Shown here: positions 1-40,768 of the stretch, in pieces | How the letters are laid out: every line of letters starts with the position of its first letter | Numbering within the stretch: the stretch's first letter is position 1 | Assembly: GCA_947486575.1 (NCBI GenBank) | Contig: CANKUB010000031.1 | Location: forward strand, 1 to 40,768 | From: Betaproteobacteria bacterium | Lineage (GTDB): Bacteria; Pseudomonadota; Gammaproteobacteria; Burkholderiales; SG8-41 | Direction of reading: 5' to 3' | DNA length: 40,768 nt | Notes under the pieces: model-generated | Told to the model about the DNA's origin: nothing | Databases searched by the model: none | Seen by the model: the letters and a program-made list of their open reading frames with translations, nothing else | Made by a program: the position numbers and the translations under genes

Positions 1-737
1 CCCATATCGTTAATCATGCCGATGATGGTTTCGATCTGCTCAGCTTCGAGCATTTCATCGGGCAAATGGTCGTTGATTTCGGCATAGGTGAGGTAGTTAC
101 GCTCCTTGCCGAGCATGATCAGGTTTTTCAGTCGATTGCGACGCGCTTCGGCATCCGCCGGTGACATTTCACGGCGTTCGAATTCCTTAACCAGCGCTTT
201 TTCCTTGGCAGTCAAACCCCGTGTGGGCTTTTTGCGCGCCTCTTTGCCTGCGACGGGCACCGCTGCGGCTTCAACAACCGGCGCCGCGACCGCGCCACCT
301 GCTTTGGCCTTAGCCATCTGCTCCGCTATGGCTTTGAGCTTGGCCAGCCTTTCGTCTTTTTCCGACAGCGGCTCGTTCTTAGCCGCACGCGAGAGTTTTT
401 CCGCACCTTTGGGCGTCAGTTTTTTCAGCTTGGCGGCTTCGGCAGCCATTGCAACTTTTGACGCTTTGAGCGGTTTTACCAGGGCTTTTGCGGTAGCCTT
501 TTGCACATTTTGAACCTTCTGCCCTTTATGCGCCTTGGGTACCTTGGCTGTGGCTTTAACGATTTTTTGTTTGGCCTGTTTCGCCGGTTTCGCTATAGCC
601 GATTTCACCTTCGGTGATTTATGCGCAACCGCGCGCTTCGTGGCGGGTTTGGCGGCAGATTTGGATTTCGCCTTGGTTACCGTTCTGGACACGCTCTTGG
701 ACTTGGAGGACTTCGACGCTTTATTCGGTTTGGCCAT
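1..737 (-). CDS. rpoD: RNA polymerase primary sigma factor RpoD, N-terminal part (runs off window)
   Basis: The minus frame is open from the ATG at 735-737 to the window edge, about 245 codons. The end seen here (residues about 205-245) is sigma-70 region 1.1, readable as LIMLGKERNYLTYAEINDHL followed by DEMLEAEQIETIIGMINDMG. Region 1.1 masks DNA binding of the free housekeeping sigma factor. The preceding 200 or so residues are a low-complexity Lys/Ala/Pro extension resembling histone H1 tails; long basic extensions occur in betaproteobacterial RpoD. Core regions 1.2 to 4 lie outside the window. It is the last gene of the rpsU-yqeY-dnaG-rpoD operon, 171 bp after dnaG. Open frames on the plus strand here are shadows created by the biased Lys/Ala codons. 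Confidence 0.95.
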   Translation of the reverse strand, partial: MAKPNKASKSSKSKSVSRTVTKAKSKSAAKPATKRAVAHKSPKVKSAIAKPAKQAKQKIVKATAKVPKAHKGQKVQNVQKATAKALVKPLKASKVAMAAEAAKLKKLTPKGAEKLSRAAKNEPLSEKDERLAKLKAIAEQMAKAKAGGAVAAPVVEAAAVPVAGKEARKKPTRGLTAKEKALVKEFERREMSPADAEARRNRLKNLIMLGKERNYLTYAEINDHLPDEMLEAEQIETIIGMINDM

Positions 738-870
738 GAGTGAAATTCCGCTGAAAATTGATGCAAAAAAGCTGCCCTGATGCGTGAACTGCCGCGCACC
801 TGCGGCACGAAGTGATTCACGTATCTACCACGCCCCTGATCGGGCCGCCGTAAGCCGCAAAGGAAAGCCG

Positions 871-902
871 CTGATTATACTCGAAAGTGAGCCAGTACTC
901 AC
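871..902 (-). promoter_or_regulatory. Possible internal rpoD promoter with adjacent dyad
   Basis: On the minus strand in the dnaG-rpoD gap there is a perfect TATAAT (plus positions 874-879). Upstream of it lies the inverted repeat GTGAG-6 nt-CTCAC (887-902), in the place where the -35 box would be. No good TTGACA-like box is present at 16-18 bp. Internal promoters ahead of rpoD are known in the E. coli operon, so a dedicated promoter is plausible, but the sequence support is the -10 box only. Confidence 0.3.
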
Positions 903-908
903 CTGAAA

Positions 909-2684
909 TCAGTGCGCAGCGGGCGTTGTAACCTGTTGTTGTAAAAGGAGAAATTGCGCCTGCTCATCGGCGCTCCACCCCTGCTGCGCCCGCTTCTCCA
1001 ACAGCGCATTGCCGCGTGCCCGACGTATGCGATCCAGCAGTTGCCGCCACGCGCCGTGAAATTCGGCCTCGACTTCGGCGCCAGTAAGGCCACTGGCCTG
1101 CCAGCGCAGCGTGCCTGCCTCCACCGCAGCGAACAAAGCCTCATCTTCGGCGCCTCTGAAATACTCACCTATATTCAATGGCTTATCATCATTTTTGGTC
1201 AAATCCAGCAGATGCCTCAGTGCGCGCAATTCATTCTGATCTATGCCCGGCACACCCACGCCATCAGCCAGCGATGCACGATCTACCTTGGCTGCGACTG
1301 CCGGATCCAGCGTTGCCAGCTCCATCACCATTTGCATCATGGAACGTTGCGCGGGCAGTGCCCGCCGATGCGCCGGTGCTGCGGAAGGCTGTGATTTGAT
1401 TTGAAACTCGGCATCGAGCTCCTGCTGCGTAATGCCTGCAAGTTCGGCCAGGCGTTTGCGCAACATCAGCGACAACATCGGCGCGGTTATTTCTTTCACC
1501 AGCGGCTTGGCTTCCTGCAGCAGGCGCGCACGGCCTTCGGAGGTGCTGCGATCGACGCGTGACGACAACTCATCCAGCAAAAATTGCGACAGCGTTTTTG
1601 CGCTATCGAGCAGCGCCTCGAAATTTTCTCTGCCGTGCTGACGCACATAACTATCCGGGTCTTCGCCCTGCGGCAAAAATAAAAACCTTACTTGCTTGCC
1701 GTCGGCGAGTTGGCCCAAACTGTTTTCCAGCGCGCGCCACGCGGCGCGACGGCCCGCGTTATCGCCGTCAAAGCAATAAACGATTTCATCCGTCTGCCGC
1801 AGCAGTTTTTGCACATGCATCGGCGTGGTAGCTGTGCCCAACGTCGCCACGGCGTATTCAATGCCATGCTGCGCGAGTGCTACCACATCCATGTAGCCCT
1901 CAACCACAATCGCGCGGCCGGCATCGCGTATTGCACGGCGCGCCTGATACAAACCATACAACTCACGGCCCTTTTCGAACAGCGGCGTCTCAGGTGAATT
2001 CAGATATTTTGGTTCGCCGGTCTCAAGCACCCGTCCGCCAAAACCAATCACGTTGCCTTTCACATCAACAATCGGAAACATGATGCGATCACGAAAAATA
2101 TCGTAGCGGCGGCCTTCGTCATTTTGCTTGACCAAACCTACCGTTGTGAGCGCGCCAGACTGATAATTCGGATACGCGCGCTCCAGATTCTGCCAGCCCT
2201 CCGGCGCGTAACCCACGCCGAATTTTTTGGCGATGTCACCCGACAGCCCGCGCTTTTTCAGATATGCAATCGCCTCTGGCGCATCCTTCAGCGCCGCACG
2301 ATAAAAGTGCGCGGCAGTCAGCATGATTGCATTGAGGTCTTCGCCCTCCTCGCTATGCGTGCGGCTGCGATAATTGCCGGGCTGATCGCCGCGCTCTTCG
2401 GGCACGGTAAGCCCGAGATTTTGCGCAAGGTCTTTCACCGCCTCGACAAACCCCAGACCGGAATATTCCATCAAAAAGCTGATGGCTGTGCCATGCGCAC
2501 CGCAACCAAAGCAGTGATAAAACTGCTTGGTCGGGCTGACGGTAAACGATGGCGATTTTTCGGAATGAAACGGGCAGCATGCCGAGAAATTCGTCCCCGC
2601 CTTTTTTAACTTCACATGGCGGTCGATCACGTCGACGATGTCAACGCGATGGAGTAAATCCTGAATGAACGACTGCGGAATCAT
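909..2684 (-). CDS. dnaG: DNA primase DnaG
   Basis: 591 residues, normal length for bacterial primase, which makes RNA primers for Okazaki fragments together with the DnaB helicase. The N-terminal CHC2 zinc-binding domain is visible, with CPFH at about residues 37-40 and CFGC at 58-61. Next come the catalytic core and a Toprim domain, with EGYMDV near 265 and the acidic YCFDGD motif near 305-310. The C-terminal third is the DnaB-interacting helical region, rich in Ala, Leu and Gln and less conserved. The ATG at 2682-2684 begins MIPQSFIQDLLHRVDIVDVI, the usual DnaG start. It sits between yqeY (120 bp upstream) and rpoD on the same strand, the classical macromolecular synthesis operon. Confidence 0.98.
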   Translation of the reverse strand: MIPQSFIQDLLHRVDIVDVIDRHVKLKKAGTNFSACCPFHSEKSPSFTVSPTKQFYHCFGCGAHGTAISFLMEYSGLGFVEAVKDLAQNLGLTVPEERGDQPGNYRSRTHSEEGEDLNAIMLTAAHFYRAALKDAPEAIAYLKKRGLSGDIAKKFGVGYAPEGWQNLERAYPNYQSGALTTVGLVKQNDEGRRYDIFRDRIMFPIVDVKGNVIGFGGRVLETGEPKYLNSPETPLFEKGRELYGLYQARRAIRDAGRAIVVEGYMDVVALAQHGIEYAVATLGTATTPMHVQKLLRQTDEIVYCFDGDNAGRRAAWRALENSLGQLADGKQVRFLFLPQGEDPDSYVRQHGRENFEALLDSAKTLSQFLLDELSSRVDRSTSEGRARLLQEAKPLVKEITAPMLSLMLRKRLAELAGITQQELDAEFQIKSQPSAAPAHRRALPAQRSMMQMVMELATLDPAVAAKVDRASLADGVGVPGIDQNELRALRHLLDLTKNDDKPLNIGEYFRGAEDEALFAAVEAGTLRWQASGLTGAEVEAEFHGAWRQLLDRIRRARGNALLEKRAQQGWSADEQAQFLLLQQQVTTPAAH

Positions 2685-2779
2685 GATGAGTCAGAGTGTA
2701 TACGGACTCGGCGGCGACTCGTGCACCAATTCGTAACAATCGCAAGCACGCCACTACAGAAAAACCAAAAACTATTTAA

Positions 2780-2794
2780 AAACAGATAGTTAAA
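2780..2794 (+). repeat. ACAAATA motif copy 1
   Basis: AAAACAGATAGTTAA in the yqeY-dnaG gap, three differences from the consensus AAAACAAATACTTAC. Here it is part of a local inverted repeat: AACTAT at 2771-2776 pairs with ATAGTT at 2787-2792. Confidence 0.4.
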
Positions 2795-2804
2795 AATAAG
2801 CCTG

Positions 2805-3254
2805 CTAACCTGCCCCTAACTTACTCTTTACCAGCCCCGACACCTTCGACATATCCGCACGGCCCGCAATCCTGGGCTTAAGCACGGCCATCACCTTGCC
2901 CATATCCGCCGGGTCTTTGGCGCCGCTCTCGGCAATAGCCGTCGCCACAGCGTCAGCAATTTCTGCCTCAGACAGCCCCTGCGGCATGTACGCCTGCAAC
3001 ACTGTCAATTCAAATTTTTCAGTATCGGCTAAATCCTGCCGTCCGCCTTTTTCAAATTGCGCTATGGAATCGCGGCGCTGCTTGAGCATTTTATCGATGA
3101 TCGTCACCACGTCGGCGTCGGTCAACACTACGCGCTCATCGACTTCCTTGCGCTTCATCTCAGACGTAAGCAGGCGAATCGCGTCGCGCTTTTTGGCATC
3201 GCCCGCGCGCATGGCATCTTTGAGATCGTTACTGATTTGGTCTTTGAGTGGCAT
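2805..3254 (-). CDS. yqeY: GatB/YqeY domain protein
   Basis: 149 residues, MPLKDQISNDLKDAMRAGDA at the start, then RDAIRLLTSEMKRKEVDE and YMPQGLSEAEI. This is the stand-alone YqeY family, related to the tail domain of the amidotransferase subunit GatB that contacts tRNA. Its precise cellular role is not settled, but it regularly sits between rpsU and dnaG. The start at 3252-3254 is chosen because the family begins MxLK and an AGGAG site lies about 8 nt upstream; an in-frame upstream ATG would add 18 residues with no homology. The ribosome-binding region is duplicated (see 3257-3284). Confidence 0.93.
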   Translation of the reverse strand: MPLKDQISNDLKDAMRAGDAKKRDAIRLLTSEMKRKEVDERVVLTDADVVTIIDKMLKQRRDSIAQFEKGGRQDLADTEKFELTVLQAYMPQGLSEAEIADAVATAIAESGAKDPADMGKVMAVLKPRIAGRADMSKVSGLVKSKLGAG

Positions 3255-3256
3255 AT

Positions 3257-3284
3257 ATACTCCTGCAAAAATACTCCTGCAAAA
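3257..3284 (-). promoter_or_regulatory. Tandemly duplicated ribosome-binding site of yqeY
   Basis: The 14-bp unit ATACTCCTGCAAAA (plus strand) occurs twice without a gap, at 3257-3270 and 3271-3284. Read on the coding strand, each unit holds GCAGGAGTAT, so two identical AGGAG sites lie 14 nt apart. The proximal one is correctly spaced for the ATG at 3254. Confidence 0.75.
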
Positions 3285-3324
3285 AAACAAAAAGGGCGAA
3301 GGTGTCAATCATCACCCTTCACCC
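3281..3324 (-). terminator. Attenuating terminator between rpsU and yqeY
   Basis: On the minus strand GGGTGAAGGGTG (plus 3313-3324) pairs with CACCTTCGCCC (3294-3304) across an 8-nt loop, with one G-U pair and one bulge. It is followed by a T-rich run (plus-strand A tract 3281-3293). A partial terminator after rpsU is a known feature of this operon in enterobacteria, where it lowers dnaG expression relative to the ribosomal protein. The T tract abuts the duplicated yqeY ribosome-binding site. Confidence 0.65.
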
Positions 3325-3396
3325 TCTCAAATGCTATTTACCCACTGCCGACTTCCCAAACCCGGTTATCGAGCGGCGAGCCCTTCACATAAAGTC

Positions 3397-3609
3397 TTAG
3401 TACATTTTCGGCGGCAACGTTTGCGAGCGCAAACGCTTGTGCGTACGTTTCACGGCAGCGGCGAGCTTGCGCTTACGCTCGGCCGTGGGCTTTTCGTAAA
3501 ACTCACGTGCGCGTAAATCGGTCAGCAGGCCGGTTTTTTCAACCGTGCGCTTGAAACGGCGCAGGGCGACTTCAAATGGTTCATTCTCTTTCATACGGAC
3601 GGTGGTCAT
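3397..3609 (-). CDS. rpsU: 30S ribosomal protein S21
   Basis: 70 residues, [20 protein letters not shown] followed by [20 protein letters not shown], ending in a basic [18 protein letters not shown] tail. Sequence and length match bS21, a small subunit protein needed for mRNA start-site pairing near the 3' end of 16S rRNA. It is the first gene of the operon, 78 nt downstream of the predicted transcription start. The 143-bp gap to yqeY holds a terminator-like hairpin. Confidence 0.97.
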
Positions 3610-3693
3610 GGATACCCTAGCTTGAAATAACGCCTGTAAAGACGTAGCACTTAACTTTGTGAATAGCGGTTCTTGGCAAATCGAAAGTCTCGT

Positions 3694-3722
3694 ATTATAA
3701 CAAGCCTTCAGACGTAAATCAA
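3694..3722 (-). promoter_or_regulatory. Sigma-70 promoter of rpsU-yqeY-dnaG-rpoD
   Basis: Minus-strand TTGATT (plus 3717-3722), a 17-bp spacer and a perfect TATAAT (plus 3694-3699) preceded by TGT, an extended -10. Predicted transcription start is near 3687, giving a 5' leader of about 78 nt. It is the best promoter match I found in the window. Confidence 0.8.
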
Positions 3723-4109
3723 AGTACTAATAATCATCAACTTCATGCCCGTAGAAGATACTAAGTCTTTGTTAATACAGAGATTTTCGTGTTCTGTGAC
3801 GAATCCGGCATCACATCTGTCTGGGGTTGCCGGGCCACCGGGCTGCATGCGCAGACATGCAATGAAAACTACGCCCGCAACAGCGTGCGGGGCAAGAACT
3901 TTCTCCCAAAATAATTCAATAGAAACAAATAGTTATTCTATATTGTGCCTACCCGCATTTGTAACTTTCGCAATTTGCATTTATTGCACTGCTAATTTGG
4001 CCGAACGGCATCGCCGCGCCCAAGATTCGCGCCACCTTGGACTATATGCAAAAATGCTTTGCAGCATTTTCATCGAAGCTGGATAGATAACCATTTTTTG
4101 AGGTCGTTC
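3723..4109. other. Intergenic region between the rpsU promoter and the OYE gene
   Basis: Nearly 390 bp without a convincing gene; with the rpsU promoter and leader the gene-free stretch is 500 bp. A 113-codon open frame at 3745-4086 has no ribosome-binding site, no recognisable domain and uneven composition, and I do not call it. The stretch holds one copy of the ACAAATA motif and a hairpin-forming dyad, AAAATGC at 4051-4057 and GCATTTT at 4064-4070, 40 bp before the OYE start. This is also the left junction of the accessory island. Confidence 0.6.
3922..3936 (+). repeat. ACAAATA motif copy 2
   Basis: GAAACAAATAGTTAT, three differences from AAAACAAATACTTAC, in the rpsU-OYE intergenic region. 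It sits inside a small dyad, ATAGAA at 3920-3925 and TTCTAT at 3936-3941. Confidence 0.4.
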
Positions 4110-5228
4110 ATGAGCAAACTTTTTTCTCCACTGAATCTCGGCAATGTCACACTGCCCAATCGCATTACCGTTGCCCCCATGTGCCAGTACAGCGCCATCG
4201 ATGGTTCGATGACGGACTGGCACATCATGCACCTGGGCAATATGGCCTTATCCGGTGCATCAATGCTAGTAATTGAGGCGGCAGGCGTGGTGCCCGAGGG
4301 CCGCATTACGCCGCAGTGCGTGGGGCTTTATAGCGATGCCAATGAAGAAGCGCTGGCGCGCGTGATGAAGTTCGTGCGTAGCGTGTCGCCCATCGTCACG
4401 GGCATACAACTGGCACATGCGGGGCGCAAGGCGTCGTCGCACAGGCCCTGGAATGGGCGCGGGCCGCTAAAGCCGAACGAAGGCGCATGGCAATGCGATG
4501 CGCCTTCGGCAGTGCAACTGGCTGCGGAATGGCCAACGCCGCATGCGTTGACACACGAGGAGATGGCACGCGCCAAGCAGGCATGGGTGGCCGCTACGCA
4601 GCGCGCTGCGCGGGTCGGTCTCGATTTTATTGAGGTGCATTCCACGCATGGCTATCTGTTTTCGGAATTTCTGTCACCGCTGTCAAACAAGCGCACCGAT
4701 GAATATGGCGGCAGCCTGCAAAACCGCATGCGCTGGCCTCTGGAGGTATTTCGTGCCATGCGCGACGTTTGGCCTGCGGACAAGTTTATGGGCGCAAAAA
4801 TTTCCGGCAGTGATTTTGCCGAGGGCGGCTGGACGCCGGATGACGCCGTTGTCTACGCAGGCGAGCTAAAGAAAGCGGGTGCGGCGTTTGTCACCGTGTC
4901 CGGCGGCGGCGTGGTGCTCGACGCCAAGGTGCCCATCGGCCCCGGTTATCAGGTGCCGTTTGCACAGCGTGTGAAGCAGGAAACCGGCATTACCACGGGC
5001 GCAGTGGGCTTGATCACCGATCCGCATCAGGCAGAAGAAATTCTGTCCAGTGGCAAGGCTGACTTTATTTCGCTGGCACGCGCACTGTTGTTCAATCCGC
5101 GCTGGGGGCAACATGCAGCGGTGACGCTGGGCGTCGACGGGGATAGCATGCCGTATGCGCCACAGTACGACCGGGGTTCGCCGAAGTTATGGCCGCCGGG
5201 CAAAACACTGGGGATACTATCCGCGTAG
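4110..5228 (+). CDS. NADH:flavin oxidoreductase of the old yellow enzyme family (YqjM/XenA type)
   Basis: 372 residues from the ATG at 4110, which follows a GAGG site; an upstream in-frame ATG at 4059 adds 17 non-conserved residues. The FMN-binding TIM barrel of thermophilic-like ene-reductases is clear. PMCQYSA near residue 23-29 carries the flavin-tuning Cys. EVHSTHGYLFSEFLSPLSNK near 174 carries the His pair that binds the carbonyl substrate, followed by the RTDEYGG signature. FISLARALLFNP near the C-terminus binds FMN phosphate. Such enzymes reduce activated C=C bonds of enones and nitro compounds with NAD(P)H in the cytoplasm; the natural substrate cannot be read from sequence. It is a single gene, convergent with the Bug gene that ends 14 bp downstream. 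Confidence 0.93.
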   Translation: MSKLFSPLNLGNVTLPNRITVAPMCQYSAIDGSMTDWHIMHLGNMALSGASMLVIEAAGVVPEGRITPQCVGLYSDANEEALARVMKFVRSVSPIVTGIQLAHAGRKASSHRPWNGRGPLKPNEGAWQCDAPSAVQLAAEWPTPHALTHEEMARAKQAWVAATQRAARVGLDFIEVHSTHGYLFSEFLSPLSNKRTDEYGGSLQNRMRWPLEVFRAMRDVWPADKFMGAKISGSDFAEGGWTPDDAVVYAGELKKAGAAFVTVSGGGVVLDAKVPIGPGYQVPFAQRVKQETGITTGAVGLITDPHQAEEILSSGKADFISLARALLFNPRWGQHAAVTLGVDGDSMPYAPQYDRGSPKLWPPGKTLGILSA

Positions 5229-5241
5229 GGCAGTTTCCTGG

Positions 5242-6216
5242 CTATTCCGGGACGATGCCTGCGGCTTTCACCACTTTGGCCCACTTCACCGTTTCGGATT
5301 TGATGAACGCCGCGAATTGTTCGCCGGTGGCACCGATCACAATAGCGCCATCGGTTGAGAGGCGTTCACGTACCTCAGGCAGTTTAAGCACGGCCAACGT
5401 GTCACGATAAATCTTGTCGGTTACGTCGCGTGGCGTGCCCGTGGGGGCAAGCAGGCCGTACCACTGCACGGCTTCAAAACCGGGCAGACCGGATTCGTGA
5501 AACGTTGGAATCTCAGGCACCCCGATTGAACGCTGCAGGCTGGTGATGCCGATGGCGCGCAGGCGGCCATTGCGCACGTGTGGCACGCCGAGGATCATGT
5601 TGGTGGCAAAAACCATCAGTTGGCCGCCGATGGTATCGACCAACGCCGGGCCAGAATTTTTATACGGCACATGGGTGAGTTTGGTGTTGGTCATGGCGCC
5701 GAACAGTTCTATCACCAGATGATTGTTGGTGCCGTGACCGCCGGAGCCGTACAGTAATTGGCCGGGTCGCGCGCGCGCTACCGCCGCCAGTTCCAGTGCT
5801 GACTTTGCGGGCAGCGACGGATGCACCATGACAATGTTGGGGATCGATACTGAATGCACAATGGGAATCAGATCACGTTGCGCATCGAATAGCAGCTTCT
5901 TGTGGGTGGACGGGTTGATGGCGAGCGTGCTCAATCCGTTGAACAGCGTGTGGCCATCGGGCGCCGATTTTGCAACGAACTCGCCGCCGAGCATGGTGCT
6001 TGCGCCAGTACGATTCTCGACGATGACTTGCCTGCCCCAACGCTCGGTAAAGTGGTGGGCGAGCAAACGCGCTAGCGCGTCGCCTCCGCCACCAGAAGTC
6101 GAGGGCACAACAATGCGCACGACGCGGTTGGGGAAGGTGGATTGCGCATGGGCCGGCGGCAACACGCACGTCACGACGCAAAACAGGGCAGCAAAGTGTT
6201 GATGATAAAAGTTCAT
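5242..6216 (-). CDS. Bug/TctC-family periplasmic solute-binding protein (Bug1)
   Basis: 324 residues. The N-terminus is a signal peptide ending VLPPAHAQ (cleavage about residue 25), followed by FPNRVVRIVVPSTSGGGGD, VIVENRTGAS and SAPDGHTL, the ligand-loop signatures of the tripartite tricarboxylate transporter binding proteins. The middle holds HVPYKNSGPALVD and the C-terminus LPGFEAVQWYGLLAPTGTP. These proteins capture mono- and dicarboxylates in the periplasm. Bug1 is the last gene of a minus-strand unit with the class II aldolase and Bug2, starting 16 bp after the Bug2 stop. No Shine-Dalgarno site is visible; instead a copy of the ACAAATA motif abuts the ATG. The ligand is unknown. Confidence 0.93.
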   Translation of the reverse strand: MNFYHQHFAALFCVVTCVLPPAHAQSTFPNRVVRIVVPSTSGGGGDALARLLAHHFTERWGRQVIVENRTGASTMLGGEFVAKSAPDGHTLFNGLSTLAINPSTHKKLLFDAQRDLIPIVHSVSIPNIVMVHPSLPAKSALELAAVARARPGQLLYGSGGHGTNNHLVIELFGAMTNTKLTHVPYKNSGPALVDTIGGQLMVFATNMILGVPHVRNGRLRAIGITSLQRSIGVPEIPTFHESGLPGFEAVQWYGLLAPTGTPRDVTDKIYRDTLAVLKLPEVRERLSTDGAIVIGATGEQFAAFIKSETVKWAKVVKAAGIVPE

Positions 6217-6229
6217 AACTATTTGTTTT
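6215..6229 (-). repeat. ACAAATA motif copy 3
   Basis: Minus strand AAAACAAATAGTTAT, two differences from the consensus. It fills the 16-bp Bug2-Bug1 gap and its last two bases are the first two of the Bug1 start codon. Confidence 0.5.
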
Positions 6230-6232
6230 GAA

Positions 6233-7237
6233 TCACAATTTCACCTTGATTCTGGCGAACAATTTAGTCCATTTTTCAATGTCGCGATTGTAAAGATCGC
6301 GTAGTTGTTCGGGTGTGCCGGGCGCGGGCTCCGAGCCGTCGCTGGCAAACTTTTCAGTCATCTCGGGCGATTGCAGGATTTGCACAACCTCGCGGTTCAG
6401 TGCCAGCACGATACTGGCTGGTGTGCCCGTGGGTGCGAGCCAGGCGTACCAGCCATTCAATTCAAAACCCGGCACACCGGATTCCGCGACAGTAGGTACG
6501 TTGGGCAGCAAGCGCGTGCGTGCGACCCCGCTGTGGCCGAGCACACGCAGGCGGCCGCTTTTGACTTGCGGCGTGATGGAAATGCCGCCCGCAAATAACA
6601 TCTGCACCTGGCCGCCAAGCAGATCGGTAATGGCCGGGCCCGTGCCTTTGTAGGGAATGTGCGCAACGTCCACACCCGCCAACATGTTGAACATTTCGCC
6701 GCCCAGATGCGACATGCTGCCGTTACCTGCCGAGCCAAAATTCAGTGCGCCGGGTTTGGCCTTGGCCAGCGCCACCAACTCCTTCACCGATTGCGCGGGG
6801 ACTTGCGCATAGACCGCCAGCAGATATGGCTGCGAGGTAAGCTGCGTGATCGGCGCGAACGCCTTGCGTTGGTCATAAGCGGTTTTGTTCACCAGCGCGG
6901 CGTTGAGTACTGCACTCGCTGAAACTGCCAGCAGCGTGTAACCGTCCGGCGTGGCCCTGGCAGCGACATCCATGCCGAGTATGCCGCCGATAGCGGAGCC
7001 GCGATTTTCAATCACCACCGCCGTGTTCCAGCGTTCGGCGAGGCGCTGCGCCACAATGCGCGAAATAATGTCCGTGCCACCACCGGGGGACGCCGGCACG
7101 ATGACGCGGATGGGCTTGTTCGGATAACCGCCGGGTAATCCAGCGGGCTTGGTCTGCGCCCATGAAAAAGCGGCTGCCGGTAAAAAGGCAGCCGCTATCA
7201 GATGTGCAAACAGCGTTACAGCATTGCTGTTGCGCAT
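6233..7237 (-). CDS. Bug/TctC-family periplasmic solute-binding protein (Bug2)
   Basis: 334 residues. A hydrophobic signal segment (LIAAAFLPAAAFSWAQ, about residues 13-28) precedes YPNKPIRVIVPASPGGGTD, VVIENRGSAIGG and ATPDGYTLL. Later come VDVAHIPYKGTGPAITDLLG and VPGFELNGWYAWLAPTGTP, all standard for the family. Bug2 starts on the base next to the stop codon of the upstream class II aldolase (TAA then ATG with no gap), so translation is almost certainly coupled and the two probably serve the same compound. It is clearly different from Bug1, so it is not a recent tandem copy. Confidence 0.93.
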   Translation of the reverse strand: MRNSNAVTLFAHLIAAAFLPAAAFSWAQTKPAGLPGGYPNKPIRVIVPASPGGGTDIISRIVAQRLAERWNTAVVIENRGSAIGGILGMDVAARATPDGYTLLAVSASAVLNAALVNKTAYDQRKAFAPITQLTSQPYLLAVYAQVPAQSVKELVALAKAKPGALNFGSAGNGSMSHLGGEMFNMLAGVDVAHIPYKGTGPAITDLLGGQVQMLFAGGISITPQVKSGRLRVLGHSGVARTRLLPNVPTVAESGVPGFELNGWYAWLAPTGTPASIVLALNREVVQILQSPEMTEKFASDGSEPAPGTPEQLRDLYNRDIEKWTKLFARIKVKL

Positions 7238-8026
7238 TTAGTCCATGTAGCTCGGATCAATCTGCGCCATCCAGCGGCGCACCGCAGCCCACAAAATGGC
7301 CGGGCCGTCGGACGTATCAATGTTGGCCTTTTGCACGATCTGCGTGGTTTGCTGGCTGGTTTTCTTGATCACATCCATCGGCGGGAAAATCAGTTCCGCA
7401 CCTCCGGCTTGCGCCATCACCTGCGTTTCGCATGCGCTTTCGATACGGCGCATCAGGTGGAACGCGTGCCCCATCGTCGGGCCGCAGGTGAGCAATCCGT
7501 GGTTGCGTAGGATGGCCACATTTTTATTGCCGAGCGCGGCGGCAATGTGATCGCTTTCCTCGGTATCGTTGGTTACGCCCTCGACATCGTAGTAGGCGAT
7601 TTTATCGTGCAGATGCATTGCGCCCAGGTTGATCGGCAGCAGGCCCTGCTTCTGGCAAGCCACGGCAACGCCCGCTTTCGAGTGCGTGTGAATGACGCTA
7701 TGCGCATCTTCGCGCGCCATGTGGATCGAGCGATGCACCACAAAGCCAGCCATCAGCATCGGATACTGAGACGGCGTGAGTTTGTTGCCATCGAGATCAA
7801 CTTTCAGCAGATTCGACGCGGTGATTTCGTGATACATCAGACCGAAGGGGTTAATCAAAAAATGCGATTTCGTGCCAGGTACGCGTGACGAAATATGATT
7901 GTAAATAATGCTATTGTGCCAGCCCATTTTCGACACTACGCGATAGGCGCAGGCGAGATCAACGCGGGCTTCCCATTCTTCGGGCGAGCATTGGATTTTG
8001 GGCGCTGCGGTCATTGGTGCGTTCAT
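7238..8026 (-). CDS. Class II aldolase/adducin family protein
   Basis: 262 residues, first gene of the minus-strand unit with Bug2 and Bug1; AAGGAGA lies 9 nt before its ATG. The family fold is shown by NHISSRVPGTKSHFLINPFG near 43-62, HTHSKAGVAVAC near 114-125, which gives the HxH zinc-ligand pair, and AILRNHGLLTCGPTM near 165-180, with the third His. Family members include fuculose- and ribulose-phosphate aldolases and epimerases, and decarboxylating enzymes such as OtnC; all use a divalent metal to stabilise an enediolate. The exact substrate is not deducible. Coupling to Bug2 suggests it acts on a hydroxy or sugar acid taken up by that protein. Confidence 0.9.
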   Translation of the reverse strand: MNAPMTAAPKIQCSPEEWEARVDLACAYRVVSKMGWHNSIIYNHISSRVPGTKSHFLINPFGLMYHEITASNLLKVDLDGNKLTPSQYPMLMAGFVVHRSIHMAREDAHSVIHTHSKAGVAVACQKQGLLPINLGAMHLHDKIAYYDVEGVTNDTEESDHIAAALGNKNVAILRNHGLLTCGPTMGHAFHLMRRIESACETQVMAQAGGAELIFPPMDVIKKTSQQTTQIVQKANIDTSDGPAILWAAVRRWMAQIDPSYMD

Positions 8027-8283
8027 GCGGGTCTCCTTGGTAAGCGGAACGTCAGCAGGAGCGGGCCAACCAGAACGACAGCGGCACGCTTGCGTATTAT
8101 TCTACACTGAAGGCGGTTGCGCGCCCGACAACAGTCCAGAATATTGCGTATTGCGCCGCGCGCAGCACCGGGCACATAATCGTCGTGCAGGCGTGTCGTC
8201 GGGCTAACTTAGCGACGCAGCGTGGCACTTTGATTGTCACGGGCCATGCGTAATTAATTCAACAAAAAAATGCTTACATTGCC
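8027..8283. other. Divergent intergenic region, aldolase / enolase-superfamily gene
   Basis: 257 bp between divergent operons, so it must carry promoters for both, but I found no strong -35/-10 pair. The aldolase Shine-Dalgarno site lies at the left end and a copy of the ACAAATA motif (8263-8277) lies 6 bp before the right-hand start codon. No regulator gene adjoins it. Confidence 0.4.
8263..8277 (+). repeat. ACAAATA motif copy 4
   Basis: CAAAAAAATGCTTAC; it keeps the ATGCTTAC end of copy 7 but lacks the internal C. It ends 6 bp before the start codon at 8284, where a Shine-Dalgarno site would be expected but is not seen. Confidence 0.4.
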
Positions 8284-9414
8284 ATGAAAATCACTGACGT
8301 CAAAGCGTTTGCACTGTCGTTCAAACTGGAAAACGCGCCGCGCCGTGGCGTCGGCCAACCGATCAAGAAAGACACCGTGATCGTGCGTGTGAAAACCGAA
8401 GACGGCATTGTGGGCTATGGCGAAGCACATCATGCACTGGCGCCAACGCTGGTGGCGGACTTGGTCAACACGAATCTCGCGCCCATCGTCGTCGGCTGCA
8501 ATGCAATGGAAGTTGAAGAAATCTGGAACCGCATTTATCTCAAGCAAGGCCAGACACATGGGCCGGGCAATGCCCTGTACAAAGCGATGTCGGGCGTGGA
8601 CGTGGCGTTGTGGGATGTGCGCGGCAAGGCGCTGAAGCAGCCGGTGTATCGTTTGCTCGGCGGTGCACGCAAGAAAACCCGCGCCTACGCAGGGGGCGTC
8701 TGCATGGGATTCAAACCGCCGCCCGCCTTGTTGGAGGAAGCGCAGAGTTTTGTCGACAAGGGATTTACCGCCATTAAGCTGCGCATGGGCGACAGCGTTA
8801 AAAATGATCTGGAACGGGTGCGCGCTGTGCGCAAGGGTCTCGGTGACGCTATCGACATCGCGGTGGACATGAACACGCGCTACAGCTTTCTAGATATGCA
8901 GCGTGCGCTGCCCGGTTTTGAGGAATGCAGAGTGTTCTGGATTGAAGAACCGTTCGCGCCGGATGCGATTGCCGACTACACACATTTCAACGCACGTACG
9001 CACGTGCCGCTGGCTGCGGGTGAAAATCATTTCCTGCGCTATCAGGCGCGCGAGTTGCTGGAGAAAAAAGCGGTGGACGTGATCCAGCCCGATCCGTGCA
9101 AGGCTGGCGGCATTACGGAAACTAAGAAAATTGCCGATCTGGCTGCTGCCTTCCGTCGCGCGTTCGCACCTCATGTAGGCATGAGCGCGATTGACTCGGC
9201 GGCGTGCGTGCATCTGCTGTGCGCCACGTCGAATGCGCTGATTTATGAGGCAGACGGCGCGGCGTTCAATCCATTCCGCGATGATTTGTGCAGCGGTTAT
9301 CCGAAGGTTGTCGATGGTTATATTGAACCGTCGGAAGCGCCCGGTCTGGGATTGGAAGTCGATGAGTCGATGTTTGCCAAGTGGCCGGGAATTGCGGGGC
9401 CTTGTTACGTATGA
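8284..9414 (+). CDS. Mandelate racemase/muconate lactonizing enzyme family protein (MR subgroup of enolase superfamily)
   Basis: 376 residues. The capping domain (1 to about 125) is followed by the barrel with all catalytic elements: AIKLRMG with Lys about 165 and Arg about 167, metal ligands Asp about 195 (AVDMN), Glu about 221 (WIEEP) and Glu about 247 (AAGEN), then Asp about 270 (QPDPCKAGG) and His about 297 (FAPHVG). The Asp-His dyad is the hallmark of the mandelate racemase subgroup, which abstracts the alpha proton of a carboxylate; most members are acid-sugar dehydratases or racemases. It is not a simple muconate cycloisomerase. First gene of a plus-strand unit: its stop overlaps the Bug3 start (ATGA), so the substrate is probably a hydroxy acid bound by Bug3 or Bug4. 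Confidence 0.93.
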   Translation: MKITDVKAFALSFKLENAPRRGVGQPIKKDTVIVRVKTEDGIVGYGEAHHALAPTLVADLVNTNLAPIVVGCNAMEVEEIWNRIYLKQGQTHGPGNALYKAMSGVDVALWDVRGKALKQPVYRLLGGARKKTRAYAGGVCMGFKPPPALLEEAQSFVDKGFTAIKLRMGDSVKNDLERVRAVRKGLGDAIDIAVDMNTRYSFLDMQRALPGFEECRVFWIEEPFAPDAIADYTHFNARTHVPLAAGENHFLRYQARELLEKKAVDVIQPDPCKAGGITETKKIADLAAAFRRAFAPHVGMSAIDSAACVHLLCATSNALIYEADGAAFNPFRDDLCSGYPKVVDGYIEPSEAPGLGLEVDESMFAKWPGIAGPCYV

Positions 9415-10379
9415 CAGTCTTGTGGTTTGTTGCGTTTTCTTTTCTGGCATTCAGCACGACTACATCAGCCGCCGACTGGAAACCCGAAAAATCCGTTGAA
9501 CTGGTGGTCAACACGCTGCCGGGCAACGGCCCCGATCGCACCGCGCGCGTAATGCAGGGCATTTTGCAGGACAAGAAGCAAATCGATGTGCCGGTATCAA
9601 TCAGCAACAAGATTGGCGGCGGTGGCGCGGTGGCTTACAGCTATCTCAACACACGCCCCGGCGATGGGCACACGCTGTCTATCGCATCCAAGGCACTGCT
9701 GACCAACCACATCGCCGGGCGCGGGCCCAGCTATGCCGAGTTCACGCCAGTGGCGCTGCTGTATTCGGAATACATGCTGATCACCGTCAAGCCCGATTCT
9801 CCGATACAGAATGGCCGCGACCTGGTTGAACGTGTGAAGAAAAATCCTGCCAGCGTGAGCTTCGGCATCGCCACCAGCCTTGGCAATCCGATACATCAGT
9901 CGATCGCAGCACCGCTGCGAGCGGAAGGCGTTGAGATCAAGGGGTTGCGGAACGTGGTTTTCAATGCCGGGTCGGCGTCGCTGGCGGCGATGATGGGCGG
10001 GCACGTCGATGTGGTGCCGGTGACAGGCGCGCTGGCGTCACAGCTTTTGGCGTCGCGGCAGGTGCGCCTGATCGCGGCTTCGTCACCTAAACGTTTGCCG
10101 GGCGCGCTGGCCGATGTGCCGACGTGGCGCGAACTGGGCTACGACGCAGTGGTGTCACAGTGGCGTGGCGTGGTGGGGCCGAAGGGCATGGGTGACACGC
10201 AAGTGGCTTACTGGGAGCAAACGCTCAAGCGCATGACCGAGGCAGACGCGTGGAAGCAGGATCTCGATAAAAATTATTGGGTTGCTGATTTCATGAACGC
10301 GCGGCAGATGCGGCAGTTCTTGGAAAAGGACAACGGGTCGCTGAAAGTGTTTTTGGGTGATTTGGGGTTGTCAAAATAA
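9411..10379 (+). CDS. Divergent TctC-family periplasmic binding protein (Bug3)
   Basis: 322 residues from the ATG at 9411, which overlaps the previous stop (ATGA); an in-frame alternative 30 bp upstream would lie inside the enolase gene. The signal peptide is WFVAFSFLAFSTTTSAAD, cleaved near residue 20. The usual motifs are recognisable but altered: VVNTLPGNGPDRTAR replaces the GG-D loop, SNKIGGGGAVAYSYLN replaces NRPGAGG, and the PDG motif has become PGDGHTL. The remainder (HVDVVPVTGALASQLLASRQ, LADVPTWRELGYDAV) fits TctC. The changed ligand loops suggest a ligand different from its neighbours. Translationally coupled to the mandelate-racemase-type enzyme. Confidence 0.88.
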   Translation: MTVLWFVAFSFLAFSTTTSAADWKPEKSVELVVNTLPGNGPDRTARVMQGILQDKKQIDVPVSISNKIGGGGAVAYSYLNTRPGDGHTLSIASKALLTNHIAGRGPSYAEFTPVALLYSEYMLITVKPDSPIQNGRDLVERVKKNPASVSFGIATSLGNPIHQSIAAPLRAEGVEIKGLRNVVFNAGSASLAAMMGGHVDVVPVTGALASQLLASRQVRLIAASSPKRLPGALADVPTWRELGYDAVVSQWRGVVGPKGMGDTQVAYWEQTLKRMTEADAWKQDLDKNYWVADFMNARQMRQFLEKDNGSLKVFLGDLGLSK

Positions 10380-10380
10380 A

Positions 10381-11349
10381 TTGTTTAAAAACAAATACTT
10401 ACGATGTGGCCTGGGCATCGCCTTAAGTGTGACGGCGACCAGTTACGCGCAGCAATTTCCTTCACGGCCGCTGCGCATTGTGGTTGGCTACACCAGCGGC
10501 GGCGCGGTGGATTTCACTGCACGGCTGATCGGTACGAAACTGACCGAAGCACTGAGCCAGCCGGTCGTCGTCGAGAATCGGCCCGGCGCAACCACGGCCA
10601 TTGCCACCGAACGCGTGGCTACCGCCGCGCCAGATGGCTACACGCTGTTGTTGATACCAACTTCCACCGCGATTCAATCCGCGCTGCGCAAAAATCTGCC
10701 TTACGACCTGAAGCGTGATTTCGCACCGGTATCGCAATTGGCCTCGGGCGCGTTTGCGCTGGTGGTGCATCCATCCTTACCGATAAAAACTGTCAAGGAG
10801 TTAATTGCCTACGCGCGTGAGCAGCCGGGCAAGTTGAGCACCGGTTCGCCGGGCGTGGGCAGCGCCAATCATCTGGCCGGCGAATTATTCAATCTGCGCT
10901 CCAGAGTGAACATTCTGCACGTGCCGTACAAAGGCTCCAGCGAAGCCGTCGTTGCGGTGGCTTCCGCGCAAACGCAGATGAGTCTGCCCAGCACGGCAAG
11001 TGTGCTGCCGCTGATTGAAGCCGGAAAGGTCCGTGTGCTGGCTGTCAGCAGCATCAAGCGCGTGTCTTCGCTGCCGCACGTGCCGACGCTCGATGAATCG
11101 GGTGTGAACGGCTACGAATATACCGTGTGGTACGGCATTAGTGCGCCCGGTGCAGTGCCCAAGCCCATACTGAAACAGCTCAACGTGGTGCTTGGCAAGA
11201 TTGTGCAACTGCCAGATGTGAAAGCAGCCTTTCAAAAGCAGGGCATGGAGTCGCAGGCGGGCACACCGGAACAATTCGCGACCATGATCACGCGCGAGGT
11301 TGAGCAGACAGTCAAGCTGCTGCAGGTGGCGGGCATCAAAGCGGAATAG
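10381..11349 (+). CDS. Bug/TctC-family periplasmic solute-binding protein (Bug4), TTG start
   Basis: 322 residues if started at the TTG at 10381, one base after the Bug3 stop; the product then begins MFKNKYLRCGLGIALSVTAT, a normal signal peptide ending YAQ. A GTG at 10357 would add 8 residues overlapping Bug3 and is less natural. Family motifs follow: FPSRPLRIVVGYTSGGAVDF, VVVENRPGAT, AAPDGYTLLL, HVPYKGSSEAV and VNGYEYTVWYGISAPG. Its first seven codons are a copy of the ACAAATA motif, and the N-terminus (MFKNKYL) closely resembles that of Bug5 (MYKNKCL), which starts in the same way. Third gene of the unit with the enolase-type enzyme. Confidence 0.88.
   Translation: MFKNKYLRCGLGIALSVTATSYAQQFPSRPLRIVVGYTSGGAVDFTARLIGTKLTEALSQPVVVENRPGATTAIATERVATAAPDGYTLLLIPTSTAIQSALRKNLPYDLKRDFAPVSQLASGAFALVVHPSLPIKTVKELIAYAREQPGKLSTGSPGVGSANHLAGELFNLRSRVNILHVPYKGSSEAVVAVASAQTQMSLPSTASVLPLIEAGKVRVLAVSSIKRVSSLPHVPTLDESGVNGYEYTVWYGISAPGAVPKPILKQLNVVLGKIVQLPDVKAAFQKQGMESQAGTPEQFATMITREVEQTVKLLQVAGIKAE
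10388..10402 (+). repeat. ACAAATA motif copy 5 (perfect)
   Basis: Exactly AAAACAAATACTTAC. With the preceding TTGTTTA it forms the dyad TTGTTT-AA-AAACAA and supplies the Bug4 start codon and first residues. Twenty of 22 bases match the start of Bug5 at 15687. Confidence 0.65.
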
Positions 11350-11511
11350 ACGGTATGTCACTGAATGAATGGCCGGGTAAAGCGTGGCGGCAACGGGACG
11401 TGCCCAGCCTTGGGGCGAGGCCAAGCGGTCGAAACAAGCAGTGACCCGCATCAAGACGATCAGGAATGAGATAAGTAGTTCGCACGGAACCCATCAACAC
11501 GGAGAACCACC

Positions 11512-12447
11512 ATGCTTCCCACCCCCAGTTTTCACCACTTGCATCTGAACTCGGTCAATCCCGATGCGGCGATAGGCTTCTATACCAGACAGTTCGCGAG
11601 CACATCAAAAACAACGTGGGGAGGCATGCCTGCACTGCATTCGCCGAATAATGTATTGCTGCTGTTCAACACAGTAGTTACGCCGCCCGCCCTGTTGCCG
11701 CAGAGCGCGATCTGGCATTTCGGCTGGTATGTCACCGATGTGCGCAAGAGCCTTGAACAGTATAAAACCCGGCCCGATGTCAAGCTGCTGCCGCTCTATA
11801 CCACGGAGGAAGGCGGCTACGTGCTGATCAACAGTGATACATGGGCAGGCACCGGGGGCATGCTGGGGCTGACCAAAGCACAGATCGCCGAGGCCAGGGC
11901 CAAAGGCGTCAAGCCGCCCGGCGGCGGCGGGTTTGCCTACATGGAGGGGCCGGAGCAGGTGCTCATTGAATACATGGGCGACTTTTCACAGGAGCGCATG
12001 AACCACGTGCATATGTATCAGGAAGATCCATTTTGCGCGCAGCTGTGGTATCAAAAACATCTCAATGCGCCGGTGATGCCGGGACGCGGCAGTCCCGCGC
12101 CAATGACAGAAGCGACCTGCAAAGTACCGCGTGGCGCAGACCGCACGTGGCCGGCACTCAATAAGGAAGGCATGTTGCGCAACCCCAGAGCTGCGGTGAT
12201 TTTTGGCGATGTGGCGTTGACGTGGTATGCGCCTCAGGGCGACGAACCGCTGGTAGACACGCGCGGGCAACTCTATGATCACATCGCATTCGGCGTCGGC
12301 GATCTGGATGCTTGGATCACCAAATTGAAGAACGAAGGCGTGAAATTTCTGGATGGGCCGTACAAGCTGGGAGATACACGCGCGGTGATGATTGAAGGCC
12401 CAAGCCGCGAAGCGCTGGAGCTGGTAGAGGTAGCAGAGGTTAAGTAA
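11512..12447 (+). CDS. Two-domain VOC (glyoxalase/extradiol dioxygenase fold) protein
   Basis: 311 residues. The first VOC module starts FHHLHLNSVNPDAAIGFYTR (about 5-24). The second includes NHVHMYQED near 164-172, YDHIAFGVGDLDAWITKLK near 255-275 and the terminal ALELVEV carrying the last metal-ligand Glu. The paired betaalphabetabetabeta modules normally hold one Fe, Mn, Zn or Ni ion and support dioxygenase, isomerase or lyase chemistry. Bacterial two-domain members are often aromatic ring-cleavage or lactoylglutathione-lyase-like enzymes, but the reaction cannot be assigned here. A CGGAGA site lies before the ATG. It is 162 bp after Bug4 on the same strand; that gap shows only a weak hairpin. 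Confidence 0.82.
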   Translation: MLPTPSFHHLHLNSVNPDAAIGFYTRQFASTSKTTWGGMPALHSPNNVLLLFNTVVTPPALLPQSAIWHFGWYVTDVRKSLEQYKTRPDVKLLPLYTTEEGGYVLINSDTWAGTGGMLGLTKAQIAEARAKGVKPPGGGGFAYMEGPEQVLIEYMGDFSQERMNHVHMYQEDPFCAQLWYQKHLNAPVMPGRGSPAPMTEATCKVPRGADRTWPALNKEGMLRNPRAAVIFGDVALTWYAPQGDEPLVDTRGQLYDHIAFGVGDLDAWITKLKNEGVKFLDGPYKLGDTRAVMIEGPSREALELVEVAEVK

Positions 12448-12496
12448 TGGGGAAATGCTGGTTGCTTTTCGCTACACCACAAGGTAACTCACACCC

Positions 12497-13666
12497 ATGA
12501 CGATTTATTGGGTGGTGCTGGTATCCGTGCTGAGTCAGATGGGCTTTGGCGGCAGTCGCGTTGCAGTGAGTTTGTACGCACTTGAGCTGGGCGCGAACCA
12601 GTTCATGGTCGGCGTGATCGTCGCACTGTATTCGCTAAGCCCGATGTTTCTGTCTATCGCAATCGGCAGAGTGTCAGACCGGATATCGCCGCATCTGCCG
12701 ATGATCTGGGGTTCAGTGATGATGATGGTGGCGCTGCTGCTACCGGTTGCGTCACCGGGGTTGCTGACCTTGTGCGTGCTGGCTTTTCTGAACGGATTGG
12801 GCCATCTGGTTTTCAGCATTCCGCTTGAAGCTGCCGTCGGTGGCGTCGGTGGTGCGCAACACCGCGCACGCAATTACGCGCTGATTACGATGGGTTGGTC
12901 GATTGCCAATTTTCTGGGTCCGCTGATTGCCGGAATTTTGATTGACGCCATCGGACACCAGCGCGTGTTCTGGGTGCTGGCGTTGTTGGTCGCGTTGCCG
13001 ATCCCGATGCTGTGGTGGCGACCGCGTCTGCTGCCAAGCACGGCAAAGCAATCCAGCGGCCAAAATGAAGATGACACCCGCAAGAGTGTTTTCGACCTGT
13101 GGCGCATACCGGCACTGCGCGCAACGTTTATCGCCGGTGGCATCATCGGCTCGGCACAGGATTTGTTTCAGTTCTATATGCCGGTGTACGGGCATGCGGT
13201 TGGGCTATCGGCTTCCGCCATTGGCACGGTGCTGGGCATGGTTGCGCTAGCGGCTTTTGTGATACGCGCGGCAATACCGTTTCTGGCCAAAAAACTGACT
13301 GAGGCGACGATACTGACCACCGCCATATTCGTGGCGGCGTGCGCTTATCTGCTGCTGCCTTTTTTTGTGAACGCCTATGCGCTTGCCGTGATTGCGTTTT
13401 TATTGGGGCTGGGCGTGGGCTGCGCACAGCCGATGATCATGTCGCAGATGTATGTACTGGCCCCGGCGGGCCGCATCGCAGAGGCGATAGGTTTCTACAA
13501 AACGCTGCGCAGCGTGACGCACGTAGTGATACCGGTATTCTTCGGCAGCGTGGGTACCGCGTTCGGTTTTAAAACGGTGTTTCTGTCGAATTCGGGGTTG
13601 CTGGCCTTTGGTGGCTATTTGCAGAGTAGAGCGCGTGCGCCGGTACAGGGCGCACGGGTGAAATGA
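12497..13666 (+). CDS. Major facilitator superfamily transporter
   Basis: 389 residues, almost entirely hydrophobic with about 12 membrane segments and a cytoplasmic linker near residues 175-200 (SSGQNEDDTRKS). The MFS loop 2-3 motif appears as GRVSDRISP near 56-64. Such proteins are proton-coupled transporters of small organic molecules or drugs; substrate and direction cannot be inferred. It follows the VOC gene by 49 bp and probably ends the plus-strand unit that starts with the enolase-superfamily enzyme. The C-terminus is short (RAPVQGARVK). Confidence 0.88.
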   Translation: MTIYWVVLVSVLSQMGFGGSRVAVSLYALELGANQFMVGVIVALYSLSPMFLSIAIGRVSDRISPHLPMIWGSVMMMVALLLPVASPGLLTLCVLAFLNGLGHLVFSIPLEAAVGGVGGAQHRARNYALITMGWSIANFLGPLIAGILIDAIGHQRVFWVLALLVALPIPMLWWRPRLLPSTAKQSSGQNEDDTRKSVFDLWRIPALRATFIAGGIIGSAQDLFQFYMPVYGHAVGLSASAIGTVLGMVALAAFVIRAAIPFLAKKLTEATILTTAIFVAACAYLLLPFFVNAYALAVIAFLLGLGVGCAQPMIMSQMYVLAPAGRIAEAIGFYKTLRSVTHVVIPVFFGSVGTAFGFKTVFLSNSGLLAFGGYLQSRARAPVQGARVK

Positions 13667-13707
13667 AAAGGCTTTGATAAAGGTATGACGAGATATTTTT
13701 ATCAATA

Positions 13708-13722
13708 AAAACAAATACTTAC
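13708..13722 (+). repeat. ACAAATA motif copy 6 (perfect)
   Basis: Exactly AAAACAAATACTTAC, non-coding, about 40 bp after the MFS stop and about 50 bp before the vapBC promoter. Confidence 0.65.
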
Positions 13723-13767
13723 GCGCATAAACTTCAGTCTTTTTCAACCAGCAGCGGAAACGCGGCG

Positions 13768-13811
13768 TTGCCGAAGCAGGCGTAGCGAATATGATATATA
13801 CCGTGGTATAT
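13768..13811 (+). promoter_or_regulatory. vapBC promoter and palindromic operator
   Basis: TTGCCG (13768-13773), a 16-bp spacer and TATGAT (13790-13795) form a reasonable sigma-70 promoter. Immediately downstream, over the expected transcription start, lies ATATACC-GT-GGTATAT (13796-13811) with two perfect 7-bp arms. VapB-VapC complexes commonly bind such palindromes to repress their own operon, so this is the likely autoregulatory site. Confidence 0.7.
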
Positions 13812-13848
13812 GCTAAAGTAAAGCGCATTGAATCAGGAGCAAGCCATC

Positions 13849-14088
13849 ATGGATAGACCGCAATCCGCCAAGCTGTTCAAAAATGGCCGCAGTCAGGCCG
13901 TGCGTCTGCCCGCGAAATACCGTTTTCAGGGTGATGAAGTATTCATTACCAAAGAGGCCGACCGGATAATCCTGTCTGCCAAGCCGTTTTCGTGGGACGA
14001 TTTTTTCGCCGCAGAGCATCGAGTGCCCACAAATTTCATGTCGAACAGGAAAGATGCGCTGCCCCAGAAGCGCAAGCTGTTCAAATGA
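13849..14088 (+). CDS. vapB: Antitoxin VapB (MvpA-like, AbrB fold)
   Basis: 79 residues from the ATG at 13849 (AGGAG 9 nt upstream); an in-frame TTG 21 bp earlier overlaps that site and is not used. The N-terminal swapped-hairpin AbrB DNA-binding domain shows AKLFKNGRSQAVRLPAKYRF and DEVFITKEADRIIL. The C-terminal stretch SWDDFFAAEHRVPTNFMSNR matches the VapC-binding tail of enterobacterial MvpA/VapB antitoxins. It neutralises VapC and co-represses the operon. Stop and vapC start overlap (ATGA). Confidence 0.9.
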   Translation: MDRPQSAKLFKNGRSQAVRLPAKYRFQGDEVFITKEADRIILSAKPFSWDDFFAAEHRVPTNFMSNRKDALPQKRKLFK

Positions 14089-14486
14089 AGTGCTACATGC
14101 TGGATACGGATACCAGCAGCTACATCATCCGCAATCGCCCTGAATCCGTTCGCGTTCGTTTCGGCAAGCTGGATAGCAGCCAGTTGTGTATATCCGTCAT
14201 TACGCACGCAGAGCTTTTGTATGGCGTTAAATCGGCGGCTTCAAGCCGCACAATTCGCCCGGCGGTCGAAGATTTTGTACGGCGACTAACCGTGCTCGAT
14301 TGGGATAGTACGGCTGCCGAACACTATGCCGATATACGCACCAAACTGGAAGCAGGCGGAACGCCCATCGGTAATATGGACATGCTGATCGCAGCACACG
14401 CGCGAAGCGTATCCGCCGTGCTGGTCACCAGTAATGAGAAACATTTTCGCCGTGTGAGTGCATTGACTGTGGAAAATTGGGTTTGA
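14085..14486 (+). CDS. vapC: Toxin VapC, PIN-domain ribonuclease
   Basis: 133 residues starting at the ATG that overlaps the vapB stop. PIN active-site acids are visible: YMLDTDTSSYI (Asp about 6 and 8), THAELLYGV (Glu about 43) and IGNMDMLIAAHA (Asp about 99). The final motif is LVTSNEKHFRRV in place of the usual TNN-REF form. Overall it matches the MvpT/VapC group that cleaves initiator tRNA-fMet in enterobacteria (known for the family, not shown for this protein). The pair lies alone between the MFS gene and a convergent DHDPS-family gene, closed by a bidirectional terminator. Confidence 0.92.
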   Translation: MKCYMLDTDTSSYIIRNRPESVRVRFGKLDSSQLCISVITHAELLYGVKSAASSRTIRPAVEDFVRRLTVLDWDSTAAEHYADIRTKLEAGGTPIGNMDMLIAAHARSVSAVLVTSNEKHFRRVSALTVENWV

Positions 14487-14534
14487 CTTGACAAGCTAAC
14501 GAGTCAGGCGAGAAGCATGCTCCATGTGCTATAA

Positions 14535-14566
14535 AAACAAAAGTGCGCCGAGGCGCGCTTTTGTTT
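14535..14566. terminator. Bidirectional rho-independent terminator
   Basis: A 14-bp stem with a CGAG loop; the arms run AAACAAAAGTGCGC and GCGCGCTTTTGTTT, with one G-T pair. The A-rich left and T-rich right flanks make it work in both directions. It separates vapC (plus) from the DHDPS-family gene (minus). Confidence 0.85.
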
Positions 14567-14584
14567 GCGTTTCTACTTGTGACC

Positions 14585-15526
14585 CTATACCGTAACAGCC
14601 CCCGCCTTCGCCAACCCCGGCATATCAAACCCCAGCTTCAGCAGACTATCAACGGTTGTTTGCGCCTGTGCTGCCGTCAGTGGCATCAGCGGCGGACGCA
14701 CTGTCGCCCATTCCGGGTCGTTAGCATAGTGCGCAATCACTGCTTTCAACGCCGGGATCATCACGTATTGGCCTGTGGTTTTGCGGATGACATCAAGCTG
14801 GGCCTGTTGCGCATCTGCATCGGCGTTTTGCCATTCGCGGTAGAGTTTATCGATGGCCGCCGGATTGACGTTGGCGGTGGCGGAGATGCAGCCTGCACCG
14901 TGGTTGCGCATGTTGGCGAGCAAAAAGGACTCGCTGCCGACGAAGACGTCAAAGCCCTGTTTGGCAAAGGCATCGAGGAACAGTTTGGTGTTGTTCCAGT
15001 CGCCGGAGCTATCTTTCATGCCGGCGATGGCTTTCGGGTAACGCTTCAACAGGCGCTCAACCAGTTTGGTGGTGATGGGCACCACCGCGACCGGCGGAAT
15101 GTGATACAGATAAATTTGTAGCCGTGCATCGCCCACTCTTTCTATCACTTCAGAGAAGTGACGAAACAAACCTTCTTCGGGGACATCCTTGTAATAAAAC
15201 GGCGGCAGCATCAACACACCTGCACAGCCCGCTTTAACCGCGTGCTCGGTCAGACGCACGGTGTCGGTAAACGCGCAGCAGCCGGTGCCGGGCATCATGC
15301 GTGCGGGGTCTACACCGGCTTGCAGCAGCGAATCGAGCAGCGCGATGCGTTCGTTGGTGGAGAGTGAATTCGCTTCGCTGTTGGTACCGAATACCGCGAG
15401 GCCGGAGCCCTGGCCGAGCATCCATTTACATTGCGCGACAAAGCGCTGGTGGTCGGCGCTATAGTCGGCCTTGAACGGGGTGCAAACGGGGGCCAACACG
15501 CCTTTAATACGCTGCGGATCTGTCAT
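14585..15526 (-). CDS. DHDPS/N-acetylneuraminate lyase family class I aldolase
   Basis: 313 residues forming a TIM barrel of the DapA/NanA family. The oxyanion motif is FGTNSEANSLS near 46-56, where lysine-pathway DapA has GTTGE. The catalytic Tyr lies in IYLYHIPP near 138-145 and the Schiff-base Lys in IAGMKDSSGD near 170. Family enzymes condense or cleave pyruvate-containing compounds, and members near Bug genes are usually keto-acid or sugar-acid aldolases or dehydratases rather than true DapA. Length slightly above the 292 of E. coli DapA. A GAGG site precedes the ATG. It is divergent from the Bug5 operon (160 bp between), which may be its functional partner. Confidence 0.9.
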   Translation of the reverse strand: MTDPQRIKGVLAPVCTPFKADYSADHQRFVAQCKWMLGQGSGLAVFGTNSEANSLSTNERIALLDSLLQAGVDPARMMPGTGCCAFTDTVRLTEHAVKAGCAGVLMLPPFYYKDVPEEGLFRHFSEVIERVGDARLQIYLYHIPPVAVVPITTKLVERLLKRYPKAIAGMKDSSGDWNNTKLFLDAFAKQGFDVFVGSESFLLANMRNHGAGCISATANVNPAAIDKLYREWQNADADAQQAQLDVIRKTTGQYVMIPALKAVIAHYANDPEWATVRPPLMPLTAAQAQTTVDSLLKLGFDMPGLAKAGAVTV

Positions 15527-15619
15527 GGAAAATCCTCAAATCGAAATAGAATGTTGAACGTAAAATCTTGGCGCTCGTCTGTGTGACCGTGCCGTGGATT
15601 ACAATCGAGAATACCATAT

Positions 15620-15660
15620 GATGGCGCGCCATCTGCGGCGCGCAAGCTGCGCGCGCCGCA
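15620..15660. promoter_or_regulatory. Two adjoining perfect palindromes in the Bug5 operon leader
   Basis: GATGGCGCGCCATC (15620-15633) is a perfect 14-bp palindrome. Directly next to it TGCGGCGCGC (15634-15643) and GCGCGCCGCA (15651-15660) form a perfect 10-bp, all but two G/C, stem with a 7-nt loop. No T run follows, so it is not an ordinary terminator. It lies 27 bp before the Bug5 TTG start, between divergent genes, and could be an operator, an mRNA-stabilising hairpin or a translation switch. Confidence 0.6.
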
Positions 15661-15686
15661 AGCGTCAAACGCAAAAAAGGAAATAA

Positions 15687-16685
15687 TTGTATAAAAACAA
15701 ATGCTTACAGTCGCAGCGCTGTTTGCTGATGGCCGTTGTTACTGCCGCCAGCAGTGCGGGCGTAGCGCATGCTCAGACTGCATCGCCCTACCCCTCCAAG
15801 CCGCTGCGTTTTGTCATCGCGTTTCCGCCCGGTGGCCCTAGCGACATACTCACGCGTTTGCTGGGCAGCAAACTTGCCGAGAGTTTTGGTCAGCCCATTG
15901 TGTTCGACAACCGGCCCGGTGCGGGCGGCAACATCGCCGGTGAGATCACCGCGAAATCGCCGGCTGACGGCTACACTTTGTTGATGGGCAACAACAGTAT
16001 ATTGGCCACCAATGCTGCGCTCTACAAGAACATGGGCTTCGATCCGGTGAAAGAGCTTGCACCGGTGACGCTGGTAGCGTCGCAGCCCAACATATTGGTG
16101 GTAAATCCTGTGGTGACGGCAAAAACCGTGAAAGAATTTATTGCGTACGCTAAAGCGCATTCGGGGAAGTTGAATTACGCCTCATCGGGCAGCGGCGCTG
16201 CGGCACATCTGGCGGGCGAATTGTTCAAAAGCATGACCGGTGTGCGCATGACGCACGTACCGTACAAAGGCGGCGGCCCGGCATTGATCGACGTGCTGGC
16301 GGGGCAATGCCAATTGATGTTTGCCACTGCGCTGGCGGTGCAGCCGTATTTGCAGTCGCAACGTTTACGGCCGCTGGCGGTGACCACTGCCAAGCGCATG
16401 CCTTCACAGCCGGATTTGCCAACAGTCGCCGAAGCAGGTGTGCCGGGTTTTGAAGCGACGACGTGGCACGGTGTGGTTGTGCCCACCGGCACGCCGCCAG
16501 CGGTAATCGCCAAACTGCACGCTGAAATCAGCAAGGTGTTGCAGATGCCGGATGTGAGTTCGCGCCTGGCGGCACAGGGCGCAGAAATTATCGGCGGTGC
16601 GCCGCCAATGTTTGCGACCTATATTCAAAGTGAAATTCCAAAATGGACTAAAGTAATCAAAGACTCAGGGGCAAGGGCAGATTGA
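15687..16685 (+). CDS. Bug/TctC-family periplasmic solute-binding protein (Bug5), TTG start
   Basis: 332 residues from the TTG at 15687, preceded by AAGGAAA; the next ATG (15729) would remove the basic part of the signal peptide. The signal segment is LLMAVVTAASSAGVAHAQ, cleaved near residue 30. Family motifs: YPSKPLRFVIAFPPGGPSD, VFDNRPGAGGNIAGEI, SPADGYTLLMGN, HVPYKGGGPALIDVL and VPGFEATTWHGVVVPTGTP. It heads a four-gene plus-strand operon with two ModA-like proteins and a DenD-like dehydrogenase; only 1 bp separates it from the next gene. The start region is itself a copy of the ACAAATA motif. Confidence 0.9.
   Translation: MYKNKCLQSQRCLLMAVVTAASSAGVAHAQTASPYPSKPLRFVIAFPPGGPSDILTRLLGSKLAESFGQPIVFDNRPGAGGNIAGEITAKSPADGYTLLMGNNSILATNAALYKNMGFDPVKELAPVTLVASQPNILVVNPVVTAKTVKEFIAYAKAHSGKLNYASSGSGAAAHLAGELFKSMTGVRMTHVPYKGGGPALIDVLAGQCQLMFATALAVQPYLQSQRLRPLAVTTAKRMPSQPDLPTVAEAGVPGFEATTWHGVVVPTGTPPAVIAKLHAEISKVLQMPDVSSRLAAQGAEIIGGAPPMFATYIQSEIPKWTKVIKDSGARAD
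15694..15708 (+). repeat. ACAAATA motif copy 7
   Basis: AAAACAAATGCTTAC, one difference from the consensus, forming codons 3 to 7 of Bug5. The TTGT/ACAA dyad seen at Bug4 is kept. Confidence 0.6.
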
Positions 16686-16686
16686 A

Positions 16687-17373
16687 ATGACAACACTGAA
16701 AGTATTGGGTGCAGGGCCGGTTAAACGGGGCGTGACGCTGGTGGCAGCGGAGTTTGAAAAACGCACCGGCCACAAAGTCACAGTTGAGTTCGCCGGTGCG
16801 CCCGGCGTGAAAGACCGCATTCTAGGCGGCGAGGTGGTGGATATCGCGGTAGTGCCGCGCGCCACCATGAACGATTTTGAGAAGGCGGGAAAAACCATCG
16901 CTACTGCAAGCGGCTTGCTGGGCCGTTCGCGCATCGGCATGGTGATCAGGCAGGGTGCGGCGGCACCTGATATGTCCTCGGTCGAGGCATTTAAACAGGC
17001 GATGCTGAATGCCGATGAGATTGTTTGCAACGTCGCCAACAGCGGCAACTATGTGGCGGAATTGGTGGGCAAAATGGGCGTGGGTACCAACAAATTGGTC
17101 AAGCTGGGTGATACCGTGAAGGTGCTGGATCATGTAGCGGCGTCAGCCAGAAATGCATTCGGTGTAGGGCAGCTTGCCGAGATCAGCGAGCTTGCTGATA
17201 AGGGTGTTGCCATTGTGCTGGCCGCGCCATTGCCCGATGCGATACAAAACGAAACCTCCTATGAGGCCGCAGTTGCCACAGCGAGTAATGCTAAGGACGC
17301 AGCGACGGAATTTGTGCGCGCGCTGACGTCCGATGCAGGGCGCAAGTTGCTGGCTACAACCGGCATCGACTGA
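16687..17373 (+). CDS. ModA-like type 2 binding-fold protein without signal peptide (first of pair)
   Basis: 228 residues beginning MTTLKVLGAGPVKRGVTLVA; there is no signal peptide, so it should stay in the cytoplasm. The sequence resembles the molybdate-binding ModA / extracellular solute-binding group: EFEKRTGHKVTVEFAG, DRILGGEVVDIAVVP, LLGRSRIGMVIRQGAAAPD, GVGQLAEISELADKGVAIVLA and a terminal ALTSDAGRKLLATTGID. Real ModA is exported and partnered with ModB/ModC, which are absent here. It lies 1 bp after Bug5 and 14 bp before its own paralogue, so the three are co-translated. Its role is unknown; an intracellular ligand sensor or an enzyme built on a binding fold are options. Confidence 0.82.
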   Translation: MTTLKVLGAGPVKRGVTLVAAEFEKRTGHKVTVEFAGAPGVKDRILGGEVVDIAVVPRATMNDFEKAGKTIATASGLLGRSRIGMVIRQGAAAPDMSSVEAFKQAMLNADEIVCNVANSGNYVAELVGKMGVGTNKLVKLGDTVKVLDHVAASARNAFGVGQLAEISELADKGVAIVLAAPLPDAIQNETSYEAAVATASNAKDAATEFVRALTSDAGRKLLATTGID

Positions 17374-17387
17374 AACAGGAATTTGTG

Positions 17388-18080
17388 ATGTCACTCAAGG
17401 TACTGTCGGCGGGGGCGGTAAAAGGCGGCGTGTCGCAAATTGCCGCAGCGTATGCAGCGGCAGCGGACTGCAAAGTCGATGTTGAATTTACGCAGGTGCC
17501 GAAGATGCGCAAGCGCATCGCCGATGGTGAAATCACGGATGTGCTGGTGGCAACCACGGGGGCCATGGATGAGTTTGCCGCCAGCGGAAAAATTGTTCCC
17601 GCGACCCGTGCGCTGCTCGGCCGCTCGCGCGTAGGCGTGGTGGTGCATAAGGACGCGCCTGCGCCGGATGTATCCGATACCGATGCATTCAAGCACGCGT
17701 TGCTAGCTGCCAGCGCCGTGGTTTACAACGATGCTTCGAGCGGCGTTTATATCGCCGCGCTACTCGAAAAGCTGGGCGTCACGGCGCAACTTGGCGACAG
17801 AATAACGGTGGTCAATAGCGGCTCTGCGATCATGAGCACGGTTGCCGATCGCGGGCTGGGCGCTATGGGCATGGGGCAGATTTCCGAGATCATGGTGATG
17901 ATTAATAAGGGCTGCGCGGTCAAGCTGGTGGCGCCAATGCCGGATGCCATACAGAATGTCACGACGTATTACGCTGCGGTGGCTGTGGCTAGTGCAACAC
18001 AGGATGCGGCGGCAGCGCTGGTGCGTGAGTTAACCTCGGACGCTGCAAAGAAACTTTTCGCGGCGACCGGTATCGATTGA
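17388..18080 (+). CDS. ModA-like type 2 binding-fold protein without signal peptide (second of pair)
   Basis: 230 residues from the ATG at 17388; a GTG one codon earlier is nearer the AGGA site and less likely. It is a diverged tandem copy of the preceding gene: both share the LLGRSR, APD, G-GQ-SE and PDAIQN-T-Y blocks and the C-terminal LTSDA-KL-A-TGID. Identity is roughly 45 percent by eye. Again there is no signal peptide and no ABC transporter partner. Keeping two diverged copies suggests they form a heterodimer or bind different ligands. Third gene of the Bug5 operon, 14 bp ahead of the dehydrogenase gene. Confidence 0.82.
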   Translation: MSLKVLSAGAVKGGVSQIAAAYAAAADCKVDVEFTQVPKMRKRIADGEITDVLVATTGAMDEFAASGKIVPATRALLGRSRVGVVVHKDAPAPDVSDTDAFKHALLAASAVVYNDASSGVYIAALLEKLGVTAQLGDRITVVNSGSAIMSTVADRGLGAMGMGQISEIMVMINKGCAVKLVAPMPDAIQNVTTYYAAVAVASATQDAAAALVRELTSDAAKKLFAATGID

Positions 18081-18094
18081 AGGCGCGCTGATTG

Positions 18095-19060
18095 ATGAAA
18101 ATTCTGATCACAGGCGGCGCTGGGTTTCTCGGTCAGCGTCTCGCGCACGCATTGCTAAAAAATGTACAAAAACAACCACTTACAGAATTAGTGCTGGCAG
18201 ATATTGCGCCCTTGCGCGATGCTGCATTGGTGGCTGACCGGCGCGTACGTAGTGTCACCGGCGATCTTGCACAACAACTCACGGATGGCTTGTTACATGG
18301 CGTCGATGGCGTGTTTCATCTCGCGGCGGCGGTCAGCGGCGAGTGCGAAGCCGATATTGATGTGGGTTTACGCACGAACCTCGATTCCACGCGCGTATTG
18401 CTGGATACGTGCCGCACATTGTCGAAGCCACCACGCCTGGTGTTCTCCAGTTCGCTGGCGGTTTTCGGCGGCACCATGCCGACGGTGATCGCCGACTACA
18501 CCTTGCCGCAGCCGCAAAATTCATACGGCACGCAAAAATTTATCTGCGAACAATTGATCGCTGACTACACGCGCAAAGGTTACATCGACGGACGCAACGT
18601 GCGCCTGCCAACAGTGACAGTGCGCCCCGGTAAACCCAACAAGGCTGCCTCCGGTTTCATGAGCGGCATTATCCGGGAACCGCTGGCGGGCGCGGATGCA
18701 ATTTGCCCGGTGGATCCAGCAACGGGCGTGTGGATTACTTCGCCACGTTTTGCGGTAGCGGGGTTAATCGCGGCTTACCAGACATCGCAGGAGCAATGGG
18801 GCAGCAGAACGGCGATGAATCTGCCGGGGTTGTCGGTGCGCGTGGCTGAAATTATTGAAGCGTTACGTCGCAGCGCCGGTGCAACTGTAGCTGCGCGCGT
18901 GCGGGTGGAAATCGACGAAACTATTTCCAACATCGTCGGCGGCTGGCCGTGGCGTTTTGATACTGCGAGGGCGCGCGCTTTGGGGTTGTCCGGGCCGCTA
19001 ACGATGGATGATCTAGTTGCGGAATATGTGGCCGATTATCCCGCTGCAGTGAGCACGTAA
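18095..19060 (+). CDS. NAD-dependent epimerase/dehydratase family protein, D-erythronate dehydrogenase (DenD)-like
   Basis: 321 residues from the ATG at 18095 (a TTG one codon earlier is possible). The Rossmann dinucleotide motif is ILITGGAGFLGQRLA at the N-terminus. LVFSSSLAVFGG near 116-127 carries the catalytic Ser, and SYGTQKFICEQLI near 147 the YxxxK pair of extended short-chain dehydrogenases. The overall layout (VTVRPGKPNKAASGFMSGII, ending DDLVAEYVADYP) matches DenD, which oxidises D-erythronate at C2 with NAD. The other DenD-pathway genes (OtnK DUF1537 kinase, OtnI) are absent, so substrate remains an inference. Last gene of the Bug5 operon. A motif copy lies within codons 25-30, where it encodes QKQPL. 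Confidence 0.8.
   Translation: MKILITGGAGFLGQRLAHALLKNVQKQPLTELVLADIAPLRDAALVADRRVRSVTGDLAQQLTDGLLHGVDGVFHLAAAVSGECEADIDVGLRTNLDSTRVLLDTCRTLSKPPRLVFSSSLAVFGGTMPTVIADYTLPQPQNSYGTQKFICEQLIADYTRKGYIDGRNVRLPTVTVRPGKPNKAASGFMSGIIREPLAGADAICPVDPATGVWITSPRFAVAGLIAAYQTSQEQWGSRTAMNLPGLSVRVAEIIEALRRSAGATVAARVRVEIDETISNIVGGWPWRFDTARARALGLSGPLTMDDLVAEYVADYPAAVST
18169..18183 (+). repeat. ACAAATA motif copy 8, inside a gene
   Basis: AAAACAACCACTTAC, two differences from the consensus, inside the DenD-like gene and forming part of a variable loop after the Rossmann helix. Confidence 0.4.
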
Positions 19061-19089
19061 TCCGCAGCTTCTTGATTTATTCAAGATCG

Positions 19090-19107
19090 GGGGCTGCACC
19101 CAGCCCC
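19090..19107 (+). other. Hairpin after the Bug5 operon
   Basis: GGGGCTG-CACC-CAGCCCC, a perfect 7-bp stem 30 bp after the dehydrogenase stop. It lacks a T run, so it may mark the operon end as a processing or rho-dependent stop point rather than a simple terminator. Confidence 0.4.
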
Positions 19108-19168
19108 AGCCCGAAATCATCGCTACAATTTGAAGTTCACGTCGCCGCTACCGATGGAGAAAGAAGTT

Positions 19169-20134
19169 ATGCACCGCATTTGCAATTTTGCAGCCGTCAG
19201 CCTTCTGGTATTGTCCAGCGCCGCCTGGGAGCAGACTGCGTATCCCACCAAACCCATCCGTCTCGTACTGCCATTCCCGTCGGGCGCACTCAGCGACATC
19301 ATCGGTCGTGCGCTCGGCAACTAAATCTCTGAGCAAATGGGTGTTGCCGTGGTGGCCGATAACCGCGTGGGCGCGGGCGACAACATGGGCTTGTGCATCG
19401 TGGCAAAAGCGTTGCCCGACGGCTACACCATCGCGGTGACCACGCCAGCGATTGCATTGAGTCCGTCGCTTTATGCGAACCTGGGTCACGACGCGCAAAA
19501 GGATTTGACGCCAACAGCGCGGCTCGCCGCGATTGAAAACGTAGTGTTGGTGCATCCGGACGTGCCCGCGAAAAACCTGCGCGATTGTGTCGAACTGGCG
19601 CGTAACCAACCGGGCAAACTCACGTATGTTTCGGGCGGGCCAAGCACCACCAATCATCTGGCGAATGAACTACTCAAGTCGCTGGAAAAAATCGATATGC
19701 TGCATGTGCCTTACAAAGGCGCAACCGTCGCAGCGGTAGCGCTGATGGGCGCTGGAGTCGATGAAGTCATTGTATCGGTGGCCTCATCGCTGCCATACAT
19801 CCGCACAGGCAAAGTGCGTCCGCTTGCGGTGTTATCCCAAAAAAGAGTGGCGGCGTTGCCGGATGTGCCCACCGCGCTGGAATCTGGCGTACCCGGCTTC
19901 ACCATGTCGATCTGGTACGGCATGCTCGCGCCGGGGCGCATGCCAAAAGAGCTTGTTACACGCCTGAATCAAGAGGCAGTGAAGGCATTGGGTGCGGCCG
20001 ATCTGCGCAAGAGCTTTGCCACGCAGGGCGTAGATCCGTGGCCGGGTACACCAGCGGAATTTGATGCTTTGATTAAAAGCGAAACGGCGCGCTATGCAAA
20101 AATTATCGAGCGTGCGGGATTGAAGAAGGAATAG
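19169..20134 (+). pseudogene. Bug/TctC-family binding protein broken by one in-frame stop (Bug6)
   Basis: A full-length Bug gene in one frame from the ATG at 19169 (GGAGAAAG upstream) except for a TAA at 19322-19324, codon 52. Before it: signal peptide, then YPTKPIRLVLPFPSGALSD and IIGRALGN. After it, in the same frame: ISEQMGVAVVADNRVGAGDN, PDGYTIAV, HVPYKGATVAAV, VPGFTMSIWYGMLAPGRMP. The stop sits between ALGN and ISEQ, where relatives have an ordinary residue (for example AAA to TAA in one step). The downstream part reopens at an ATG at 19337 but would lack the signal peptide and the first ligand loop. Readthrough or a sequencing error cannot be excluded. Confidence 0.85.
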
Positions 20135-20144
20135 GTGTACGTAG

Positions 20145-20168
20145 GTCGGAACGCGCAGCGGTTCCGAC
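20145..20168. repeat. REP-like hairpin (GTAGGTCGGA type)
   Basis: GTCGGAAC (20145-20152) and GTTCCGAC (20161-20168) form a perfect 8-bp stem around GCGCAGCG, preceded by GTAG. Intergenic hairpins of the form TAGGTCGGA...TCCGACA are common REP-type elements in proteobacteria. It lies between convergent genes and may also stop transcription. It is the only copy in the window. Confidence 0.55.
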
Positions 20169-20192
20169 ACAAACGTGGCAATACCACCGCCG

Positions 20193-21410
20193 CTACACCA
20201 CACCATCTGCATGCAGCCGTGCAATCTCTTCCTGCGTAAACCCATTCTCCGCCAGTACCTCATCGGTATGCTGCCCCAATTTCGGCGGCAGTGCGTGAAT
20301 CTGCGCCGGGCTTGCTGACAACCGGTACGGCGCAGTAGGCACAGAAAATGGCGGCAAGCCTGTATCACCGGTGTTGTCGAAGCGGTGAAAAAAATGACGA
20401 TATTCCAGTTGCGGATGACGCACGCCGCGCGCGAGCGGCTGCACTTCCATCGCGGCTACGCCCGCTTTGTTGAGTATCAGCTCCCATTCCGCCGCCGTTT
20501 TCGCGGCGAGCTTGCGCTCGACAGCCTCATTCAGCGCCTGCATGTTTTTGGCGACGATGGCATCGTTGGCGAAACGCGGATCGGCGGGAATATCCTCGCC
20601 GTCAATCGCCTTCCACAACCGTTCGCGGCGGCTGGCGGCGCCCGCTGCGATGGAAAGATAACCTTCCTTGCAGCGGTAGGTGTCGCTGACGTAGCCGCCC
20701 TTGCCCGACGCGTTGCCGACCAGCGGCGGCGTTTCGTGATCGTTGATGGCGCGCTGTACTTCGCCGCCCATCATGGTAATGGCGGTTTCGAGCATGGCAA
20801 CGTCGATGGCCTGGCCCACGCCCGTGCGACTGCGCTGAAACAGCGCGGTGACGATGCCCAGTGCCGCTGCGTAGCCGGTGGCGTAATCGACCATGGTGGA
20901 GCCGGTTTTCAGCGGCCCGGATTCCGGCGTGCCGGTGATGCTCATCATGCCGCTGGTGGCTTGTATCACGCCGTCGATGGCAGGATCGCTTTTCTTGGGG
21001 CCGGTCTGGCCGTAACCGGTGACGGAACAGAAAATGATACCGGGGTTGATTTGCTTCAGATCGTCGTAACCGATACCGTAGCGCGCCATGGTACCGCCCT
21101 TCAGGTTTTCGATGACCACGTCGGCGGTTTTGGCGAGTCTGCGAAATACGGCCTGGCCAGCCGCGGTGTCGATACGCAGCGTTATCGAGCGCGCGTTCGA
21201 GTTGTAGGCCACGAAGTTGTGTCCCATCTGCGCCTGCTGAAATGGCGTGAGCGGAAAACCGGAGGTACGAGAGGTGTCGCCGTTGTCAGGATGTTCGATA
21301 CGAATCACATCCGCGCCGTGCATGGCCAGTTGATAGGCGGCGAAAGGCGCAGCGACAATGCGCGCCACGGCCAGCACTTTGATGCCTGTAAATGCCTGCT
21401 CCGAAATCAT
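20193..21410 (-). CDS. Class III CoA-transferase (CaiB/BaiF family)
   Basis: 405 residues. The N-terminal domain shows GIKVLAVARIVAAPFAAYQL, GADVIRIEHPDNGDTSR, NLKGGTMARYGIGYDDLKQI and FCSVTGYGQTGP. The catalytic Asp of the family lies in DPAIDGVIQATSG (about residue 146), where it forms the acyl anhydride. These enzymes move CoA between carboxylic acids, activating a substrate without ATP. GGAGA lies 6 nt before the ATG. It is the downstream gene of a minus-strand run (MFS, small acidic ORF, Bug7, CoA-transferase), 137 bp after Bug7. A carboxylate captured by Bug7 may be its substrate. A 422-codon open frame on the opposite strand is a shadow. Confidence 0.93.
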   Translation of the reverse strand: MISEQAFTGIKVLAVARIVAAPFAAYQLAMHGADVIRIEHPDNGDTSRTSGFPLTPFQQAQMGHNFVAYNSNARSITLRIDTAAGQAVFRRLAKTADVVIENLKGGTMARYGIGYDDLKQINPGIIFCSVTGYGQTGPKKSDPAIDGVIQATSGMMSITGTPESGPLKTGSTMVDYATGYAAALGIVTALFQRSRTGVGQAIDVAMLETAITMMGGEVQRAINDHETPPLVGNASGKGGYVSDTYRCKEGYLSIAAGAASRRERLWKAIDGEDIPADPRFANDAIVAKNMQALNEAVERKLAAKTAAEWELILNKAGVAAMEVQPLARGVRHPQLEYRHFFHRFDNTGDTGLPPFSVPTAPYRLSASPAQIHALPPKLGQHTDEVLAENGFTQEEIARLHADGVV

Positions 21411-21547
21411 GTTGTCTCCAGGGTGTGCGGCGATATTCTTGTTTCAATGTTGCGCCGGATGAAACGCAATCATAAGCCGGGTGCGCTCAATTTTCCAATC
21501 CGCAGTCACATTCGCAGCCACGTTATTAGTCCGGCGCTCCCGGGCAT

Positions 21548-22540
21548 TTACTTCGCCCGCAGCCCGGTATCGCGAACCAGTCTGGCCATCGCTTCAATTT
21601 GCGAGCGCAGAATTTTTTGGTATTCGTCAGCCCCGCCGGGCGCGGCAACGTAGCCGAAGCTGTTCATGCGTTCCTTCATTTCCGGCAGCTCAAGTATGCG
21701 TAACACCTCCTTGCTGATTAGAATCACGACAGGGCGTGGCGTGCCGGCAGGCGCCATCAGCCCGTGCGAGGTTTCGGGCCGCCGGAATTCGGCGTGGCTT
21801 TCGCCCAGTGTTGGCACATCCGGCAAGACAGGCGCGCGCTGCGGGGTGATGACCGCCAGAGCCGTCAACTTGCCGTCCTTGATGAAGGGAATGGTGACAC
21901 CCAGCGTGCCCACATGGTACTGGGCACGGCCCGCCAAAGTTTCGATCATCGACTCCGGGCCACCCTTGAACGCCACCTGTGCGGCCTTGATGCCGGCAGC
22001 AAGATTGAATTTGGCGCCGCTCAAGTGCGCGGCGCTGCCCGCCGCACTGGTGGAAAGTATCATTTTGCCAGGCTGGGCCAAGGCAAGGGCGACGAAATCC
22101 TTTACGGATTTCACGCCCAATGCGGGCATTGCGACGAGTATGTTGGTGCTGATGCCGATATGCGCGATGCCGGTGAAATCTTTCAGTGGATCGTACGGCA
22201 GACTGGGCTGCATGGCCGTGCTGATGACAAAATTGGGCAGCGCATATAACAGCGTGTGGCCGTCCGCCGTAGCTTTGGCAACGGTGCTCGCGGCCAGTAC
22301 GCCACCAGCGCCGGGCCGATTATCCACGATCACTGCCTGGCCCCAGGTCTCACTCAATTTTTGCGCCAGCAGCCGCGCGAGGCTGTCGGGCTGGCTGCCC
22401 GCAGTGGTTGACGCCACGATGCGTATAGATTTAATGGGGAATTTTTGTTGCGCGTGGGCGCAGCCCGTGAACGCCATCCACGCGACGAACGCGATGCGTG
22501 TCACACAGCACGCGTGACACAACCACCCACAAATGCGCAT
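21548..22540 (-). CDS. Bug/TctC-family periplasmic solute-binding protein (Bug7)
   Basis: 330 residues; AAGGAGT before the ATG. The signal peptide ends FTGCAHAQ near residue 31. Family motifs: FPIKSIRIVASTTAGSQPDS, VIVDNRPGAGGVLAAS, DGHTLLYALPNF, VAFKGGPESMIETLAGR and SHGLMAPAGTP. It is a close relative of Bug9 (25782-26753): about 60 of 100 residues match in the central stretch I aligned by eye, including the unusual HTLLY-LPNFVI and VAFKGGP forms where the others have HVPYKG. The pair probably binds a related ligand. It lies between the small acidic ORF and the CoA-transferase. Confidence 0.93.
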   Translation of the reverse strand: MRICGWLCHACCVTRIAFVAWMAFTGCAHAQQKFPIKSIRIVASTTAGSQPDSLARLLAQKLSETWGQAVIVDNRPGAGGVLAASTVAKATADGHTLLYALPNFVISTAMQPSLPYDPLKDFTGIAHIGISTNILVAMPALGVKSVKDFVALALAQPGKMILSTSAAGSAAHLSGAKFNLAAGIKAAQVAFKGGPESMIETLAGRAQYHVGTLGVTIPFIKDGKLTALAVITPQRAPVLPDVPTLGESHAEFRRPETSHGLMAPAGTPRPVVILISKEVLRILELPEMKERMNSFGYVAAPGGADEYQKILRSQIEAMARLVRDTGLRAK

Positions 22541-22613
22541 CGTGACTCCTTCAGCAAAAATTCACCGAAGCAATCGTATCACCGGCAGCGCCGGTGCGCG
22601 TTTGTTATACGTG

Positions 22614-22775
22614 CTATTCAGGATCGTCCGCGAACGGATCGAACGGCTCGGTCATGGGGAGCGCGTCATCCAGTTCCCACTCTGCATCTTCAGCGGCGCG
22701 AAGGACGGCGCTGATATCGCCCGCTCGCACCAATATGTCTGAATGTTGCTGCGTCATTTGCCAATCGTCGTACAT
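22614..22775 (-). CDS. Small acidic protein, 53 residues, function unknown
   Basis: On the minus strand an ATG at 22775 follows GGGAG at ideal spacing and opens a 53-codon frame ending TAG at 22614. It begins MYDDWQMTQQHSDILVRAGD and ends MTEPFDPFADDPE. About a quarter of residues are Asp or Glu, there is no signal peptide or membrane segment, and the C-terminus is Pro/Asp-rich. I do not recognise a family. It lies in the 374-bp space between the MFS gene and Bug7, same strand. An ATG two codons earlier overlaps the ribosome-binding site. The opposite-strand frames here are Ser/Cys-rich and unlike proteins. Confidence 0.5.
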   Translation of the reverse strand: MYDDWQMTQQHSDILVRAGDISAVLRAAEDAEWELDDALPMTEPFDPFADDPE

Positions 22776-22854
22776 GGTCATCTCCCGTTAAGTTGGTTCA
22801 GTTGACGGGAAAAGTTTAGGCAACGATTTTCGCGCGTAAGCGTTGATCAGCGAT

Positions 22855-22873
22855 GGAATTACGTTGTAATTCC
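22855..22873. promoter_or_regulatory. Perfect dyad GGAATTAC-3-GTAATTCC
   Basis: Two perfect 8-bp arms around GTT, 80 bp upstream of the 53-residue ORF start and 41 bp beyond the MFS stop. AT-rich arms and the short spacer look like a protein-binding operator rather than a terminator. No regulator gene is nearby. Confidence 0.5.
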
Positions 22874-22903
22874 CCGTATCAATGATCTACAAATTATTTA
22901 ATT

Positions 22904-22918
22904 AAAACACTAACTTAC
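22904..22918 (+). repeat. ACAAATA motif copy 9 (weak)
   Basis: AAAACACTAACTTAC, three differences from the consensus; its CTTAC end overlaps the MFS stop codon on the other strand. Confidence 0.35.
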
Positions 22919-24189
22919 GATTGAGTGCGCAATGAAAACGCTAGCAGAATGCTGGTGCACACCAGCAACACCAGTGCGCTCAGCGCCAGCGACCAGTGAA
23001 TGCCGATGACGGCACCCAGCAGGCCCACAGTCAGGCCGCTGAACGCACGCAGGCCGTTGTTCGACATGTTGTAAAGGCCAATCATGCGACCGCGCAATTG
23101 GGGCGGTGCGTGTATTTGCACCAGCGTTTGCGCCATCGAGTTGTAGGCAAGGTTGAGCACACCGGCCACGAACATCAGCGCCATTGCCAGCGGAAAATAA
23201 TTAGTGAGCGCAAAGCCCGCGATAGCCAGGCACCACAACATGGTGAGTATGATGGCGGTGCGCGGGCTGGCTTGAAGTAGTGCGCGGCTTTCCAAAATCA
23301 TGCCGCCCATGAACGCGCCGCCCGCGTTGGCGGCGAGTAGCATGCTGTAGGAATACTGGGCTTTCTCCGTGCCAAGATCATGCGCAAACTCCGGCATCTG
23401 CGCCTGAAATGCGTTACCAACAAAAAATGACGACACACCCGCCAGCGCAATCATGCTGATGAGTATGCGGTTTCCCTGCGCCAGACGCAGTGTGGCGAGC
23501 GTGTCTTTCAGACCGCCTTTCAATGGGGCGCGAACTTCGCCTGGCGCGGGTGCTTTGCGTGCGCCGTGCGGCGTTTTTTGCAGCCAGATCACCAGCGGCA
23601 GATAAATCAGCACGTTGATCATCAGCCCTGCCGCAGGGCCGAATAGCAGCATCAGTCCGCCGCCAATCGCCGGACCCATCAATATGCCGAGCTGACGGCT
23701 GGTGGCGTTCAGCCGCACGGCGCTCTGTAAATCCTTGCCGCCGACAATATCGTGGATCAGCAACTGGCTGGCGGGTATCCACAACACGCCTGCTATGCCG
23801 TGTAGGGTGAGCAGCACTACCGCGTGCCATTGCTCCGTAGTGTTGGTTAGAAACAGCAGCGCCCATCCGATGGAGGCGATCATGTAGAGCAGCATCGCCA
23901 ACTGGATAATACGCCGGTTGTCGAAACGATCAGCCAGTGCGCCAGAGTACACCGAGAACAGCAAAAACGGCAGCCAGTGGGTAAGGATCGCGATGCCAGC
24001 GAGCGTAGGCGAATGAAATTTCTCATACAGCACCCAATAACTGATCACGTGCTCGATGTTGTCCGCCATCATCGCCAGCGCGGTGGTGATAAAGTAGATG
24101 CGGTATTGCGGGTGGCGCAGCGCGGCAAAGCTCTTGGGGGACTCTGGCGATTCAGACGGGGCCGTGCGCGCAGGAGGGGAATCAGACAT
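22915..24189 (-). CDS. Major facilitator superfamily exporter-like protein (EntS/MFS_3 type)
   Basis: 424 residues from the ATG at 24189 (MSDSPPARTA); an in-frame TTG 54 bp upstream is less likely. A soluble Pro/Ser-rich start is followed by FAALRHPQYRIYFITTALAM, typical of the MFS_3/EntS group, and about 12 membrane segments. The loop 2-3 motif is SGALADRFDNRRI near 80-92. The central cytoplasmic loop (TPHGARKAPAPGEVRAPLKG) separates two six-helix halves. Relatives export siderophores, drugs or other small molecules; cargo unknown. First gene of the minus-strand run leading to the CoA-transferase, divergent from the small membrane protein gene (74 bp between). Confidence 0.88.
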   Translation of the reverse strand: MSDSPPARTAPSESPESPKSFAALRHPQYRIYFITTALAMMADNIEHVISYWVLYEKFHSPTLAGIAILTHWLPFLLFSVYSGALADRFDNRRIIQLAMLLYMIASIGWALLFLTNTTEQWHAVVLLTLHGIAGVLWIPASQLLIHDIVGGKDLQSAVRLNATSRQLGILMGPAIGGGLMLLFGPAAGLMINVLIYLPLVIWLQKTPHGARKAPAPGEVRAPLKGGLKDTLATLRLAQGNRILISMIALAGVSSFFVGNAFQAQMPEFAHDLGTEKAQYSYSMLLAANAGGAFMGGMILESRALLQASPRTAIILTMLWCLAIAGFALTNYFPLAMALMFVAGVLNLAYNSMAQTLVQIHAPPQLRGRMIGLYNMSNNGLRAFSGLTVGLLGAVIGIHWSLALSALVLLVCTSILLAFSLRTQS

Positions 24190-24263
24190 AGGCGGCAATT
24201 GTACCGCGTCTGCCGCGATTTCCCTCTGATACAGGAGTTCCAAACGGTGTAAAAAGGAAATTC

Positions 24264-24617
24264 ATGGTTGCGCGCATTATCAGTAGAGTGGCATTCTGGA
24301 GCGGCGTCGTTGCCGCGCTGTCGATGCCGTTTGTGCCGACGGTTTATCGCTGGTTTAATCCGCCGCGCAAGCCGCCGCAACGCGCAGACAGTCTATGGGA
24401 TTTTCTGGGTGCAATTCTCAATGGATTAGGCACCGTAGCCGACAGCATAGCCATTGCCGTGTGGACGCTGGGGGTAGCAGTTGCCGTCGTGGTGGCCTCG
24501 CTGGTGGCGTTGATCGCTGCATGGCGCGCCGGGGAATCAAGCCAGCGCAAATGGCTTTGCGGATTACCGGTGTTGCTGGCGGTGGCCTTGTGGGGCGTCA
24601 TGGTGCTGGCGTTCTGA
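24264..24617 (+). CDS. Small three-helix membrane protein, unknown function
   Basis: 117 residues with AAGGAAA 5 nt before the ATG. Three hydrophobic segments are visible: about 5-28 (RIISRVAFWSGVVAALSMPF), about 60-87 (SIAIAVWTLGVAVAVVVASL) and about 99-117 (LPVLLAVALWGVMVLAF). Short basic loops (PPRKPPQRAD and RAGESSQRK) lie between. No catalytic motif or family is recognised. It stands alone, divergent from the MFS gene and convergent with Bug8 only 7 bp away. The clear ribosome-binding site and helix pattern favour a real gene over a chance frame. Confidence 0.65.
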   Translation: MVARIISRVAFWSGVVAALSMPFVPTVYRWFNPPRKPPQRADSLWDFLGAILNGLGTVADSIAIAVWTLGVAVAVVVASLVALIAAWRAGESSQRKWLCGLPVLLAVALWGVMVLAF

Positions 24618-24624
24618 GGGCGTA

Positions 24625-25623
24625 TCAGTTTGCCTGTAATTTTGCGTCACGTATGACCTTGCTCCACTTCACGATTTCCGCGCGCTGAAAACGGTCAAAT
24701 TCTTCCGGCGTGGTGTAAACCACTTCCGCGCCCTGATGCAGCATCGCGTCGCGCGTTTCCGGCAATTTCAGAATGATTCCAACTTCGCGATTGATTTTCT
24801 CGACAATCGCGCGTGGTGTTTTGCCGGGCGCGTAAAGGCCGAACCACACGTATGATTCAAGGCCCTTGAAGCCTTGTTCCAGCGCAGTGGGAATATCCGG
24901 CGCGCCAGCAAAGCGCTTGTCGTTGAGCAGCGCAATCGCTTTCAACTTGCCCGCTTTGATTTGCCCGCTGGTGGTGGTGGTCGATAAAAATGCCGCCTGC
25001 ACTTCACCGGTCATCAGTGCCGTCAGGGTGAAACCAGCGCCTTTGTACGGCACATGAATAAAGTTGATCCCCAGCATCTGTGCCAGCAGCTCGCCGGTGA
25101 GATGGCTGCTGGTCCCCGCAGACGCCGAGGCGTAGTAAAGCCCGTGCGGACGTGCCCGCGCATAAGCGACGAACTCCTTCATGTTGTTGACGCCGACTGA
25201 GGGTATGACGACCACCAGCAGGCCGGAGTTAGTGATGAGCGAGATCGGCGCAAAATCTCGTAATGGGTCAAACGGCACTTTCTTGTAGAGCAGGGGCGCG
25301 CTGACTTGTGTATTCACGCCCGTCACGTACAGGGTATGACCGTCGGGCGGTGCGTTGGCGACAATCTCCGCTCCGACGATGCCACCACCGCTGGGGCGAT
25401 TATCGATGACGAACTGCTGCTTGAAGCGCTCCGATAGTTTTTGTCCGATGAAGCGCGCTGTAATGTCCGCCGTGCTGCCGGGCGAGCCGCTGATGATGCG
25501 CACCGGGCGCACGGGGTAATTTTGTACGTTGTCAGCAGCGAAAAGCGGTGTGCCGAATACGCCAAATGCCAGCGCTGTGATCGCGATCGTGCAGACAATG
25601 CAGGGTTGGATTCGCATTTTCAT
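24625..25623 (-). CDS. Bug/TctC-family periplasmic solute-binding protein (Bug8)
   Basis: 332 residues. The signal peptide is MKMRIQPCIVCTIAITALAF running to LFAAD near residue 31; a second ATG two codons on is an equal start. Motifs: YPVRPVRIISGSPGSTADIT, where the loop has GS-GSTAD rather than GGG-D, then VIDNRPSGGGIVGAEI, PPDGHTLYVTG, HVPYKGAGFTLTALM and FKGLESYVWFGLYAPG. It is a single minus-strand gene with no strong ribosome-binding site, divergent from Bug9 across 158 bp. No enzyme gene accompanies it. Confidence 0.92.
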   Translation of the reverse strand: MKMRIQPCIVCTIAITALAFGVFGTPLFAADNVQNYPVRPVRIISGSPGSTADITARFIGQKLSERFKQQFVIDNRPSGGGIVGAEIVANAPPDGHTLYVTGVNTQVSAPLLYKKVPFDPLRDFAPISLITNSGLLVVVIPSVGVNNMKEFVAYARARPHGLYYASASAGTSSHLTGELLAQMLGINFIHVPYKGAGFTLTALMTGEVQAAFLSTTTTSGQIKAGKLKAIALLNDKRFAGAPDIPTALEQGFKGLESYVWFGLYAPGKTPRAIVEKINREVGIILKLPETRDAMLHQGAEVVYTTPEEFDRFQRAEIVKWSKVIRDAKLQAN

Positions 25624-25679
25624 TTACCGCTATTGTGCCTTGCTTGATCGGTACGTTCGAGCGCAATAATGAAGGTTAG

Positions 25680-25694
25680 GTAAGCATCTGTTTT
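25680..25694 (-). repeat. ACAAATA motif copy 10
   Basis: Minus strand AAAACAGATGCTTAC, two differences from the consensus, between the divergent genes Bug8 and Bug9. Confidence 0.5.
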
Positions 25695-25781
25695 AATGTG
25701 ACTTTTCTGGCTGGTACCGATTGTGGCATGATGCGTTGGGCAGGTTGCAATATACAGAGCAAGATCAACTGGAGGTCGGGC

Positions 25782-26753
25782 GTGCGGTATCCGAATAGAC
25801 AAGTGCTCGTATTGGCCATGCTGTTGATCGCAACAAGTCCCGCGCACGCGCAATCTGCTTTTCCAGGCAAACCGGTTCGGCTTGTGAGTTCAACCACGGC
25901 GGGCGGTCAGCCGGACACCATCGCGCGCATGATTGCGCAGAAAATGAGCGAGCACTGGGGGCGGCCGATCATCATGGACAACCGGCCCGGTGCTGGCGGG
26001 ATGCTGGCGGCCAATCTGGTGGCGAAGGCTGCGCCGGATGGCCACACGTTGCTGTACGTGTTGCCGAATTTCGTCATTACACCGGCGATGCAGCCCAATG
26101 TGACGTACGACGCACTGAAGGATTTCGCGGGCATTGCACAGATTGGCGTGAGCACCAATGTGCTGGTGGTGACGCCTGCGCTCAACGTGAAAACCCTCAA
26201 GGAATTCATTGCGCTGGCAAAATCGCAACCCGGAAAACTGATTTTCGGCTCAGGGGCGACAGGCACGGCAGGCCATATCAGCGGTGCAAGCTTAGGGCTC
26301 ATCGCGGGCATCAAGGTGATACACGTGGCATTCAAGGGCGGGCCCGATGCCGCGATTGAAGTGCTGGCGGGGCGCAGTCACTATACCGTGTCGACCATGG
26401 GTGTGGCGTTGCCCTTTCTCAATGAGAAAAAGCTGGTGGCGCTGGCGGTGTTATCGCCGCAGCGCGCGCCGGTTCTGCCTGACGTGCCAACGCTGTCGGA
26501 GCTGCAGGGTGAATTCAAGCGGCCTGAAATTTCGCATGGGTTGCTGGCACCCGCGGGTACGCCGCGCACCGTGCTCCATCTAATCAGTAAAGAGGTCGCG
26601 CGCGTGCTGGCGTTGCCGGACATTAAAGAACGGCTGCAGGCAATCAGTTTCGTGACCACGCCCACCACGCCGGAGGTCTATGACCAGATACTGCGCGATC
26701 AGCTGGAGACGACAGCGAAGCTGGTGAATGATCTCGGCATGCGACCGAGGTAA
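25782..26753 (+). CDS. Bug/TctC-family periplasmic solute-binding protein (Bug9)
   Basis: 323 residues from a GTG at 25782, chosen because TGGAGG lies 6 nt upstream and the product then starts MRYPNRQVLVLAMLLIATSP, a standard signal peptide ending AHAQ. Upstream in-frame codons give an untypical N-terminus. Motifs: FPGKPVRLVSSTTAGGQPDT, IMDNRPGAGGMLAAN, APDGHTLLYVLPNF, HVAFKGGPDAAIEVLAGR and SHGLLAPAGTP. It is the close paralogue of Bug7. It ends 13 bp before the convergent dioxygenase gene. Confidence 0.92.
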   Translation: MRYPNRQVLVLAMLLIATSPAHAQSAFPGKPVRLVSSTTAGGQPDTIARMIAQKMSEHWGRPIIMDNRPGAGGMLAANLVAKAAPDGHTLLYVLPNFVITPAMQPNVTYDALKDFAGIAQIGVSTNVLVVTPALNVKTLKEFIALAKSQPGKLIFGSGATGTAGHISGASLGLIAGIKVIHVAFKGGPDAAIEVLAGRSHYTVSTMGVALPFLNEKKLVALAVLSPQRAPVLPDVPTLSELQGEFKRPEISHGLLAPAGTPRTVLHLISKEVARVLALPDIKERLQAISFVTTPTTPEVYDQILRDQLETTAKLVNDLGMRPR

Positions 26754-26766
26754 TGCCCGGTAACAC

Positions 26767-27606
26767 CTACGCCGCTATCGGCAGTTCACCGCGTACCAGC
26801 ACGCGGTAGAGCAGACGGAATTCATTCGGGTCGTAGTCGAAATGCGCCTTGTGCATGGCCGCGCGATTGTCCCAGATCAGCATGTCGCCTTTGCGCCATT
26901 GGTGGCGGTAGATGAACTCATCCTTGATCGAGTGTTCAAGTAAATCGTTCAGCAGTGCCTGCGTATCCACCGCCGTCATGCCCACGATATTCTCGGTTTT
27001 AACCGGGTGAAAATACAGCGCTTTTTTTCCGTTGTCCGGGTGTACGCGCACCAGCGGTTGCAGCACCGGTTCCGGTTTGCGCTCCGCCTGGGCGTCAGCA
27101 GATTGTCCGGAATAATTCGCCGCTGCACTGCCCTGAAACACGTTGACGGTTTTCATGCCTTGCAGCTTTTGCTGAATCTCGCCAGGCAGCGCCGCATACG
27201 CTGCGCGCATGTTGACCACGGCGGTATCTCCACCCTGTGATGGCAACGAAACTGCAAACAGGCTGGTGTATTTCGGTGGTCGCAGGTGATTGGTGTGATC
27301 GGTGTGCCAGCCCGCACCGTGCTTTACACGCGTGCCGGATTTATCCTTGTGCCGGTTGGAGACTTCATGTACCAGCGGGCAATCGGGCAGCGCGTACTGC
27401 GTGAAATGCTGATCCATCGGATCGCCGAACAGCGACACCGCCGCGAGATACTGTTCCGGCGTAAAGTCCTGATCACGTATCACCAGCGCGACGTTTTCGA
27501 CGAGGGCCGCATTGAGCTGAAGATGCGTCGCGGCATCAGCGGGCAGGCGCAGATCAATGCCGGTGATTTCGGCGCCGATCAGATCGGAGAATTTGTTTAC
27601 TTTCAT
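26767..27606 (-). CDS. TauD/TfdA-family Fe(II)/2-oxoglutarate dioxygenase
   Basis: 279 residues from the ATG at 27606 (GGGAG 8 nt upstream); an upstream in-frame start adds 8 unconserved residues. The Fe(II) triad is complete: HTDH with His about 101 and Asp about 103, and distal His about 252 in NRAAMHKAHFDYDP. The 2-oxoglutarate-binding Arg follows in NEFRLLYRVLVRG (about 264-268). The family hydroxylates and thereby cleaves or oxidises substrates such as taurine, 2,4-D, sulfonates and aryloxy acids, with O2 and 2-oxoglutarate in the cytoplasm. The product begins MKVNKFSDLIGAEITGIDLR, close to TauD/TfdA. It stands divergent from Bug10 (228 bp between), which may supply its substrate. Confidence 0.92.
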   Translation of the reverse strand: MKVNKFSDLIGAEITGIDLRLPADAATHLQLNAALVENVALVIRDQDFTPEQYLAAVSLFGDPMDQHFTQYALPDCPLVHEVSNRHKDKSGTRVKHGAGWHTDHTNHLRPPKYTSLFAVSLPSQGGDTAVVNMRAAYAALPGEIQQKLQGMKTVNVFQGSAAANYSGQSADAQAERKPEPVLQPLVRVHPDNGKKALYFHPVKTENIVGMTAVDTQALLNDLLEHSIKDEFIYRHQWRKGDMLIWDNRAAMHKAHFDYDPNEFRLLYRVLVRGELPIAA

Positions 27607-27834
27607 GCTGGGTGCTCCCGTTTTGCGCATGGCAAAATTGCGTCATTGCTGGTGCTACGCAACTGGCCAGCAGCGTCAATCTTACAGCCATTTTCTTGGC
27701 GCCGGGCCAGTCAATAACCCAAAAATCCGGGCAGACGCATGTCGTTACCTGCTGCGCCATGCTGTTTGACCGCAGACAGGGCTAAGGATACATTGCGGCA
27801 CAGCAACCACACGCAGGCGTTACAGAGAGACTCT

Positions 27835-28833
27835 ATGCTTAATACCACGAAACAAGCGGAATATCCGATGGGCAGATTTGCCGGTTTTGCTGGCATAGCG
27901 GTTTTTGTGGCAATGGCGGGCGGCGCGCTGGCGCAAAGCTACCCGTTGCGGCCCATACGCATGGTCGTGCCGAATCTTGCGGGCAGTGCCACTGATGCCG
28001 TGGCACGCATGGTGGCGCAACGTTTCACCGACGCGTGGGGCCAGCAGGTGGTGGTGGACAACCGTGCCGGCGCCAGCGGGATTATCGGCACTGAACTGAC
28101 ATCGAAGGCCGCACCCGACGGCTACACCGTGCAGATGGCCACGTCGGCGGGATTGATTATTCTGCCGTTACTGACCAAGGTGCCGTACGATTCCGCCCGC
28201 GATTTTTCACCGATTACGCTGGTGGTCAACAGCCCGCAGATGCTGGTGAGTCATCCCTCGGTTGCAGCAACCAATGTCGAAGAACTGGTGGCGCTGGCGC
28301 GTGCCAAGCCGAATCAATTGAATTGCGCATCACCCGGTACCGGCACGTCCAATCACCTGGGTTGCGAAATGATCAAGGTGATGACCAAAGTAGATTTTCT
28401 GCATGTGCCGTACAAGGGCACTTCACTGGCAGTGACTGATCTGGTTGGAGGCCAGGTGCACATCATGTTCAATAGCATGCCTGCGATTTGGCCGCTCGCC
28501 AAGGCAGGCAAACTACGGGCGTTGGCGCATGGCGGCGTCAAGCGGTCACCCGCCGCGCCCGACGTGCCGACAGTCGCCGAGACACTGCCCGGCTTTCAGT
28601 GCATAACCTGGTATGCCTTGATCGCGCCACGCGGTGTGCCGCAGCCGATTGTCAGCAAACTGAATGGTGAAATGGTCAAGATGCTCGCTGATCCACCATT
28701 CGCCAAGCGCCTGATCGATCAGGGACAGGAACCGCAAGCCACGACGCCGGCGGAACTCGCGACCTACATGCATGCCGAGTCCGAGCGTTGGGCGCTTGTG
28801 GTCAAGTCAGCGGGACTGGCACTGAAGAAATAG
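27835..28833 (+). CDS. Bug/TctC-family periplasmic solute-binding protein (Bug10)
   Basis: 332 residues from the ATG at 27835 (GAGAGAC upstream); a second ATG at 27868 would start directly at the signal peptide and is possible. The signal segment FAGFAGIAVFVAMAGGALAQ is cleaved before SYPLRPIRMVVPNLAGSATD. Further motifs: VVVDNRAGASGIIGTEL, APDGYTVQMATS, LHVPYKGTSLAVTDLVGG and LPGFQCITWYALIAPRGVP. It has two Cys (CASPGTG and NHLGCEM) in the ligand-cleft region, unusual for its family neighbours. Convergent with the FKBP gene 8 bp downstream. Confidence 0.92.
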   Translation: MLNTTKQAEYPMGRFAGFAGIAVFVAMAGGALAQSYPLRPIRMVVPNLAGSATDAVARMVAQRFTDAWGQQVVVDNRAGASGIIGTELTSKAAPDGYTVQMATSAGLIILPLLTKVPYDSARDFSPITLVVNSPQMLVSHPSVAATNVEELVALARAKPNQLNCASPGTGTSNHLGCEMIKVMTKVDFLHVPYKGTSLAVTDLVGGQVHIMFNSMPAIWPLAKAGKLRALAHGGVKRSPAAPDVPTVAETLPGFQCITWYALIAPRGVPQPIVSKLNGEMVKMLADPPFAKRLIDQGQEPQATTPAELATYMHAESERWALVVKSAGLALKK

Positions 28834-28841
28834 ATTCCGCG

Positions 28842-29300
28842 TTAACGCACGCCCAGCAACTCCACCTCAAACACCAGCGTGGCATTCGGCGGAATTACCC
28901 CGCCTGCACCACGCGCGCCGTAGGCAATTGACGACGGGCAGGTGAGCTTGGCTGTGCCGCCGACTTTCATCAGCGCCACGCCCTCGGTCCAGCACTTGAT
29001 TACCCCGGTCAGCGGAAATTCAATCGGCTCGCCACGTTTGTAGGAACTGTCGAACTCTTTGCCGTCGGGAAAGGTGCCTTTGTAATGCACCTTGACGGTT
29101 GAGGCGACATTGGGTTGTGCACCCTTGCCTTCTTTGAGCATGCGGATCACCAGGCCACTGGCGGTGACTTTGGCATCGGGTTCCTTCGCGGCTTCGATGA
29201 GCACGGCGTCGGATTTTAATTGCGCAAGTACCTGCGGCGCGCCCAACAGCAGCAGAACGCCGGCTACGGCGCTGGTGATACAACGTTTTGAATAGGGCAT
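28842..29300 (-). CDS. FKBP-type peptidyl-prolyl cis-trans isomerase, periplasmic
   Basis: 152 residues from the ATG at 29300; a signal peptide (SAVAGVLLLLGAPQVLAQ) predicts export. The FKBP domain fills the C-terminal 100 residues: VKVHYKGTFPDGKEFDSSYK, RGEPIEFPLTGVIKCWTEGV, LTCPSSIAYGARGAGGVIPP and ATLVFEVELLGV, with the aromatic pocket residues typical of FklB/Mip-type isomerases. The pocket Trp-containing block reads KCWTEG, giving an uncommon Cys. It assists folding of periplasmic proteins, which fits a locus rich in exported binding proteins. Second gene after the crotonase gene, 55 bp apart. Confidence 0.93.
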   Translation of the reverse strand: MPYSKRCITSAVAGVLLLLGAPQVLAQLKSDAVLIEAAKEPDAKVTASGLVIRMLKEGKGAQPNVASTVKVHYKGTFPDGKEFDSSYKRGEPIEFPLTGVIKCWTEGVALMKVGGTAKLTCPSSIAYGARGAGGVIPPNATLVFEVELLGVR

Positions 29301-29355
29301 GGCGATGTCGTTTAAGTTGATATGGATAAATTGCAGGAGGCCGCGCAATAGATTG

Positions 29356-30135
29356 TCACCCCTTCAAACCCTTGCGCGCCATGAATTCAGGAAACGCATC
29401 CTTCGCTTTCGCGCCACGCAGCACGTGCGTGGTGTATTCGTTCTCTGCTTCGTACTGCGCTTCGAGGTCCAGCGTCATTTGCTTGAGCATCAACGCCTTC
29501 ACGCCCATCACGGCGCCACGGTGATTGGCGGCGATCATCTTGGCGATCTCCATGGTCTTCTCGCGCAACTGCGCGCGCGGCACCAGGTGGTTCAGCAGGC
29601 CGATACGATAGGCTTCTTCCGCACCGACGATGCGCGCGGTGAACAGCAATTCTTTGGCGATGGGCCAGCCCACCTGATTGGGCAGCGTCCAGGTACTGTT
29701 GATGCGGCCATAGGCGGCGGCGAGAAAACGGAATTTCGCGCCTTCGCAACCAATGCGTATATCGAGCGACGACACCAGCACTGCGCCGCCACCATAGGCA
29801 ACACCGTTCACCATGCCAATGACCGGCTTGGCGCAGGCGGAAATTTCGTAGCGGTTTTTGTTGTCGCGCATTTCATCAAGCTGCTGGTCGGTGAATTTTT
29901 TGTCGTTCTCCAGCTGCTCGTGGATGTCACCGCCCGCCGTGAACGCGCGGTCGCCCGCGCCGGTGATCACGATGCAGCCGATGGCGTCATCCGCTTCTGC
30001 CGCCTTTACCGCCTGATGCAGCTCCAGCCCGAGCTTGCGGTTCATTGCGTTCATTTTTTCGGGACGGTTCAGCGTGAGGATGGCGACGCCGTCCTCAACT
30101 TCAACCAGAATATGCTCGTAAGATTCGTTGGCCAT
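29356..30135 (-). CDS. Enoyl-CoA hydratase/isomerase (crotonase) family protein
   Basis: 259 residues. The crotonase fold is evident from GVAILTLNRPEKMNAMNRKL, the first oxyanion-hole block DRAFTAGGDI (about 62-71) and the second, NGVAYGGGAVLVSS (about 110-123). The two catalytic glutamates of true hydratases appear to be missing: the QPE position falls in FLAAAYGR (about 137-144) and the second in TWTLPNQVG. The protein may therefore be an isomerase, lyase, decarboxylase or hydrolase of an acyl-CoA rather than a hydratase. It is upstream of the FKBP gene on the minus strand and divergent from the CoxG-ThDP enzyme unit. Confidence 0.88.
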   Translation of the reverse strand: MANESYEHILVEVEDGVAILTLNRPEKMNAMNRKLGLELHQAVKAAEADDAIGCIVITGAGDRAFTAGGDIHEQLENDKKFTDQQLDEMRDNKNRYEISACAKPVIGMVNGVAYGGGAVLVSSLDIRIGCEGAKFRFLAAAYGRINSTWTLPNQVGWPIAKELLFTARIVGAEEAYRIGLLNHLVPRAQLREKTMEIAKMIAANHRGAVMGVKALMLKQMTLDLEAQYEAENEYTTHVLRGAKAKDAFPEFMARKGLKG

Positions 30136-30221
30136 TTTGCTATCTCCGAAATGAGTGAAACAAGCGTATAACGCTTATCCGTGAATATGGACATGGTATG
30201 TACAGGGTTGCGGCCTGTCAA

Positions 30222-30252
30222 TCGCGATGGTGTCGCGTGTCGCGATGGTGTC
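30222..30252. repeat. Tandem 13-bp direct repeat in a divergent promoter region
   Basis: TCGCGATGGTGTC occurs at 30222-30234 and again at 30240-30252, an 18-bp period, between the crotonase gene (minus) and the CoxG-like gene (plus). ATAGTCG is also repeated at 30256-30262 and 30283-30289, flanking an imperfect ATC-TA-TA-GAT dyad. Spaced repeats like this are typical regulator-binding arrays. Confidence 0.55.
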
Positions 30253-30335
30253 CACTATAGTCGTCTGTCGAATCGTATTATGATAGTCGATGTAAGGCAG
30301 AGATTTCAGACCGAAGAAATGATCGAGGAGAATTC

Positions 30336-30902
30336 GTGATCGACCTGAAGGAGAAATTTTCGGTACCGGCATCGCCTGAAGAGGTGTGGCCGTTGATATC
30401 CGATCCCGCGGTGGTTTCAGCGTGCATACCCGGCGCTGAGCTTAATGAGTTGACGGCAGACGGCGCGCATCGCGGCAAGGTGACTTTCAAGTTTGGCCCT
30501 ACCGTAGCGGTGTTTCGCGGTGAGGCGCGGCTGACGTACGATCATCCGGTGAAGCGCTGTTTGATTGAGGCGCGAGGCATCGATCAGAGAGGTGCGTCGC
30601 GCGCCCGTGCCCGCTTCGAGGTGGAGGCACGCGGCACGGACACCACGGATGTAACGCTCGAAGGCGGCTTTGAAGTCGCAGGCCCGCTGGAGATGTTTGC
30701 CTCGGCGGGCGGGGTGCACGTTGCGCGCGCGCTGCTGGCAGAATTCGCTGCGAATATCGCACGCGTGATCGAACAGCGCCGCGCGGGGAGCAGCGATGCG
30801 ATACCGGAACAGGCGCCCGCAGCCTCCGGCACGAAGATACTGGGACGTGCGTTGCTCGACGGCGCGCGCAGCATCATAAACAAAGACAAGGGGAGCACAT
30901 GA
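30336..30902 (+). CDS. CoxG/SRPBCC-family protein (carbon monoxide dehydrogenase subunit G-like)
   Basis: 188 residues from a GTG at 30336 with GAGGAG 7 nt upstream. It starts MIDLKEKFSVPASPEEVWPL and continues ISDPAVVSACIPGAELNEL and GKVTFKFGPTVAVFRGEARL, the signature of the CoxG group of START/SRPBCC hydrophobic-pocket proteins. CoxG in CO-oxidisers helps recruit molybdenum hydroxylase CoxDEF partners to the membrane, but no molybdenum hydroxylase is encoded here. The C-terminal 45 residues (RRAGSSDAIPEQAPAASGTK onwards) are a flexible linker and helix. Its stop overlaps the ThDP-enzyme start (ATGA), implying a joint function, perhaps substrate or membrane delivery. Confidence 0.88.
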   Translation: MIDLKEKFSVPASPEEVWPLISDPAVVSACIPGAELNELTADGAHRGKVTFKFGPTVAVFRGEARLTYDHPVKRCLIEARGIDQRGASRARARFEVEARGTDTTDVTLEGGFEVAGPLEMFASAGGVHVARALLAEFAANIARVIEQRRAGSSDAIPEQAPAASGTKILGRALLDGARSIINKDKGST

Positions 30903-32569
30903 GCGAACTGAATGGATACGAAGTGTTATCGCAGGCCTTCGTGGCGGAAGGCGTGGATACGATGTTTGCGCTGCTGGGGGACGCCAACATGTACTGGGGC
31001 GCAATCATGGCGCAGAAGTACGGTGTGCGCGTAGTGCATGCGCGGCACGAGCAATGCGCTTGTGCGATGGCGGACGGCTATGCGCGTCATACCGGCAAAG
31101 TGGGTGTAGCCACAGTCACTTGCGGCCCCGGCTTCACGCAGATCATGACCGCGCTGACGACTGCCGCGCGTGGCAGCATTCCGCTGGTGGTGTTCGCGGG
31201 TGATTCGCCGACGTCAGCCGCTTGGTATGTGCAGCAGCTCGAACTCGGGCCGCTTGCTACTGCTACCGGCGCACGCTACCTGCCGGTGAAGAGCGTAGAC
31301 CGCATGCTCGACACCGTGCGCGAAGCTTTCTACACCGCAAAGCAGGAGCGCTGCCCCGTGGTGCTGGGCGTGCCGATGGATTTGCAGAAGGCCCCGTTTC
31401 CGTGGGGTGCGGAGTATTCGCCGTCCGCCGAACTCATGCCCACGCCACAGCGCCCCGTGCCCGACCCGGCGCTGGTGGATAAACTCGTGGCGATGATCGC
31501 TGAGGCGAAGCGCCCGATCATTCTCGCCGGGCGCGGCGTGGTGCGCTCCGGTGCTGCGCCCTCGCTGGAGGCGCTGTCCGACCGCTGTGGCGCATTGCTG
31601 GCGACATCGCTCTTTGCCAAGGGACTGTTTGACCATAACCGTTTCGGTATTGGCGTTGCGGGCGCGTACGCCAGCCCGCTGGCGCGTGAGGAATTTGCTG
31701 CATGCGATTTGCTGATTGGGGTGGGCGCAGGTTTGGGGCACTACACCACCGAGGCAGGCTACCTCTACCCAAACGCAAAGACAGTGCAGATCGATCTTAA
31801 TCCGCGCGGCCTGTATCAAGGCCTGCGTATCGCCGACATGCACATTAAGGCGGATGCCATGGCCTCTGCCGAGGCTGTGCTGGCCAAGCTCGTAGCGGCC
31901 AATTATTCATCAGCCGGTGCGCGCACGCCCATGCTTGCCAATCAAATCGCCGCGATGGCAGCGCGCCCGGATTCCAAGGAGTTTCTGGTTGCCGCTGACA
32001 CGGTGGATCCACGCCCGGCGATGCTGGAGCTGGATGCGGCGATCCCCAAAGACTGGACGGTAGTCATGGGCGGCGCGCATTTCGCAGGCATCGCCGTGAC
32101 GCATATGTATGGCCGCCGCGCAGAGAACGTACACGTGATCAACGATTTCGGCGCCATCGGTTCGGCGTTTTCGGTTGCGATTGGCGTTGCAGCCGCGCGC
32201 AATGATGGCAAGGTGTTGCTGATCGAAGGTGATGGCAGCCTGATGATGCATATTCAGGAATTGGAAACCGTGCGCCGTCAGGGAATCAAGATGCTGATCT
32301 GTGCCGTGAACGATGGCGGCTACGGTGCTGAGGTGCACAAGTTCCGGGCGCAGGGATACAACCCGCAGGAGTCGGTGCACGGCCGTGGCGACATTGCAGC
32401 CATCGCGCGCGGCTTCGGATTGCGCGGGGAGAAGATCACCAGCCTTGACCGTTTCAAGACACTGTTTGCGGCGCACGAATCGGCGGGGCAAGCTGAGCTG
32501 TGGGATTTGCATGTGGATGACGGCATTCCGTCTGCGCCTTACCGGCGGATACACTTTGGGGAGATTTGA
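30899..32569 (+). CDS. Thiamine diphosphate-dependent enzyme, acetolactate synthase/benzoylformate decarboxylase-like
   Basis: 556 residues with the three-domain ThDP architecture. The PYR domain contains the activating Glu (about 51) in HARHEQCACAMADGYARHTG. The central domain is about 190-340. The PP domain carries IEGDGSLMMHIQELETVRRQ (Mg/ThDP motif starting near 442) and AVNDGGYG. The family decarboxylates 2-oxo acids or joins them by carboligation. The substrate-pocket segments do not match IlvB closely and no small regulatory subunit is present, so biosynthetic acetolactate synthase is unlikely. Co-translated with the CoxG-like gene. The aminotransferase gene 112 bp downstream could generate a 2-oxo acid substrate. 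Confidence 0.9.
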   Translation: MSELNGYEVLSQAFVAEGVDTMFALLGDANMYWGAIMAQKYGVRVVHARHEQCACAMADGYARHTGKVGVATVTCGPGFTQIMTALTTAARGSIPLVVFAGDSPTSAAWYVQQLELGPLATATGARYLPVKSVDRMLDTVREAFYTAKQERCPVVLGVPMDLQKAPFPWGAEYSPSAELMPTPQRPVPDPALVDKLVAMIAEAKRPIILAGRGVVRSGAAPSLEALSDRCGALLATSLFAKGLFDHNRFGIGVAGAYASPLAREEFAACDLLIGVGAGLGHYTTEAGYLYPNAKTVQIDLNPRGLYQGLRIADMHIKADAMASAEAVLAKLVAANYSSAGARTPMLANQIAAMAARPDSKEFLVAADTVDPRPAMLELDAAIPKDWTVVMGGAHFAGIAVTHMYGRRAENVHVINDFGAIGSAFSVAIGVAAARNDGKVLLIEGDGSLMMHIQELETVRRQGIKMLICAVNDGGYGAEVHKFRAQGYNPQESVHGRGDIAAIARGFGLRGEKITSLDRFKTLFAAHESAGQAELWDLHVDDGIPSAPYRRIHFGEI

Positions 32570-32596
32570 CGCTTAGCGCGCGAGTCGATGATTTAT

Positions 32597-32611
32597 GTAA
32601 CGTATTGTTTT
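32597..32611 (-). repeat. ACAAATA motif copy 11 (weak)
   Basis: Minus strand AAAACAATACGTTAC, four differences from the consensus, in the gap between the ThDP enzyme and the aminotransferase. An AT-rich tail resembles that of copy 12. Confidence 0.3.
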
Positions 32612-32681
32612 TATTAAATTTTTAATAGGCGAGTTGCGGGATTACACCTTCGTTGCCTTACTTCACTGGAGCACTGACATT

Positions 32682-33890
32682 ATGAGTTCTGCGCCATTTG
32701 ATTTCACGTCGTTTTTTCCGAAGAGTCTGCCGGCAGCGGCGACCCGCTGGACGGGGCGCGTCAAATTTGATTTCACCGGCGGCAACAATGATGCCGACCG
32801 GCTGCCGCTCGAAGATTTGATCGCCGCCGCCGATGCGGTGTTGAAACGCGAGGGACGCACGCTCTCGACTTATGGGCTCAACAGCGGGCCACAGGGCTAT
32901 CGGCCGCTGCGCGAATTTCTTGCAGGCAAGTTGAAGTCAGATGCTGACATTGCCTGCGCTGCGGACGACATTCTCATCACGTCCGGCTCGCTGCAGGCGA
33001 TTGATCTGGTTAACGCTACGCTGCTGGAACGCGGCGATACGGTGATCATCGAGCAGGATTGTTATCAGGGTTCGATCAACCGGCTCACCCGACTGGGCGT
33101 CACGCCGATTGGCATTCCGCTCGACGGCGATGGCATGCGCATGGATGCACTCTCAAATGCGCTTGATAATTTGAAGGGCAAAGGCATCCGGCCGAAATAC
33201 ATCTACACCATTCCGACGGTGCAAAACCCCACCGGCACCATCATGCCGGTGGAACGGCGGCAGGAAATGCTGCGGCTGGCGGCGGCGCATGGCGTGCCGA
33301 TCTTCGAGGACGACTGCTATGCCGACCTGATCTGGTCGGGCGAGCGGCCTCCCGCGCTGTATGCCATGAGCAAGGACGGTAACGTCATTCACATCGGCTC
33401 GTTTTCGAAGTCGATTGCCCCCGCACTACGGGTGGGTTTTATTGTGGCGCCTTGGGCGGTGATGTCGCGCATCCTTCCGCTCAAGACCGACGGCGGTTCT
33501 GGCGCGCTGGAGCAAATGGTGCTGGCGGAGTTCTGCGCGCGGCATTTTGCCAAACACGTTCCGGCGCTGCGGCGCGGTCTGCGCGCCAAACTCGAAACGC
33601 TGATGGAATCAGTCAAAGAGCATTTCGGTGCGGCGGCAGCATTCGACGACCCCAAAGGCGGCATCTTTCTGTGGGTCACGCTCCCTGATAACGTTGACAC
33701 GCAAAAGCTCTACACGCTGGCGCTAGCGGCGGGCGTGGCGATTAATCCGGGGGCCGAGTGGTCGGTGAACAAGGCTTACGGCCGCAATCGTCTGCGGCTG
33801 TGCTTTGCCAGCCCGACGCATGAGGAAATTCACCAGGGCGTCGCGGCGCTGGCCGAGGTTTGCAGGCGTGAGTTTGGCGTGCCCCAGTAG
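32682..33890 (+). CDS. PLP-dependent aminotransferase, class I/II (2-aminoadipate/MocR-domain type)
   Basis: 402 residues from the ATG at 32682 (TGGAG upstream). Fold-type I markers: STYGLNSGPQGYRPLREFLA near 62-81, TSGSLQAIDL near 100, PTVQNPTGT with Asn about 182, IFEDDCYADL with Asp about 210 and Tyr about 213, and IGSFSKSIAPALRVG with the PLP Lys about 243. C-terminal NRLRLCFASPTHEEI holds the carboxylate-binding Arg. Relatives include LysN/ARO8-like 2-aminoadipate, valine-pyruvate and aromatic aminotransferases and the catalytic half of MocR regulators, but no DNA-binding domain is present here. It probably converts an amino acid to the 2-oxo acid used by the upstream ThDP enzyme (inference from order only). 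Confidence 0.9.
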   Translation: MSSAPFDFTSFFPKSLPAAATRWTGRVKFDFTGGNNDADRLPLEDLIAAADAVLKREGRTLSTYGLNSGPQGYRPLREFLAGKLKSDADIACAADDILITSGSLQAIDLVNATLLERGDTVIIEQDCYQGSINRLTRLGVTPIGIPLDGDGMRMDALSNALDNLKGKGIRPKYIYTIPTVQNPTGTIMPVERRQEMLRLAAAHGVPIFEDDCYADLIWSGERPPALYAMSKDGNVIHIGSFSKSIAPALRVGFIVAPWAVMSRILPLKTDGGSGALEQMVLAEFCARHFAKHVPALRRGLRAKLETLMESVKEHFGAAAAFDDPKGGIFLWVTLPDNVDTQKLYTLALAAGVAINPGAEWSVNKAYGRNRLRLCFASPTHEEIHQGVAALAEVCRREFGVPQ

Positions 33891-33978
33891 CGGCCACACC
33901 GTCATGCGTGATACTGCGTGCCCTGTTGTTAAAAACCCTTGCGTCAACAATCGCCATTGGCTTACCGGGAGAGCTTGC

Positions 33979-34965
33979 ATGTTGCGCATGCAGAGAAATG
34001 GAATGTGGGCTGGTGTAGCGGGGTTGCTAACCGCCATGCTTCCCGTGGTAGCTGCGGTTGCACAGAATTACCCGCAAAAGCCCGTGCGCCTGATCGTGCC
34101 GTTTCCACCCGGCGGCAGCACTGAAACGCTGGCGCGCATGGTGAGCGTAAAGATCGCTGAGGTATGGGGCCAGCAGATCATTATTGATAATCGCCCGGGG
34201 GCAGGCGGCATTATTGGCACTGAGCTTGGCGCAAAAGCTGCGCCCGATGGGTACACGCTGTTGATGGGTTCGGGTGCGCCGCTGACCATCGTGCCGGGTT
34301 TCCAGACGAAGCTGCAGTACGATCCGCTGAAGGATTTTGCGCCAATCACCAATGTGGCGGCGGTGCCGAATGTGATTGCGCTGCATCCGTCGGTGCCCGC
34401 TCGCAACGTCAAGGAATTGGTTGCATTGGCGCGTCAGCAGCCGGATCAACTGACGTTCGCCTCGAATGGGGCTGGCTCGCCCGGACACCTTGCGGGTGAG
34501 TTGCTGAAAGCGATGACAGGCACGCGCATGACGCATGTACCCTATAAAGGTTCGGCACCGGCAACGCTGGCAGTAGCGTCGGGCGAAACGTCGATGACGT
34601 TCACCACGACAACGGCGGTGCTGCCGCATGCAAAAGCCGGACGCATGAAAATCATTGCGATCACCACGCTGCAACGCGTGCCTCAGTTTCCCGAATACCC
34701 GACGGTGGCCGAGTCCGGCTTGCCAGGCTATGAAGCCATCTCGTGGTTTGGTCTGGTGGCCCCTGCGGCGATCGCGCCTGAGCTGGTGAAAAAAATCCAC
34801 GCCGATGCGGTGCAGGTTATCAACACGAATGATATGCGCAGCCGTATCGCGGGCCTGGGTGCTACGCCGATTGCCAACACGCCGGAGCAATTCCGCGCGC
34901 AGATACGCGATGATCTGGCGAAGTGGGCGCGCATTATCAAGCTATCGGGCGCGCGTGCGGATTGA
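33979..34965 (+). CDS. Bug/TctC-family periplasmic solute-binding protein (Bug11)
   Basis: 328 residues from the ATG at 33979, 7 nt after GGGAGAG; longer upstream in-frame starts would overlap the aminotransferase gene. Signal peptide AGVAGLLTAMLPVVAAVAQ, then YPQKPVRLIVPFPPGGSTET, the most canonical form in the window, with IIDNRPGAGGIIGTEL, APDGYTLLMGSG, HVPYKGSAPATLAV and LPGYEAISWFGLVAPA. The usual Asp of GG-D is Glu (GGSTET). It lies 88 bp after the aminotransferase and is followed by a motif copy and the DUF1080 pair. Confidence 0.93.
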   Translation: MLRMQRNGMWAGVAGLLTAMLPVVAAVAQNYPQKPVRLIVPFPPGGSTETLARMVSVKIAEVWGQQIIIDNRPGAGGIIGTELGAKAAPDGYTLLMGSGAPLTIVPGFQTKLQYDPLKDFAPITNVAAVPNVIALHPSVPARNVKELVALARQQPDQLTFASNGAGSPGHLAGELLKAMTGTRMTHVPYKGSAPATLAVASGETSMTFTTTTAVLPHAKAGRMKIIAITTLQRVPQFPEYPTVAESGLPGYEAISWFGLVAPAAIAPELVKKIHADAVQVINTNDMRSRIAGLGATPIANTPEQFRAQIRDDLAKWARIIKLSGARAD

Positions 34966-34991
34966 GCGCTGGGCACTTTGCATGAATCAAT

Positions 34992-35006
34992 GTAACTAAT
35001 TGTTTT
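34992..35006 (-). repeat. ACAAATA motif copy 12
   Basis: Minus strand AAAACAATTAGTTAC, two differences from the consensus, 27 bp after the Bug11 stop. The TTGTTT/AAACAA dyad seen at Bug4 is perfect here as well. Confidence 0.5.
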
Positions 35007-35147
35007 TAAACAATTTTTTAATGCGGCGTTATTTGCGCTGCGGCGGTGTGTTCGCGCTGGCACCAGCGCCTTGACGTTCGCGTGCGCCGTGGCCTAAGCT
35101 GCTTGGCCGACACTTTTCACCCAACCGTAATTCAACCGGGGATTGCC

Positions 35148-35741
35148 ATGAAGCGATTTTTCAGATGGGCTGCGATATTATTTTCTGCAGTGTTTGTGCT
35201 TGCCGGTTGTGCGAGCGGACCATCAGGCGCCGGCTGGATTACGTTGATCGACGGCGAAAGCGGGCTACAAAACTGGAACCGCACTGGCGATGGCAACTGG
35301 CGCGCCACTGGCGGCGCGATACAGATCGACGGCAAGACCAACAAGGACGCGGCGTTCCTGTATTCGAAAAATTCGTATACTGATTTTGAAATGTTTGTCG
35401 AATGGTGGGCAGACGAAGATGCCAACAGCGGCGTGTTTTATCGCATCACCAATACCAAAACCATCAACACCAAAGGCGGCTACGAGGTGCAGATTTTCGA
35501 CAAGAACCCGCCATTCCCGACCGCATCGCTGGTGAATGTGACCAAGGCCGCGCCCACGTTCAAGGCGGGCGGCAAGTGGAATACGTTTGATATTTCAGTG
35601 AAGGGGCCGCGCATGATCATCAAGATGAACGGGGAGCAGGCGGTGGATGTCAACAACTCGGTGTTTCCCACCGGACCGATTGGCTTGCAGTACAACGCGG
35701 GCACGGTAAAATTTCGCAAACTCATGATCAGGCCGCTGTAG
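35148..35741 (+). CDS. DUF1080 (3-keto-disaccharide hydrolase-like) lipoprotein, first of pair
   Basis: 197 residues from the ATG at 35148 (GGGGA upstream). The N-terminus MKRFFRWAAILFSAVFVLAG followed by CAS is a lipoprotein signal with the lipobox Cys at about 21. The rest is a concanavalin-like jelly roll: GWITLIDGESGLQNWNRTGD, TDFEMFVEWWADEDANSGVF, GGYEVQIFDKNP and GPIGLQYNAGTVKFRKLMIR. DUF1080 proteins include 3-keto-glucoside hydrolases and sugar-binding modules on the cell surface or periplasm. No flanking keto-sugar dehydrogenase is present, so activity is uncertain. A diverged copy follows 50 bp downstream. Confidence 0.88.
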   Translation: MKRFFRWAAILFSAVFVLAGCASGPSGAGWITLIDGESGLQNWNRTGDGNWRATGGAIQIDGKTNKDAAFLYSKNSYTDFEMFVEWWADEDANSGVFYRITNTKTINTKGGYEVQIFDKNPPFPTASLVNVTKAAPTFKAGGKWNTFDISVKGPRMIIKMNGEQAVDVNNSVFPTGPIGLQYNAGTVKFRKLMIRPL

Positions 35742-35791
35742 TCAGGGCGCATGCCGTCGTCAGTCAGTTCTTTTCATTTCGGGAGGACAGC

Positions 35792-36382
35792 GTGAAACGT
35801 ATTTTTGCATTGATGTTGTGGGTTGCGACAGCGGCGCTGTGGGGTTGTGCAGGCAATCTCGCGAATTCAGGCTGGATCACGTTGATCGATAACGGCAGTG
35901 GCCTCGAAAACTTCGCGCGCGTCGGTGATGCCAATTGGCAGCAGCAGGACGGCGCAGTGATGGCGGACAAAGGCGGCAAAGAGGCGAGCTATCTGGTTTC
36001 GCGTCAGAGCTACACCGATTTCGTGATCTACGCCGAGTTCTGGGTCAGCGACGATGCCAACAGTGGCATTTTTGTGCGCCTTTCCGACCGGCAGAAAATC
36101 ACGGCAACCAACGCCTATGAAGTAAATATTTTTGATAAGCGTCCTGATCCGTCGTATGGCACGGGCGCGATTGTGAACTTCGCCAAAGTTGCCCCCATGC
36201 CCAAAGCAGGTGGCAAGTGGAATACGTTTGAAGTGACCGCCAAGGGGCCGCTATTAAGCGTCAAGATGAACGGCGTGGAAACGGCGAAGGTTAGCGACCG
36301 GTCATTCTTTCATGGCCCGTTTGCGTTGCAGTACGGTACCGGCGTCGTGAAATTTCGCAACGTTCAGATCAAACCGATATGA
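35792..36382 (+). CDS. DUF1080 (3-keto-disaccharide hydrolase-like) lipoprotein, second of pair
   Basis: 196 residues from a GTG at 35792, 5 nt after GGGAGGA. The lipoprotein signal MKRIFALMLWVATAALWG is followed by CAG, with the Cys at about 19. It parallels the preceding gene block by block: GWITLIDNGSGLENFARVGD, YTDFVIYAEFWVSDDANSGI, YEVNIFDKRPD, KAGGKWNTFEVTAKGP and GPFALQYGTGVVKFRNVQIK. It arose by tandem duplication but has diverged to perhaps half identity. Both copies keep the DANSG-F acidic loop, which in the family lies at the binding site. The pair probably acts together at the outer or inner membrane. Confidence 0.88.
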   Translation: MKRIFALMLWVATAALWGCAGNLANSGWITLIDNGSGLENFARVGDANWQQQDGAVMADKGGKEASYLVSRQSYTDFVIYAEFWVSDDANSGIFVRLSDRQKITATNAYEVNIFDKRPDPSYGTGAIVNFAKVAPMPKAGGKWNTFEVTAKGPLLSVKMNGVETAKVSDRSFFHGPFALQYGTGVVKFRNVQIKPI

Positions 36383-36414
36383 TTGGTGCTCACGCGGTCA
36401 GCGGGTAACCATGG

Positions 36415-37227
36415 ATGAAGGCCATGCACTGGATAGACGTAAACGGCGTGAGCTTGCGCTACGAATGGGATGACGCTCGCACAACATCGCAAGCTGTTGT
36501 TTTAATTCATGAAATGGGTGGGTGCCTGGATAGCTGGGACGAGACCATGCCCGCCTTTGCACGCGAGTTCCGTACCTTGCGCTACGATCAGCGCGGATGC
36601 GGGCAAAGTGAAAAAGTCAGCGGCACCCTGGCGTTAGACGACATGGTGACCGACATCGCTGCGTTGCTCGATGCCCTGTCAATCAAAGCGCCGGTGCATG
36701 TTGTGGGATCGGCGCTGGGGTCGGGCATTGCGGCTGCGTTTGCGGCGCGGCATCCCGAGCGCGTGGCGCGACTGGTGGCGCAAAGCCTGGTTACGCGCGC
36801 CAATCCCGCGACGCGGGATCACATGCTGGCCCGCGCTACCGAGGTTGAATGCAAGGGTATGCGGGCGCAGGCGCAGGCGAGTCTGGATCGCTCGTACCCC
36901 GAAATGCTACGAACCGGGAGTGCCAATCAACAATCACGCTTTGAGAATTATCGTGCGCGCTGGATCGGCAACGATCCCCACGGCTTCGCAGCCATCAATC
37001 GTATGCTGCTCGATATGAATATCGAAGCGGAACTCGCCAATATCACCGCGCCTACGTTATTGATGGGCTGCAAGCAGGATGTATTGCGACCGCCACCACT
37101 GGTACAGGCGTTGTCGAAACTGATTGCCAACGTGCGCTATGTGGAAGCCGATTCGGGGCACTTCATGCACGCGCAATCACCGGCATTGTTTACGCAACTG
37201 GCGGTGCCGTTTTTGCTGGAGAAATAG
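36415..37227 (+). CDS. Alpha/beta-hydrolase fold protein with Ala at the nucleophile position
   Basis: 270 residues. The hydrolase core is clear: VVLIHEMGG (oxyanion loop, 28-36), LRYDQRGCGQSEKV (55-68), VHVVGSALGSGIA (94-106), and the acid/base pair Asp about 222 (MGCKQDVLRPP) and His about 249 (DSGHFMH). At the nucleophile elbow G-x-Nu-x-G the sequence is G-S-A-L-G, so position 100 is Ala, with a Ser one residue earlier. RutD of pyrimidine breakdown and some lactonase relatives show the same Ala. It may act without a covalent nucleophile or be a lyase or thioesterase variant. The ribosome-binding site is weak; an ATG three codons downstream is an alternative start. Between the DUF1080 pair and the second ThDP enzyme. 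Confidence 0.85.
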   Translation: MKAMHWIDVNGVSLRYEWDDARTTSQAVVLIHEMGGCLDSWDETMPAFAREFRTLRYDQRGCGQSEKVSGTLALDDMVTDIAALLDALSIKAPVHVVGSALGSGIAAAFAARHPERVARLVAQSLVTRANPATRDHMLARATEVECKGMRAQAQASLDRSYPEMLRTGSANQQSRFENYRARWIGNDPHGFAAINRMLLDMNIEAELANITAPTLLMGCKQDVLRPPPLVQALSKLIANVRYVEADSGHFMHAQSPALFTQLAVPFLLEK

Positions 37228-37295
37228 CGGCGTAATACGCGCGCAGGCGAGCAAAAATCTCGGTTAGTATCGGTGCCTGCTTAACGGGAGGAGCT

Positions 37296-38975
37296 ATGGC
37301 TCAAAAAATGACAGGCGCGCGCCTGTTCGGGCAAATTCTGAAATCGTATGGGGTGTCGCATCTTTTTTTCATGGATGCCGTGCTGCGGCGCGCGCTGGCC
37401 GAGATGGAAGATACCGGCATCCATCGCATTCTCGGCCACTCCGAAAAGGCCGTTGCCTACATGGCCGACGGTTATGCGCGCACCTCGGGCAAACCCGGTG
37501 TGTGTATGGCGCAATCAGTGGGTGCAGCCAACCTCGCTGCGGCCATGCAAGACCCCTATCTCGGCCACTCGCCGGTGATCGCCATCACTGGCCGCCACGT
37601 CAACACCATGCAATATCGCAATGCGTATCAGGAAGTTGATCATCAACCGCTTTTCTCGGCAGTCACCAAGATGCACGCCAAGATCGAGGCGCTGGAGCAA
37701 ATGCAGCAGGTGATGCGTCAGGCGTTTCGCGAAGCCACCACAGGCACGCCACGCCCGGTGCATCTGGATATGGCAGGTTATGCGGGGGACGCCATCACGC
37801 ATCTCACGGGCGAGTTCAATGTCCTCGCCGATGAAGCGCACACGCGTTATCCGGCGTTTCGCCCTGCACCGAATTCAACCGCCGTACTGCGCGCGGTTAC
37901 CGCGATCAAGGCCGCCAGCCGCCCGATCATTATTGCCGACCGTGGCGCTACGATTTCCGATGCCGGTGCGGCGATTGCCAAGCTCGCCGAAAAAATTCAG
38001 GCGCCGGTGCTGGCAACACCCGATGCCAAGGCAATCCTGCTGGAAAATCACCCGATGTTTTTTGGCACCATGGGTTTGTATGGTCGCAGCGGTGGCAATC
38101 ACATCGTCCATGAAGCCGATCTGGTGATTTACTGTGGCAGCAATACCAGCGATCACACCACCGGCAATTACAAAATGCCCAAAGACGGCACGGCAATTAT
38201 CCAGATTGATATTGATCCGGTAGAGATCGGCCGCAACTACAGCGGCGTGATTGGTGTGCAGGCCGATGTACGCACCGCGGTCGACGCGATTACGGGTTCT
38301 GCCGAGCCTGCAAAGCATGACGCGTGGCTGGCACAAGCGCGGGCGCACACCGAGGCATGGCGTATTGAGACCGAGAAGATCCGCTCTTCCGATGCTGTGC
38401 CGATGAACCCCGGCCGCCTGTGCAAAGAATTAACCGAGTTGCTGCCCAAAGACGCTATTCTGTTTGCTGACACCGGATTTGCCGCGCTGTGGACGAATAC
38501 GATGGTGTATTTCAATCACCCCGCACAGCGTTATTTTCGTGCGGCAGGCTCGCTGGGCTGGTCGTTCCCTGCGTCGCTCGGCGGCAAATGTGGCGCGCCA
38601 GACAAGCCGGTGGTGTGTTTCACCGGCGACGGCGGATTTTATTACCACTTGCCAGAGCTCGAAACCGCGCGCCGCCGCAAAATCAAAACGGTAACCATCG
38701 TCAATAATAACCAGTGCCTCGCGCAGGGCCTGAAGAACCTGGGCATCGCCTACAGCAACACACCGGAACCCAATCGCAAGGACGAGTGCTTTGAATTTCT
38801 CGAAACCGATTTTGCGCAGATTGCACGTGCGTTTGGCTGCTTTGGCGTGGTTGTCGAGAAACCGCAGGATTTCAAAAAAGCATTTGAGCAGGCAATGGCT
38901 TCGGACTTGCCCGCCGTGATTGACTGTCGCACCGAGTTTGCATCGCAGGCGCCGATGCCGTGGGTGCCTGCTTGA
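37296..38975 (+). CDS. Thiamine diphosphate-dependent enzyme, acetolactate synthase-like (second)
   Basis: 559 residues with GGGAGGAG 3 nt before the ATG. PYR domain: activating Glu about 50 in ILGHSEKAVAYMADGYARTS. Central domain about 195-345. PP domain: CFTGDGGFYYHLPELETARR (motif starting near 441) and IVNNNQCLAQG. It is clearly distinct from the ThDP enzyme at 30899-32569 rather than a recent copy: here HSEKAV replaces HEQCAC and NNNQC replaces NDGGY at the cofactor ends. Without an IlvH-type small subunit nearby, a catabolic 2-oxo-acid decarboxylase or ligase is more likely than acetolactate synthase. It follows the alpha/beta-hydrolase by 68 bp and precedes Bug12 by 52 bp. Confidence 0.9.
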   Translation: MAQKMTGARLFGQILKSYGVSHLFFMDAVLRRALAEMEDTGIHRILGHSEKAVAYMADGYARTSGKPGVCMAQSVGAANLAAAMQDPYLGHSPVIAITGRHVNTMQYRNAYQEVDHQPLFSAVTKMHAKIEALEQMQQVMRQAFREATTGTPRPVHLDMAGYAGDAITHLTGEFNVLADEAHTRYPAFRPAPNSTAVLRAVTAIKAASRPIIIADRGATISDAGAAIAKLAEKIQAPVLATPDAKAILLENHPMFFGTMGLYGRSGGNHIVHEADLVIYCGSNTSDHTTGNYKMPKDGTAIIQIDIDPVEIGRNYSGVIGVQADVRTAVDAITGSAEPAKHDAWLAQARAHTEAWRIETEKIRSSDAVPMNPGRLCKELTELLPKDAILFADTGFAALWTNTMVYFNHPAQRYFRAAGSLGWSFPASLGGKCGAPDKPVVCFTGDGGFYYHLPELETARRRKIKTVTIVNNNQCLAQGLKNLGIAYSNTPEPNRKDECFEFLETDFAQIARAFGCFGVVVEKPQDFKKAFEQAMASDLPAVIDCRTEFASQAPMPWVPA

Positions 38976-39027
38976 CGTGTGACGCGTGAAAAATGTTTGA
39001 ATCGAGGGGCGTGACTGCGGAGGCGCT

Positions 39028-39987
39028 ATGAAACTGCTGCGTTATTTATTGATGACACTGTTGCTGGCTGCGATTACTGCCAGTGCGGCCTACCCTGATC
39101 GCCCCATTCGACTTGTCGTCCCGGTCGCACCCGGCGGCGCGGTCGATGTGGTCGGGCGCATCATGGCGCAGAAACTCGGCGCTGTGCTTGGACAAAACCT
39201 GGTAGTGGATAATCGTCCCGGCGCGAATTACATCATCGGCACGGAAGTTGTGTCCAAGGCGCAGGGTGATGGCTACACGCTGCTGACCACGGCGGGCGGC
39301 CACACCATCAACCCGGTGGTGTACAAAAAGCTGCCTTACGATACCTTCCGCGACTTCACGCCGGTGAGCCACATCTGCAATTCCAGTGGTCTGGTGATCG
39401 TGGTGCATCCGTCCGTGCCAATCACCACACTGCAACAACTGATCGATTTCGCCAAAACCAACCCCGGCAAAATGATTTACGTTTCTGCAGGCTGGGGCAA
39501 CTCCACGCACATCGCAGGCGAACAGTTTCAGGCGATGGCGGGCGTCAAGCTCACACACGTGCCTTATCGCAGTGCTGGCCCGGCGATCTCCGATTTGATT
39601 GGCGGCCAGGTGCCGCTGATGTTCGGCCCCAGCCCAGTGGTGGTGCCGCTGGTGCAGGCGGGGCGCCTGCGCCCACTGGCATTTACTGGCCTGAAGCGCA
39701 CGCCGCAATTGCCCAGTGTGCCCACCGTGGATGAATCCGGGCTCAAAGGATATGAATCTACCGGCTGGTATGGGCTCTATGGCCCGCGCGGTATGCCGCG
39801 CCCCATCGTTGACAAACTCTATGCAGCGGTGCGGCAGATGGTGCAATCGCAGGAGGTGCTGGATCGTTTTACGTCGCTCAACCTCACGGCAGTGGGCAGC
39901 ACGCCGGAAGAATTTGCGAAATTTCTGAAGGAAGATTACGAGCGCTATGTGATGGTTGCCAAGGCGGCGAATATTCAGCCGCAGTGA
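39028..39987 (+). CDS. Bug/TctC-family periplasmic solute-binding protein (Bug12)
   Basis: 319 residues; GGAGG 5 nt before the ATG. A short signal peptide (LLRYLLMTLLLAAITASA) is cleaved near residue 20. Motifs: YPDRPIRLVVPVAPGGAVDV, LVVDNRPGANYIIGTE, GDGYTLLTTAGGHTINP, LTHVPYRSAGPAISDLIGG and LKGYESTGWYGLYGPRGMP. The PDG motif is QGDG and HVPYKG is HVPYRS, small changes in the ligand loops. It is the last island gene and ends 73 bp from the convergent tsaD, forming the right boundary. Confidence 0.93.
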   Translation: MKLLRYLLMTLLLAAITASAAYPDRPIRLVVPVAPGGAVDVVGRIMAQKLGAVLGQNLVVDNRPGANYIIGTEVVSKAQGDGYTLLTTAGGHTINPVVYKKLPYDTFRDFTPVSHICNSSGLVIVVHPSVPITTLQQLIDFAKTNPGKMIYVSAGWGNSTHIAGEQFQAMAGVKLTHVPYRSAGPAISDLIGGQVPLMFGPSPVVVPLVQAGRLRPLAFTGLKRTPQLPSVPTVDESGLKGYESTGWYGLYGPRGMPRPIVDKLYAAVRQMVQSQEVLDRFTSLNLTAVGSTPEEFAKFLKEDYERYVMVAKAANIQPQ

Positions 39988-40060
39988 GCAACAAAACAGC
40001 AAAGAAGCGCGCGCTATTCCTGTATGAGGATATCGCGGCCTGCACCTGTTGAGCGATTGT

Positions 40061-40768
40061 TCAGGCTGGCCGCAATTCCTCCAAATCCCACCGTGGCCTT
40101 ACGGTAAAGCCGTACGAGGTCCCGGCCTGAGTGGTTGCCTCCGCAACCAATCGCAACCCACCCGCCAGCGCTATCATCGCGCCGTTGTCGGTACACAATT
40201 CAAGCGGTGGGTAAAATACGCGGCAGCCCTGCGCTTCGGCGCGTGCAGTCAGCTGCGTGCGCAGTGCGTGATTCGCCCCCACGCCACCCGCTACAACTAA
40301 TTGATTTAATGAGGTATTTTTGAGAGCCGTTAAGGCTTTGGCAACCAGCACGTCTACTGCCGCCGCCTGAAATTCTGCCGCGATATCAGCTTTATCGGTA
40401 TCACTCAGCATTTTGCCGCGTACTGCGGTTAGCACCGCTGTTTTCAGTCCACTGAAGCTGAAATTGAGATCGCCACTGTAAATCATGGGGCGTGGCAGTT
40501 TAAGTTTGCCGGGCGTACCCTGCGCGGCCAGGCGCGCGATTTCCGGGCCGCCGGGGTAACCCAGACCCAACAGTTTGGCGGTTTTATCGAAGGCTTCACC
40601 GGCGGCATCGTCCACCGTTTCGCCAAGAAATTGATAATCGCCCACGCCGCCAACGCGCATCAGTTGCGTGTGGCCGCCGGAGACGAGCAATGCGACAAAC
40701 GGAAATGTTGGCGCAGGGTCGGCCAGCAGTGGTGAGAGTAGATGCCCCTCAAGGTGATGAATGCCGAG
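40061..40768 (-). CDS. tsaD: tRNA N6-adenosine threonylcarbamoyltransferase TsaD, C-terminal part (runs off window)
   Basis: 235 codons in one frame from the window edge to a stop at 40061. The visible part begins at HHLEGH, the metal-binding HxxxH region, and continues [67 protein letters not shown] and [13 protein letters not shown]. TsaD, with TsaB, TsaE and TsaC, makes the essential t6A37 modification of ANN-decoding tRNAs. About 110 N-terminal residues lie beyond the window. In betaproteobacteria this gene normally sits close to rpsU on the same strand; here they are 36 kb apart. Confidence 0.97.

Follow-up and report, generated by a model that had tools for sequence, protein, structure and literature searches.

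Two leaderless ModA-fold proteins encoded beside a DHDPS-family lyase gene in Burkholderiales are candidate cytoplasmic metabolite-binding proteins

What do two proteins with the fold of a periplasmic receptor do in a bacterium if neither of them appears to leave the cytoplasm? Annotation treats this fold as a transport receptor ("molybdate ABC transporter substrate-binding protein"), in contrast to the situation described here, in which a whole clade lacks both leader and transporter, maintains a diverged pair of copies and is linked to a single lyase. The question arises from a contig of 40,768 nucleotides from a Betaproteobacteria bacterium (the whole stretch that was analyzed, hereafter called the window), for which an earlier, sequence-only reading had described two diverged copies of a binding fold in an operon with an exported Bug protein and a dehydrogenase. 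This description was borne out by the open reading frame calls, family profile matches and gene spacing reported below.

Results

Two ModA-type genes lie in a compact operon

The features of the locus that are needed for the argument are the following.

14585 to 15526, minus strand: divergent gene for a DHDPS-family (class I aldolase-type) lyase, PF00701
15527 to 15686, no strand: divergent intergenic region of 160 bases, which separates the DHDPS gene from the Bug-ORF1-ORF2-dehydrogenase operon
15687 to 16685, plus strand: Bug/TctC-family solute-binding protein, PF03401 (E 7e-73), the first operon gene in this genome
16687 to 17373, plus strand: ORF1 (o1 type), leaderless SBP_bac_11/ModA-fold protein of 228 aa, N-terminus LKVLGAGPVKRG
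17388 to 18080, plus strand: ORF2 (o2 type), second leaderless copy, 230 aa, N-terminus LKVLSAGAVKGG
18092 to 19060, plus strand: D-erythronate dehydrogenase-like protein (DenD) of the NAD epimerase/dehydratase family, starting at TTG 18092 or ATG 18095

Both ORFs match the PF13531 (SBP_bac_11) profile end to end, over positions 1 to 225 of 227 (ORF1, E 4e-24 and 86.1 bits; ORF2, E 2e-29 and 103.5 bits; gathering cut-off 25), and thus belong to this family, with 45 to 46% identity to each other. ORF1 starts at ATG 16687 and ends with a stop at 17371 to 17373, and ORF2 starts at ATG 17388 or, alternatively, GTG 17385 (230 to 231 aa), with its stop at 18078 to 18080. The Bug protein carries a Sec-type signal peptide at its N-terminus, and the DenD-like gene scores 393.7 bits with the NCBIfam model for D-erythronate dehydrogenase (NF043036), above the cut-off of 325. 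A single base separates the Bug stop from ORF1, 11 to 14 bases separate ORF1 from ORF2 depending on the start used (11 to the GTG), and 11 separate ORF2 from the dehydrogenase gene. This spacing is operon-like.

Two other features of the window are recorded here. Downstream of the dehydrogenase, a Bug/TctC gene (19169 to 20134, plus strand) is interrupted about 50 codons in by an in-frame stop, with the remaining frame open, and a short ORF at 13992 to 14486 (plus strand) appears by eye to encode a lone PIN-domain (VapC-type) toxin.

Neither copy has a leader, nor do their nearest homologues

The sequence-only reading held that neither copy has a signal peptide, a claim that a missed upstream start could overturn. 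An in-frame search found no such start for either gene. The frame upstream of ORF1 holds ten codons (SKTQGQGQIE) following a stop and no start codon, and the 30 open codons that precede GTG 17385 upstream of ORF2 are non-hydrophobic and include no start. The N-termini of both proteins align with that of mature ModA, and neither has the signal peptide by which an exported solute-binding protein is recognized.

The homologues could also have turned out to be exported ABC binding proteins. Instead, all 58 complete o1 and o2 members, which are the nearest homologues, are leaderless, and none has an ABC importer directly adjacent. A heuristic leader call on one of them (L062), caused by an upstream start codon, was overruled by eye because its ATG stands at the usual place. 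By these predictions, leader absence characterizes the whole o1/o2 clade, and the proposed cytoplasmic use of the fold gains support from both results.

The fold is that of ModA, but the molybdate site is replaced

Structure prediction, which had been suggested as a check, yielded the full two-lobe ModA-type fold for both copies, with AlphaFold2 pLDDT values of 97.1 (ORF1) and 97.2 (ORF2). The best match of the ORF1 model was 4kd5_A (Z 24.3, 2.1 Å, 216 aligned), followed by ModA of Yersinia and Klebsiella, and that of the ORF2 model was 4kd5_D (Z 23.8, 2.3 Å, 218 aligned), with a match list much like that of ORF1. As modeled, each protein is a complete type II periplasmic-binding fold over its whole chain.

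With the ModA model TIGR01256, ORF1 and ORF2 score only about 29 and 31 bits (29.2 and 31.4, and 28.3 and 31 in a second scan) against a cut-off of 62.5. At the positions of S12, S39, A125, V152 and Y170, which we take to be the molybdate ligands of Escherichia coli ModA, ORF1 has P11, A38, S119, T143 and A164 and ORF2 has A10, V37, S118, G145 and S166, with the proviso that a phmmer alignment instead sets Y170 opposite Q162. Because the contacts of A125 and V152 are presumably made by the main chain, this comparison is informative only for S12, S39 and Y170, all of which are replaced in both proteins. A separate ModA is encoded on another contig of the same genome and scores 197.7 bits. The low scores, the replaced side chains and the separate ModA indicate that ORF1 and ORF2 are not ModA, and a molybdate role was rejected on these grounds.

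The two copies form separate, leaderless branches under purifying selection

Scanning a single genome from each species yielded 80 loci, and rows from an order search were added to give a tree set of 159 proteins plus two ModA outgroups. Leaders are absent from 88 of these rows, present in 70 and unclear in 3, and the three ambiguous rows were excluded from state counts. The o1 type (22 rows, 97% SH-aLRT) and the o2 type (36 rows, 98% SH-aLRT) fall on separate branches, which together with one extra row (L125) make up a 59-row branch (98% SH-aLRT) with zero leaders. The neighboring branch is the exported sister group, with a leader in 51 of 58 rows. Leader state changes at least seven times on the tree, or three times if only starred branches are counted, the deep placement of some rows being unsure because of long branches. 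Since a related exported family exists, leaders were probably lost or gained several times. From the o1/o2/L125 branch and these changes it would follow that the duplication predates the spread of the leaderless clade, and that the wider family has repeatedly gained and lost leaders.

Close relatives within each copy type have dN/dS ratios of 0.07 to 0.12, and the pair is present at 20 loci; the signal of ORF1 and ORF2 is therefore far beyond chance, and the pair appears to be an old duplication under purifying selection. Fixed differences separate o1 from o2 at many positions (e.g. 8, 11, 88 and 168), which suggests that selection maintains each copy separately. The order is o1 then o2 at all 20 pair loci, 11 of which also hold an exported third copy within the cluster, not counting two more, partial copies in L050 and L055. 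The o2 gene occurs without o1 at 16 of 38 loci, although three of these (L066, L067 and L079) begin at a contig edge and L079 holds a partial o1; an obligate ORF1-ORF2 heterodimer is thus unlikely as a rule. The o1 gene stands alone at two loci (L052 and L049), and in L049 the contig ends just beyond it. No o1 was found beside o2 in L061, and in L116 (5105 to 5716) a decayed-looking o1-type N-terminus reads in frame into an o2-type gene, as if o1 had been lost.

Within the window's family, 59 of 74 genomes carry homologues at E 1e-60 or better, some of these being exported third copies; in a class sample, homologues at E 1e-40 or better occur in 2 of 274 genomes, one of which is the window's own. 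Seven of the eight homologues found in that genome (ModA is not among the eight) have no leader. The five leaderless ones other than ORF1 and ORF2 adjoin Bugs or a different set of catabolic genes, namely those for an isocitrate/isopropylmalate-type dehydrogenase with MmgE/PrpD, an acyl-CoA dehydrogenase, a 2-hydroxyacid dehydrogenase and a metallo-beta-lactamase-fold protein.

A further leaderless SBP_bac_11 type, called o4 (TSGAFTAA), comprises 11 proteins with no leader (e.g. L042, 6438 to 7178, minus strand), and its genes lie mostly on the opposite strand of these clusters, adjoining Bug and LVIVD genes. Several environmental MAG records that hold the operon (L045, L050, L052, L062, L065, L068, L072, L073 and others) carry record titles naming Bordetella parapertussis or Chitinophaga pinensis, names that look wrong.

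Residues that distinguish the leaderless group

The cleft motifs are conserved, as read from alignments. In ORF1 numbering, K13 and R82 are present in all 58 o1/o2 proteins, whereas the exported "EPG" proteins (n = 49) have E13 and G82; N115, G120, E165 and Y192 are almost invariant across both groups. K13 alone is no mark of cytosolic life, because it is also carried by 11 of 41 other rows and by the ModA of the same genome. R82 occurs in 5 of the 41, and the diagnostic residues K13, S81 and Q162 recur in other lineages.

Cysteine was considered as a localization marker. Leader-bearing domains have none in 65 of 68 cases, every one of the 36 o2 proteins has at least one, and 17 of 22 o1 proteins have none. 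Despite this large raw difference, the marker was rejected, since the association with leader state was not significant in a tree-aware test (three independent pairs on starred branches, p ≥ 0.25).

The most constant neighbor is a divergent DHDPS-family lyase gene

The sequence-only reading had placed the pair in the company of Bug and DenD-like genes, had asked whether homologues always sit with them, and had missed the DHDPS gene altogether. This company did not prove general. Among 38 o1/o2 loci (window included), the neighbors are DHDPS at 32, Bug at 33, TAXI at 19, LVIVD at 19, BhcC-like at 17, amidohydrolase at 17, HIBADH-like at 15, IlvD at 9 and DenD at only 8, and in a number of close relatives a Bug gene is missing from the intervening stretch; a fixed linkage to DenD was rejected on this count. 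By comparison, the 34 loci with the exported type only have DHDPS at none and Bug at 11. A divergent DHDPS gene lies within 3 kb in 27 of the 29 o1/o2 loci that have at least 2.5 kb upstream, the exceptions being L060 and L052, and at some loci it is only 75 to 180 bases from the first ModA-like gene, the Bug gene being absent from that gap. The most constant neighbor of the leaderless group, as these gene calls indicate, is a divergent DHDPS-family lyase gene, and neither Bug nor DenD.

The DHDPS-family protein of the window scores 121.9 bits with TIGR00674, below the dapA cut-off of 206.15. In 33 copies, K171, which we take to be the Schiff-base position, and Y141 are near-invariant, and V146 stands at what is presumably the place of the DapA substrate arginine. 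Family scans of one representative each identified neighbors resembling 3-hydroxy-D-aspartate aldolase (BhcC-like), 2-hydroxy-3-oxopropionate reductase and HpaI/GarL-type aldolase, and an L-arabinonate dehydratase neighbor scored over its family cut-off (one representative scanned). The predicted theme of the neighborhood is sugar-acid or 2-oxo-acid breakdown. A separate scan for a sensor partner took in 95 of 172 unlabeled neighbor ORFs, the remainder being too short or too far away; among the 25 commonest of the 108 families found, there was no conserved regulator or kinase to which a sensor could signal, LysR, GntR and IclR were absent, and AraC_binding was listed with cupins in 4.

Judged by eye, 15 or more of the 20 copies of the TAXI protein of these clusters are leaderless, and one copy is partial. 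In most relatives (L045, L046, L070 and others), this TAXI-family TRAP receptor begins where the leader would have ended. A twin-arginine-like leader is kept in L039, L061 and L116 and in the window's own genome (G000:C48, L144). Since TAXI and SBP_bac_11 proteins are both leaderless here, two unrelated receptor families would have lost their leaders in the same gene cluster.

No transporter partner was found beside the pair

We used E. coli ModB and ModC, a second ModC, and four TctA and DctM sequences as tblastn probes against the window and the 80 loci. None of the ModB/ModC, TctA or DctM probes matched in the window, so that no modB/modC neighborhood was seen and the absence of an ABC transporter stated earlier was confirmed. 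ABC probes matched in 6 of 81 sources (L060, L080, L086 to L088 and L112, an ABC ATPase), the sole o1/o2 locus among them being L060, where the match is >5 kb away. TctA probes matched in L058, L071, L077 and L113, of which only L058 is an o1/o2 locus (about 6 kb off), and a DctM match lay in L081. An adjoining ABC, TTT or TRAP partner was therefore not found beside o1/o2 by these probes, which could miss a distant permease. Between 5242 and 39987, the window holds twelve TctC/Bug-type genes in one 40.8-kb contig, and no TctA was found there by tblastn.

Discussion

Possible roles of ORF1 and ORF2

Because they have no export tag, form a conserved leaderless group and lie alongside a lyase gene, ORF1 and ORF2 probably bind or convert a small intracellular metabolite. 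That they are cytoplasmic and distinct from ModA is, to judge from the comparisons above, very probable. Our leading but tentative proposal is that they may be metabolite-binding proteins of the cytoplasm, co-opted from an exported family, that serve the lyase pathway by binding rather than by catalysis. They would descend from the same stock as the exported orphan solute-binding proteins and stay in the cytosol, independent of any ABC transporter. The inter-lobe cleft may take a small organic acid that the DHDPS-family enzyme either consumes or releases, and the proteins would hold, hand on or report this acid as a carrier, buffer or sensor partner and not as a transport receptor. The choice of binding over catalysis rests on the predicted fold, and we hold it with somewhat less than even confidence; it is favored by the intact fold, by the cleft motifs that the groups have in common and by the occurrence of relatives in unlike catabolic operons.

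A new cytosolic enzyme is almost as likely. It would have arisen from a solute-binding protein and could catalyze a step on either side of the DHDPS-family lyase (isomerization, dehydration or lactone opening), and the second copy may have acquired a different specificity. This somewhat less probable alternative is favored because the pair has a single constant enzyme partner (DHDPS, at 27 of 29 loci with room), because most members have no transporter whether exported or leaderless, and because the compartment changes often: three to seven or more leader-state changes are more easily tolerated by an enzyme than by a transport receptor. The catabolic surroundings (BhcC-like and HpaI/GarL-like aldolases, 2-hydroxy-3-oxopropionate reductase-like protein, L-arabinonate dehydratase and amidohydrolase) fit as well, as do R82 in 58/58 o1/o2 proteins against G in 49/49 of the exported sister group and the precedent of cyclohexadienyl dehydratase, which stems from an amino-acid-binding protein (PMC7683729). 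However, most of the invariant polar positions (N115, S/T119, E165, Q187 and Y192) are common to the exported sister group, the relatives in the window's own genome lie in unlike catabolic operons that better suit a general binding role, and the alignments identified no catalytic residues in ORF1 or ORF2. In its boldest form, which we regard as possible but less than probable, the pair could represent a novel enzyme family with a ModA-type fold, a duplicated and possibly paired partner of the DHDPS-family lyase in an undescribed sugar-acid/hydroxy-acid pathway that uncultured Burkholderiales would use; the pair would then belong to a broader leaderless habit of SBP_bac_11 and TAXI proteins inside catabolic operons.

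The other readings carry little weight. That the sister group is exported and that the operon also holds an exported Bug would suit orphan periplasmic receptors with a missed leader or non-classical export, but this is improbable given the lack of in-frame upstream starts, the spacing of 1 and 11 nt from the preceding stops, the absence of leaders from all 58 homologues and the cysteines in 36/36 o2 proteins. Functionless relics of an over-expanded binding-protein repertoire might be expected where Bug and SBP families are so hugely expanded (one of the 12 Bug-type genes in the window has an in-frame stop) and where close relatives can be without o1 (L061, and the decayed-looking start in L116); yet the dN/dS of 0.07 to 0.12, the retention across the clade and the E 1e-60 homologues in 59/74 family genomes (which may include exported copies) make decay a quite improbable account. 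Cytosolic ModA-family proteins for molybdate or tungstate storage or homeostasis would explain why the nearest solved fold is ModA, but we give this idea almost no credence in view of the scores of 29.2 and 31.4 bits against 62.5, the replaced ligand positions, the separate ModA at 197.7 bits and neighbors that belong to sugar-acid catabolism and include no molybdenum genes.

If proteins of the ORF1/ORF2 type bind or convert intracellular metabolites, many Burkholderiales annotations would be wrong, and the leader-bearing and leaderless sisters in one gene cluster would be a natural experiment in turning a receptor into a cytosolic binder or enzyme.

Comparison with known systems

In the literature covered, which excluded most subscription journals, no account of leaderless SBP_bac_11 proteins or of the operon was found, and the part of a paper on arylmalonate decarboxylase clusters that was available (PMC4996985) does not mention "molybd". 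Annotated relatives are named "substrate-binding domain-containing protein" or "modA", and the three that were inspected bear a leader and are more distant.

ORF1 and ORF2 share with ModA (TIGR01256) the whole type II fold, with Z of about 19 to 24 for several ModA structures, but they differ in having no leader, no modBC, other side chains at the molybdate site and scores far under the family cut-off. The exported orphan SBP_bac_11 proteins of Burkholderiales form the sister group and have N115, E165, Q187, Y192 and the SG.Y and PLP..Q..T.Y motifs in common with the pair. Unlike o1/o2, they have a leader, EPG in place of KRG/KGG, V-G in place of S-R at 81 to 82, almost no cysteine and no DHDPS neighbor.

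Two precedents are already known. The Bug/TctC orphan binding proteins of betaproteobacteria resemble ORF1 and ORF2 in being multiplied, mostly without a membrane partner and near catabolic genes (PMC5812351), although they are exported, belong to another family (PF03401) and are about 300 aa long. Cyclohexadienyl dehydratase is a solute-binding fold that turned into an enzyme, with an arginine-binding ancestor (PMC7683729), and thus likewise reuses the type II fold outside transport; it derives from the amino-acid-binding branch, whereas ORF1 and ORF2 are leaderless and come from the ModA-like branch.
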